A stretch of 45,281 nt of DNA from Oscillibacter sp. ER4 (GTDB lineage: Bacteria > Bacillota > Clostridia > Oscillospirales > Oscillospiraceae), in NCBI RefSeq assembly GCF_000765235.1, contig NZ_JPJG01000006.1:1-45281 (forward strand), written 5' to 3'. The notes beneath the pieces are model-generated. The model did no database searches. It saw nothing but the letters and a program-made list of their open reading frames with translations, and was not told the DNA's origin. The translations under genes and the position numbers were made by a program. Shown here piece after piece: positions 1-45,281 of this stretch (its first letter is position 1; the number at the start of each line of letters is the position of its first letter).

Positions 1-2201
1 GAGACCGCGGTGTTGTACCAGGAGGTGGCGGCCACGTCGGAGTAGCGGTTGGTCTTGGTCAGGTTCTCGTCGCGGACGTCGTCGGTCAGCAGGCGGAAGA
101 AGATGGTCGTCGCCTCGGCGCGGGTGATCTGGCCGTTCGGCTGCACCGTGCCGTCGGGATAACCGACGATGTAGGCGAAGTGGTCGTCCGTGTTCAGGCC
201 GAGGGGATCGTCATCAGGAATCTCAACGGTGGGCGTGGAGGGAGTGGGCGTGTGCTTCCTTGCAAAGGTAGCGCGGATCGTGTGGTTCTCCGTCACATTT
301 TCAAACGTGTACGTGCTCACCGCGCCGACGCTCACGTCGTCCACCAGCACGTCCTTGATGCGGTAGCCGGAATCGGGCGTGATGGTAAAGGTCTGATCCT
401 CGCCCTTGGATACGATGACTTCATCCGCGGGGCCGATCTTGCCGTGCTCGTCAGCCGTTGCGGTGATGACACGCACTTCATCGACCTTGACCTGCAACAG
501 ATGCGCTCCGTCCGTCGCATTGGCGTTCCCAACACCGATACCGTTATTTGCACTGAGATAGAATGGCGTATCGGTCTTTTCGCCATTCACAACATGATAA
601 CCGAACACCACTACAAGATAGTAGTCATTATAGCCCTCATAGGAGCTGCCTTCATATCTCGCGTGTTCCGTCTTTGCAATGGGAATGGTATTATGCTCGC
701 CGTCCACATATTTAATTTCCACATTGCTTGTTGCGGTAGAAAAGTGCTCCGGTTCTTCCATGCTTCTCGGGCCGTTCAGAGTGTTCTTTCCGTCTCCGAG
801 CGATACTTCGTCAAACCAGTAGTACTTAAAGTAAACGTAATCCTCGTTAGTACCCTGATTCTCCTTCAGCAGCGGGTGATCGACCTGAATACCGATCGAG
901 TGCTCCTTGCCGTCGCCGATGGTCACGGTGAAGGGCTGGTCAGCATCGACCAGCTTGGATTCCCCATCCACAAGGTAAGAGATCGTGGGCGCAAGGATTT
1001 CATACTTGCCGCCGCCGGAAACAGCCGTTACTTCATCTTGGTCAGCTTTCAGATTCTTGGTAACGTCCAGAACCTCATCGTTTTCTTTGAGCTTCCAGCC
1101 ACCGCCGGTCACATATTCATATCCGGGCTTCGGATCAACAGGAGTGCCGGAACCCTGTGCTGTGGGCAGTGCATACGCATCATTGAGTTCCCAGAATCCG
1201 GTCGTATTATCCAGCTGATACCCAAGCGGCTTGCCGTTCAGGTGCAGTTCTGTTTTATCGGTATCCTCAAAGGTGATTTTGACCGGATAGGTCATTGCTT
1301 TCTTTATATCGGCTCGTGGGTTGTAGTTGTCATATGCCGTCTTATTGGCAAAAACAAGCATACGGCTGCTCCCGCTCCGGAAATCAAATGCTTCCGGGTT
1401 ATAGCCGCTGACGTCTGTACTCCTAAGCACAATCTGAGTGATGTGATCAACACTTCCGCTCATATAATAGAACGCTTCTTGCTCAATTTTCTTTACCGAT
1501 TCGGGAATAACTACCTTAACATCATTTTTAAAGCAACCGTAGAAAGTATGTTTTCCAATCGCCGTAAGTTTTGCAGGTAACTCAAAAGTTGCATCTGCAT
1601 TGGAACTCTCTGTACGAATGCTTTCCATGTTGGAGCATCCATAGAAGATAGAACCAGCTGTGTACCATCCGCCATCACTTTCAAGATTTCCAAGCATTTC
1701 CAGCGAATCAGGAAGAATGACTTCCTTCAACGCTGTACACTCATAAAATGCTCTCTTCTGAATCGCTGTAATATTTGTACCGGACAAATCAATGCGAACC
1801 AAATTATTGCAACGTTGAAACGCCTGACTGCCGATAGTTGTTACCGCTACGCCGTCAATTTCCGCCGGAATGGTAACGGAAAGGGGCTTATCCTTATTTT
1901 GGGCAAGCCAATCCGCATCAATGCCCGTGATCACGCCGTTAGCTTTATCAAAAATCAACTTACCCTCGGGAACAGCAATCGGCGTGTCCGCCGCCGCAGG
2001 CGCGGCCAGCAGCATGGGCGCAGCCTCCACAGGGGCGGCCTCTTCCTCTTCCACGCCCGCAACAGGCGCCAGCACAACTTCGCCGTCTTCCGCCTCTCCC
2101 GGCGCGTCTGCCGCCAGCATTCCGACGGGAAGCAAAGTCAGCACCATGGTGGCTGCCAGCAGCCATGTCAAAAACAACTTGCCGAACTTCTTCTCTCTCA
2201 T
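1..2201 (-). CDS. SLH-anchored leucine-rich-repeat (BspA-like) surface protein, 3' end cut by window
   Basis: This reading frame runs off the left edge, with 733 whole codons visible. It starts at ATG 2201 behind GGGAGGA. Residues 1-31 form a signal peptide with a basic start, hydrophobic core and a cut near LAADA. An Ala/Glu-rich stretch follows. From about residue 120 to 270 there are BspA-type repeats (TIGSQAF, AIQKRAF, AIGKHTFYGC, KIEQEAFYY). Residues about 575-650 resemble an InlB-B-like or bacterial repeat unit (YRIKDVLVDD, TYTFENVTENHTIRATF). The visible end is an S-layer homology module with a FAYIVGYPDGTVQPNGQITR-type motif and a second module starting at YSDVAATSWYNTAV. SLH modules bind pyruvylated wall polymers, so the protein is probably exported and wall-attached, for adhesion or matrix. 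It has its own promoter and a c-di-GMP riboswitch leader. The ligand is unknown. Confidence 0.88.
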   Translation of the reverse strand, partial: MREKKFGKLFLTWLLAATMVLTLLPVGMLAADAPGEAEDGEVVLAPVAGVEEEEAAPVEAAPMLLAAPAAADTPIAVPEGKLIFDKANGVITGIDADWLAQNKDKPLSVTIPAEIDGVAVTTIGSQAFQRCNNLVRIDLSGTNITAIQKRAFYECTALKEVILPDSLEMLGNLESDGGWYTAGSIFYGCSNMESIRTESSNADATFELPAKLTAIGKHTFYGCFKNDVKVVIPESVKKIEQEAFYYMSGSVDHITQIVLRSTDVSGYNPEAFDFRSGSSRMLVFANKTAYDNYNPRADIKKAMTYPVKITFEDTDKTELHLNGKPLGYQLDNTTGFWELNDAYALPTAQGSGTPVDPKPGYEYVTGGGWKLKENDEVLDVTKNLKADQDEVTAVSGGGKYEILAPTISYLVDGESKLVDADQPFTVTIGDGKEHSIGIQVDHPLLKENQGTNEDYVYFKYYWFDEVSLGDGKNTLNGPRSMEEPEHFSTATSNVEIKYVDGEHNTIPIAKTEHARYEGSSYEGYNDYYLVVVFGYHVVNGEKTDTPFYLSANNGIGVGNANATDGAHLLQVKVDEVRVITATADEHGKIGPADEVIVSKGEDQTFTITPDSGYRIKDVLVDDVSVGAVSTYTFENVTENHTIRATFARKHTPTPSTPTVEIPDDDPLGLNTDDHFAYIVGYPDGTVQPNGQITRAEATTIFFRLLTDDVRDENLTKTNRYSDVAATSWYNTAV

Positions 2202-2213
2202 AAAAAAATCCTC

Positions 2214-2237
2214 CCTCTTGTCCCTGTGGACCCGAGG
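2214..2237 (-). promoter_or_regulatory. Hairpin next to the ribosome binding site of the SLH/LRR gene
   Basis: On the minus strand CCTC and GTCC pair with GGAC and GAGG across a four-base loop and a 2x2 internal bulge. The 3' arm abuts the GGGAGGA ribosome binding site, and a run of seven T lies between that site and the ATG. It lies between the c-di-GMP aptamer and the start codon, so it may be part of the expression platform. Whether it acts on translation or on termination cannot be told by eye. Confidence 0.45.
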
Positions 2238-2255
2238 AAGGAGAGTTCTCCGTCT

Positions 2256-2362
2256 TAGGCAGCCCGGCTGTCGTGCGGCTTGCGCTGTTTAGACCCGTGG
2301 CTTTGCGACACCGGCTTTCGCCGGCTGTGTCTTTGTCTGTACGCTTTGCCCCACTTTCGCGA
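2256..2362 (-). promoter_or_regulatory. Cyclic-di-GMP-I (GEMM-I) riboswitch
   Basis: Read on the minus strand, the leader shows the GEMM-I landmarks in order: CGCGAAAGTGGGGCAAAG; a P1b stem CCGGC-GAAA-GCCGG with the GAAA tetraloop; TGTCGCAAAGCCACGGGTCT; and the 3' block GACAGCCGGGCTGCC. This matches the family consensus in which the GAAA loop docks on a receptor and c-di-GMP binds at the three-helix junction. It lies between a promoter and the start of an SLH/LRR surface protein. Control of surface and adhesion genes is a known use of this riboswitch class in Clostridia. Whether c-di-GMP turns the gene on or off is not evident. Confidence 0.9.
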
Positions 2363-2390
2363 GCCGCACAGATCATTCGATGATAAATTT

Positions 2391-2418
2391 ATTATAGCAG
2401 TCAAAAAATAATCTTCAA
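2391..2418 (-). promoter_or_regulatory. Promoter of the riboswitch-SLH/LRR unit
   Basis: On the minus strand TTGAAG and TATAAT are separated by 16 bases. The predicted start near 2384 lies about 20 bases before the GEMM-I aptamer, consistent with a leader that carries the riboswitch. Confidence 0.65.
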
Positions 2419-2517
2419 GCGGAATCCCGTCGAATTTTGTCGGCAGTAAAACTTTTAATACCTGTTGAGTTTTGTCACGTTTCAGAAATACCTTGCAGTT
2501 TAATCGGTTTTATGACA

Positions 2518-2558
2518 GAACAGGAGGGGCGGATCGCTCCGCCCCCTGTCCTCTCTCA
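2518..2558 (-). terminator. Possible terminator after argR
   Basis: An inverted repeat (minus strand GGGCGGA, loop GCGA, TCCGCCC, flanked by ACAGG and CCTGT) lies 15 bases after the argR stop. The following T tract is poor (TCTGTCAT), so termination is only likely. Confidence 0.45.
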
Positions 2559-2574
2559 ATCTCGTCTCCCTCGT

Positions 2575-3027
2575 TCACTTGCAATACTGGCGCAGCTCGC
2601 CGCACAGGCGCTCGGCCTCCTGCTCGCCGCGGGCAACGATCGCCACGGCGTCGTTGCCGGAGATGCAGCCGAGCATATCGGGCAGCTTCATCGCGTCGAT
2701 GGCCGCGCCCGCCGCATCGGCGAGCCCCGGCAGCGTCTTGAGCAGCACGACGATCCCCGCGTAGTCCACGCCCACGCTGCACTCGTTCAAAATGAGCTTC
2801 AGGCGCTTCGTGTTGTCGATGTGGTCGGCCTTGCCGGACACGGCGTAGCGGCTGCGGCCGCCGCCGATCGGCTCCTTATAAAGGTACAGCTCCTTGATAT
2901 CGCGCGAGACGGTCGTCTGCTTGCTCTCGATGCCGCACTCGGCGAGACGCGCAATGAGCTCCTCCTGCGTCTCGATATTGTACTTTTCGATCAGCTCCAG
3001 GATCTTCTCTTGTCGCTTGCTCTTCAT
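2575..3027 (-). CDS. argR: Arginine repressor ArgR
   Basis: The product has 150 residues, the normal ArgR/AhrC length. Residues 1-70 carry the winged helix (KRQEKILELIEKYNIETQEE, then TTVSRDIKELYL). Residues about 80-150 form the oligomerisation and arginine-binding domain. In the arginine-binding motif, usually GDD, this protein has GND (SGNDAVAIVA), a mild change at a ligand-contacting acidic position. ArgR hexamers bind ARG boxes when arginine is present. In many Firmicutes they repress synthesis and activate the deiminase pathway. The gene lies 83 bases after arcA on the same strand, so the two are probably co-transcribed and the regulator sits with its likely target. Confidence 0.93.
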   Translation of the reverse strand: MKSKRQEKILELIEKYNIETQEELIARLAECGIESKQTTVSRDIKELYLYKEPIGGGRSRYAVSGKADHIDNTKRLKLILNECSVGVDYAGIVVLLKTLPGLADAAGAAIDAMKLPDMLGCISGNDAVAIVARGEQEAERLCGELRQYCK

Positions 3028-3110
3028 GGCTCTCTCCCATTTTCCTCCGCCCGGCCAGCTGCCGGCGCGGATGAGCTCTTCTCTCTTCTCTCGTTCTGCG
3101 GTGGAATTTT

Positions 3111-4331
3111 TTACAGGTCGTCGCGGTTGACGGGGCAGGACATGCAGCGCGGGCCGCCGCGGCCGCGCGACAGCTCGGCAGACGGCACGGTCAGCACGTC
3201 GAGGCCGTGCTTTGCGAGCAAGTCGTTCGTCACATAGTTGCGCTCATAGGTGATGACGCGGCCCGGCGCGATACACAGCGTGTTCGAGCCGTCGTTCCAC
3301 TGCTCGCGCTGCGCGGCCATCAGGTCGCCGCCGCCGCAGCGGATCAGGTCGACCGCGGGCAGCTTGAGCTCGAGGGCCAGAATGTCCTTGAGTTCTTCCT
3401 TGATCGCGCCGAAGCGGAGCTCGCCGTGCTCGTCGAGCGTCATCTCATAAACGCTCAGCGGGCCCTCGATCTCGGGATGGATGGTGAACTTGTCATAGTC
3501 GACCATCGTGAACACGGTGTCGAGGTGCATGAACGCGCGCGTCTCGGGAATGTCGAAGGCGAGCACCTTCTTAAAGTCGGAGTTTTGCAGAAGGTTGCGC
3601 GCGAACGTCTCCGCGCCGGAGACCGTCGTGCGCTCGGACAGGCCGACGGCCACGATGTCCTTGGACAGCACGAGCACGTCGCCGCCCTCGATGGAATAGC
3701 TGTCGGACAGGTCGTACCACATCTTGTTGTCCTGCGTGGCAAAGTCGCGGTTGTAGAGGAACATGTACTTTAAGAGCAGACTCTCGCGTTTGCGCGCAGG
3801 GGTATGCATGCGGTGGATGTTGATGCCCTCGCCCACGCAGGCGCCGGGGTCGCGGGTGAAGTACAGGTTCGGCATCGGGTCGGAGACGAACGGATAGTCG
3901 TCGTCTACTAAGTCCATCAGCGACGTCGGCTGTTTGGTGGCGACCTCGCAGCGCTTGATGCCCGCGATCATCTTCGTCACCATCTGCTTGGGCGGCATGT
4001 CGAGAAGTAAGCTCGTCATGCTCGCGCGCAGGCCCTTGGCGTGGATCTTACTGATGTTCAAAAAGTCGTTGACGAGTTGGATCTGGCGTGCGGGGTCGGC
4101 GATGGCCTTGGCGACCTCGTCGACATAGTAGATGACCTCGACGCCGTTTTCGCGCAGGACCTCGGCAAAGCGGTCGTGCTCCTCCTGGGCGACCTTTAAG
4201 TACGGGATATCGTCAAACAGCAGGCGCTCGAGCGTCGCGGGCGTCAGCGATTCCAGCTCCTCGCCGGGGCGGTGCAGCAGCACCTTGTTGAGCTTTCCGA
4301 TCTCGGAAAAGTTATGAATGCCAGGATACAT
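3111..4331 (-). CDS. arcA: Arginine deiminase
   Basis: The 406-residue product matches full-length ADI. Visible hallmarks are the N-terminal GKLNKVLLHRPGEELESLTP, FTRDPG (catalytic Asp region), HLDTVFTMVD (His and Asp), RCGGGD, and the C-terminal GRGGPRCMSCP with the nucleophilic Cys at about residue 396. The enzyme hydrolyses L-arginine to citrulline and ammonia in the cytosol. No ornithine carbamoyltransferase, carbamate kinase or ArcD gene is in the window, so this is an orphan arcA followed by argR. The start has a good AAGGGAG site. A 9-mer, GCAGTAAAG, occurs upstream both here (about 4454-4462) and upstream of the YjiH-like gene (7700-7708), possibly a shared operator. Confidence 0.95.
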   Translation of the reverse strand: MYPGIHNFSEIGKLNKVLLHRPGEELESLTPATLERLLFDDIPYLKVAQEEHDRFAEVLRENGVEVIYYVDEVAKAIADPARQIQLVNDFLNISKIHAKGLRASMTSLLLDMPPKQMVTKMIAGIKRCEVATKQPTSLMDLVDDDYPFVSDPMPNLYFTRDPGACVGEGINIHRMHTPARKRESLLLKYMFLYNRDFATQDNKMWYDLSDSYSIEGGDVLVLSKDIVAVGLSERTTVSGAETFARNLLQNSDFKKVLAFDIPETRAFMHLDTVFTMVDYDKFTIHPEIEGPLSVYEMTLDEHGELRFGAIKEELKDILALELKLPAVDLIRCGGGDLMAAQREQWNDGSNTLCIAPGRVITYERNYVTNDLLAKHGLDVLTVPSAELSRGRGGPRCMSCPVNRDDL

Positions 4332-4520
4332 AGTCGTGCTCCCTTTCCCGGGACGCCGGCGGCTCTCTCATCGACCGCCCGTACATCCCGCTGTGTTTTC
4401 GATCGTCTCGCCGCGATGCGCGGCTTCTTTACGGATCGTTTTACCGTTATTACGCAGTAAAGTATACACGTTCTAAAAGCGCTTGTGATGTATCAGTGGT
4501 TTTGCTATTTCGTGTGCCAG

Positions 4521-5999
4521 TCACTCCTCCAGTTCTTCTTCCAGCGCTTTGCGCAATACGTCCATGCCCTGCCCCAGCCGCTCGTAGGATTCATAGGAGT
4601 AGTTGATGCGGATATGGTCGCGCCCGCCGTTCTTGCAGGGGTAAAAAACGTATCCGGGGATCAGCGTGACGCCCATGTTGTAGGCCCTGCGGATAAACTG
4701 CTTGCTGTCCACCCCGTCCGGCAGCCTGCACCAGACATATACGCCGCCTCTCGGCTTTGTATAACTCACGCCGAGCGGCGCAAGCTCGTCGAGCTTTTGG
4801 CATACCAAATCTCGATTCGTGCGGTAGACGTCGCGAAATTTTAAAAGCGACGTGTAGTAAATGCCGTCGTCCAGGTACATGCCGAGGAGCTTTTGCGTCA
4901 TCCAGTCTGAGGCCATCAGCCGCACGGAGACGAGGTAGCTCAGCGCGCGGATAAAATCGCGGTTACCCGTGATGAAAGCAAGGCTCAGTCCCGGGATGAA
5001 CGTGAGCGAGAACGAATAGATGTAAATAACATTTCCCGTCGTGTCGAAGGCCTTGATCGGCGGGAGCTTATCGCCGTCGTAGACGAGTTCGCTCGCCGCG
5101 TCCTCCTCCACGATCGGCACGCGGTAGCGGTTCGAGAGCTCAACGATCTTCTTGCGCCGCTCGAGCGACAAAATGTTTCCCGTCGGGTCGTGGTAGCTCG
5201 AATTGACGAAGATGAGCCGCGGGCGCGTCTGCGTGAGTAAGCTTTCGAGCACCTCGCAGTTCATGCCGTTCTCGTCGACGGGAACGGTCAGTATCTTCGC
5301 GCCCGCAAGCTCCATCACGCGGTACATGTCCGGGTGCACCGGCTCTTCCATCACCACGCTGTCGCCGGGCTTGACGAGCAGCGTCACGATAAAGTCGAGT
5401 GCCTGATTCGTCTCCGATAGGATCTGAATTTCGCCCGAGGACGCCTTCACGCCCTTCGTGCCGAGAAAGGCCACGAGCTTCTGCCGCAGGAATTTATCGC
5501 CTTTATAGGGGCTGAAAAAATACTGGCACGGGCCGCTGCCCGTGAGCAGTGTCGCAATGTCGCCCGCGACACGCTCGGACGTGTACACCTCGCGCGAGGC
5601 GACGCCGCTGCCGAGGGAATAGTGGCTCTCATCCGTAAAGCGCTGGAACAGGTCGTCAAACGTCTTTTCCATGTCGAGGTATTTATCGGCCACCTCGCTG
5701 ACCCAGTTGACACGGCCGGACTGGACCTCGCTGCTTTCCTCCTCCGGCGCTTTTTCGCTGCTCGCCGCGGCCACGACATAGCCCACGCCCTGGCGCGACT
5801 CGATCCACGCGTCGCTCTTGAGCTCACTGTAGGCCTTGACCACGGTGTTGCGGTGCACATCCAAGATCTGCGCGAGCGCGCGCTCGCTCGGCAGCGCGCT
5901 CCCGCGGGGCAGCGCGCCGCTGATGATCTGCGACTTGATCTGGTCGGCGATCTGCAGATAGACCGGCACCTTCGAAAACTTGTCGATGCTGACTTTCAT
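4521..5999 (-). CDS. MocR-family (GntR-HTH plus aminotransferase-like) regulator lacking the PLP lysine
   Basis: The 492-residue product has an N-terminal GntR winged helix (residues 1-75; KVPVYLQIADQIKSQIISG, LPSERALAQILDVHRNTVVK). A class-I aminotransferase fold follows from about residue 110. MocR proteins normally sense PLP-linked ligands through a Schiff-base lysine in an SFSKT-type motif. Here the motif reads YSFSLTFIPGLSLAF: the codon is CTC (Leu) instead of Lys, and the following Arg/Gly positions are also changed. The fold is otherwise complete with no frameshift, so this is probably a working regulator that binds something other than PLP as an internal aldimine. It lies between arcA and a YjiH-like membrane gene, its likeliest targets along with itself. 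Confidence 0.88.
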   Translation of the reverse strand: MKVSIDKFSKVPVYLQIADQIKSQIISGALPRGSALPSERALAQILDVHRNTVVKAYSELKSDAWIESRQGVGYVVAAASSEKAPEEESSEVQSGRVNWVSEVADKYLDMEKTFDDLFQRFTDESHYSLGSGVASREVYTSERVAGDIATLLTGSGPCQYFFSPYKGDKFLRQKLVAFLGTKGVKASSGEIQILSETNQALDFIVTLLVKPGDSVVMEEPVHPDMYRVMELAGAKILTVPVDENGMNCEVLESLLTQTRPRLIFVNSSYHDPTGNILSLERRKKIVELSNRYRVPIVEEDAASELVYDGDKLPPIKAFDTTGNVIYIYSFSLTFIPGLSLAFITGNRDFIRALSYLVSVRLMASDWMTQKLLGMYLDDGIYYTSLLKFRDVYRTNRDLVCQKLDELAPLGVSYTKPRGGVYVWCRLPDGVDSKQFIRRAYNMGVTLIPGYVFYPCKNGGRDHIRINYSYESYERLGQGMDVLRKALEEELEE

Positions 6000-6145
6000 G
6001 TACTTCTCTTCTCCCTCTCGCCGGCAGGCCGCGCTCTCATCCGCAGCCGTCGGAATTTGCGTTGGTCTCGCAGAGGTCTCTCTGTTCGCATTTTACCACA
6101 TAACCGTGTGCGTTGTACAGTTATTTTTGTGCATATGACATAAAA

Positions 6146-6193
6146 TTCAAAAAGAAAGAGCCAAGGCATCCCGATGAGATGCCTCGACTCTTT
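6146..6193 (-). terminator. Terminator of the YjiH-like gene
   Basis: On the minus strand an AAAGAG arm and an AGGCATC arm pair with GATGCCT and CTCTTT around a short loop, followed by CTTTTTG. It lies 42 bases after the stop codon. Confidence 0.85.
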
Positions 6194-6234
6194 CAGGTCA
6201 GCAACCTGAGTAAGGGAAAAGAAGCTTTTCCTTT

Positions 6235-7599
6235 TTAGAACAGCAGATGCGCGATGGGGCAGACGATCAGCAGGCTGATGATGGTGCGCTCCAGGAAGAT
6301 GACGAACAGCTCCCAGATGTTGAGAGGAAGTTTGGAGCCGAGGATCAGACCGCCGACCTCGGAGAGGTAAAGCACCTGCGTGACGGAGACGACCGCGACA
6401 ATAAACTTGGCCATCTGGCTGGTGGACTCCGCGATCAGGATGGCGGGGGTGAGCATGTCGGTGAAGCCGACGATCATCGTGGAGGCAACAGCGTCCGCTT
6501 CGGGCACCTGAAGAAGCTGGAGCAGCGGGCGGAACGGGATGCCGAGCCATTCAAAGATCGGCGTATAGTTGGCAAGGATCAGTGCGATGGTACCGATGGC
6601 CATGACGGAGGGCAGAACGCCGAACCACATGCTGCAGGCGTTCTTGGCGCCGCTCTTGAAGAATTCACCGATGCCCTTGTGCTCGGCAACGCGCTTCATG
6701 GCGAGGTCCATGCCGTACTCGACGTTGCTCTTGTAGCCCTCAGGAAGAGTGTCGGGAGCAGCCTTGCCTTCGACTAAGTACGTGTTGGGCTTTTTGCGCA
6801 GGGGATAGAGATACGGGCAGATGATGGCGCAGATGATACCGACGAGGCAGACGATCAGGTAGTAGATGCCGAAGTAATCGAGCAGCCCCACCGTATCGAG
6901 AACGACGAGGGTAAACGTGATGGAAACAGCGGAGAACAGCGTGGCGATGATGCTTGCTTCCTTGGCGGAATAGTAGCCACCCTCATACTGGTTGCAGGTC
7001 AGCATAACGCCGAGCGTACCGTCGCCAATCCAGGAGGTGATGCAGTCGACCGCAGCACGGCCGGGAACCTTGAAGAGGGGACGCATGACCTTGGTGAGCA
7101 GCGCACCGACGAACTCCAGCAGGCCGAAGTCGAGCAGCAGCGGCAACAGCAGGGCCGCGATGACGAAGATGATAACGAGCGTGGTGAGCAGGTCATAGAG
7201 GACAAAGCCGCCCTGACCGCCGCCGGTGATCATACCGACGAGACCCACATCTTCCTCGCCCACACCGAGATAGGTGAGCCACACGAAGATGACCGCGAGC
7301 ACACGGATCACGACCCAGATGGGTTTGCAGGCGAAGCATTCCTTCATGATGTCGCTATTCATAATGAATTTGGGCTTTGCCAGCGCAATGAGGGACATCA
7401 CTGCCGAAACGGTGAGGATCAGCACGCACAGCAGCGGCAGGAAGCCACCGATGACACCAGAGATGATGTCGGCCAGGATCTTGACCACAACGGTCCATTC
7501 ACCTGCTGCGTTCTTGACCGGGATCATGAACAGGATGACGCCGACGACTGACGGGATGATAAACAGAGCTTTCAGTTTCGCGTTACTTTTGGTTTCCAT
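6235..7599 (-). CDS. YjiH-family membrane protein with nucleoside-recognition (Gate) domains
   Basis: The product has 454 residues and about ten hydrophobic segments. Features typical of YjiH/Gate-domain proteins are a first segment KALFIIPSVVGVILFMIPV, a central stretch RPLFKVPGRAAVDCITSWIGDGTLGVM, and a C-terminal Gate-like part (DAVASTMIVGFTDMLTPAIL). These proteins are thought to be inner-membrane transporters of unclear substrate; in E. coli yjiH and yjiG flank the isoaspartyl dipeptidase gene. The start has AAGGAGG just before ATG. The gene shares its strand with MocR, arcA and argR, so a role in nitrogen-compound uptake or efflux is possible but inferred only. It ends in a strong terminator. 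Confidence 0.82.
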   Translation of the reverse strand: METKSNAKLKALFIIPSVVGVILFMIPVKNAAGEWTVVVKILADIISGVIGGFLPLLCVLILTVSAVMSLIALAKPKFIMNSDIMKECFACKPIWVVIRVLAVIFVWLTYLGVGEEDVGLVGMITGGGQGGFVLYDLLTTLVIIFVIAALLLPLLLDFGLLEFVGALLTKVMRPLFKVPGRAAVDCITSWIGDGTLGVMLTCNQYEGGYYSAKEASIIATLFSAVSITFTLVVLDTVGLLDYFGIYYLIVCLVGIICAIICPYLYPLRKKPNTYLVEGKAAPDTLPEGYKSNVEYGMDLAMKRVAEHKGIGEFFKSGAKNACSMWFGVLPSVMAIGTIALILANYTPIFEWLGIPFRPLLQLLQVPEADAVASTMIVGFTDMLTPAILIAESTSQMAKFIVAVVSVTQVLYLSEVGGLILGSKLPLNIWELFVIFLERTIISLLIVCPIAHLLF

Positions 7600-7853
7600 T
7601 CTCTCTCCTCCTTCATATTGGCAAGTCGCGCCGGAAGGCGGTCTCTCTCATAGCCGCTTCCCCGGCAGACAGCTCTTGCCTTTACTTTATACGAATTCAG
7701 CAGTAAAGCAAGTGCCAGCAACGTTCTCAATTTGTATACCAGCAATAAATTTCTCCATTTTGTCATTCACTTTTTTGTCGAATCTGTATGTATCTTTTTT
7801 GCTTTTTGGGAAAAAGCCCATTTTCCCGTGCCGTTTCAGGGATTTTGGAGAAG

Positions 7854-7882
7854 AAAAAAGGGAGACGCGATACGCGTCTCCC
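7854..7882 (-). terminator. Terminator of the 73-residue protein gene
   Basis: A perfect 10-bp stem (GGGAGACGCG with CGCGTCTCCC) with a three-base loop is followed on the minus strand by six T. It lies 12 bases after the stop codon. Confidence 0.9.
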
Positions 7883-7893
7883 TCCCGTTTGCT

Positions 7894-8115
7894 TTATTGC
7901 AAGTTTTCAACGTCCTTCTTGCCGACCGCCATGCGCTTCCATTGCTCAGGAAGGCCCGGCGCGATGAGCGGGAACAGATTTTCCGTGTCCGACGTCGGCT
8001 GGATGTTATAGGTGCCGTACTTGTTGACAAGATCGGCGCAGTCGTCCGGCTGGCCGAAGCGCGCCTTGAGCATCGGTGCCAGGTCATACGGCATGCCGGG
8101 GTCTTTTCGCGGCAT
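7894..8115 (-). CDS. Small uncharacterised protein, 73 residues
   Basis: I do not recognise this family. The start at ATG 8115 (MPRKDPGMPY) is chosen because GGAGGTGA lies five bases upstream; an earlier in-frame ATG at 8178 has no such site. The protein is soluble, with no signal or membrane segment. It has one Cys and many Pro, Asp and Asn residues (LKARFGQPDD, NKYGTYNIQPTSDTENLFP). The end is basic (WKRMAVGKKDVENLQ). It follows the sugar nucleotidyltransferase gene by 59 bases and has its own terminator. Its Shine-Dalgarno is buried in the 3' arm of a perfect hairpin, so translation may be conditional. Clear translation signals and a private terminator argue that it is a real gene. Confidence 0.65.
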   Translation of the reverse strand: MPRKDPGMPYDLAPMLKARFGQPDDCADLVNKYGTYNIQPTSDTENLFPLIAPGLPEQWKRMAVGKKDVENLQ

Positions 8116-8123
8116 AAAAATCA

Positions 8124-8148
8124 CCTCCGGACTTAGTATGTCCGGAGG
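8124..8148 (-). promoter_or_regulatory. Perfect hairpin that holds the Shine-Dalgarno of the 73-residue protein
   Basis: On the minus strand CCTCCGGAC pairs perfectly with GTCCGGAGG over a seven-base loop. The GGAGG of the downstream gene lies inside the 3' arm. TGATTTTT follows, so the same element could also act as the terminator of the upstream nucleotidyltransferase gene. It could therefore partly stop transcription and also hide the ribosome binding site. Confidence 0.6.
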
Positions 8149-8174
8149 CGGCAGATTTTTTCGATTTGTCTCGC

Positions 8175-9104
8175 TCACGCGCGCAGCGTTTTGGGGTACA
8201 CGCCCGCGTCGTGTAATTTCTGAAGCTCGCGCTGCACCATTTCCTTATCCTCGTGATACGTCATGCCGAACCAGCGCGCGCTCGAGCGCAGAACGGAGAC
8301 ACTGAGCTCGCCGCGGTCGATGAGCTCGCCGATCAGGCTCGGCAGCAGGCACTCTTTTTTGAGCTCGCCGTCGGGCAGCGCGCGGAGGAAATCCTTAAAA
8401 TAGGCGTCCAGCTTTTCAAACAGCCACGGCGTAAAGCCCCAGAAGTTCATCGAGACCGGCGTCTCGGGCGCGTAGACCGGACCGTCGCCGTCTTCCTGAA
8501 TGTCGCGGATCCTACCGTCGGCGCAGGGCTTTAAGTGGAACGTCTCGACCACGCGGTCGAGCATCCCCTGTTCGTTCACGTGGCACACGCCGCGCGTGAC
8601 CGTGCCGTGCTCGCTCACGGTGTTGCAGAGGTCATAGCCGACCATCGTGCCCTCGCCGCTTTCGGCGAGCTTTGAGAGCTCGGCGTAAATCGTCTTGAAC
8701 GCGTCCACGCCGTAATAGTCGTCAGCGTTGATGACGACGAACGGCTCGTGCACGAATTCGCGCGCGCACAACAGCGCGTGCACCGTGCCGAACGGCTTGA
8801 CGCGCTCAGACGGCACCTTATAAAAATTGGGCACGCTCGAAAAATCCTGATACGCGTAGCAGACCTCGACGTTTTCCCCGTCCGCGGTCTTGCGCGCGGC
8901 AAGGTGATGTCCGACCATGTTCTCCATCAAGTCGCGCATGTCGGGCTTGATGATGAAGACCACCTTCGTAAAGCCCGCGCGCAGCGCGTCGAAAATGGAG
9001 TACTCCATCAGGATCTCGCCGTTCGGGCCGATGCCGTCCACCTGCTTATTGCCGCCGTAGCGCGAGCCCATGCCCGCCGCCATAATGACCAGCGCTGCTC
9101 TCAT
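8175..9104 (-). CDS. Sugar-phosphate nucleotidyltransferase
   Basis: The 309-residue product starts with MRAALVIMAAGMGSRYGGNK, the glycine-rich nucleotide-binding loop of NTP transferases (GxGxRxG..K). FVVINADDYYG (residues about 120-130) supplies the metal-binding Asp pair, and NFWGFTPWLFEKLD is a sugar-binding-type segment. Relatives in Clostridia are annotated as UTP-glucose-1-phosphate uridylyltransferase-like, but the motifs do not fix the sugar. The role would be to make an NDP-sugar for wall or exopolysaccharide. A TTGCAA/TATGAT promoter lies upstream, divergent from the AEC transporter gene. The start has AGGAG ten bases upstream. Confidence 0.82.
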   Translation of the reverse strand: MRAALVIMAAGMGSRYGGNKQVDGIGPNGEILMEYSIFDALRAGFTKVVFIIKPDMRDLMENMVGHHLAARKTADGENVEVCYAYQDFSSVPNFYKVPSERVKPFGTVHALLCAREFVHEPFVVINADDYYGVDAFKTIYAELSKLAESGEGTMVGYDLCNTVSEHGTVTRGVCHVNEQGMLDRVVETFHLKPCADGRIRDIQEDGDGPVYAPETPVSMNFWGFTPWLFEKLDAYFKDFLRALPDGELKKECLLPSLIGELIDRGELSVSVLRSSARWFGMTYHEDKEMVQRELQKLHDAGVYPKTLRA

Positions 9105-9175
9105 AAAAACAAAACTCCTCTCAAAGTTCTCGATCTCGTTGTTCCGAGCTGCGCACCGCGCGCTCGTCTCCGCCC

Positions 9176-9204
9176 ATCATAGCGTATCCGAACTGGCATT
9201 GCAA
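9176..9204 (-). promoter_or_regulatory. Promoter of the nucleotidyltransferase gene
   Basis: On the minus strand TTGCAA and TATGAT are separated by exactly 17 bases, about 70 bases before the start codon. Confidence 0.7.
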
Positions 9205-9220
9205 CCGTCTTTTTCGTCTC

Positions 9221-9248
9221 TTGTCTTTTGCCGCAGGCGTGTTATACT
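9221..9248 (+). promoter_or_regulatory. Promoter of the AEC transporter gene
   Basis: TTGTCT and TATACT are separated by 16 bases. The leader before the ATG at 9282 is short, and the promoter is divergent from the one at 9176-9204. Confidence 0.6.
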
Positions 9249-9281
9249 GGTGTAACTATTTCTTAACACCGAGGTCACACC

Positions 9282-10214
9282 ATGGAAGGATTTCTGCACG
9301 CGGTCTCTTCTGTCACCATCATCCTGCTGCTCACGGTGACGGGCTATTTCTGCGCGGCCAGGGGCTGGATGGGCCCGCAGGCCAAGGCCTTTATCGGCAA
9401 GTTCACGCTCTCTGTCGCCATCCCCTGCATGTCGGTCTACGGGCTGACGAATAACCTGACCCGTGATCTTCTGGTTCAGTCGGGCAGCTTTCTGCTCGTG
9501 CCGCTGCTCGGCACCGTGGTCATCACGATCCTGTCACTGCTCGTCGGCAGGCTCTTGAAGCTGCCGCGCAAAAAGCTCGGCGTTTTCATGATGATGTGCT
9601 CGGTGTCGAACGCCATCTTCGTCGGCCTTGCGATGTGTACCGAGCTCTTTGGCGACACCTGCACGCCCTATGTTATGCTCTACTACCTTGTCAACACCAG
9701 CTTTGTCCAGCTCTTGTTTCTCTCGCTTGTGCGCTGGTCGGGTGAGAGCCGCGGCTTTGACCTCAAGATGCTCCAGAAATTCCTGACCACGCCCGCCGTC
9801 ATCGCCGTTTTCGTCGGCCTCGCGCTCGTGTGGTTTGAAGTGAGGCTCCCCTCGCTCGTGATGAGCTACTGCCGCTATATGAACAACCTCGTCACGCCGC
9901 TGGCGCTGCTGCTCACGGGCTATATCATCCACGACATCGGGCTCAAAAATGTCCGGCTCGACCGCGACTTAGGCATCGCGATGATCTTCCGCTTCCTGCT
10001 CGCGCCGACGCTCTCGGTCGCGCTGTGCAGGGCGTTCGGCGTGACGGGCCTTGCTCACGACGTGCTCATCGTCGAAACGGCGATGCCGGTCGTGACGCAG
10101 ACGGTCGTCGCCGCCGCGGAATACGGCGCGGACGAGGAATTCGCCGCGCAGGGCGCCGCCCTCTCCACGATCGCGTGTTTCGTCGTGATTCCTGTGCTGA
10201 TGCTGATTTTGTAA
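9282..10214 (+). CDS. AEC (auxin efflux carrier) family permease
   Basis: The 310-residue membrane protein has about ten hydrophobic helices in two halves, as in the AEC family. It starts with MEGFLHAVSSVTIILLLTVTGYFCA and carries family-like segments KAFIGKFTLSVAIPCM and SNAIFVGLAMC in the first half, and TPLALLLTGYIIHDIG and ETAMPVVTQTVVAAAEYGAD in the second half. Bacterial members move organic acids such as malate or malonate. The substrate here is unknown. It stands alone between a divergent promoter and a hairpin that begins right after its stop codon. Confidence 0.87.
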   Translation: MEGFLHAVSSVTIILLLTVTGYFCAARGWMGPQAKAFIGKFTLSVAIPCMSVYGLTNNLTRDLLVQSGSFLLVPLLGTVVITILSLLVGRLLKLPRKKLGVFMMMCSVSNAIFVGLAMCTELFGDTCTPYVMLYYLVNTSFVQLLFLSLVRWSGESRGFDLKMLQKFLTTPAVIAVFVGLALVWFEVRLPSLVMSYCRYMNNLVTPLALLLTGYIIHDIGLKNVRLDRDLGIAMIFRFLLAPTLSVALCRAFGVTGLAHDVLIVETAMPVVTQTVVAAAEYGADEEFAAQGAALSTIACFVVIPVLMLIL

Positions 10215-10243
10215 TCAAAAAAGTGGCAAAGCCACTTTTTTGA
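10215..10243 (+). terminator. Terminator of the AEC gene and first hairpin of intergenic island A
   Basis: TCAAAAAAGTGGC pairs perfectly with GCCACTTTTTTGA over an AAA loop (13 bp) and starts at the base after the stop codon. The same hairpin occurs at 23683 with a compensated base pair. Confidence 0.9.
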
Positions 10244-10621
10244 GAAGGTTTCGCTGCGTTCTGTGCCTCGGTTGTCCGCTAAAAGCGGACAATTCGACCT
10301 TACACCGTTGCGGCACTACGATTCCCGCGCCCTTGCAGGCGCGCCAATCGTGCCGCTTCCTCGAAACCGACTTGCTGTTTCCGCCGCTGGCGGCACTTCG
10401 CCGGTTTCCACTTCGCGCAAAGAGTTTTCTGCCAGAAGGTGAATTGCCCCGCAGCGGGCAAGAGAAGCCCCTCTGGAGGGCGCACATGTCGCGGCGGAAA
10501 ACCGATTTGAATTTATTTCGTGCCGTGCGCGGCACCTGGGCAGCCGTTGGCAGCTTTGCTGCCTTACGGATGCTGTGTACCCCTTGCGGGTAAAAACTCT
10601 GCGAGGCTCTCTACCCTGAAA

Positions 10622-10650
10622 AGAATTCCGCGCCGTGGGCGCGGGATTCT
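10622..10650. terminator. Bidirectional terminator between island A and the spermidine-synthase-like gene
   Basis: AGAATTCCGCGCC pairs with GGCGCGGGATTCT over GTG with one imperfect pair. The plus strand has TTTTTGTTTT after it, and the minus strand runs into TTCTTTTC. It lies eight bases beyond the stop of the minus-strand gene. Confidence 0.75.
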
Positions 10651-10658
10651 TTTTGTTT

Positions 10659-12260
10659 TCAATTTCCGATCAGTGCGGACAGGCCGCCGGTTCTCAGTTC
10701 GTCTTTGTAGTAGTTGAGCTCATCGCCGATGAGCTCGTCGAGCACGCGCATGCCCAGCACCTCGACAGGGGCCTTGTCGTCCGTCAGGATGCAGCTTCCG
10801 CCCTCATAGGGCGTGAGCTTGGAGTAGACCGTGCGCATCATATCGGCATAGTCGCTGTCCTTGAGCTTTGCGATGCTGCACAGGAACGTCTCCTCCCAGT
10901 CATCCGCGTTCGTGCAGAAGACCTCGGTATTCGTGTTGCCCTTCACCGGCGCGGTGACGGTGTGCTGGAAAACGCTCGCCATCGTGTCGCAGAGGTATTC
11001 GTTGATCGAGCCGTTCTCCGCCGACGTCATGTTGAGGTTCACGACCATCACGCCGTTCGGCTTCAAATGAGAGCGCACTTCATTGAAAAACTCGACGCTC
11101 GAGAGCTGGAACGGGATGGTGATATCCTGATAGGCGTCCACCATGATGACGTCAAACTTCTCCTTCGACGCGGCAAGGTACGCGCGCCCGTCCTCGACCG
11201 CGACGGTCACGCTGCCTGGAAGTCCGAAGTAGTCCGTCGCGATGCCGGCAATTTTTTTGTCGATCTCCGCGCCCTGCACACTCGCGCCGGGGAAATAGCG
11301 CGTGCAGTAGCTCGCGTACGTGCCAGAGCCCATGCCGAGGATCATCACGCTGCGGTTTTCGTTGTCCGTGCCGTCCATGCCCGCCATGCAGGGCGCGGCG
11401 AGCGCGTAGTCATAGTACATGCCCGTCAGCGCGTCGCCCTTGACCTGCACGCTCTGCACACCGAAGAGCACGTTCGTCGAGAGCGTCGTGCGCTTCGCGT
11501 CGTCCTGCACCTGCAAATAGTTGTAGATGGACTCGTCCTCAAGCGTGATGTCGCTCTGCCAGAAGGCGAAGCTGTAAGACGGCAGGGCAAAGCACAGTCC
11601 AGCGATCAAAAGGACGGAGACGATCCCCGGCACGCTCTTTTTCTTCTCGAACACGAAGTACGCGATGCCGATGGCCGCGAGCACACCGGAGAAGATCAAA
11701 AACGTTGCCGCCGTGCCGACGGCGGGGATCGTCACAAACGTCGGCACGAAGGTTCCGATGATGCTGCCGATGGTGTTGAGCGCGTTGAGCCTGCCCACGG
11801 TCTTGCCTGTGTCGTCGAGGTTGTCGACCGTGAAGCGCGTGAGCGACGGCGTGACGGTGCCGAGCAGCACGCACGGGAACGCGAAGATCACAAGGCACGC
11901 CGCGAGCGCCGCCCAGACGAGGAAGTTTTTCGTCACAAAGAGCGCCAGCAGCAGCGAGATGCCCGCGATCAGGTACCGTCCCACAAACGGGATAAGCGCG
12001 ATCCAGATGGCCGCGATGATGAGGCGGCGGTAGAGCTTATCGGGCGTCGCGCTCCTGTCGGCGAGCTTGCCGCCCCAGACGTTGCCGATGGCCATCGCGA
12101 TCATAATGACGCCGATGATAACGGTCCACACGATCTGCGACGAGCTGAAATACGGGGCCATGAGCCTGCTCGCACCGAGCTCGACCGCCATGACGGACAT
12201 ACCGGCAAAAAATTCGGTCAGGTATAAAAAGTATTTGCTGCGGATGAGTTTATTTTCCAT
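10659..12260 (-). CDS. Membrane-bound spermidine synthase-like protein
   Basis: The product has 533 residues from ATG 12260 (MENKLIRSKYFLYLTEFFAG), which has GGGAGGT five bases upstream; the longer frame from 12389 lacks such a site. The first half, to about residue 230, is a block of transmembrane helices with an MFS-like look (NVWGGKLADRSATPDKLYRR). The second half is a Rossmann methyltransferase/aminopropyltransferase fold with MILGMGSGTYASYC, GAEIDKKIAGIA, VEDGRAYL and DVIMVDAYQDITIPFQLSS. Such fused proteins are annotated as spermidine synthases, but true polyamine activity is often unproven and no speD or speA gene is nearby. A promoter lies upstream, divergent from spoIIID. Confidence 0.82.
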   Translation of the reverse strand: MENKLIRSKYFLYLTEFFAGMSVMAVELGASRLMAPYFSSSQIVWTVIIGVIMIAMAIGNVWGGKLADRSATPDKLYRRLIIAAIWIALIPFVGRYLIAGISLLLALFVTKNFLVWAALAACLVIFAFPCVLLGTVTPSLTRFTVDNLDDTGKTVGRLNALNTIGSIIGTFVPTFVTIPAVGTAATFLIFSGVLAAIGIAYFVFEKKKSVPGIVSVLLIAGLCFALPSYSFAFWQSDITLEDESIYNYLQVQDDAKRTTLSTNVLFGVQSVQVKGDALTGMYYDYALAAPCMAGMDGTDNENRSVMILGMGSGTYASYCTRYFPGASVQGAEIDKKIAGIATDYFGLPGSVTVAVEDGRAYLAASKEKFDVIMVDAYQDITIPFQLSSVEFFNEVRSHLKPNGVMVVNLNMTSAENGSINEYLCDTMASVFQHTVTAPVKGNTNTEVFCTNADDWEETFLCSIAKLKDSDYADMMRTVYSKLTPYEGGSCILTDDKAPVEVLGMRVLDELIGDELNYYKDELRTGGLSALIGN

Positions 12261-12311
12261 GCAGGACCTCCCTGTCGTTTCGTTTGTGCCGTCTTCGGTG
12301 TAGACAGAGAA

Positions 12312-12341
12312 ATTATAACATGCCTGAACCGCTTTGCACAA
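12312..12341 (-). promoter_or_regulatory. Promoter of the spermidine-synthase-like gene
   Basis: On the minus strand TTGTGC and TATAAT are separated by 18 bases, with the predicted start about 45 bases before the chosen ATG. Confidence 0.55.
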
Positions 12342-12370
12342 CGTTTTTGCCGCGTATTCATTCCCGATGC

Positions 12371-12399
12371 GCATATTCCCTCTCTGCACGCATATAGAT
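12371..12399 (+). promoter_or_regulatory. Sigma-E-like sporulation promoter of spoIIID
   Basis: GCATATT and CATATAGAT are 13 bases apart. This is close to the sigma-E consensus (kmATATT, then CATACAnT after about 14 bases). The predicted start lies about 20 bases before the spoIIID ATG. In B. subtilis spoIIID is transcribed by sigma-E, which fits. Confidence 0.55.
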
Positions 12400-12427
12400 G
12401 GAGCAACATGAGTCAGGAGTGTGCTGC

Positions 12428-12676
12428 ATGAAGGGTAACATGGAAGAGCGCGCCTGCGCGCTGGCCGCCTACATCATCGAAAACCGCGCCACCGTGCGCG
12501 CCGCGGCAAAAAAGTTCGGCGTGAGCAAGTCCACCGTGCACAAGGACCTGCAGGACCGCCTGCCGCAGTTCAACCGCAGCCTATACTTGCAGGTCAAGGA
12601 GGTGCTGGAGGTCAACAAGGCCCAGCGCCACATCCGCGGCGGCATGGCCACGCGAAAAAAATACAAGGGATTTTGA
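12428..12676 (+). CDS. spoIIID: Sporulation transcription factor SpoIIID
   Basis: The product has 82 residues from ATG 12428 behind AGGAG; an earlier ATG at 12398 lies inside the promoter and leader. The helix-turn-helix TVRAAAKKFGVSKSTVHKDL and the tail IRGGMATRKKYK match SpoIIID closely, including the basic C-terminal end that contacts DNA outside the main groove. SpoIIID acts in the mother cell after sigma-E and sets up the switch to sigma-K. This is good evidence that the host can form spores. A sigma-E-like promoter sits just upstream. It is a single gene divergent from the spermidine-synthase-like gene. Confidence 0.95.
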   Translation: MKGNMEERACALAAYIIENRATVRAAAKKFGVSKSTVHKDLQDRLPQFNRSLYLQVKEVLEVNKAQRHIRGGMATRKKYKGF

Positions 12677-12737
12677 AACTTTTTTCGACTTTTTGCGTCT
12701 AACATAAGAGTGCGCCCTCCGCGCGGCAAAATTTCTC

Positions 12738-12766
12738 TTGCACAATTCCGCCGCGCAGGGTAGAAT
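12738..12766 (+). promoter_or_regulatory. Promoter of the LCP gene
   Basis: TTGCAC and TAGAAT are separated by 17 bases, about 40 bases before the ATG at 12808. Confidence 0.65.
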
Positions 12767-12807
12767 GCATTATTGTCAACCAAAAGAAAAAAGAACGGAG
12801 CAATGAG

Positions 12808-13875
12808 ATGAGAAAACAGGACTATTACGAGCCCGACTTTGACGACGTGCCGCGCCGCAGCAAAAAGGCAAAAAAGCGCAAAAGAAAGCAGTCCGGCAGC
12901 CGCGGCGAGCGCGTCGTCGTCACGCTTCTGTCGCTTCTTTTCCTGACCGTGGCCGTCGTGGCGACGGTCAAGTACGTCGTGCGCGCGCCCGAGCCCGTCA
13001 CGGACGGTGAAGACCAGCAGACGCAGCAGGACGGCACGGCGGAGGACAGCGACGCCATTCAAACCATTTCTAACGGCAAAGAGCGCAAAAAATACTGCTA
13101 TACGATCCTCGCCTACGGTGTGGACAACGACGCCGGCGGCAGCGACACGAACATGCTCGTGCGCTTTGACGCGGAGAACAAGAAGATCGACGTCGTCAGC
13201 CTGCCGCGCGACACGCTGATGAGCAACGGCCACAAGCTCAATTCTTCTTACAACAACGGCGGCACGGAAAAGCTGCGCAGCAACATTGAAGATATGCTCG
13301 GCATTCCCGTGGACTTCTACGTCTCCGTCGACCTGAAGGGGTTCATCGCGCTCATCGACCAGATCGGCGGCGTCGACTTCGACGTGCCCGAGGACATGGA
13401 CTACGACGACCCCTACCAGGATCTGCACATTCACTTCAAAAAGGGATTGCAGCATCTCAGCGGTCAGCAGTCTATGGAGGTCGTGCGCTTCCGCCACAAC
13501 TCCGACAAGGATAAGCCCGCCTACGGCGGGCGGCAGGATATCGGCCGCATCGGCACGCAGCAGGCGTTTTTGAAGACCGTGGCGCAGAAGCTGATGAAGA
13601 TTGAAAACGTCCCCGCGATGGCGGAAACGTTCTTAAAGTATGTCAAGACCGACCTGACGCTCGGCAACCTCGTGTGGCTCGCCAACCAGGCGCTCTCCAT
13701 GGGCGGGACGGACGCCATCAGCTTTGCCACGCTCCCCGGCGACGGCGCGGGCTGGTACAATGGCAAGTCCTTCTACACGCTCTATCCCGAGCAGGTGCTC
13801 GAGATGACGAATTCGATGCTCAATCCCTATGTCGCCGACATCACCGCAGACGAACAGAACATTTTAGTCCCGTGA
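12808..13875 (+). CDS. LytR-CpsA-Psr (LCP) family wall-polymer ligase
   Basis: The 355-residue product starts with a very basic cytoplasmic tail (RRSKKAKKRKRKQ), one membrane anchor at about residues 34-55, an acidic linker, and the extracellular LCP domain from about 95. Family motifs are GSDTNMLVRFDAENKKIDVVSLPRDT, where the Asp and Arg bind pyrophosphate and lipid, and EVVRFRHN and GRQDIGRIGTQQAFL further on. LCP enzymes attach teichoic-acid-like or capsular polymers from lipid carriers to peptidoglycan. The next gene encodes an SLH protein, and SLH modules need such wall polymers, so the pair may work together. The 44-base gap has no terminator, suggesting one transcript. Confidence 0.92.
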   Translation: MRKQDYYEPDFDDVPRRSKKAKKRKRKQSGSRGERVVVTLLSLLFLTVAVVATVKYVVRAPEPVTDGEDQQTQQDGTAEDSDAIQTISNGKERKKYCYTILAYGVDNDAGGSDTNMLVRFDAENKKIDVVSLPRDTLMSNGHKLNSSYNNGGTEKLRSNIEDMLGIPVDFYVSVDLKGFIALIDQIGGVDFDVPEDMDYDDPYQDLHIHFKKGLQHLSGQQSMEVVRFRHNSDKDKPAYGGRQDIGRIGTQQAFLKTVAQKLMKIENVPAMAETFLKYVKTDLTLGNLVWLANQALSMGGTDAISFATLPGDGAGWYNGKSFYTLYPEQVLEMTNSMLNPYVADITADEQNILVP

Positions 13876-13919
13876 TCCCCGTGAAATTTTGAGAATGTGA
13901 GAAAGAGAGAGCAAACGCC

Positions 13920-15434
13920 ATGAAGTTCCGCTTTGCGCTGCTTGTCGCGGCGCTCGCACTTGCGCTGAGCATCAGCGCCTTTGCTTACAGCGAGAAGCCC
14001 GCGCAGGACACTGCCGCTCCCGCACAGGAGGAAACGACGACAGACGGCAGCGCCCCGTTTGTGCTGCTTCGCGTCTACGAGGGCCAGTTTGCCGACGTGA
14101 AAGACGGCGACTGGTTCGCCCCCTCGGTCGTCTCGGCCTATGAATACGGCGTACTCAACGGCCGCAGTGAGAGTTCCTTTGCGCCAAGCGGCAACGTGAC
14201 GATCTCCGAGCTTTTGACCATCGCCGCGCGGCTGCGCGCCATCTACACGACCGGCAGCGACGCGGTCATCCCCGCCGCGAAGGAAAACGAGGCGTGGTAT
14301 GCGCCGTATGTCTCGTATTTGAAGAGCCAGAATTTGCTCGACAACAGCTTTGAGGGCTTCTACCTCCTGCCCGCGTCGCGCGCGCAGATGGCGGGCATTT
14401 TCGCCTTCGCCGTGCCGGAGGAATGGTACACCGAGCCCAACGCCTCGCTCGTCACCTCGGCCTACGCGAGCCGCGACTACATCGCCGATGTGACGGACAA
14501 AACGCCCTACCGCAGCGAAATTCTGCTGATGTACCGCCGCGGGCTGCTCTCCGGCATGGACGCAAAGGGCAGCTTTTATCCCGACCACAGCGTCAGCCGT
14601 GCGGAGATCGCGGCGCTTTTGACGCGCGTGGTCAAGCCCGAAACGCGCCTGACGCTCACGTGGACGGTCGCGCCGTATCACTCCGTCAAAAATGCGACGC
14701 TCGCAAGCCTTGTCAAAGCGCCCACAAGCACGCCGCTCCCGACGTCGGCCAAGGACACCGCCGCCATCAATGGACTCGTGCGCAATATGCTCGCGCGCGG
14801 CGAGCACACGATCACGCTGAACTACCCGAAGGCGCTCACCACCTCTACCGCCAGCGCGCTGACGCAGGCGTTCACCTCCTGCGTCAAAACATACTGCGAG
14901 CAGATGTACAACGCCGTCTCCTGCCGCTCGTATTCGACGGGCAAGGTCGTACTCACGTTTTCGTCCACCGCCTGCGCGGACGAAACACTCGAATCGTACC
15001 GCGCCAAGGCGCTCGCCGCCGCGATCAAGGTCCACGACTCCCTTTGGGAGAGCGGCACGCTGAGCTACGACATGAGCCAGTATGAGATCGCGCGCACGTA
15101 TTTTCAATGGCTGTGCGACCACTGCCGCTACGATAACGCCACCGCAGACGATTCCGCGAGCCATCTTGCCTACGGCGCGCTTGTCAGCGGCCTTGCCGTG
15201 TGCGACGGCTACACGGGCGCTTACAATCTGCTCTTGAAGCTCGAGGGCATCGAGTGCACCTCGCTTTTTAACAACAGCCACATCTGGACGCTCGCGACGC
15301 TGGACGGCACGCAGTACCACATCGACGTCACCTGGGGCGACCAGTACGGGCGCACGGACCTGCGCTACTTCGGCATGAGCGAGGAGCAGTCCTACCAGTG
15401 CCACCCGTGGGGCACAGCGGACAAAAAGAAATAA
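13920..15434 (+). CDS. Exported SLH-domain protein with a transglutaminase-like domain
   Basis: The 504-residue product has a signal peptide (residues 1-22, ending ISAFA). Two or three SLH modules span about 50-240 (FADVKDGDWFAPSVVSAYEYG, YRSEILLMYRRGLLSGMDAKG). The C-terminal transglutaminase-like fold (about 390-490) shows the full triad: Cys about 428 in GLAVCDGY, His about 454 in NNSHIWTLA, and Asp about 469 in HIDVTWGD. Such proteins may act as proteases, cross-linkers or amidases at the wall. It follows the LCP gene and ends in a strong terminator. Confidence 0.88.
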   Translation: MKFRFALLVAALALALSISAFAYSEKPAQDTAAPAQEETTTDGSAPFVLLRVYEGQFADVKDGDWFAPSVVSAYEYGVLNGRSESSFAPSGNVTISELLTIAARLRAIYTTGSDAVIPAAKENEAWYAPYVSYLKSQNLLDNSFEGFYLLPASRAQMAGIFAFAVPEEWYTEPNASLVTSAYASRDYIADVTDKTPYRSEILLMYRRGLLSGMDAKGSFYPDHSVSRAEIAALLTRVVKPETRLTLTWTVAPYHSVKNATLASLVKAPTSTPLPTSAKDTAAINGLVRNMLARGEHTITLNYPKALTTSTASALTQAFTSCVKTYCEQMYNAVSCRSYSTGKVVLTFSSTACADETLESYRAKALAAAIKVHDSLWESGTLSYDMSQYEIARTYFQWLCDHCRYDNATADDSASHLAYGALVSGLAVCDGYTGAYNLLLKLEGIECTSLFNNSHIWTLATLDGTQYHIDVTWGDQYGRTDLRYFGMSEEQSYQCHPWGTADKKK

Positions 15435-15447
15435 GGATCGACATATA

Positions 15448-15486
15448 GGGATCCCTGAGACGGTATGTCTCAGGGATCCCTTTTTT
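15448..15486 (+). terminator. Terminator of the LCP/SLH-transglutaminase unit
   Basis: A perfect 14-bp stem (GGGATCCCTGAGAC with GTCTCAGGGATCCC) with a GGTAT loop is followed by six T. Confidence 0.95.
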
Positions 15487-15487
15487 A

Positions 15488-15967
15488 TCACCATTCGAGC
15501 TTTGTGCGCACGTGCGCCAATGGCAGGTGAAAGCTCTCTCGCAGGACGTTGCGATGTTCCGGAGGAAAGTGCTCCTCTGAAAATTCATACAGCGGCAGAA
15601 CCGAACCGTACTGCTGCGCGGTCTCGTAGAACCAGCAGCCGAATTCCAGACGTTCGAGCTTCGTTTGCAGCGCCGCGATCTGCGCGCGGACGTTGTCGCG
15701 CTCTTTGGCAAGGATGTCGCGGCGGGCGCTGAGTGTCTCTCCGCCGGGCCGGATGAGCGGCAGGAACGAGCGAATCTCCTTGAGCGGAAGACCGCAGAAT
15801 TTCAGGTACTCGATGATTGAAAGCGTTGCAATATCGTCGTCTGTGTACGTTCGCTGCCCATTGCTCCCGCGCACACCGAGAGACAGCAGCCCCTCCTTTT
15901 CATAGTAGCGCAGGGTCGATGGGGCAATATTCATCATGCGTGCCACTTCTCCGATTGTATAAGGCAT
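15488..15967 (-). CDS. MerR-family transcriptional regulator
   Basis: The 159-residue product has the MerR winged helix at residues 1-70 (YTIGEVARMMNIAPSTLRYY, then GLLSLGVRGSNGQRTYTDDD). A dimerising coiled coil spans about 80-118, and a short C-terminal part follows (CWFYETAQQYGSVLPLYEF). It lacks the paired cysteines of metal-sensing MerR proteins, so a small-molecule or stress ligand is more likely. The start has GAGGAG seven bases upstream. It is divergent from the M14 peptidase gene, and the two promoters overlap in the mer-operon style, so it very likely controls both that gene and itself. Confidence 0.9.
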   Translation of the reverse strand: MPYTIGEVARMMNIAPSTLRYYEKEGLLSLGVRGSNGQRTYTDDDIATLSIIEYLKFCGLPLKEIRSFLPLIRPGGETLSARRDILAKERDNVRAQIAALQTKLERLEFGCWFYETAQQYGSVLPLYEFSEEHFPPEHRNVLRESFHLPLAHVRTKLEW

Positions 15968-16014
15968 ACGAAAATCTCCTCAAAAAACTGTTAAGATGAC
16001 CGCGCGAAAACCTA

Positions 16015-16045
16015 TTGACTTAAAGGCGACTTTAATAGTTACAGT
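16015..16045 (+). promoter_or_regulatory. MerR-type promoter with 19-base spacer and operator dyad
   Basis: TTGACT and TACAGT are separated by 19 bases, the over-long spacer typical of MerR-activated promoters. The dyad TTAAAG..CTTTAA (16020-16035) is centred in the spacer, where MerR dimers bind and untwist DNA. It reads towards the M14 peptidase gene. Confidence 0.75.
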
Positions 16046-16071
16046 TTACTTATCCAAATCGGTATTGTCAA
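16043..16071 (-). promoter_or_regulatory. Promoter of the merR-like gene
   Basis: On the minus strand TTGACA and TAAACT are separated by 17 bases. Its -10 box overlaps that of the opposing promoter by three bases, and its start near 16036 lies at the edge of the MerR dyad, so the regulator should repress itself. Confidence 0.7.
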
Positions 16072-16151
16072 CAGAAATTAACGGGTAATTTTTCTTCCGT
16101 TTGTGCATGATGTTCCGGTACCGACAGTTTTTAAGAAGGAGAAAAGAAGCT

Positions 16152-18479
16152 ATGAGAAAAATGATGCAGCGATCCCTGAGCTGTCTGCTGACTCTCGCGA
16201 TGGTCGTCACGATGCTGATGACCAGCACGCTCGCAGCAGAGAAAAGCGTGAAGATCACGCTTGAATATCCTAAGGATGTTCCCGCAAACGACGTAGTCGT
16301 AACCATGTTCAAGGGTATCCCCGCATGGTATCAGAAACGTGAAGCAAAAACCGTCGAAGGTATTGTCAAGGCCTTCACCGAGCCTAATAGCGAAAACTAT
16401 CCCAAGCTGACAATCATTGAACCGGACAAGGACGGCAAGTACACCGTTACCGAGGCGGGCGGCTACTGTTATCTCGTCCACGGCAAGGTCGAGAGCAAGT
16501 ATTACAGCATCGTCAAGCTCTTCCTCGTCACTGAGGCAGACCTGAAAGCTGGTGCGAAGACACTACCCGTCAAAACTGCGCCCATCGCCGGCACCGGCTA
16601 TGAGACCAGTAACAACAATCCCGTCGGCGTGAACGGTGAAAAGGCCCCCGCAGGTTTTGACCAGGGCGTTGGCTACGGCGTTCCCATCGAGGGAACCGAT
16701 GAGATGGAGTACCTGCTCGGCACGGACGAGCTCGTCGGCTACAAGCCCTTCACCACTCCCGCCTTCCAGGAGGGCCGCGCGCTCTATCAGGCCACCACCA
16801 ACGAAGAGATGACCGCTTTCATCAAGGAATACGCGACTAAGAGCAGCTACATGCACGTTTTCAGCGCCGGTAAGACTGCCCACTATGGCTACGACTACCC
16901 CGTGCTCGTGTTCACCAAGAAAAATATTCCCGCAAACGCCACCATGGACGATGCGGCCAAGATCCTGCGCGAGGACGGCAAGCCCATCGTGTGGCAGCAG
17001 GCCCAGATTCACCCCTATGAGCCTGCCGCCGGTGAGAGTGCGCTCGTCATGATTCAGGAGCTCTGCGGCCAGTACGGTGAGGACATCCTCGACAAGATCG
17101 ATATCGTGATGATCCCCCGCATCAATGTGGAGGGCGCATTCCTCTTCGTCCGCACCGATTATGACGGCATCGACATGAACCGCGACCACATGGCGATCAA
17201 CTCTAAGGAAACGGCCATGCTGCACGAAACATACTACAAGTTCATGCCGCACGTTGTGATCGACAACCACGAATTTTTCTTCTCCGAGATGGGCAACTAC
17301 AATAACGATCCCGAGAAGTTCGAACTCAATGACTTCCAGATCACCGGCGCTTCCAGCCTGAACGACGATCCCGCCGTGACCAAGCTGACCACCGAGCTTG
17401 TCATCGATAAGATGCACAAGGACCTGCTCGACACCGGTTTCCGCGCCTACCACTACGGCATCACCAGCAATAACCCCATTGGCCGCGCCTACTACGGTCT
17501 CGGCAACGCCATCTCCATTCTGATTGAGAGTCACGGCGCTGACGGCGCGCTGTTCGCCATGCCGCGCCGCGTATACGGTCAGGTCGTTGCGACCAAGTCC
17601 ATCTATGACACCACCGCCGCCAACGCCAAAACCGTTATGGACACCGTGAACACCGCCCGCGCCAAGGTCGCCGAGACCGGCAAGACCTACAGCGAATCCG
17701 ACGTTCTCGTCCTCAAGCAGAGCGCCTCCGGCAAGGTCAAGAGCCCGACCCCGCTGCATCAGTATGTCGCCGATATCTACGGTAACATCAACAGCATCGG
17801 CGCCAACGCCATCAGCCTGCAGGACACCATCGTCCGCAGCCGCACCCGCCCGACTGCCTACGTCGTCCCCACGGACGTTGAGTGGATCGACAAACTTCTC
17901 TACACGCTCGACCACCACGGCGCAGAGTACTATAAGCTCAATGCCGGTTCCAGTGCCGAGCTCCAGCAGTACTATTACATCGAGGCCGACGGCACCAAGA
18001 GCTGCATCGCCGACCTGCGCGACAGCGCGAAAGTCACCTTCGAAAAGGGCGCTTACGTGATCCCCATGGATCAGGAGAGCGGCACGATCATCGGCATGCT
18101 GATGGAGCCCGACGTCGGCGACAGCGCACGCTACAACGGCACGATCTATCAGAACGGTCTGCTCAAGTATGATGAGACCACGAAGAACTTCCCGCTCTAC
18201 CGCTACACCGGCAATGACCCACGCACCACGCTCGTGAGCAACGGCACCTCCGCCGAGCCCACCCAGCCCACGCAGCCTGAGAAGCCCTCCCAGCCCGCGA
18301 GCAGCGATACCTACACCGTCGTCTCCGGCGACAGTCTGTGGAAGATCGCCAGCAAGCAGCTCGGCAGCGGCAGCCGCTGGACTGAGATCTATGACCTGAA
18401 TAAGGACACCGTCAAGTCCCCCTCGGTCATTTTCGTCGGTCAGATCCTCAAAATGCCTCTCACGGCAGTGAGCCAGTAA
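16152..18479 (+). CDS. Exported M14-type zinc carboxypeptidase with C-terminal LysM
   Basis: The product has 775 residues from ATG 16152 behind AAGGAG. A signal peptide covers about 1-28 (ends STLAAEK). The catalytic core shows M14 marks: zinc ligands His 287 and Glu 290 (IHPYEPAAGES), third ligand His about 373 (VVIDNHEFFF), GIDMNRDH before it, and a candidate catalytic Glu about 459 (ILIESHGADGA). A Pro/Thr-rich linker leads to one LysM module (about 718-768, TYTVVSGDSLWKIASKQLG), which binds peptidoglycan. It is thus a wall-localised peptidase that may trim wall peptides or degrade outside peptides. Core spacing is longer than in classic carboxypeptidase A. It is divergent from a MerR regulator. 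Confidence 0.85.
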   Translation: MRKMMQRSLSCLLTLAMVVTMLMTSTLAAEKSVKITLEYPKDVPANDVVVTMFKGIPAWYQKREAKTVEGIVKAFTEPNSENYPKLTIIEPDKDGKYTVTEAGGYCYLVHGKVESKYYSIVKLFLVTEADLKAGAKTLPVKTAPIAGTGYETSNNNPVGVNGEKAPAGFDQGVGYGVPIEGTDEMEYLLGTDELVGYKPFTTPAFQEGRALYQATTNEEMTAFIKEYATKSSYMHVFSAGKTAHYGYDYPVLVFTKKNIPANATMDDAAKILREDGKPIVWQQAQIHPYEPAAGESALVMIQELCGQYGEDILDKIDIVMIPRINVEGAFLFVRTDYDGIDMNRDHMAINSKETAMLHETYYKFMPHVVIDNHEFFFSEMGNYNNDPEKFELNDFQITGASSLNDDPAVTKLTTELVIDKMHKDLLDTGFRAYHYGITSNNPIGRAYYGLGNAISILIESHGADGALFAMPRRVYGQVVATKSIYDTTAANAKTVMDTVNTARAKVAETGKTYSESDVLVLKQSASGKVKSPTPLHQYVADIYGNINSIGANAISLQDTIVRSRTRPTAYVVPTDVEWIDKLLYTLDHHGAEYYKLNAGSSAELQQYYYIEADGTKSCIADLRDSAKVTFEKGAYVIPMDQESGTIIGMLMEPDVGDSARYNGTIYQNGLLKYDETTKNFPLYRYTGNDPRTTLVSNGTSAEPTQPTQPEKPSQPASSDTYTVVSGDSLWKIASKQLGSGSRWTEIYDLNKDTVKSPSVIFVGQILKMPLTAVSQ

Positions 18480-18521
18480 AAAATACGTCAGTGTTTTTTC
18501 TCCACAAATCCCCTTCGAACG

Positions 18522-18566
18522 GGAAAGCGCCTTCCGCGATGCGGAAGGCGCTTTCCTTTTTATTTT
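18522..18566 (+). terminator. Terminator of the M14 peptidase gene
   Basis: A perfect 16-bp stem (GGAAAGCGCCTTCCGC and its complement) with a GAT loop is followed by TTTTTATTTT. Confidence 0.95.
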
Positions 18567-19342
18567 CAAATCTCGAATTGCTGACCGTCGCGCGTGATGC
18601 GCGCGATGATGCCCTTTTCGTCCGGGTGCGCAGCGATGTATCGGTCGATGACCTCATACTTTTTCCACATGTGCATCGGGAAGATGTGCTGCACCGTCAC
18701 ATTCTTCAGCAGATACTCGATGCCGAGGCCCTCGCTGCCTTCACCAAGGCGCGGGTCAAGCGGTGCCATCGCCGCCGTGATCTCGGGCGCGATGCCGTTG
18801 TCCGTCGCCTCGTTGCGCACGGCGGAGGCGAGCTTTTCAATGGCCGCATGGTAGTGGACGGTCATGTTGTTGCAGTAAGCCTTGCCCTCGCTCTCCCAGT
18901 TCCACCAGTTGAGGTCGCCCCCGTGGTAGACCATCTTCCCCTCAGCGCGCAGAAGATAGGCATTGCCGATGTCCGTCGACTTGATGGCGCGGATGCTCAA
19001 ATCCTCGCCCGCGACGTCGGTGAGCAGGATGCTGTCGGGCCGCAGAACAGTCGTGCGGGCAAAGGCTTCGTCGGAGATGTTCAGCCATTGCCGCTTGCGC
19101 TCGGTGAGGCGCGTATCGCGCGAGACGAAAAAGCGCGTGTCGGGGTACTTTTCCAAAAGTGTGAACACCTTGGCGTCGAAGTGGTCCTCGTGGCTGTGGC
19201 TCGCGAAGACGAGCAGCGGCTTGTCTGGGTTCAGCTCCGGCAGCTCGCCCGTGTAGTCGGGCTCGTAGGTATAGTCAAAGAGCGTGTAGAACTTGTCCCA
19301 CTCGACAAGATACGCGCTGTGGGCGATAAACGTGACGGTCAT
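18566..19342 (-). CDS. MBL-fold metal-dependent hydrolase
   Basis: The 258-residue product has the metallo-beta-lactamase motif SHSHEDHFD (residues 49-56), the bridging Asp in MVYHGGDLNWWNW, and a late His in IFPMHMW. It resembles the UlaG/RomA-like branch of single-domain MBL hydrolases. The substrate is not predictable. It has its own TTGCGC/TATAAT promoter back-to-back with that of the radical SAM operon. Its stop codon touches the end of the facing terminator of the M14 gene. Confidence 0.87.
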   Translation of the reverse strand: MTVTFIAHSAYLVEWDKFYTLFDYTYEPDYTGELPELNPDKPLLVFASHSHEDHFDAKVFTLLEKYPDTRFFVSRDTRLTERKRQWLNISDEAFARTTVLRPDSILLTDVAGEDLSIRAIKSTDIGNAYLLRAEGKMVYHGGDLNWWNWESEGKAYCNNMTVHYHAAIEKLASAVRNEATDNGIAPEITAAMAPLDPRLGEGSEGLGIEYLLKNVTVQHIFPMHMWKKYEVIDRYIAAHPDEKGIIARITRDGQQFEI

Positions 19343-19386
19343 GCGGTTTCTCCTTTCGCTGCGGAGGATGGAAGTTTGCCTGTAGG

Positions 19387-19415
19387 ATTATAGCAGACGC
19401 CGCGGCGCGGCGCAA
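19387..19415 (-). promoter_or_regulatory. Promoter of the MBL-fold gene
   Basis: On the minus strand TTGCGC and TATAAT are separated by 17 bases, about 45 bases before the start codon. Confidence 0.7.
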
Positions 19416-19427
19416 GGGGAAAAGGCT

Positions 19428-19455
19428 TTGCAAAATCGCGCGGATATGGTAAAAT
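19428..19455 (+). promoter_or_regulatory. Promoter of the radical SAM-mutY-tdk operon
   Basis: TTGCAA and TAAAAT are separated by 16 bases, 40 bases before the first start codon. Confidence 0.6.
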
Positions 19456-19495
19456 ATTTAAATCTATCCCCTGACTTCACGAAAGGAGCCGCGCG

Positions 19496-20335
19496 ATGCT
19501 GAAAAAAGCCTATGTCGAGATCACGAACCGCTGCAACCTCGCCTGCTCCTTCTGCCCCAAGACAAAGCGCGCGCCGCGCACGATGAGCGCACAGGAATTC
19601 GACCTTATCCTCTCGCGGCTCGAGGGGTATGTGCAGTACGTCTATCTGCACGTGATGGGCGAGCCGCTGCTGCACCCTGAGCTTACGACGCTCTTCGCCC
19701 TTGCCAAAGCGCGGAACATGAAAATCTGCATCACGACGAACGGCACGCTGCTCCAAAAGCGTTCCGACGAGCTGCTTGCCGCCGAAAGCCTGCACAAGAT
19801 CAGCGTCTCGCTCCACAGTTTTGAGGGCAACGACGGCGCGGACGAGCGGGAGCTTTCTTACCTGACACAGGTCTGGAACTTTGCTGAAAAGGCCGCGAAA
19901 AAACGCGTCATCGTAGCGCTGCGCCTCTGGAACGACGGCGGCGCGGACGCGCGCAACGGCGAAATTCTCGACTTTCTGCGCTCTCGCACGGGGAATGACT
20001 GGCCGGAGATGCGAAACGACAGCTTTTTTCAGCGCGACCACCTGTATTTGGAGCGCGCGGGCAAATTCGACTGGCCTGATCTGAGCGCCGGCGAATCCGG
20101 CGCGCAGTTCTGCTACGGTCTGCGCGACCAGCTCGGTGTCCTTGTCGACGGCACCGTCGTGCCCTGCTGCCTCGATCACGAGGGTGACATGGCGCTGGGG
20201 AACCTCTTCACTCAGCCGCTTGACGAAATTCTGAACTCCCCGCGCGCGTGTGCTCTGCGCGAGGGTTTCTCCCGGCGGAAGCCCGCCGAAGAACTCTGCC
20301 GCCGCTGCGGCTTCGCCGCGCGCTTCAACAAATGA
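19496..20335 (+). CDS. Radical SAM protein with SPASM-like C-terminus
   Basis: The 279-residue product carries the [4Fe-4S]-SAM motif C13-x3-C17-x2-C20 (NRCNLACSFCPK) and a glycine-rich SAM segment (YLHVMGEPLLHPE). Its C-terminal cysteine cluster (QFCYGL, VVPCCLDHEGDMALGN, ELCRRCGF) is typical of SPASM/twitch auxiliary clusters. SPASM proteins modify peptides or act as anaerobic sulfatase-maturase-like enzymes, but no candidate peptide substrate or sulfatase lies nearby. It is the first gene of a six-gene run and ends one base before the mutY start codon. The start has AAAGGAG seven bases upstream. Confidence 0.85.
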   Translation: MLKKAYVEITNRCNLACSFCPKTKRAPRTMSAQEFDLILSRLEGYVQYVYLHVMGEPLLHPELTTLFALAKARNMKICITTNGTLLQKRSDELLAAESLHKISVSLHSFEGNDGADERELSYLTQVWNFAEKAAKKRVIVALRLWNDGGADARNGEILDFLRSRTGNDWPEMRNDSFFQRDHLYLERAGKFDWPDLSAGESGAQFCYGLRDQLGVLVDGTVVPCCLDHEGDMALGNLFTQPLDEILNSPRACALREGFSRRKPAEELCRRCGFAARFNK

Positions 20336-20336
20336 T

Positions 20337-21398
20337 ATGATGACAGAACATTGGGAAAACTTAAATGCTCTGACCGCGCCGCTGCTCACGTGGTATGACT
20401 TAAACGGCCGCACGCTGCCATGGCGCAGCGTCGTCACGCCGTACCGCACGTGGGTCTCGGAGATCATGCTCCAGCAGACGCGCGTGAGTGCCGTCATTCC
20501 GTACTTTGAGCGCTTTATGGCAGAGCTGCCCGACGCCGCGGCGTTAGCCACCGTGCCGGAGGAACGGCTTTTGAAGCTCTGGGAGGGGCTTGGCTACTAC
20601 TCGCGGGCGCGGAATCTGCAAAAGGCGGCAAAGGTCATCGTCTCGGACTTTGGCGGCGAGTTGCCGCGCACTTGTGCAAGTCTCAAAACGCTCCCCGGCA
20701 TCGGCGACTACACCGCCGCCGCCATCGCCTCGATCAACTTCGGCGAGCCGGTCGCCGCGGTGGACGGGAATCTGCTGCGCGTCGCCGCGCGCGTCAGCGG
20801 CTGCGCCGATGACATCATGGACGCGAGGGTACGAAAGCAATTCACCGCGCATCTCAACGACGCCATCGACTTACATCGCCCCGGCGCGTACAATCAGGCG
20901 ATGATGGACCTCGGCGCGACGGTGTGCCTGCCGAACGGCGCGCCGAAGTGCGAGATCTGCCCCGCGCGAATGATGTGCGAGGCGTACAAAAACGGACTCA
21001 CCGAGATTTTTCCCGTGCGCGCGAAGAAAAAGGCGCGCAAGATTGAGGAGCGCACCGTGCTGCTGCTCTTTCAAAATGGCAAGGCCGCGCTGCGAAAGCG
21101 CGCGGACACGGGGCTTCTCGCCTCACTCTGGGAATTCCCGAGCGTTTTGGGGAACCTCGACGAGGCGGGCGTTTCGCTTGCGCTTGCGCAGATGGGGCTT
21201 TCGGCGCAAACTGTCGAACCCGCGGGCAGCGCGAAGCACATCTTCACCCACATCGAGTGGGATATGAAGGGCTACTTCGCCGACGTGACGGGCGAAAACG
21301 ACGATCTATTCTGGGCGGACGCCGCGGCGTTCGACGCCGCCGCCATCCCCACCGCATTCAAGAAATTTGCCGCGCTCGTTCGCGCGCGGCTGCAATAA
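20337..21398 (+). CDS. mutY: A/G-specific adenine glycosylase MutY
   Basis: The product has 353 residues from ATG 20337, one base after the upstream stop; the longer frame reaches back into the radical SAM gene and is not supported. It has the catalytic Glu 42 (SEIMLQQTRV), helix-hairpin-helix LPGIGDYTAAAI, catalytic Asp 143 (AAVDGNLLRV) and four iron-sulfur cysteines C197, C205, C208 and C214. The first gap is seven residues rather than E. coli's six. The C-terminal NUDIX-like domain (from about 235) recognises 8-oxoguanine. It removes adenine mispaired with oxidised guanine. It sits with nucleotide-salvage genes in one operon. Confidence 0.95.
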   Translation: MMTEHWENLNALTAPLLTWYDLNGRTLPWRSVVTPYRTWVSEIMLQQTRVSAVIPYFERFMAELPDAAALATVPEERLLKLWEGLGYYSRARNLQKAAKVIVSDFGGELPRTCASLKTLPGIGDYTAAAIASINFGEPVAAVDGNLLRVAARVSGCADDIMDARVRKQFTAHLNDAIDLHRPGAYNQAMMDLGATVCLPNGAPKCEICPARMMCEAYKNGLTEIFPVRAKKKARKIEERTVLLLFQNGKAALRKRADTGLLASLWEFPSVLGNLDEAGVSLALAQMGLSAQTVEPAGSAKHIFTHIEWDMKGYFADVTGENDDLFWADAAAFDAAAIPTAFKKFAALVRARLQ

Positions 21399-21417
21399 GA
21401 GAGGGAGAACAACGACC

Positions 21418-22011
21418 ATGGCACAGCTTTACTTCAAATACGGCGCGATGGGCTCGAGCAAGACGGCCAACGCGCTGATGGCGCGCTTCAACTACGAAGA
21501 GCGCGGGCAGAAGACGCTCCTCTGCAAGCCCCAGCTCGACACGCGCGACGGCGACCACATGGTGCACTCGCGCATCGGGCTTGAATACCCCTGCGTCTAC
21601 TTCCATGAGATGCGGCAGATGGACGAAGAGGAACTCAAAAAGAACGCCTGCATCATCGTCGACGAGGCGCAGTTTTTGACAAAGGAGGAGGTCTTATACC
21701 TCGTCCATCTCGTCGACGACTGCGGCATCCCCGTCCTCTGCTACGGGCTGCGCGCCGACTTCAAGGGCGACCTTTTCCCCGGCAGCTACGAGCTGCTTGT
21801 CATGGCCGACAAGTTAGAAGAGGTCAAGACCATCTGCTGGTGCGGCAAAAAGGCCGCGTTCAACGCGCGCTTTGACGCGCAGGGCCATGTCGTCAAGCAG
21901 GGTGCGCAGGTCGTCATCGGCGCGAACGACCAGTACATCGGCCTGTGCCGCAAGCACTGGATGCTCGGCGACCTCGGCCCCGACTTCAACGGTCAGGGCA
22001 CGGGCGACTGA
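21418..22011 (+). CDS. tdk: Thymidine kinase
   Basis: The product has 197 residues from ATG 21418 behind GAGGGAGA. It has the P-loop GAMGSSKT (residues 9-16), the DEAQF motif (IIVDEAQFLT), the lasso region LCYGLRADFKGDLFPGS, and zinc-binding cysteines in TICWCGKKA with a later CRKHW. It phosphorylates thymidine in the salvage pathway. With the dCMP deaminase at the end of the operon, it gives two routes to dTMP. Its stop codon overlaps the next start (TGATG), so translation is coupled. Confidence 0.96.
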   Translation: MAQLYFKYGAMGSSKTANALMARFNYEERGQKTLLCKPQLDTRDGDHMVHSRIGLEYPCVYFHEMRQMDEEELKKNACIIVDEAQFLTKEEVLYLVHLVDDCGIPVLCYGLRADFKGDLFPGSYELLVMADKLEEVKTICWCGKKAAFNARFDAQGHVVKQGAQVVIGANDQYIGLCRKHWMLGDLGPDFNGQGTGD

Positions 22012-22883
22012 TGCGCTGCGAGATCTGTCCCCGCCGCTGCGGCGCGAAGCGCACGGCGGAGAAAGCAGGCGGCGTCTGCCGCATGCCCGCGGGCTTAGTC
22101 GTCGCGCGCGCGATGCTGCACCTCTGGGAAGAACCCGTGCTCAGCGGTAAAAACGGCGCGGGCTGCATCTTCTTTTCGGGCTGCAATTTGGACTGCGTGT
22201 TCTGCCAGAACGGGCGCATCAGCCACGAGAATTTCGGCAAGGTCATTACGCCGGCACATCTGCGCGAGATCATGGAAGACCTCGTTTCGCAGGGCGCGCA
22301 CTGCATCGATCTTGTCACGCCCACGCACTTCACCCCCTGGGTGCTCGAAGCGCTGGATCAGCCGCTTCCCGTCCCCGTTGTGTGGAACAGCGGCGGATAC
22401 GAGCGTGTGGAAACGCTCAGAATGCTTGAGGGTAAGGTGCAGATCTATCTGCCCGACTTAAAATACGCCATGGAACGCCCCGCGCGCGAGCTTTCCGCCG
22501 CGCCGGACTACTTTGAAGTTGCCGCCGCGGCCATCGACGAGATGGTGCGTCAGGTCGGACCGTATCAGATCGGCGAGGACGGGCTGATGAAGTCCGGCGT
22601 CATTTTGCGCCACCTCGTCCTGCCGGGGCAGATGGAGAACACCAAGCGCGTCATCGACTATGTTTCGTCCCACTTCCCGCCAAAGACCGTGCTCTTTTCG
22701 CTCATGAGCCAGTATACGCCGCAGAGCGGCGCGACCGGCGCGCTCGCGCGGCGCTTGAATGAGCGAGAATACCGCACGGCGGTACAATACATGCTCGACT
22801 GTGGCCTGACCGACGGCTTTTGTCAGGAGCTCTCGAGCGCCAAAGAGGAATACACACCCGTTTTCGACCTACAGGGGGTATAG
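22011..22883 (+). CDS. Radical SAM protein, PflA/PflX-like (COG1313 type)
   Basis: The product has 290 residues from ATG 22011. An N-terminal cysteine segment (MRCEICPRRCGAKR, then GGVCRMP) precedes the radical SAM motif C-x3-C-x2-C (SGCNLDCVFCQNGRIS). Next come a SAM-binding GAHCIDLVTPTHF region and YLPDLKYA. This layout matches the PflX-like family related to pyruvate formate-lyase activating enzymes, whose true substrates are unknown. It overlaps the tdk stop by one base and is followed after one base by the zinc-ribbon gene, so it belongs to the same transcript. Confidence 0.85.
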   Translation: MRCEICPRRCGAKRTAEKAGGVCRMPAGLVVARAMLHLWEEPVLSGKNGAGCIFFSGCNLDCVFCQNGRISHENFGKVITPAHLREIMEDLVSQGAHCIDLVTPTHFTPWVLEALDQPLPVPVVWNSGGYERVETLRMLEGKVQIYLPDLKYAMERPARELSAAPDYFEVAAAAIDEMVRQVGPYQIGEDGLMKSGVILRHLVLPGQMENTKRVIDYVSSHFPPKTVLFSLMSQYTPQSGATGALARRLNEREYRTAVQYMLDCGLTDGFCQELSSAKEEYTPVFDLQGV

Positions 22884-22884
22884 G

Positions 22885-23163
22885 ATGGCGAATCAGCTCA
22901 ACTGCCTGCGCTGCGGCGCAGGGATGCGATTTATGGGGCGCGACAAGCTCCAGCGCCGCCCTAACCTGCTCCTTTCGGACCTGACCTTCGCCCTCGCGGG
23001 CGGAATGGAGATCGACATCTATTCCTGCCCCAAGTGCGGGAAGATCGAGCTGTTCCAGCCGGAGGCAGCGTCGGACGGCCTTGCGCAGAAGCAATGTCCC
23101 GTCTGCGGCGCGGTCATCGACTTCGATTACGGCCGCTGCCCACACTGCAAACACGAATTCTGA
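22885..23163 (+). CDS. Small zinc-ribbon protein, 92 residues
   Basis: Three Cys pairs are visible: LNCLRCGAGM at the start, YSCPKCGKIE in the middle, and QCPVCGAVIDFDYGRCPHC near the end. This suggests two or more zinc ribbons. No catalytic domain is seen. Homologues are annotated as hypothetical or nucleic-acid-binding proteins. The first and last pairs may each complete a ribbon with the middle one. It begins one base after the PflX-like gene, and its partner role is unknown. Confidence 0.8.
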   Translation: MANQLNCLRCGAGMRFMGRDKLQRRPNLLLSDLTFALAGGMEIDIYSCPKCGKIELFQPEAASDGLAQKQCPVCGAVIDFDYGRCPHCKHEF

Positions 23164-23209
23164 TAGCAAATTGTAATATTCTTTCTCATAAATACAAGGA
23201 GGACTCGAT

Positions 23210-23680
23210 ATGGAGCGTGTCAGCAAGCGGAATTACTACTTAGACATCGCGCAGACGGTGCTTGAGCGCGCGACGTGCCTGCGCCGCGTCTACGGTGCAA
23301 TCATCGTCAAAAACGACGAGATCATCTCCACCGGCTACAACGGCGCGCCGCGCGGACGCAAAAACTGCGTCGACCTCGGCTATTGCACGCGCGAGCAGCT
23401 CAAGGTCCCGCGCGGCGAGCGCTACGAGCTCTGCCGCAGCGTCCACGCCGAGGCGAACGCCATCATCTCCGCCCAGCGGCGCGACATGGTCGGCGCGACG
23501 ATCTACTTGGTCGGCCGCGACGCGCGCAGCGGCGAGCTGCTGCACGATGCGACGAGCTGTCCCATGTGCCGCCGCATGATCATCAACGCCGGCATCGACG
23601 AGGTGGTGATCCGCCGGACGGAGGAGGAGTTTGATATCGTTCCGGTGCAAAAGTGGATCGACGAGGATGACTCGCTATAA
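23210..23680 (+). CDS. comEB: Deoxycytidylate (dCMP) deaminase
   Basis: The 156-residue product has the zinc deaminase motif HAEANAI (zinc His and proton-shuttling Glu) and the C-x2-C ligand pair SCPMC, with the family segment STGYNGAPRGRKNC. It converts dCMP to dUMP, the thymidylate synthase substrate. It lies 46 bases after the zinc-ribbon gene behind AAGGAGG. It closes the operon that also holds tdk and is followed three bases later by a strong hairpin. The ComEB name reflects B. subtilis usage and does not imply competence. Confidence 0.93.
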   Translation: MERVSKRNYYLDIAQTVLERATCLRRVYGAIIVKNDEIISTGYNGAPRGRKNCVDLGYCTREQLKVPRGERYELCRSVHAEANAIISAQRRDMVGATIYLVGRDARSGELLHDATSCPMCRRMIINAGIDEVVIRRTEEEFDIVPVQKWIDEDDSL

Positions 23681-23682
23681 CT

Positions 23683-23711
23683 TCAAAAAAGCGGCAAAGC
23701 CGCTTTTTTGA
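23683..23711 (+). terminator. Terminator of the dCMP deaminase operon and first hairpin of island B
   Basis: TCAAAAAAGCGGC pairs perfectly with GCCGCTTTTTTGA over an AAA loop. It is the twin of the hairpin at 10215, with T-A replaced by C-G in the stem on both sides. Confidence 0.92.
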
Positions 23712-23985
23712 GGGGAATTGCCGCCCGCTGCAGCGCACGCGCCGTAGGCGCGCACGTTTGCGGGCTAAGAAGTATTTTTTCTGACGCACATGTCGTCAGA
23801 AAAAATGATTGAAATTCATTTGCGCCGTGCGCGGCGCAAAGTCTGCGACGCTTCTATTTCTTTCGCGTCTGCGGACGCGAAAATCTGCGATGCGTTATGC
23901 CTGTTTGCCGCCTGGGGGGCGGCAAATGCGGCGATCCTACTCTTTCAAATCGAAAAAGTGCGGTGCTTATGGCGCCGCGCTTTCT
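23683..23985. repeat. Intergenic hairpin island B (about 300 bp)
   Basis: No gene is supported here. After the terminator come GCCCGC/GCGGGC around CGCGCC/GGCGCG, then ATTTTTTCTGACG/CGTCAGAAAAAAT (about 23774-23806). TTTGCGCCG-TGCG-CGGCGCAAA (23819-23840) and TTTCGCGTC-TGCG-GACGCGAAA (23861-23882) share a loop. TTTGCCGCC/GGCGGCAAA (23904-23926) and a 12-bp stem with two G-U pairs near 23955-23984 follow. Most stems are 9 to 13 bp with tiny loops. The blocks CGCACATGTCG, GATTgAAaTTcATTT and GCCGTGCGCGGC are shared with island A. The element starts three bases after a stop codon. Confidence 0.72.
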
Positions 23986-24012
23986 TCTTTTGGGGAAAAA
24001 TTCTGTAAAACC

Positions 24013-24042
24013 TTGCAAATACCGCCCTTTCGGTGGTAGACT
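24013..24042 (+). promoter_or_regulatory. Promoter of metG
   Basis: TTGCAA and TAGACT are 18 bases apart. The spacer itself holds an inverted repeat (TACCGCC..GGTGGTA, one imperfect pair) that might be an operator. Confidence 0.5.
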
Positions 24043-24097
24043 GTAAATAATTACACCCCGCTTTCATTCGGCGCGGGCAGAAAAGAGGAAAACACCA

Positions 24098-26062
24098 ATG
24101 GACAAGAAGAAATTCTATATCACGACCCCCATCTACTACCCCTCCGACAAGCTCCACATTGGCCACACCTACTGCACCGTAGCGACCGACGCGATGGCGC
24201 GCTACAAGCGCCTGACGGGCTATGACGTCATGTTCCTGACCGGCACCGACGAGCACGGCCAGAAGATCGAAGATAAGGCCAAGGCCGCGGGCGTGACCCC
24301 GCAGCAGTTCGTCGACAACATCGTCTGCGGCGAAAAGGGCATCCTCGATCTGTGGAAGCTCATGAATATTTCGAACGACCGCTTCATCCGCACAACGGAT
24401 GACTACCATGTCGAGGCCATCCAGAAGATCTTCAAGAAGATGCACGACAACGGCGACATCTACAAGGGCACCTACAAGGGCAAGTACTGCAAGCCCTGCG
24501 AGAGCTTCTGGACCGAGAGCCAGCTCGTTGACGGCAAGTGCCCCGACTGCGGCCGCGAGGTCGAGGACGCCGAGGAAGAGGCCTACTTCTTCAAGCTTTC
24601 CAAGTACGCCGACCGCGTGCAGCACCTGCTTGAGGACACCGACTTTCTCCAGCCCGCCTCTCGCGTCAACGAGATGGTCAACAACTTCATCAAGCCGGGC
24701 CTTGAAGACCTCTGCGTCTCCCGCACGAGCTTCACCTGGGGCATCCCCGTGGACTTTGACCCGGGTCACGTCGTTTACGTCTGGGTCGATGCGCTCTTCA
24801 ACTACTGCACGGCGCTCGGTTTTATGAACGAGAAGTACGACGATTACGACAAGTATTGGCCCGCCGACGTGCATTTTGTCGGCAAGGAGATCGTCCGCTT
24901 CCACTCCATCATCTGGCCCGCGATGCTCATGAGCATGGGCATGCCGCTCCCCAAGCACGTCTACGGCCACGGCTGGCTCGTCATGGACGGCGGCAAGATG
25001 AGTAAGTCCAAGGGCAACGTCGTTGACCCGTATGTGCTCGCCGAGCGCTTCGGCGTGGACGCGCTGCGCTTCTTCCTGCTGCGCACGTTCCCGTTCGGCT
25101 CGGACGGCAACTTCTCGAATGAACTGCTCATCAACACCATCAATGTCGACCTCGCCAACGACCTCGGCAACCTCGTCTCCCGCACGACGGCCATGGTCGA
25201 AAAATATTTCGGCGGCACGCTGCCGGAAAGCCGACAGACCGATGCGCTCGACGACGAGCTCATCTCTCAGCTCTCCGCGCTGCGCGGCAAGTATGAAGCC
25301 GAGATGGAGAAGTTCCAGTTCCAGAACGCGCTTGAGCTCATCTTCAAGTGCATCCAGCGCGCCAACAAGTATATCGACGAGACCGCGCCCTGGGCGCTCG
25401 CCAAGGACGAGGCCAACAAGCCCCGCCTCGCTTCCGTCATGTACAACCTGCTCGAGAGCATCCGCATCTGCACAGTGCTGCTCAACCCGTTCATCCCCGA
25501 TTCCTGCGAGAAGATCTTCGCGCAGATCGGCGCGTGCGAGTGCTGCCGCGACTGGGACAGCGCCGCGAAGTGGGGCAGCCTGAGCGCCACCGTCACCGTC
25601 CACAAGGGCGAGGCCATCTTCCCGCGCGTCGACGCGCAGAAGGCGCTCGAAGAGCTTGAGGCCATTCAGGAGGCTCAGAAAAAGGCTGCCCTCCCCGCGA
25701 TGGAGTTTGAGCCGATGGCGGAGGAAAAGGTCGATTTCGACACGTTCTGCAAGTCCGACTTCCGCGCCGTCAAGGTCAAGGCCTGCGAGGCCGTGAAGAA
25801 GAGCGAAAAGCTCCTGCGCTTCACGCTCGACGACGGCACCGGCACCGACCGCCAGATCCTCTCCGGCATCCACAAGTGGTACAAGCCCGAAGAGCTCGTC
25901 GGCAAGACGCTCGTCGCCATCGTCAACCTGCCCCCGCGCAAGATGATGGGGCTTGAGAGCTGCGGCATGCTGCTCTCTGCTGTCCACACCGAGAAGGGTG
26001 AGGAGGTCCTCAACCTTATTATGGTGGATGATAAGATCCCCGCTGGCGCAAAACTTTGTTAA
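24098..26062 (+). CDS. metG: Methionine-tRNA ligase
   Basis: The 654-residue product is a bacterial MetRS with all expected parts: the HIGH-type motif (KLHIGHTYCTVATDA), a zinc knuckle (KYCKPCESFWTE, then GKCPDCGREVE), the tRNA-contacting WVDALFNY segment, KMSKSKGN, an anticodon helix bundle, and the C-terminal EMAP/Trbp-like tRNA-binding domain (from about 555, FRAVKVKACEAVKKSEKLL). It charges initiator and elongator tRNA-Met. The gene has its own promoter after island B and is followed by a small terminator-like hairpin. It lies about 2 kb before the methionine uptake operon. Confidence 0.98.
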   Translation: MDKKKFYITTPIYYPSDKLHIGHTYCTVATDAMARYKRLTGYDVMFLTGTDEHGQKIEDKAKAAGVTPQQFVDNIVCGEKGILDLWKLMNISNDRFIRTTDDYHVEAIQKIFKKMHDNGDIYKGTYKGKYCKPCESFWTESQLVDGKCPDCGREVEDAEEEAYFFKLSKYADRVQHLLEDTDFLQPASRVNEMVNNFIKPGLEDLCVSRTSFTWGIPVDFDPGHVVYVWVDALFNYCTALGFMNEKYDDYDKYWPADVHFVGKEIVRFHSIIWPAMLMSMGMPLPKHVYGHGWLVMDGGKMSKSKGNVVDPYVLAERFGVDALRFFLLRTFPFGSDGNFSNELLINTINVDLANDLGNLVSRTTAMVEKYFGGTLPESRQTDALDDELISQLSALRGKYEAEMEKFQFQNALELIFKCIQRANKYIDETAPWALAKDEANKPRLASVMYNLLESIRICTVLLNPFIPDSCEKIFAQIGACECCRDWDSAAKWGSLSATVTVHKGEAIFPRVDAQKALEELEAIQEAQKKAALPAMEFEPMAEEKVDFDTFCKSDFRAVKVKACEAVKKSEKLLRFTLDDGTGTDRQILSGIHKWYKPEELVGKTLVAIVNLPPRKMMGLESCGMLLSAVHTEKGEEVLNLIMVDDKIPAGAKLC

Positions 26063-26065
26063 ATT

Positions 26066-26090
26066 AAAGGGGTAAGCCCCTTTCGTTTTC
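26066..26090 (+). terminator. Terminator-like hairpin after metG
   Basis: AAAGGGG pairs with CCCCTTT over TAAG three bases after the stop codon, followed by CGTTTTCC. The T tract is interrupted. It is the first hairpin of island C. Confidence 0.6.
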
Positions 26091-26670
26091 CCCACCTGAC
26101 GTGGGGAACGGGTAAAAGGGGGATACTCTCTTTTTCGAAAGAGAGTATCCCCCTTTAAATCCCCCGAGAGAAAGGTTTCCATTGCCGGTCTTGGGCTTGA
26201 AGAGCTGCACACGCTGCGCATTCAGGTGCGGTGTACATGGCTTCGCCATGAGTCCCTACAAGTCGTTACCAATCGCAACCGCGCCTTACTATCGTGAGGC
26301 GCGTGTGACGTTCGTTCGGCGGCAGACTGCCTGCCGAATGCGGCATTGCTGCGCTCGCCGCATTGAGGAGTGCTCCAGTAGGCGAAAATTAGGCTGTACT
26401 CCTACAAGACGGGCAGAGCGGCAGCGGATAGTAGGAGTAAGTCAAGTCGTATAGCAACACCAAACGCGGCAACGCCGCGCTATGGGCAGTGCAATCGGCA
26501 AGCATTGCAGCTCTTCGAGTTGCTCGCTTGCAATGTAGGCACCTTTCTTTTGGACGGTCACACCGCCCGTTTTCTTTCTCGGGAAAGAAAATGGGCGGTG
26601 TGGTGTTGCCGCCCGCAGGTGGCATATCCCCGCGCCCTTGGGGCGCGAAAACCCACCCTCTTTGGGCCTG
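26066..26670. repeat. Intergenic hairpin island C (about 600 bp)
   Basis: No convincing gene is seen. At least ten inverted repeats follow one another. They include TTCCCCAC/GTGGGGAA; a perfect 19-bp stem at 26115-26156 with a TTCG loop; CATGGC-TTC-GCCATG at 26236-26250; and CGCGCCTTAC-TATC-GTGAGGCGCG at 26280-26303. Others are TTCGGC..GCCGAA, AATGCGGC/GCCGCATT, competing AGGAGT/ACTCCT and ACTCCTAC/GTAGGAGT stems, and CGCGGC-AAC-GCCGCG. A 20-bp stem with one G-U pair spans 26559-26602 (loop TCGG), and CGCGCCC-TTG-GGGCGCG is at 26631-26647. The last resembles a stem in island A (GCGCCC-TTG core). Island C ends at the next ribosome binding site. Confidence 0.68.
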
Positions 26671-26687
26671 CAAAGGAGAAAAGAGCC

Positions 26688-26885
26688 ATGTATGAATACT
26701 TTCATGTAAAAGTCGCCGCCAATGCGTCTATTCTTGGCGGATTTTCGCTTGACCCCGAATACCGGAACATCATCGACCGTGCAGCGGAGGAAGGCTGGCG
26801 CTATGTTGGCTTTCTGCCTGTGTCGCAGTCGGTGAATGGCGCGATCCTTGAATATGACCTCATCTTTGAGCAGGAGAAGGCATGA
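26688..26885 (+). CDS. DUF4177-type small protein, 65 residues
   Basis: The start at ATG 26688 is chosen because AAAGGAG lies 11 bases upstream and island C precedes it. The sequence YEYFHVKVAANASILGGFSL, the segment IIDRAAEEGWRYVGFLPVS and the end ILEYDLIFEQ fit the DUF4177 pattern (Y-x-x-V, then a helix ending GW, then a strand). No function is known for the family. Its stop overlaps the tatD start (ATGA), so the two genes are translated together. Confidence 0.78.
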   Translation: MYEYFHVKVAANASILGGFSLDPEYRNIIDRAAEEGWRYVGFLPVSQSVNGAILEYDLIFEQEKA

Positions 26886-27673
26886 ATCTGATTTTTGACA
26901 CCCACGCCCACTACGACGATGAGGCGTTCGACGCTGACCGCGAGGCATTGCTCGCGTCCATGCCCGAAAACGGCGTGGGGCTGATCGTCGACCCGGGCTG
27001 CGACTTGGATACCTCGCGCCGCGCGGTGGAGATTGCGGAACAATATCCCCACGTCTACTCCGCCGTCGGCTGGCATCCGGAAAACTGCGCGCCCTACACG
27101 CGCGAGAGCCTCGACACGCTGCGCGCATGGGCAAAGAACCCGAAGGTCGTCGCCATCGGTGAGATCGGGCTCGACTACTACTGGGAGCAAAACCCGCCGC
27201 GGGAATTCCAGCAGGAGGTTTTCCGCGACCAGCTCGCGCTGGCGCAGGAATTAGGTCTCCCCGTCATCGTGCACGACCGCGACGCGCATGCTGACTGCCT
27301 CGCCATCGTGAAGGAGTTTCCGCAGGTGCGCGGCGTGTTCCATTGCTTTTCCGGCAGCGTCGAGATCGCGCAGGAGCTGATAAAGCGCGGCTGGTACCTG
27401 GGCTTTGACGGCCCGCTGACCTACAAGAACGCGAAGAAGACCGTCGAGGTCGCAAAGGTCGTCCCGCTTGACAGGGTGCTTCTCGAAACGGACAGCCCTT
27501 ACATGGCCCCCGTTCCCGTGCGCGGCACGCGCAACGACTCGCGCAATGTGTTCCATATCGCGGCAAAATTCGCAGAAATTCGCGGCATGAGCACAGATGA
27601 AATCATCGCCCTGACGAACGAAAACGGCCGCCGCTTTTTCGGCATTCAATCAGCGAAAGAGGAACGAAGCTGA
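26882..27673 (+). CDS. tatD: TatD-family metal-dependent deoxyribonuclease
   Basis: The 263-residue product has the TatD/YcfH signature: the N-terminal metal pair FDTHAHYDDEAFD, VAIGEIGLDYYW, PVIVHDRDAH, GVFHCFSGSVEIA and the late LLETDSPYMAP. These give the His, Glu and Asp metal ligands of the amidohydrolase barrel. Members have 3'-5' DNA exonuclease activity. Occurrence downstream of metG is common in Firmicutes. It overlaps the DUF4177 gene by four bases. Its stop codon lies in the loop of the terminator. Confidence 0.94.
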   Translation: MNLIFDTHAHYDDEAFDADREALLASMPENGVGLIVDPGCDLDTSRRAVEIAEQYPHVYSAVGWHPENCAPYTRESLDTLRAWAKNPKVVAIGEIGLDYYWEQNPPREFQQEVFRDQLALAQELGLPVIVHDRDAHADCLAIVKEFPQVRGVFHCFSGSVEIAQELIKRGWYLGFDGPLTYKNAKKTVEVAKVVPLDRVLLETDSPYMAPVPVRGTRNDSRNVFHIAAKFAEIRGMSTDEIIALTNENGRRFFGIQSAKEERS

Positions 27674-27694
27674 CCGCTTCCGTTCCTCTTTTTT
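27656..27694 (+). terminator. Terminator of the tatD unit, stop codon in loop
   Basis: AAAGAGGAACGAAGC pairs with GCTTCCGTTCCTCTTT with one bulged base over a TGACC loop that contains the tatD stop, followed by TTT. Confidence 0.9.
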
Positions 27695-27769
27695 CATTTC
27701 AAAACTGAACGGCGCGGCAAATTTGCTGGCAATATTACCCGATTTTTTCCGCATGTTTATTCTTCCGCT

Positions 27770-27787
27770 TTAGTCAAGTGTGACTAA
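27770..27787. promoter_or_regulatory. Candidate operator upstream of the methionine operon promoter
   Basis: TTAGTCA and TGACTAA form a perfect 7-bp dyad with a four-base gap, 25 bases before the -35 box of the Met-leader promoter. It may bind a repressor or activator, but no regulator can be assigned. Confidence 0.4.
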
Positions 27788-27812
27788 GTTGCGAATTTTC
27801 CCGCATTTTCTG

Positions 27813-27841
27813 TTGACGTGTGCTTTTCACGGTGCTATGAT
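27813..27841 (+). promoter_or_regulatory. Promoter of the Met-leader/metNIQ operon
   Basis: TTGACG and TATGAT are separated by exactly 17 bases. The start near 27848 gives a leader of about 36 bases before the leader peptide ATG. The longer in-frame ATG at 27818 falls inside this promoter and so cannot be used from this transcript. Confidence 0.8.
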
Positions 27842-27883
27842 ACCCACAACCTCAATATGATTTTCGGAAAGGATTTCGACGAA

Positions 27884-28006
27884 ATGTTCTCCTACACTTC
27901 TCGAATGTTAATGTGCATGAACATGGACATGGCGATGCCGATGCCCACGATTGCTCATGCTCATTTTCCTGCCCGATACGCACAGGAACGAAATTGCCGC
28001 CGCTGA
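27884..28006 (+). CDS. Methionine-rich leader peptide, 40 residues (putative attenuator)
   Basis: The peptide begins MFSYTSR and continues MLMCMNMDMAMPM, with Met at residues 8, 10, 12, 14, 16, 18 and 20, so an ATG falls every six bases from 27905 to 27943. The rest (PTIAHAHFPARYAQERNCRR) ends at TGA 28006. AAAGGA lies ten bases before the ATG. The peptide lies between a strong promoter and a terminator in front of metN. This is the layout of an amino-acid attenuator leader such as TrpL or HisL, here for methionine. Stalling of ribosomes short of Met-tRNA is the expected signal. A metal-binding peptide rich in Met, His and Cys is the main alternative. Confidence 0.72.
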   Translation: MFSYTSRMLMCMNMDMAMPMPTIAHAHFPARYAQERNCRR

Positions 28007-28086
28007 TTGAAAGCGCGCAGAAGGGTCTTGCCACCCGAACATCGTTTGACCTGAAGCGGGGAGCTCATGAGCTCCCCGCTTTTTTT
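27915..28086 (+). promoter_or_regulatory. Attenuator with mutually exclusive pairings in the Met leader
   Basis: Four segments can be paired by eye. Segment 1, GCATGA (27915-27920, among the Met codons), pairs with TCATGC (27955-27960) in segment 2. Segment 2, GCTCATGCTC (27953-27962), can instead pair with GAG-CT-CATGAGC (28061-28072) with a two-base bulge. That stretch is segment 3, part of the terminator. Segments 3 and 4 form the terminator itself. A ribosome stalled on the Met run would cover segment 1, free segment 2 and let 2:3 form, so transcription continues. The logic is that of classical attenuators. The pairings are inferred from sequence and energies were not computed. Confidence 0.55.
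28055..28086 (+). terminator. Leader terminator before metN
   Basis: AGCGGGGAGCT pairs perfectly with AGCTCCCCGCT over CATG (the whole 26-base stretch is palindromic), followed by a run of seven T that begins with the last base of the stem. It stands 31 bases before the metN start and so must be read through for expression. Confidence 0.92.
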
Positions 28087-28116
28087 GTTTGCTTTTGGGA
28101 TAAAGGAGGAATTCAC

Positions 28117-29163
28117 TTGATCGAACTCAAGAACATTTCCAAGGACTTCGGCTCGGGCGAAAAGGCCGTGCACGCCGTGCGCGACGTGTCGCTCTCCATC
28201 GGCTCGGGCGAGATCTTCGGGATCATCGGCTTCTCGGGCGCGGGCAAGTCCACGCTCGTGCGATGCATCAACCTTTTGGAGCGGCCAAGCTCCGGCAGCG
28301 TCTTCGTCGCGGGACAGGACTTGACGGCGCTCTCTGCCAAGGATCTGCGCGCGGCGCGCAAGAAGATCGGCATGATCTTCCAGCACTTCAACCTGATGCC
28401 GTCGCGCACGGTGGCCGGAAACGTCGCCTACCCGCTCAAGGGCAGCGGCCTGAGCAAGGAGGATATCCGGAAGAAGGTCGCAACGCTCTTGGAACTCGTC
28501 GGCATCGGCGACAAGGCGGACGCCTACCCCAGCCAGCTCTCCGGCGGACAGAAGCAGCGCGTCGCCATCGCCCGCGCCCTTGCCAACGACCCACAGGTGC
28601 TTCTGTGCGACGAGGCGACCTCCGCGCTCGACCCGCAGACAACGAAGGCGATCCTGCACCTTCTCAAGCACCTCAACGAAACGCTCGGCATCACGATCGT
28701 GCTCATCACGCACGAGATGGCTGTCGTCAAGGAGATCTGTGACCGCGTCGCCGTCATGGAATACGGCCGCGTCGTCGAGCAGGGCGAGGTCTTCACGGTC
28801 TTCGCTGAGCCCAAGCAGGACATCACGAAGAGCTTCATCCACACGACCTCGAACCTCCAGAAGGTCGAAGCGCTCATCGCCGAGGATTCCCCCGTCACGC
28901 GTCTCCAGCCTGGCGAGCTCATTGTCCGCCTGTCCTATGTTCAGCGCAACGTCAACGAGCCGATCATCTCCGCCGTGTCGCAGATGTTCAACGTCTCGCT
29001 CAACATCATTTTCGCCGATATCACCATCGTGCAGGATTCCCCCATCGGCGGAACGGTCGCCATCATCAGCGGCGAGAAAAAGCAGATCACGAAAGCGATC
29101 GAATACCTGATCGAAAAAAATGTTGGAGTGGAGGTCATCAAAGATGCAAGAGCTGATCGTTAA
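28117..29163 (+). CDS. metN: Methionine ABC transporter ATPase MetN
   Basis: The product has 348 residues from TTG 28117, seven bases after AGGAGG; no ATG fits. It has Walker A GFSGAGKST, Q-loop IFQHFNLM, signature LSGGQKQR, Walker B VLLCDEATSA and H-loop ITHEMAVV. A C-terminal NIL/ACT-like domain (about 270-345, ELIVRLSYVQRNVNEPIISA) is diagnostic of MetN. In E. coli MetN this domain binds methionine and shuts transport down when the inside pool is high. It is the first transport gene after the Met leader and overlaps metI by 20 bases. The TTG start may lower its translation. Confidence 0.95.
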   Translation: MIELKNISKDFGSGEKAVHAVRDVSLSIGSGEIFGIIGFSGAGKSTLVRCINLLERPSSGSVFVAGQDLTALSAKDLRAARKKIGMIFQHFNLMPSRTVAGNVAYPLKGSGLSKEDIRKKVATLLELVGIGDKADAYPSQLSGGQKQRVAIARALANDPQVLLCDEATSALDPQTTKAILHLLKHLNETLGITIVLITHEMAVVKEICDRVAVMEYGRVVEQGEVFTVFAEPKQDITKSFIHTTSNLQKVEALIAEDSPVTRLQPGELIVRLSYVQRNVNEPIISAVSQMFNVSLNIIFADITIVQDSPIGGTVAIISGEKKQITKAIEYLIEKNVGVEVIKDARADR

Positions 29164-29824
29164 CATTGCCCCGAACCTTGCAAGCAAGCTGCCGGACTTT
29201 TATAAGGCCCTCGGCGACACGATGCTCATGGTGCTCTGGTCGGGCCTCATCTCGTTCGTATTCGGGCTTCTGCTCGGCGTGGTGCTCACGGTGACAAAGC
29301 CGAACGGCATTTTGGAGAACAAGGTCGTCTACCAAATTCTCGACAAGCTCGTGAGCCTGTTCCGCTCCATCCCGTTTATCATCCTACTGACGTGGGTCAT
29401 GCCCATCACGCGTGCGCTGGTCGGCACGGTGCTCTATGTGCGCGGTGCGATCGTGCCGCTGGTGTTCGGCTCAGTGCCGTTTTTCACCCGTCAGGTCGAA
29501 AGTGCGCTCGCCGAGCTCGACGGCGGCCTTATCGAGGCGGCGCTCTCGATGGGCTCGAGCCCGCTTGAGATCATCTTCCGCGTGTATCTCAAGGAGAGCA
29601 TCGCGGCCATCGCGCGCGGCACGACCATCACGATCGTGAGTCTCTTAAACCTCACGGCCATGGCCGGCGTCGCCGGCGCGGGCGGCCTCGGCGACTTCGC
29701 CATCCGCTACGGCCACGACCGCAACATGGCCGACATCACGAACGTCACCGTGCTCGTCCTTGTGCTCATCGTCTGCGTCATCGAATTTGCCGGCGGACGC
29801 ATCGTCAAAAAGAACACGCATTAA
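29144..29824 (+). CDS. metI: Methionine ABC transporter permease MetI
   Basis: The product has 226 residues from ATG 29144, with GGAGG nine bases upstream, overlapping metN. It has five hydrophobic segments and the ATPase-coupling EAA loop in LDGGLIEAALSMGSSPLEII. A further conserved stretch is LLNLTAMAGVAGAGGLGDFA, typical of MetI. It forms the homodimeric membrane channel of the MetNIQ importer. Confidence 0.95.
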   Translation: MQELIVNIAPNLASKLPDFYKALGDTMLMVLWSGLISFVFGLLLGVVLTVTKPNGILENKVVYQILDKLVSLFRSIPFIILLTWVMPITRALVGTVLYVRGAIVPLVFGSVPFFTRQVESALAELDGGLIEAALSMGSSPLEIIFRVYLKESIAAIARGTTITIVSLLNLTAMAGVAGAGGLGDFAIRYGHDRNMADITNVTVLVLVLIVCVIEFAGGRIVKKNTH

Positions 29825-29888
29825 CGTGATCCCCATACAGTCCCTACCCACCCCATTACAAAAAATTATTTTAACGGAGGATATTTCC

Positions 29889-30779
29889 ATGAAGCTCAAA
29901 AAGTTCTTTGCCCTCACCCTTGCAGCCGCCACGCTCGCCCTCGCACTGACCGCCTGCGGCTCCAAGGCCGGCGACTCCGCCGACAACAGCGATGCCAACA
30001 CCGACAATCAGACCGGCGAGACCGTGACCGTCAAGCTCGGCGTGGTCGGCGGCATCTATGACGACCTGTGGGCGAGCGCGAAGGCCGCGCTCGCCGACGA
30101 GGGCATCGACCTCGAGATCGTGCAGTTCTCGGACTACGTGACCCCGAACAACGCGCTCGCCAACGGCGACATCGACCTCAACGCCTTCCAGCACCGCATT
30201 TATCTCCAGAACGAGATCGACAACTACGGCTATGCGATCCAGAACATCGGCAACACCTTCATCATCCCGCTGAACCTCTACTCCCAGAAGGTCAGTTCCG
30301 TTGACGAGCTCAAAGACGGTGACGTCGTCGCCATTCCCGACGATCTGACCAACGGCGGCCGCGCGCTCAAGGTGCTCGAAGCCGCGGGCCTCATCGAGCT
30401 CGACCCCAACGCCGCCTTCAACCCCACCGTTGACGATATCACGAGCTACAAGGTCAACATCACCATCGAAGAACTCAAGGCCAACACCATCCCCTCCGTC
30501 CTGCCCGACGTGGCCGCCGCGGTCGTGAATGGCAACTACGCGCTCGACTTTGGCCTCAAGACTGACGAGGCCATCTACAAGGACAGCGTCCTCGACGTGG
30601 AGGAGTACTGGAATCTGATCGCCGCGCGCACCGCTGACATCGAAGACCCCGACACCGCCGCCATCTATGAGAAGGTCGTCGAAGCCTTCCAGTCCAGCGC
30701 GACGGAGGACGTGTTCAACAACACCTTCGGCGGTTACTTCATCGCAGTGGGCTGGAATCAGGACCTGATCAATCAGTAA
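29889..30779 (+). CDS. metQ: Methionine-binding lipoprotein MetQ
   Basis: The 296-residue product has a lipobox (LALALTAC, Cys 23) after a basic N-terminus, an acidic linker, and the NlpA/MetQ domain. Marks include VKLGVVGGIYDDLWASAK, a VEIVQFSDYVTPNNALANGD-like segment and DLNAFQHRIYL. It captures methionine or derivatives outside the membrane and delivers them to MetNI. In studied MetQ proteins D-Met and N-formyl-Met can also be carried. An ACGGAGG-type site precedes the ATG. A long GC hairpin follows the stop codon. Confidence 0.94.
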   Translation: MKLKKFFALTLAAATLALALTACGSKAGDSADNSDANTDNQTGETVTVKLGVVGGIYDDLWASAKAALADEGIDLEIVQFSDYVTPNNALANGDIDLNAFQHRIYLQNEIDNYGYAIQNIGNTFIIPLNLYSQKVSSVDELKDGDVVAIPDDLTNGGRALKVLEAAGLIELDPNAAFNPTVDDITSYKVNITIEELKANTIPSVLPDVAAAVVNGNYALDFGLKTDEAIYKDSVLDVEEYWNLIAARTADIEDPDTAAIYEKVVEAFQSSATEDVFNNTFGGYFIAVGWNQDLINQ

Positions 30780-30789
30780 ACACCATCTG

Positions 30790-30832
30790 ACCGCCGCCGC
30801 GCTCCCGCAACGCAGGGAGCGCGGGCGGCGGT
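30790..30832 (+). promoter_or_regulatory. GC-rich post-metQ hairpin without T tract
   Basis: ACCGCCGCCGCGCTCCC pairs with GGGAGCGC and GGGCGGCGGT with one bulge, about 17 bp in all, over an eight-base loop. No T run follows. It probably protects the metN-metQ message from 3' decay and lowers expression of the genes behind. A close relative follows the lysine-operon binding protein (40369). Confidence 0.7.
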
Positions 30833-30856
30833 ACGCCTTTCCGGGAGGAATTGATT

Positions 30857-32260
30857 ATGGCACTTGATCTTTCCGCGCTGCGGCGCATCATTGCAGACGA
30901 AAACCGCCTGCTCACCGGCGCGGACATTCCCGCAGAATACCAGAGCGACGTGCTCGGCCGCGTCCACGGCAGCGCCGAGGCGCTCGCCTTCCCCTTATCC
31001 ACCGAGGAGGTGAGCGCGCTCCTGCGCTACGCGCGCGCACCGCGTTCCCGTCACGCCGCGCGGCGCGGGGACGAATCTTGTCGGCTCTACCGTGCCGCTC
31101 GAGGGCGACATCATCCTCGACCTTTCCCGCATGGACCGCGTGCTCGAGCTCGACGAGGACACGATGAGCGTCACGGTCGAGCCCGGTATGCTCTTGCAGG
31201 ACTTGCAGGCCTATGTCGAAGCGCGCGGGCTGTTCTACCCGCCCGATCCCGGCGAAAAGGCCTCGAGCATCGGCGGCAACATCAGCACGAACGCCGGCGG
31301 CATGCGCGCGGTGAAGTACGGCGTCACGCGCGACTATGTGCGCGGGCTCGAGGTCGTGCTCGCTGACGGCACGGTGATGCAAGTCGGCGGCAAGCAGGTC
31401 AAGGACGCGAGCGGGCTTTCGCTCAAGCACCTTCTCATCGGCTTGGAGGGTAGCTCGCCGTCATCACAAAGTGCCTGCTGCGCCTTGTTCCCAAGCCCGA
31501 GGCCTCGCTCAGCGTGCTTGTGCCGTATGCCGACCTGAAAACCGGCATCCAGAGCGTTTTGACCATCCTGCGCGCGAACGCGAACCCCACGGCGGTCGAA
31601 TTCATGGAGCGCAAAGTCGTCGCGCTTGGCGAACGCTTCTGCGGCGTCTCTTATCCCCGCCCCGACGCCGGCTCTTATATTCTCTTGACCTTTGACGGCA
31701 GAAGCGAAGAGGTCACGGCCAATGCCGCGCGCGTGCGCTCTCTGGCGCTGCAAAACGGCGCGCTCGACTTTATCGAGCTCTCCGACGCGCGGCAGTGCGC
31801 TGACATCTGGCGCGTGCGCGGAGCGCTTGTCAAGGCCGTGGAGGCCGTTTCCGAGCAGGAGCCGGTCGATATCGTCGTGCCCATCAGCCGCACGGCGGAC
31901 TTCATCCGCTTCATCAACGACTTGGAAGCCCAGAGCGGCATGCAGATGGTCAGCTTCGGCCACGCGGGCGACGGCAATGTGCACCTGTGCGTCGTGCGCG
32001 GCGAGCGGGATGAAGAAACGTGGCAGCGCGAGCTGCACGAAAACATGGACAGGGCCTATGCCGAAGCCTATCGCCTCGGCGGCGTCGCCTCCGGCGAGCA
32101 CGGCATCGGGCTATCGAAGCGTCCCTACTTCCTGCGCCAGACGGCGAAGGAAAATTTACAGGCCATGAACGCCATCAAAACGGCGCTCGACCCGCAGCAT
32201 ATCTTGAACAACGGAAAATCTTATCTCACAGGAGGAAACAATAATGCAGGCACTTTCTGA
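30857..32260 (+). pseudogene. FAD-linked 2-hydroxyacid oxidase (GlcD-like), two frameshifts
   Basis: Three frames must be joined to get one GlcD-type protein of about 468 residues. From ATG 30857 (behind GGGAGGA) the frame is good up to LLRYARA. It is then two bases short within a GCGCGCGC run near 31033-31039. The next frame (RVPVTPRGAGTNLVGSTVP, GEKASSIGGNISTNAGG) carries the FAD loop and runs to LLIGLEG. One base is missing near 31451, after which VITKCLLRLVPKPEA and the C-terminal domain resume (GHAGDGNVHL, ASGEHGIGLSKRPYF). The product would oxidise a 2-hydroxyacid to a 2-oxoacid. Either the gene is decaying or these are two assembly errors. The intact reading elsewhere and the fully conserved motifs leave both possible. 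Confidence 0.85.
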
Positions 32261-33413
32261 CCGCACCGCGAGCTTTACCGATTCCGTCATCCGCCGCATG
32301 ACGCGCATCTCCAACCAGTACGGCGCGGTGAATCTCTCCCAGGGCTTCCCCGACTTCGACCCGCCCAAGCCCATCCTCGACCGCCTCTCTCAGGTCGCCT
32401 ACGAGGACTTCCATCAGTACTCCATCACCTGGGGCGCGCAGGACTTCCGCGAGGCGCTGGCGAAGAAGCAGTCCCACTTCATGGGCCGCGACGTCGACCC
32501 CAACGGCGAGATCGTCGTCACCTGCGGCAGCACCGAGGCCATGATGGCCGCAATGATGACCGTCGCCAACCCCGGCGACAAGGTCGTCATCTTCTCTCCG
32601 TTCTACGAAAATTACAGCGCCGACACGATCCTCTCCGGCGCGGTGCCCATCTATGTGCCGCTCACGCCGCCGTCGTTCACGTTTGACCCCGAAGTGCTCG
32701 AGGACGCGTTCCGCCAGCACCCCAAGGCGCTCGTGCTGTGCAACCCCTCGAACCCCTGCGGCAAGGTCTTCACGCGCGAGGAGCTTGAGATCATCGCGGG
32801 TCTTGCCAAGAAATATGACGTCTACGTCATCACCGACGAGGTCTACGAGCACATCATTTACGCCCCGCACCAGCACACCTATTTTGCGACGCTGCCCGAC
32901 ATGTGGGAGCGCACGCTGTCCTGCTCGTCGCTTTCCAAGACCTATTCCATCACCGGCTGGCGCCTTGGCTACATCATCGCCCCGCCGGAGATCATCGACC
33001 GCGCGAAGAAGGTCCACGACTTCCTCACCGTCGGCGCAGCGGCACCCCTACAGGAGGCCATCATCCCCGGCCTCAACTTTGGTCAGGACTACTACGACGC
33101 GCTGCAGGCCGAGTACACGCACAAAAAGGGCCTGTTCTTAAAGGGCCTTGACGATCTCAAGATCGTCCACAATGACCCCGAGGGCGCTTACTACGTGATG
33201 CTCGACATCTCGGAGTTCGGCTACGAGAGCGATCTTCAATTCTGCGAGGACCTTGCGAGCAAGGTCGGCGTGGGCGCGGTGCCGGGCTCGAGCTTCTTCC
33301 GCGAGCCGGTCAACCACCTCATCCGCCTGCACTTCGCCAAGAAGGACGAAACGCTCACCGACGCGCTGAACCGCCTCGAATCCCTGCGCGAAAAGATCCC
33401 TGCCAAGGGTTAA
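32244..33413 (+). CDS. PLP aminotransferase, class I/II, YbdL-like (methionine-preferring candidate)
   Basis: The 389-residue product has PLP-binding CGSTEAMMAAM, CNPSNPCGK, VITDEVYEHI and the Schiff-base lysine in SSLSKTYSITGWRLGY (about residue 232). From family knowledge it resembles E. coli YbdL, a methionine aminotransferase, in VNLSQGFPDFD, DEVYEHI and the end LIRLHFAKKDETL. The reaction would be exchange between methionine and 2-oxo-4-methylthiobutyrate. Kynurenine aminotransferases share the fold, so specificity is inferred from the sequence likeness and the metNIQ neighbours. It has a GGAGG site and overlaps the oxidase by 17 bases. Confidence 0.88.
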   Translation: MQALSDRTASFTDSVIRRMTRISNQYGAVNLSQGFPDFDPPKPILDRLSQVAYEDFHQYSITWGAQDFREALAKKQSHFMGRDVDPNGEIVVTCGSTEAMMAAMMTVANPGDKVVIFSPFYENYSADTILSGAVPIYVPLTPPSFTFDPEVLEDAFRQHPKALVLCNPSNPCGKVFTREELEIIAGLAKKYDVYVITDEVYEHIIYAPHQHTYFATLPDMWERTLSCSSLSKTYSITGWRLGYIIAPPEIIDRAKKVHDFLTVGAAAPLQEAIIPGLNFGQDYYDALQAEYTHKKGLFLKGLDDLKIVHNDPEGAYYVMLDISEFGYESDLQFCEDLASKVGVGAVPGSSFFREPVNHLIRLHFAKKDETLTDALNRLESLREKIPAKG

Positions 33414-33428
33414 GAAAGGAAATTCGCC

Positions 33429-34610
33429 ATGAACGCCCTGAGAGAAGAGTGCCAGCAGCTTCGCGACAAGCTCATCGCACTGCGGCGGGAATTTCACCGC
33501 GCCCCAGAGCTCGGCCTGCACGAATACCATACTGCCGCGCGCATCGAGCGCGAGCTTGACAGGTGCGGCATCCCGCACGAGCGCGTCGGCGAGACCGCCG
33601 TTGCCGGCCATTTGACCGGCAACGGCAATGGAAGCGGCCTTGTCGTGCTGCGCGCGGATATCGACGCCTTACCCATTCAGGAGACGAACGACGTGCCCTA
33701 CCGCTCGCAAACGCCGGGCATGATGCACGCCTGCGGCCACGACGCGCACACGACGTGTCTTCTCGGCGCGGCAAAGGTTTTGAGCGCACACCGCGCGGAC
33801 TTTGGCGGCGAGGTGCGCTTCCTCTTCCAGCCCGCCGAGGAGATCGGTCAGGGCGCAAGGCCGCTCATCGCCGCGGGCATGCTGGATGGCGCACAGCGCG
33901 TCTTCGGGCTGCACACGGCGTCCGACCTTCCCGCGGGGACCGTCGGCGTCAAGCCGGGGGCCAACAACGCGGGCGTCGACCACTTTATCATCCGCATCCA
34001 CGGCAAAAGCGCGCACGTCTCCACGCCGCAGCTCGGCGTGGACGCGCTCTATATCGCAAGCGAGCTCGTCGTCGCGCTCCAGTCCATCGTCACGCGCATG
34101 ACCTCGCCGGTCGAGCCGGTGCTCATCGGCGTGGGCAAGCTGAACGCCGGCACGGCCTACAACGCCGTGGCCGAGACCGCCGTGCTCGAGGGCACGACGC
34201 GCATGTTCTCGCCCGAGAGCCGCGCGCACCTTCGCGAAACGATCAACGCCGCGGCCGCACACATCTCCGCCCTTTACGGCGGCACGGCAGAGGTCGAATG
34301 GGACGACTTCGCCACGCCGCTCACGAACGACGCCGGTGTGTGCGGGGAGGTCGAGCGCGTCGCCGACGCGCTCGGCATCCCCACGACGGCAAACCGCGCG
34401 CTGTCGCTCAGCGGGGACGATTTCGCCGAGTATCTGCTGCAAACGAAGGGCGCTTACGCCTACCTCGGCACGGCAAACCCCAAAAAGCCGCACACCTGCA
34501 TCTCCAACCACCGCGGCGATTTCGACATCGACGAGGAAACGCTCCCCCTCGGCGCGGCGCTCTACGCGGCATACGCGCTGTCCGTCCTTGATCCGCAGTT
34601 TGCCAAATAA
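33429..34610 (+). CDS. M20D amidohydrolase (N-acyl-amino acid or hippurate hydrolase-like)
   Basis: The 393-residue product has the family start LRREFHRAPELGLHEYHTA, metal ligands in MMHACGHDAHTTCLLGAA, catalytic Glu pair QPAEEIGQGA and IRIHGKSAHVSTPQLGVDA, the dimerisation-domain mark. A late HRGDFDID supplies the final His. M20D enzymes cleave N-acyl or amidine-linked amino acids. As last gene of the methionine operon, N-acyl-methionine is a reasonable guess. It has AAAGGA upstream. No clear terminator is seen after it. Confidence 0.9.
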   Translation: MNALREECQQLRDKLIALRREFHRAPELGLHEYHTAARIERELDRCGIPHERVGETAVAGHLTGNGNGSGLVVLRADIDALPIQETNDVPYRSQTPGMMHACGHDAHTTCLLGAAKVLSAHRADFGGEVRFLFQPAEEIGQGARPLIAAGMLDGAQRVFGLHTASDLPAGTVGVKPGANNAGVDHFIIRIHGKSAHVSTPQLGVDALYIASELVVALQSIVTRMTSPVEPVLIGVGKLNAGTAYNAVAETAVLEGTTRMFSPESRAHLRETINAAAAHISALYGGTAEVEWDDFATPLTNDAGVCGEVERVADALGIPTTANRALSLSGDDFAEYLLQTKGAYAYLGTANPKKPHTCISNHRGDFDIDEETLPLGAALYAAYALSVLDPQFAK

Positions 34611-34683
34611 TTGTTTTTTTCGATGAAATCGCCTTAGTCGTGTGCAAATTTCGATTTTACTTTTTGCGTTATTCTATTTAAAA

Positions 34684-34728
34684 TATAATCCTCGCCACTG
34701 TCAGCACAGCGGCGGGGATTTCTTTAGC
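34684..34728 (+). promoter_or_regulatory. -10 box and leader hairpin of the FbpABC/AfuABC-type operon
   Basis: A TATAAT box lies at 34684-34689 with no clean -35 (TTTTTG at 34661 is 17 bases away). The transcript would start near a hairpin, CCTCGCC pairing with GGCGGGG around CTGT/ACAG, followed by ATTTCTTT. It could be a weak attenuator or a 5' stabiliser. No known riboswitch pattern is seen in the short leader. Confidence 0.45.
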
Positions 34729-34750
34729 AAATTTGGAAAAGAGGTTAATT

Positions 34751-35809
34751 ATGAAAAAGCTGTTTTCTCTGCTGCTTTGCGTCGTGATGGTGCTCTCTCT
34801 GGTCGCCTGCGGCTCGAAGACTGATGACACGCAGACGCCCGACGAGCCTCAGGACACCGCTCCCGAGCTCTCCGGCACGATGAAGGTCGTCGCCACCGGC
34901 GACGTCTACGGTCCCCTGTTCGACGCGTTCACCGCCGACACCGGCGTGGAGGTCGAATGCCTGTCCATGTCCTCCGGCGAGGTGCTCTCCAAGCTCCGCG
35001 CCGAGGGCGGCACCCCGTCCGCTGACCTGTGGTTCGGCGGCGGCATCGACGCATTCATGAGTGCCAAGGACGACGGCCTGCTTGAGCCCGTCACCTTTGA
35101 CGCGGCCGCCGAGCTCGGCGACGAGTACAAGGATACCGAGGGTTACTGGTATTCCAAGGGCATCACCATTGTCGGCTTCCTGCTCAACAACTCTCTCATG
35201 GAGGAGCTGGGTCTGACCGCTCCCGAGAGCTGGGATGACCTGACCGACAGCCAGTATGAGGGCGAGATCGTCATGTCCAACCCCGCCGTTTCCGGCACCA
35301 ACTACGCCGTGGTCAACGCGCTGCTGCAGGCCAAGGGCGATCAGGGCTGGGACTACTTCGAGGCCCTGAACAGCAACATTGCCTACTATGGCAAGCGCGG
35401 CTCCGACCCGAAGAACAAGGTCTCTTCCGGTGAGTTCGCTGTCGGCATCTCCTACATCGACGCCAGCATCGAGCAGGCCGCCGAGGAGAACGACCTGACC
35501 ATCGTTTACCCCTCTGACGGGATGCCTTGGGTCCCCGAGGGTGTGGCCGTGTTCAAGAACGCTGAAAACGTCGACGCCGCCAAGTACTTCGTCGAGTGGC
35601 TCTTCAGCAGCGACGATCATCTCCGTCAGCTCGCCGAGATCGAGCAGAAGAACGGCATCAAGGTCATCAAGCCCTCCATCGAAGGCATTGAGCTGTCCTA
35701 TGACCCCACCCTCCTCATGACCGAGGACCTGTCCCTGTTCGGTTCCCAGCGCACCGAGATCCTCGATCGCTTTGAGCCCCTGATGGGCGACAAGGCCGCC
35801 GCGGAATAA
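34751..35809 (+). CDS. ABC transporter binding lipoprotein, FbpA/AfuA class
   Basis: The product has 352 residues from ATG 34751 behind AGAGG. The lipobox is VLSLVAC (Cys 20). The domain is of the class-2 type used for iron(III), phosphonates and sugar phosphates: MKVVATGDVYGPLFDAFTAD, LSKLRAEGGTPSADLWFGGG, and a hinge PAVSGTNYAVVNALLQAKG. The tyrosine pair of true ferric-binding proteins is not obvious by eye. AfuA from this class carries hexose phosphates rather than iron. The PHP phosphoesterase-like gene in the operon suggests a phosphorylated ligand. The exact substrate is open. Confidence 0.85.
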   Translation: MKKLFSLLLCVVMVLSLVACGSKTDDTQTPDEPQDTAPELSGTMKVVATGDVYGPLFDAFTADTGVEVECLSMSSGEVLSKLRAEGGTPSADLWFGGGIDAFMSAKDDGLLEPVTFDAAAELGDEYKDTEGYWYSKGITIVGFLLNNSLMEELGLTAPESWDDLTDSQYEGEIVMSNPAVSGTNYAVVNALLQAKGDQGWDYFEALNSNIAYYGKRGSDPKNKVSSGEFAVGISYIDASIEQAAEENDLTIVYPSDGMPWVPEGVAVFKNAENVDAAKYFVEWLFSSDDHLRQLAEIEQKNGIKVIKPSIEGIELSYDPTLLMTEDLSLFGSQRTEILDRFEPLMGDKAAAE

Positions 35810-37496
35810 ATGAAGTCCGCCGGCGCTATCCAAAAAAATACAGAAAAAAGGGCATCTCACGATGTCCTTTTTTCCCTATGTGAAAACGCGGCCGACAAGC
35901 TGATCTTACTTGTCCTGCTCGGGAGCGTGCTGCTGTTCATTCTCTGGCCCATCGCGTGCATCGCGCTGCGGAGCCTGCGCGGCGCGGACGGCGGCGTGAG
36001 CTTTGCAATGTTCGGCACTGTTCTGCGCCAATGCGGCGAGAGTCTGCGCAACAGCGTATTTGTCGGCGTTTTTACGGCAGTGCTGTCCACTATCCTCTCG
36101 CTCTCAGCGGCGCTCGTATGCGCCACGGCGCGCGGGTGGAAGAAGACACTCTGCATGATCATCATGCTCGTCGCCATGGTGTCGCCGCCGTTCGTCTCGT
36201 CGCTCGCCTATATCCAGCTCTACGGGCGGCGCGGGTGGATCACCTACCGCCTGCTGCACCTGAGCCTGAACCCCTACAATCGCTGGGGCGTCATCCTGAT
36301 GCAGTCGATCTCGTTCGTGCCGCTCAACGCAATGTTTCTCTCCGGCATCCTCGAAAAGCTGGACGAGGGCAGCCTTCGCTCAGCGCGCGACCTCGGCGCA
36401 TCGGGCGGCGTCATCCTGCGCGATATTGTCCTGCCGCTCATTCGGCCCGCGACGCTCGTGTGCCTGTTGCTCTCGTTCGTCCGCTCGCTCGCGGACTTCG
36501 GCACGCCCATCATCATCGGCGGGCGCTTCAGCACGCTGGCCGCGGACATCTATTTGCAAGTCGTTGGATACTCGGACCTTGAAAAGTCCTCGGCAATGAA
36601 CATGTTCCTGCTCATCCCGTCCATTGTGTTCTTTTTCGTCTACCGCGCGCTGATGCGCCGCTCGGACAGGCTGACCGACGCCAGCCGCACCGCTCAGACA
36701 GAGCTTGGCCTTTTGCTGCCGCACTGCGGCGCGATGGGCTGGGGCATGATCGCGCTGAGCACCGTCTTCTTCGTAATGATCGTGCTGCAATACGGCTGTG
36801 TGTTCCTCTCGGGCTTTTTGAAGAGCACGAAGGGTGTCTACTCCTTCACGCTGCAATACTGGGATCAGCTCTGGCGCATCGGCTCGTCGACGATGCTGCG
36901 AAGCGTTGAATACGCGCTCATCGTCTCCATCGCCGGTACGGTTTTTGCGATGCTCTTCGCCTATTACATGGACCGCCGACGCATCATCGGCCGCAGCCTT
37001 TTCGACTGCCTGGCGACGCTGCCCTATATGCTGCCGGGCACGTGCTTCGGCATCGGCTACATTCTCGCGTTCAACCACGCGCCGCTCAAGCTGACGGGCA
37101 CAGCCCTCATCGTGCTGGCCAACATGCTCTTCAAGCAGCTGCCGACCTCCACGAAGATCTGCACCGCGTCGCTCGCGCTCCTACCCGAAGTGCAGGAGCG
37201 CTCGGCGCGCGACCTTGGCGCGGGACGGCTCGCTGTGCTGCGCGATGTGGTCTTTCCCGCACTGCGGCCCGCGTTCTTGAGCTGCTTTGTCTATAACTTC
37301 ACGAGCAGCATGACGACGGCGGGCTCCATCATCTTTCTCATCGACGCCAAGCGTCAGCTGGCCGTCTTCAAGCTCTTTGACGCGGTATATCAGGGCGATT
37401 ACGCCCTCGCCTCGCTGATCGCGAGCGTCATCACCGTCATCGTCCTTCTTGTCGAAGGCCTCGCCTTCCTCATCACCCGGAAAGGAGAAAATCGCC

Positions 37497-37513
<17 letters not shown>
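35810..37513 (+). CDS. ABC transporter double permease, FbpB/AfuB type
   Basis: The product has 567 residues from ATG 35810, directly after the binding protein stop (TAAATG), with no clear Shine-Dalgarno, so it depends on translational coupling. It has about 12 hydrophobic helices in two repeated halves. Each half has an EAA-like loop, ARDLGASGGVILRDIVLPLI and ARDLGAGRLAVLRDVVFPAL, showing an internal duplication. A hairpin with the form of a terminator lies within its first 22 codons (35844-35873). It overlaps the ATPase gene by 17 bases. Confidence 0.88.
35844..35873 (+). terminator. Intragenic terminator-like hairpin at the start of the permease gene
   Basis: AAAAAAGGGCATC pairs with GATGTCCTTTTTT over TCAC, 13 bp with one G-T pair, ending in six T. 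It lies inside the coding region, 35 bases past the binding-protein stop. Ribosomes crossing it would block it. Without coupling it could stop transcription and so set the ratio of binding protein to permease. Confidence 0.65.
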
Positions 37514-38267
<754 letters not shown>

Positions 38268-38274
38268 ACTTACC

Positions 38275-38901
38275 ATGCTTGTTGATATGCACCTGCACGA
38301 ATGCACCTACTCGACCGACAGCTTTCTCCACCTGGAGGAGATCGTCTCCATCGCCAGGCAAAAGGGGCTGGACGCGATCTGCATCACGGACCACGACAGC
38401 ATGGGCCTGCGCGAGCGCGCGGAGGCCTATTCCCGCGAGATCGGCTATCCCATCTTCGTCGGCGTGGAATTTTTCTCGCTCTGGGGCGATATCACCGCCT
38501 GGGGGATCGACGGCATCCCCGACCAGCGCGTCAGCGCACAGGACCTTATCGACCTGGTGCGAGAAAAGGACGGTTTCTGCGTCTCCTGCCACCCCTTTCG
38601 CAGCAACAATCGCGGGCTGCGCGAGCACCTGCGCGACGTGCACGGCCTTGACGGCGTGGAGGTCCTCAACGGCAGCACGCCGCTTGAGGAGAACCGGACG
38701 GCACTGCGCTTCTGCCGCGAGCTGGGGCTCAAGGCCATCGGCGCGAGCGACGCGCACGTGCCGGATCAGGTGGGAAAATACGTGACATGGCTGCCCGAAA
38801 CGGTCACAACGCTGCCTGACTTTGTCACCGCGCTGCACACGCTGGAAACGCGTCCCGCCATCTGGACGGGCAGCGGGTACGATGTCGTCACCGAGTTTTG
38901 A
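38275..38901 (+). CDS. PHP-domain metal-dependent phosphoesterase
   Basis: The 208-residue product has the PHP metal motifs MLVDMHLHECTYSTDSF, ICITDHDSMG, VGVEFFS, VSCHPFRS and GASDAHVPDQVGKY. Such small PHP proteins hydrolyse phosphoester bonds, for example nucleoside phosphates or cyclic ribose phosphates. It follows the ATPase by seven bases with an AAGGAG site. It is the last gene of this operon, suggesting that the imported compound is a phosphate ester that it cleaves. The link is inferred from context. Confidence 0.86.
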   Translation: MLVDMHLHECTYSTDSFLHLEEIVSIARQKGLDAICITDHDSMGLRERAEAYSREIGYPIFVGVEFFSLWGDITAWGIDGIPDQRVSAQDLIDLVREKDGFCVSCHPFRSNNRGLREHLRDVHGLDGVEVLNGSTPLEENRTALRFCRELGLKAIGASDAHVPDQVGKYVTWLPETVTTLPDFVTALHTLETRPAIWTGSGYDVVTEF

Positions 38902-38915
38902 GATGAATTTTCAGC

Positions 38916-38948
38916 GGGCTGGGGTATCATGCTCCGGCCCCTTCTTTA
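38916..38948 (+). terminator. Terminator of the FbpABC-PHP operon
   Basis: GGGCTGGGG pairs with CTCCGGCCC (two G-T pairs) over a seven-base loop, followed by CTTCTTT, 15 bases after the stop. Confidence 0.65.
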
Positions 38949-39063
38949 CATTCCGCCGTGTCATATCCGATATTCATGCAGGAAAGCTGTGGTAATATTT
39001 CACAAGAACCCATTCTTCCGTGTAAAAAGATTCTCAAAATTTGGAGAAGTGGAAAATTAGGGA

Positions 39064-39092
39064 TTGACATTTTCCCAGCATGGGAGTAAGGT
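39064..39092 (+). promoter_or_regulatory. Promoter of the lysine riboswitch operon
   Basis: TTGACA and TAAGGT are separated by 17 bases. The start falls near 39099, about 30 bases before the aptamer. Confidence 0.7.
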
Positions 39093-39130
39093 AACGCCAA
39101 CAATTTCAAGCGCCCGATCGCGAGGTCGGG

Positions 39131-39292
39131 AAGATAGAGGCGCGGCTGACAAAAGTAGCGCGTTCGCACCGGCACAGGAAGCCGGAGCGCGCGAAAGGGG
39201 ATGCCGCCGAAGTGGAAACTGTTCCTGTGCCGTTTGCCGCTGGTTCGTCGGAGAACATCCGCCGGACTGTCACGTATGTGGAGCGCTATCGA
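39131..39292 (+). promoter_or_regulatory. Lysine riboswitch (L-box) aptamer
   Basis: The closing stem is GATAG (39133-39137) with CTATC (39286-39290). Inside are the conserved L-box blocks in order: GATAGAGGCGCGG, ACAAAAGTAGCG, GCGAAAGGGGATGCC with GCCGAAGTGG, CGCTGG, and ACTGTCACGTATGTGGAGCG. These are the nucleotides of the five-way junction that binds lysine in the family. It precedes a terminator and a polar amino acid ABC operon, so lysine should switch the operon off. The rest of the 38902-39486 gap holds the terminator at 38916, the promoter at 39064 and the hairpin at 39357. Confidence 0.93.
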
Positions 39293-39356
39293 GGTCGGCA
39301 AGCTGTTTATCCCCCCAAAGGTGATGACCGGTTTGCCGGATTGCAGTACAGTTGCA

Positions 39357-39396
39357 GCCGTAAATGCTTCACAAAGCATTTACGGCTTTGTTTTTT
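39357..39396 (+). terminator. Lysine riboswitch expression-platform terminator
   Basis: GCCGTAAATGCTT pairs perfectly with AAGCATTTACGGC over CACA, then TTTGTTTTTTG. It lies between the aptamer and the first gene, the usual place for ligand-controlled termination. Confidence 0.93.
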
Positions 39397-39486
39397 GTCT
39401 GCATCGGGAGTGCGCTGAAGGCGTAGAAAGCAGGACTCCCCTGTTTTTGAAAAATCAACCTCATCACAAGAAAGGAAACCACCATC

Positions 39487-40356
39487 ATGAAGCTCAGAAC
39501 CTTTACCGCCCTCCTGCTGGCGGCCATCATGCTCTTCGCACTCACCGCCTGCGGCAGTCAGGCTGCCGACGATTCCAGCAACGATCAGCAGCAGGAGCAG
39601 CAGGACACCACCACAAACGAAAGCAATGAATTCCGCGTCGGCATGGAGTGCGCTTACGCCCCCAACAACTGGCAGGAAAGCGAAGCGACGGACTCGAACG
39701 TCCCCGTTGAAAACGTCGCCGGCGCGTATGCCGAAGGCTATGACGTGCAGATCGCCAAGGCCATCGCAGACGGTCTCGGCAAGGAGCTCGTCATTGTCAA
39801 GCTCAGCTGGGACGGCCTGATCGACGCGCTCAATCAGGGCCAGATCGACGCCATCATCGCCGGTATGATGGACACCGCCGAGCGCCGCGAATCCATCAAC
39901 TTCTCCGAGCCCTACCGTGAGACCACCTACGGCCTGATGGTGCTCGCCGATTCCCCGTACTTAAATGCCACCTCCATTCAGGACTTCTCCGGCGCGGCCG
40001 TCCTCGGCCAGCAGGGCACGGCGCTTGACGATGTCATCGAGCAGATCGAAGGCGTCGACCACTTAAGCCCCGTCGGCAGCGTGCCCGACATGATCTCCCG
40101 CCTGCAGCAGGGCACCTGCGACGCCATCGTCATCAACGTTGAGAACGCGCAGGGCTACCTCGCTTCCAACCCGAACTTCCGCCTGGTCACCTTCGATGAG
40201 GGCAGCGGCTTCACGCTGCCGGCCAAGGGCTCCTGCGTGGGTCTGCGCAAGAGCGACAATGAACTCCTTGATCAGATCAACACCATCCTCTCCGGCATCG
40301 ACAGCGACACCCGCGCCGCCATGTGGCAGGCAGCCGTCGACGGCCAGCCCCAGTAA
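39487..40356 (+). CDS. Polar amino acid ABC binding lipoprotein (lysine candidate)
   Basis: The 289-residue product has a lipobox (FALTAC, Cys 22), a Gln/Asp-rich linker, then an SBP_bac_3 domain: FRVGMECAYAPNNW, YDVQIAKAIADGLGKEL, SWDGLIDALNQGQIDAIIAG, RRESINFSEPY. These are standard for periplasmic-type amino acid binding proteins. The lysine riboswitch upstream points to lysine or a close relative as ligand. A GC hairpin follows the stop. Confidence 0.92.
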   Translation: MKLRTFTALLLAAIMLFALTACGSQAADDSSNDQQQEQQDTTTNESNEFRVGMECAYAPNNWQESEATDSNVPVENVAGAYAEGYDVQIAKAIADGLGKELVIVKLSWDGLIDALNQGQIDAIIAGMMDTAERRESINFSEPYRETTYGLMVLADSPYLNATSIQDFSGAAVLGQQGTALDDVIEQIEGVDHLSPVGSVPDMISRLQQGTCDAIVINVENAQGYLASNPNFRLVTFDEGSGFTLPAKGSCVGLRKSDNELLDQINTILSGIDSDTRAAMWQAAVDGQPQ

Positions 40357-40368
40357 TATATCCCACGC

Positions 40369-40400
40369 ACCGCCGCCGCGTGAAAAACGCGGCGGCGGGT
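40369..40400 (+). promoter_or_regulatory. GC-rich hairpin after the lysine-operon binding protein
   Basis: CCGCCGCCGCGT pairs with ACGCGGCGGCGG over a GAAAA loop and no T run follows. Position and stem sequence match the hairpin after metQ (30790). It is a likely mRNA stabiliser that favours the binding protein over the membrane parts. Confidence 0.7.
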
Positions 40401-40452
40401 ACGCGAAGCACTCTAGAGACAACGCGCTTCGCACCATAAAGGAGGAAACACC

Positions 40453-41634
40453 ATGGCAGCATCCACCGCGCCCCGGAAGAACTTCATCACCAGGGATCAC
40501 CGTTACGTTTATTTAGGCGGCAGCCTCATCGCCCTGCTGGGTCTCGGCATGTTCTACTCCGCCCCCAGCCCGTACAGCTTCATCCCCGCGCAGTCCGTGT
40601 TCGGCACGGCGCTCGCGGCGATCTGCTGGTTCTTCCTCGGCGTGAGCGCCATGGCGCTGCTCGTCAAGTGGGCCTATTGGAACAATTACAGCTCCACTAT
40701 TATGAAGCGCCCCCTCATCGTGCGCGTCAGCCGTTACCTCTCGTATCTCGACGCCGCGGCCTGCGCGCTGCTGGTGCTCGACCGCTTCATTTTAAAGCTC
40801 GCCTACATCATCAACGCCGCCATCCATGCCGACAGCAACCCGACCGACACGCTCTCCACCATGGCCTACATGGCGTACAACCAGCGCTCGCTCTTCGCCA
40901 TCGGCATTTCGTACACGGTGCGCCTCGCGCTCTTCGGCACGGCGATCGCGTTCGTGCTGGCGCTTCTCATGGTCTTCCTCCGCATTCAGGAGCCCGACAA
41001 ACGCGACAACGACTTTGTGAAGTTCCTCAAGATCGATGCCAACAAATTCTCCCGCTTCTATATCTTCGTCATCCGCGGCACGCCGATGATGGTGCAGTCG
41101 CTGATCCTCTACAACGCGGTGTTCGGCCTTTTCAAGCGCACGGGCATGAGCGTTTCGGACATCAACCGCGTCTGGCCGCTCTTTTTAGCGGGTCTTGTCA
41201 CGATCTCGCTCAACTCGACGGCATATCTTGCCGAAGTGCTGCGCGGCGGCATTCTCGCCGTGGACGCGGGCCAGATGGAGGCCGCGCGCTCGCTCGGCAT
41301 GACGCACTGGCAGGCCATGCGCAAGGTCGTCTTCCCGCAGGCCATCAAGAACTCGCTTCCCGCCATCGGCAACGAATTCATCATCAACATCAAGGATTCG
41401 TCCGTTCTCTGCGTCGTCGGCGTGTCCGATCTGATGTTCATGACCCGCTCGGTCGCCGGTATTTATTATAAAGGTACCGAGTGCTACCTCATCGCCGCCA
41501 TCGTTTACCTGTTCCTGACGTATCTTTCTTCGCTCCTGCTCAAGGCCATCACGGGAAAGATGACCGCGCCGAACAACACCAAGCGGCACCAGGGCAACCA
41601 AACCGTCGATCTGGGGCTTCCCAGCTCGAACTGA
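40453..41634 (+). CDS. Polar amino acid ABC permease with extended N-terminus
   Basis: The 393-residue product is far longer than the usual 215-230. The first 150 residues hold three hydrophobic segments (about 20-38, 50-72 and 97-118) and no known domain. The rest is a normal HisM/GlnP-like permease with TVRLALFGTAIAFVLALLM, VIRGTPMMVQSLILYNAV and the EAA loop EAARSLGMTHWQAMRKVVFPQA. It forms the channel with the next ATPase. A GGAGG site precedes the ATG. Confidence 0.9.
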   Translation: MAASTAPRKNFITRDHRYVYLGGSLIALLGLGMFYSAPSPYSFIPAQSVFGTALAAICWFFLGVSAMALLVKWAYWNNYSSTIMKRPLIVRVSRYLSYLDAAACALLVLDRFILKLAYIINAAIHADSNPTDTLSTMAYMAYNQRSLFAIGISYTVRLALFGTAIAFVLALLMVFLRIQEPDKRDNDFVKFLKIDANKFSRFYIFVIRGTPMMVQSLILYNAVFGLFKRTGMSVSDINRVWPLFLAGLVTISLNSTAYLAEVLRGGILAVDAGQMEAARSLGMTHWQAMRKVVFPQAIKNSLPAIGNEFIINIKDSSVLCVVGVSDLMFMTRSVAGIYYKGTECYLIAAIVYLFLTYLSSLLLKAITGKMTAPNNTKRHQGNQTVDLGLPSSN

Positions 41635-41646
41635 CAGGAGGGCGCT

Positions 41647-42399
41647 ATGACGAACGATCCCATCATCAAAATCGAACAGCTCGAAAAGTCCTTCGGCGAC
41701 CTGCACGTGCTCAAGGGCATTGACCTTGAGGTCAACCGCGGAGAGGTCGTGTGCATCATCGGCGCATCCGGCTCTGGCAAATCGACGCTGCTGCGCTGCA
41801 TCAACTTACTGGAAGAGGCCGACTCGGGTCACATCTGGTTCGACGGGCAGGATTTAATGGACTTAAAGGTCAACCTGAACGCCCTGCGCCAGAAGATCGG
41901 CATGGTGTTCCAGGGCTTTAACCTCTTCAACAACAAGTCTGTGCTCGACAACTGCACCCTCGCTCCCATGGACGTCAAGCACATCCCCAAGACGCAGGCC
42001 GAGGCCACGGCCATCAAGCACTTAACGACCGTTGGCCTCGCCGACTTCATCCACGCCGACTCCCGCCGCCTCTCCGGCGGGCAGAAGCAGCGCGTCGCCA
42101 TCGCGCGGGCGCTGTGCATGGAACCGGAGATCATGCTCTTCGATGAACCGACCTCCGCGCTCGACCCCGAGATCGTCGGCGAGGTGCTGGATGTCATGAA
42201 AAACCTCGCCCAGCAGGGCATGACGATGGTCGTCGTCACGCACGAGATGGCGTTTGCCAAGGAAGTGAGCGACCGCGTCGTCTTCATGGATCAGGGGGTT
42301 ATCTTAGAGCAGGGCTCGCCCAAGGAGGTCTTCGGTAACCCCAAAGAGCCGCGCACGCGTGAGTTTCTCAGCCGCTATCTGGAGGATAAAATGGCATGA
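41647..42399 (+). CDS. Polar amino acid ABC ATPase
   Basis: The 250-residue product has the usual GlnQ/HisP length and motifs: Walker [11 protein letters not shown]-loop VFQGFNLFN, signature LSGGQKQR, Walker [14 protein letters not shown]-loop [11 protein letters not shown]. It lies 12 bases after the permease behind GGAGGG and overlaps the M20 gene start by four bases (ATGA). Confidence 0.95.
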
Positions 42400-43805
42400 T
42401 ACAGAAAAAAGTGACCGATTTTTTTGTCCTGGAGGGCAATTATCCCGACTTGGACGGCGAGGGCGCGGCCGCGCGCCTGTCCGCCGCCATCCGGTGCAAG
42501 ACCATCAACTACTTTGACCACAGCCGGACGGACTACACGGAGTTCGACAAGCTGCACGCGCACATCAAGGCAAGCTACCCCAACATCATGCGCGTGGGCA
42601 CGTTTGAGCGCATCGGCCACCACGCCGTGCTCATCACCATCCCCGGCAGCGACGCTTCTCTGCGCCCCTGCCTCTACATGTCGCATCAGGACGTCGTTCC
42701 CGTTGTTGAGGGCACAGAGCAGGACTGGACGCATCCCGCCTTTTCCGGCGACATCGCGGACGGCTATATCTGGGGCCGCGGCACGCTTGACATCAAAGAG
42801 CAGGTCTTCGGCGTGCTGGAGGCCGCGGAATATCTGCTCGCCCACGGCAAATCCTTTGCCCGCACGGCGTATCTCGCCTTCGGCGACGATGAGGAAACGC
42901 TGAACCTTGGTGCGCTCGCCATCGCCGAGCATTTGAAGGCGCAGGGCGTGACGCTCGAATTCGTTCTTGACGAAGGCGGCTGCAAAATTGAGCCCGGCAC
43001 GGCCTTCGGCGCGCCGGAGACGGCCATCGGCAGCGTGCAACTGATGGAAAAGGGCTACGCCGACTTGGAGCTCTCTGTCCACAGCATCGGCGGGCATTCG
43101 AGCCGTCCGTTCGGCGGCACGTCGCTCGAGCGTCTCTCCGGCGCGATCGCCGACATCACGCGCGCGCCGTTTTCCGTGCACCTCAACAGCGCCATGACCG
43201 GCGCGTTTGAAACCCTCGCTCCCTACATCACCGAGGAGCCGCTCAAGACTCTTGTGCAGGATGTTGCGGGCAACGCGGACGCCATCGCTGCCTGCTGCAT
43301 GGGCTCGCCCGACCTCTTCCCGTTTGTCACCACCACCATCGCGCCCACGATGATCCACGGCGGCAGCGCCGCGTGCAATGTGATGCCGCAGGACATGACC
43401 GCGGTCATCAACTTCCGCTTGGCGGACGGAGACACGGTCGAGAGCGTCATGGCCCACTGCCGTGAGGCCGTACAGGACAAAGGCGTCGAGATGCGCTTTT
43501 TGCAAGCGAACGACCCCTCCGCCATCGCAAAGCGCGACGGCTACGGCTATCGCAGGGTCGTCGAGAGCATGCAGCGCTACTTCCCGGACATCGTGTTCAT
43601 CCCGTCGATGACCGCGGGCGCGACGGACGCGCACCGCTATGAGGAGATCTGCGACACGTGCCTGCGGTGCAGCCCGTTTATGACCGAGCCCGCGGAGGCC
43701 GCCTCCGGCGTGCACGGCACGAACGAGCGTCTTCTCGTCCGCTCGTATTTGCAGGGCATCCGCGTACTCATCGACCTGATGGAGCACGCCAACGTGGAAC
43801 CGTGA
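42396..43805 (+). CDS. M20 family peptidase (CPS1/ArgE-like)
   Basis: The 469-residue product has metal ligands in [11 protein letters not shown] (His, Asp), WGRGTLDIK, the Glu pair in [11 protein letters not shown], and the dimerisation mark [22 protein letters not shown] gives the last His. It is closest in layout to the CPS1/PM20D1 branch, which cleaves or makes N-acyl amino acids, and to dipeptidases. As last gene under the lysine riboswitch it may release lysine from a dipeptide or N-acyl form. There is no signal peptide, so it acts in the cytosol after uptake. Confidence 0.9.
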
Positions 43806-43824
43806 ATTTCCTTTCTTTTCAATG

Positions 43825-43862
43825 AAAAAGCCGGAGCAGCCTGAGCTGCTCCGGCTTTTCTT
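43825..43862. terminator. Bidirectional terminator between M20 and tenA genes
   Basis: AAAAGCCGGAGCAGC pairs with GCTGCTCCGGCTTTT over CTGA. T runs follow on both strands, serving the two converging operons. Confidence 0.92.
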
Positions 43863-43868
43863 TCCTGT

Positions 43869-44552
43869 TCAGTTCTCGCCCATCGTGTAGACCATGTCCC
43901 AGAAGCGCAGGTCAAAAAGGCAACAATTTTCGAAGATCTCGCAGAGCCGCTGCGCCTTCTTTTCGTCGATCACTTCGGCGAGCGCGTCGATCCGGTCGAT
44001 CAAGGCCTGATTCGTCTGCCGGTACTCCTCGGAAACGTAGCCCGCGAACCACGCGCCGTAGTTCTCATCGTGCAGGGCGCTTGGGTAGCGCTCCACCATC
44101 TGCTCGGCAATATACGCATAGCTCCACGAGCAGTTCAAAAGCGTCACGAGCCCCGTCAGTACATCCCCCGCCTGCGCCTCGCAGAGCATGTAATGGCTGT
44201 AGGCGCTGTTGTCGATGTGCGGGCGCGCATCGGCGATCTCCTCCTCCGTGACGCCGAGACGCTTCATGTACGGAAGATGCGTGCGAAACGTCTCGTTGAT
44301 CGTGTTCGCCATCTCCCCGCTCAAAAAGCGGATCTGCTCGAAGTCATCGGTTTTCTGAAGGATCGCCGCAAAAATTTTCACGTAATCCCGCAGGTACAGA
44401 TAATCCTGCACCATATAATATCGGAACTTTTCCTTCGGCAGCGTGCCGTCCGCCATCTCCGTCACAAACGGATGGGTCAGATACCGCGGCCAGAGCGCCT
44501 TTGCCCGCTCGTAGATCCTCTCGGAGAGCTTCACGCCGTTCTCCCCGCTCAT
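43869..44552 (-). CDS. tenA: TenA/thiaminase II family protein
   Basis: The product has up to 227 residues. TenA marks are FVTEMADGTLPKEKFRYYMV, YMVQDYLYLRDYVKIFA, the active-site Cys in LLNCSWSYAYIAEQM, and the late Glu region CEIFENCCLFDLRFWDMVY. It hydrolyses aminopyrimidine breakdown products of thiamine for reuse. The ATG at 44552 overlaps the upstream stop (ATGA). A GTG at 44534 has GGGGAG six bases before it and may be the real start, giving 221 residues. No TPP riboswitch is visible within the window. Confidence 0.92.
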   Translation of the reverse strand: MSGENGVKLSERIYERAKALWPRYLTHPFVTEMADGTLPKEKFRYYMVQDYLYLRDYVKIFAAILQKTDDFEQIRFLSGEMANTINETFRTHLPYMKRLGVTEEEIADARPHIDNSAYSHYMLCEAQAGDVLTGLVTLLNCSWSYAYIAEQMVERYPSALHDENYGAWFAGYVSEEYRQTNQALIDRIDALAEVIDEKKAQRLCEIFENCCLFDLRFWDMVYTMGEN

Positions 44553-45244
44553 TTGTGGGCGATGAGCGCGACGTAGCCGCCGCTCTGATAGCCGGGGACG
44601 ACGTCCTCCACGCTCTCGTTGGTGTACATGGGGTTCTTCAAGAGCGTCTGGTAGAAGTCAAAATCGTGGAAGCCGAGCGATTTGAGCGCGTCAACCTTTT
44701 CCTCGGTCGAGTGCCACACGCCCGCGCAGCACAGTTCGAGCGGATACGGCAGTTTGGGCATGACACCGCGCAGGGACGGGTGGTCGAACGTGCCAACGGC
44801 CTTGGCGAGAAGGTACATGAAGCCGAACGCGCTCTCCTTGGGCACATCCAGCGAAATGAACTTGCCGTTCGGCTTGAGCGCCTTTTTGCACACGTCGAAC
44901 GCGCGCGTCAGGTCCTCCATATAGCTGGAGCTGCCGTTCAAATAGATGATGTCGTAGGCGTTCTCCTCAAGCTCGACCTCCTCGATCGCGCCGAAGGCGA
45001 TGACGTTGATGCCGCGCTTCTGCGCGATCGCGCCCATGTCGCGCGAGGGCTCAACGCCCTCGATGTTCTTGCAGTCGATCATACTCTCGAACAGGCCGCT
45101 GCCGCAGCCGACGGAGAGCACGCGCTTGCCCGAAATATCGCCGAGCGCCTTTTCAAGCAGGCGGAATTCGCTCTGGAACACGTTTTCGTTTTCCATAAAC
45201 CAGGCGTCGTACTGCGCCGCGTAGCCGTCAAATTTGGGTTTCAT
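44549..45244 (-). CDS. Class I SAM-dependent methyltransferase
   Basis: The product has 231 residues from ATG 45244, or 233 from a TTG at 45250 closer to AAGGA. Motif I is VLSVGCGSGLFESMI, motif II area IEGVEPSRDMGAIA, and motif IV YDIIYLNGSSSYMED. A post-core LKPNGKFISLDVPKES also fits small-molecule methyltransferases of the UbiE/Methyltransf_11 type. The acceptor is unknown. It is translationally coupled to tenA downstream. A thiamine link is possible but not shown. Confidence 0.88.
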   Translation of the reverse strand: MKPKFDGYAAQYDAWFMENENVFQSEFRLLEKALGDISGKRVLSVGCGSGLFESMIDCKNIEGVEPSRDMGAIAQKRGINVIAFGAIEEVELEENAYDIIYLNGSSSYMEDLTRAFDVCKKALKPNGKFISLDVPKESAFGFMYLLAKAVGTFDHPSLRGVMPKLPYPLELCCAGVWHSTEEKVDALKSLGFHDFDFYQTLLKNPMYTNESVEDVVPGYQSGGYVALIAHK

Positions 45245-45281
45245 CGTCAAGTGATCCTTTCTGTTTTGTCAATTTTCAAGG

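Follow-up and report, generated by a model that had tools for sequence, protein, structure and literature searches.

The 45,281-nucleotide stretch of Oscillibacter sp. ER4 DNA analysed here, referred to as the window, very probably carries ahead of its metNIQ genes a ribosome-mediated methionine leader-peptide transcription attenuator that senses the charging of Met-tRNA. The original prediction had proposed this reading, and it was supported by sequence comparisons in which the element tracked methionine genes in 53/53 leaders and its antiterminator was conserved. The leaders share their parts and the order of these parts, they are associated with methionine genes, and they have kept two mutually exclusive complementarities, one between the tail of the leader ORF and the terminator and one between that tail and the leader's own Shine–Dalgarno (SD) and start region. 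Such an element would be a third, translation-based system where methionine genes of Firmicutes are thought to be S-box or T-box territory. Methionine is also an odd case for attenuation, because the one synthetase that charges elongator Met-tRNA also charges the initiator tRNA needed for translation of the leader.

Anatomy of the leader and its operon

The features of the region, all on the forward strand, are listed here with the basis of each assignment.

27813–27841 (+): promoter-like TTGACG-17-TATGAT, with −35 at 27813–27818 and −10 at 27836–27841, read from the sequence
27849–27874 (+): leader 5′ region with SD, called segment A (sequence)
27884–28006 (+): leader ORF of 40 codons plus stop (sequence; related leaders)
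27905–27943 (+): seven alternating Met codons, the presumed stall site (sequence; codon scan)
27952–27973 (+): segment B, ORF tail 3′ of the Met run, able to pair with the 5′ arm and loop of the terminator (duplex computation)
28055–28073 (+): segment C, terminator 5′ arm and loop, the partner of B (duplex computation)
28053–28086 (+): intrinsic terminator with a 13-bp stem and seven T, stem at 28053–28082 and T run at 28080–28086 (sequence)
28117–29163 (+): metN, ABC ATPase with NIL domain, start TTG at 28117 (Pfam PF00005, PF09383)
29120–29824 (+): metI, permease (Pfam PF00528; name from operon position)
29889–30779 (+): metQ, NlpA-type lipoprotein (Pfam PF03180)

All of the elements named in the original prediction, that is the promoter, the SD, the 40-codon ORF, the seven alternating ATG codons and the seven-T terminator followed by metN, were found again when the sequence was re-read. 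The SD-like sequence GGAAAGGA precedes the ATG at 27884, and the peptide encoded at 27884–28006 is MFSYTSRMLMCMNMDMAMPMPTIAHAHFPARYAQERNCRR, followed by a stop codon; within codons 8–20, ATG alternates with another codon and hence recurs every six bases. The terminator has 13 bp, a loop of 4 and a ΔG of −24.1, and the stretch 27848–28110, which contains it, folded more stably than shuffled sequences (z −3.1). For the window MetN the best NCBIfam model was MetN TIGR02314 (E 9e-127, below the model cut-off). On the same strand upstream of the leader lie TatD and, farther off, metG.

Scanning the window with Rfam at gathering score gave two matches, a lysine riboswitch at 39127–39296 (+) and a c-di-GMP-I-GGC riboswitch at 2254–2340 (−), both away from the metN leader. 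At that leader, neither RF00162 (SAM-I/S-box) nor RF00230 (T-box) matched at gathering score, which agrees with the earlier statement that both motifs are absent there.

Methionine-rich leaders in related genomes

Five alternating ATG codons were found somewhere in 135/300 genomes of the host's family, so that the ATGNNN run was rejected as a sole marker. When 50 such loci were inspected, 12 of them (nine distinct) were leaders ahead of met genes, 23 were frames of more than 100 codons and 15 were shorter frames having no met gene of our reference set, which comprised metN, metI, metQ, metA and metY only, within the next 1500 bases. Since the nine distinct leaders (before metN, metQ, metA or metY) were chosen after their setting had been seen, a fairer figure comes from a peptide profile that was built from eight of them and run blind on 400 family genomes. 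This profile matched 39 genomes at E ≤ 1, and among the best 24 of 40 listed places (L083–L106, nine of which were already known) 23 were leaders directly ahead of a methionine gene; the other, L104, was not such a leader. An order-wide profile matched 4/394 genomes at E ≤ 0.1, with L193 genuine and L194 not a leader. A profile of the window's sub-type matched 28/120 genomes at E ≤ 1, where L198 and L199 were genuine besides the window among those inspected, and L200, L201, L206, L208 and L212 were inspected and found not to be leaders. Class-wide, 8/291 genomes matched at E ≤ 0.05; among those inspected, L314 and L315 were genuine besides the host, and no leader was present at L316, L318 or L320.

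The resulting set comprised 53 leaders including that of the window, 28 of which were obtained without regard to the neighbouring gene (23 by profile, together with L193, L198, L199, L314 and L315) and 25 from inspection of the DNA before metN. In all 53 the first recognised gene 3′ of the leader was a methionine gene, being metN in 30, metQ in 13, metY in 6 and metA in 4, with at most 235 nt from the leader stop to that gene. As for the reference genes, NCBIfam identified the reference MetA as homoserine O-acetyltransferase and the full-length reference MetY as O-acetylhomoserine aminocarboxypropyltransferase/cysteine synthase, both above cut-off, and the best match of the MetQ of L035 was the MetQ family, below cut-off. 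This uniform setting bears upon whether the Met/Cys-rich product, as a small protein or nascent chain, could instead sense a metal such as copper. MxM and Cys motifs are able to bind copper, and nascent-chain sensing of copper is on record in the accessible part of one report (PMC9973294). The position of all 53 leaders ahead of methionine transport or synthesis genes, and of the antiterminator strand in the ORF tail, where a switch coupled to translation requires it, nevertheless makes copper sensing hardly credible.

For a survey of metN itself, the gene was located through its NIL domain in 63/130 family genomes, at 64 places. The upstream DNA of 63 loci was taken, leaving out the window's own, and 60 gave a metN match; L302, L303 and L309, where the match was absent, were left out. 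The search for Met-repeat ORFs before metN in related genomes, which had been suggested together with the original prediction, proved productive: counting short ORFs with at least 5 Met in 14 residues, and setting aside one repeat located 2.7 kb off in L291 as well as an additional ORF in L295, a Met-rich leader was found upstream in 25/60 loci. A T-box preceded metN in 10/60, three of them at the Rfam threshold (L249, L266 and L283) and seven just under it (77–92 bits versus 93, E 2.3e-15 or better). Among recognisable elements ahead of metN in the sampled family, the Met leader was thereby the most frequent. Below the survey's Met threshold were two minimal leaders with a terminator before metN, MQTQTKKIALSMMMC in L257 and MKRFVTTMMMR in L279, which end in MMMC and MMMR, respectively, directly before the stop. 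Reading the upstream DNA of 18 named metN loci gave four Met leaders (L113, L117, L118 and L182). The Met/Cys leader of L117 (Lachnoclostridium phytofermentans), MRTVNLINTMNMKMCCNNGCMCNSMPNTVRSKSGFL, is followed by a terminator before metN, and this species lies outside the host's order as judged from the record name.

Other counts also pointed to a specific enrichment of Met codons. Met-rich short ORFs upstream of the 60 metN genes numbered 27 in sense and 1 in antisense orientation (178,822 bases), and when every codon was scanned likewise, ATG clusters occurred in 23/60 loci, with codons other than ATG clustering in at most 2/60 loci in sense and at most 3 in antisense. A −35/−10 pair scoring at least as high as that of the window was found ahead of 48/53 leaders, the window included, versus 1/530 shuffled upstream stretches. 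Over the leaders the +1 frame was open in 0/53 and the +2 frame in 31/53, so that an open Met frame by itself proves little.

At all 53 leader loci, Rfam gave no match to a regulatory family at gathering score, and analysis of ten leader peptides with Pfam and NCBIfam returned no family, only single chance-level matches; annotation pipelines based on these resources would therefore miss the leader. The Rfam result also counts against an unrecognised riboswitch or T-box with the ORF being incidental, which, even though T-boxes or S-boxes precede other metN genes in the family and class, we consider very improbable, since the elements that the leaders share are the promoter, SD, Met codons, ORF tail and terminator.

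The codon contents of the leaders are relevant for what is being sensed. Summed over the 53 leaders ATG occurred 403 times, and the second commonest codon was TGC (118), which raises the question of whether Cys codons among the Met codons are stall sites as well, giving joint sensing of methionine and cysteine. The conserved MCM, the alternative name cysteine synthase for the MetY family and, in the accessible part of the report, the Streptomyces lividans metL peptide ending CMCRRMCAF (PMC8079986) all fit such joint sensing. We regard it as unlikely, however, because five TGC within 14 codons occur in just 1/60 loci, the window's run holds a single Cys, and the nearest genes are those of methionine transport or synthesis.

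The peptides themselves were conserved, with M13, M15, M19, C20 and M21 present in at least 90% of 29 aligned leaders and Ala next in most, and these MCM residues exceed what a codon count requires, which counts against codon-only sensing. They could suggest nascent-peptide arrest, in which free methionine or SAM is sensed by MCM..MCM within the tunnel and the peptide sequence, not Met-tRNA, determines stalling; peptide-level conservation near such genes is also seen in a separate short-ORF peptide, LVRANFRFGRM, before metY. Against arrest stand the same anatomy in the window's sub-type, which is without MCMCM and RRA, the variation of internal Met number from 3 to 11, and the existence of the minimal MMMC and MMMR forms, and we find arrest distinctly improbable. 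Stalling at Met codons for want of charged Met-tRNA is the reading that we prefer.

Additional short ORFs were noted near met genes. The metY-associated peptide, in its fuller form (F)ExLVRANFRFGRM, was seen at ten places (L037, L095, L314, L315, which is the same as L323, and L324–L329), where the ORF either ends at that point or continues into a short, often Cys-rich tail, and in L037, L095, L314 and L315 it stands in tandem with a Met leader. From its sequence, this ORF looks like a nascent-peptide sensor. Short ORFs ending in -ERM before the stop (SGERM, SHERM, KFRNERM) precede metN in L260, L276 and L281 and follow a Met leader in L070 and L297. In the former three loci the next stretch looks by eye complementary to the SD of metN, which suggests switching at the level of translation, with a single Met codon ahead of the stop.

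The leader was also seen within the host genome and its relatives. The other metQ-metN locus of the host (contig C70) has its own leader, MKTSYSANCMMMPMMRMFSMCMLCHGENGHFLSETV, with a terminator, and the genus mate G006 has its own leader before metQ-metN (L300); among the DNA matches listed for the genus's other 17 genomes, none covered the window's leader. Leaders of the window's sub-type were MYSLDYRMLGCMDMMMPMFFHAHLSPTR in L113, MTHGYGMMMRGMDMAMMPMPTISCAPAHEGF in L118, MTYGYGMMMRGMDMAMMPMPTFLRASAQMF in L198 and MTHGYGMMMEMMDMAMMPMPTLSRATNSIVSL in L199, and each of these, as well as the looser relative L271, has kept both the Met run and the terminator. A terminator kept in close relatives without the Met run, which had been named as the observation that would speak against an attenuator, was thus not what these loci displayed. 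Among the loci found, the window metN was closest to that of L113, from an Agathobaculum MAG by the depositor's label, with 81% identity, while the metG of the L113 genome had only 59% identity to the window metG; for this reason a horizontal transfer of metNIQ together with its leader is probable. The window metG was 79% identical to that of L118, an Oscillospiraceae bacterium, and matched that of L144, another Oscillospiraceae bacterium and the closest for metG among seven genomes tested, with 88% over residues 3–378 and 74% over 382–654. No Met-rich short ORF was present in the 2500 bases before metN of L144. The two pieces of that metG match (88% and 74%) lie 84 bases apart at contig C1 326134–328167 in one open frame of 681 aa, and by its sequence this metG would be a gene with a small insertion or a mosaic gene.

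Alternative pairings and the proposed switch

An intrinsic terminator was found within 120 nt of the leader stop in 53/53 leaders, compared with 13/159 shuffles, and the terminators begin 13–73 nt past that stop. Pairing was analysed in 49 leaders, after dropping the near-duplicates L045, L098, L099 and L315, by comparing the pairing of a segment with its own terminator to that with the terminators of the other leaders. Taking the last 30 nt of the ORF as B and the terminator from its 5′ arm through the loop to the fifth base of the 3′ arm as the target, we found a mean of −16.7 kcal/mol with the own terminator versus −12.7 kcal/mol with those of others (z −8.8, with 0/5000 permutations as good), in a segment chosen post hoc, as the clear signal came after windowing. 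The first test, with 30 leaders and the whole region past the last Met against the whole terminator, reached moderate significance with p 0.0006, and gave p 0.012 for the 5′ arm plus loop and p 0.12 for loop plus 3′ arm. Of the intervals flanking B, −60 to −30 was borderline (z −1.7), −45 to −15, which overlaps B, gave z −3.2, and −15 to +15 was null against the own terminator; counted from the last Met (47 leaders), the B:C signal peaked 10–40 nt downstream. The antiterminator originally drawn between 27953–27962 and 28061–28072 is present in the window, with a two-base bulge, and is the pairing that is conserved across leaders.

Segment B was also complementary to the SD and start of its own leader, with z −7.4 for A:B across leaders, and the pairings of SD with terminator (A with C), of spacer with B and of far 5′UTR with B were all null. 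Both B:C and A:B held in subsets of 41, 20, 7 and 5 leaders of falling similarity, those holding B:C including 20 leaders with <68% and 7 leaders with <62% tail identity. If B has to pair with either the SD or the terminator 5′ arm, the 5′ arms are expected to be SD-like, and purine motifs of our own choosing were present in 31/49 of them (shuffled mean 8.9). The other pairing of the original prediction, of 27915–27920 (GCATGA) within the Met run with 27955–27960 (TCATGC), is an exact complement in the window and to that extent stands, but across leaders the Met run paired with B weakly (z −3.6) and the SD/start was the stronger partner.

In the window, pairing of B (27952–27973) with 28055–28073 was computed at −20.3 kcal/mol, a value reached by 2/48 foreign terminators (rank 3rd of 49) and also equalled by 36/300 shuffles of the window's tail. 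Its A:B pairing was weak, with 33/48 foreign tails pairing as well, and L113, having the closest metN, showed a poor B:C (17/48 other terminators as good). From these comparisons the window appears to be a somewhat diverged member, with its antiterminator in place and its protector doubtful, in which pairing of the Met run with B may serve as protector instead of the SD/start.

By analogy with established attenuators, we infer the start of transcription, the stalling, the direction of regulation and the Met-tRNA signal as follows. RNA polymerase would start at about 27848 and a ribosome would begin the leader at 27884. With ample Met-tRNA, the ribosome would pass the Met codons into B and on to the stop, thereby covering B, so that the terminator would form and metNIQ be off. 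Under a shortage of charged elongator Met-tRNA, the ribosome would stall in the Met run and leave B free, whereupon B would pair with the nascent terminator 5′ arm and loop and the polymerase would read on into metNIQ. On a leader without a ribosome, in most relatives, B could pair with its own SD/start, and the terminator could then form.

Equilibrium folding failed as a proof of switching, as the terminator was kept in both ribosome positions. For a ribosome halted on the first Met codon of the run, the terminator stem probability exceeded 0.7 in 49/53 leaders, and the mean over the 53 leaders was 0.91 when stalled versus 0.97 with the ribosome at the stop; in the window it was 0.97 in both cases. 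With the terminator likely at equilibrium even upon stalling, the switch would have to be kinetic, acting before the 3′ arm appears.

A wider reading of the whole leader class is possible, though we lean somewhat against it. The ORF tail B, being anti-SD-like, would choose between hiding the leader's own ribosome binding site and disrupting a terminator with a 5′ arm that imitates this SD. The leader would then control both its own translation and transcription, read initiator as well as elongator Met-tRNA, be the most frequent form of methionine control ahead of metN in this family, and move horizontally with metNIQ.

Relation to known attenuators and leaders

Three sequence features of ribosome-mediated leader-peptide attenuators were present in the window: a short ORF with a start signal and a cluster of Met codons, an intrinsic terminator between that leader and metN, and a strand 3′ of the control codons that complements the terminator 5′ arm, the latter being kept across leaders. 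Judged on such criteria, the element would be one that works like the trp-type attenuators. With the enterobacterial systems (trp, his, thr, leu and pheA) it shares a short ORF rich in codons for the regulated amino acid and antiterminator/terminator alternatives, placed before genes for that amino acid. It differs from them in using Met, with codons that alternate rather than run. In the trp attenuator the alternative partner of the antiterminator strand is the region of the control codons, whereas here this strand, B, is part of the ORF tail and pairs alternatively with the SD/start of the leader itself.

The Met T-box, as in the met operon of Lactococcus lactis (PMC7058034, accessible part), and the S-box (SAM-I) likewise act by premature termination before methionine transport genes of Firmicutes, and they sense tRNA charging or SAM. 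In these, unlike in the window, the RNA itself binds the tRNA or SAM and there is no translated ORF. Leader attenuators for histidine in Firmicutes, including Eubacteriales, are said in the accessible parts of two reports to replace T-boxes (PMC2965389, PMC9413887); they similarly have a leader peptide ahead of a terminator, but concern histidine, several His codons in a row and other genes.

An earlier survey of actinobacteria had, in its accessible part, detected no conserved regulatory RNA structure upstream of methionine operons (PMC1262725). Searching the open-access literature for methionine leader-peptide attenuators, a set outside which the classic Gram-positive comparative study lies, we found S. 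lividans metL as the sole precedent and nothing for Clostridia, in line with the original statement that none was known in this group. That leader precedes metNIQ, encodes a Met- and Cys-containing peptide and was proposed as an attenuator (PMC8079986, accessible part). Unlike that of the window, it belongs to a leaderless transcript and its peptide has two internal Met close to the C-terminus; as far as that part of the report goes, no typical terminator was found, and the proposal concerns one species, an actinobacterium (PMC8079986). As far as the literature searched extends, the leaders described here are new among terminator-type systems with regard to both amino acid and phylum, and new also in that the SD and ORF tail of the leader itself would serve as the strands of the switch.
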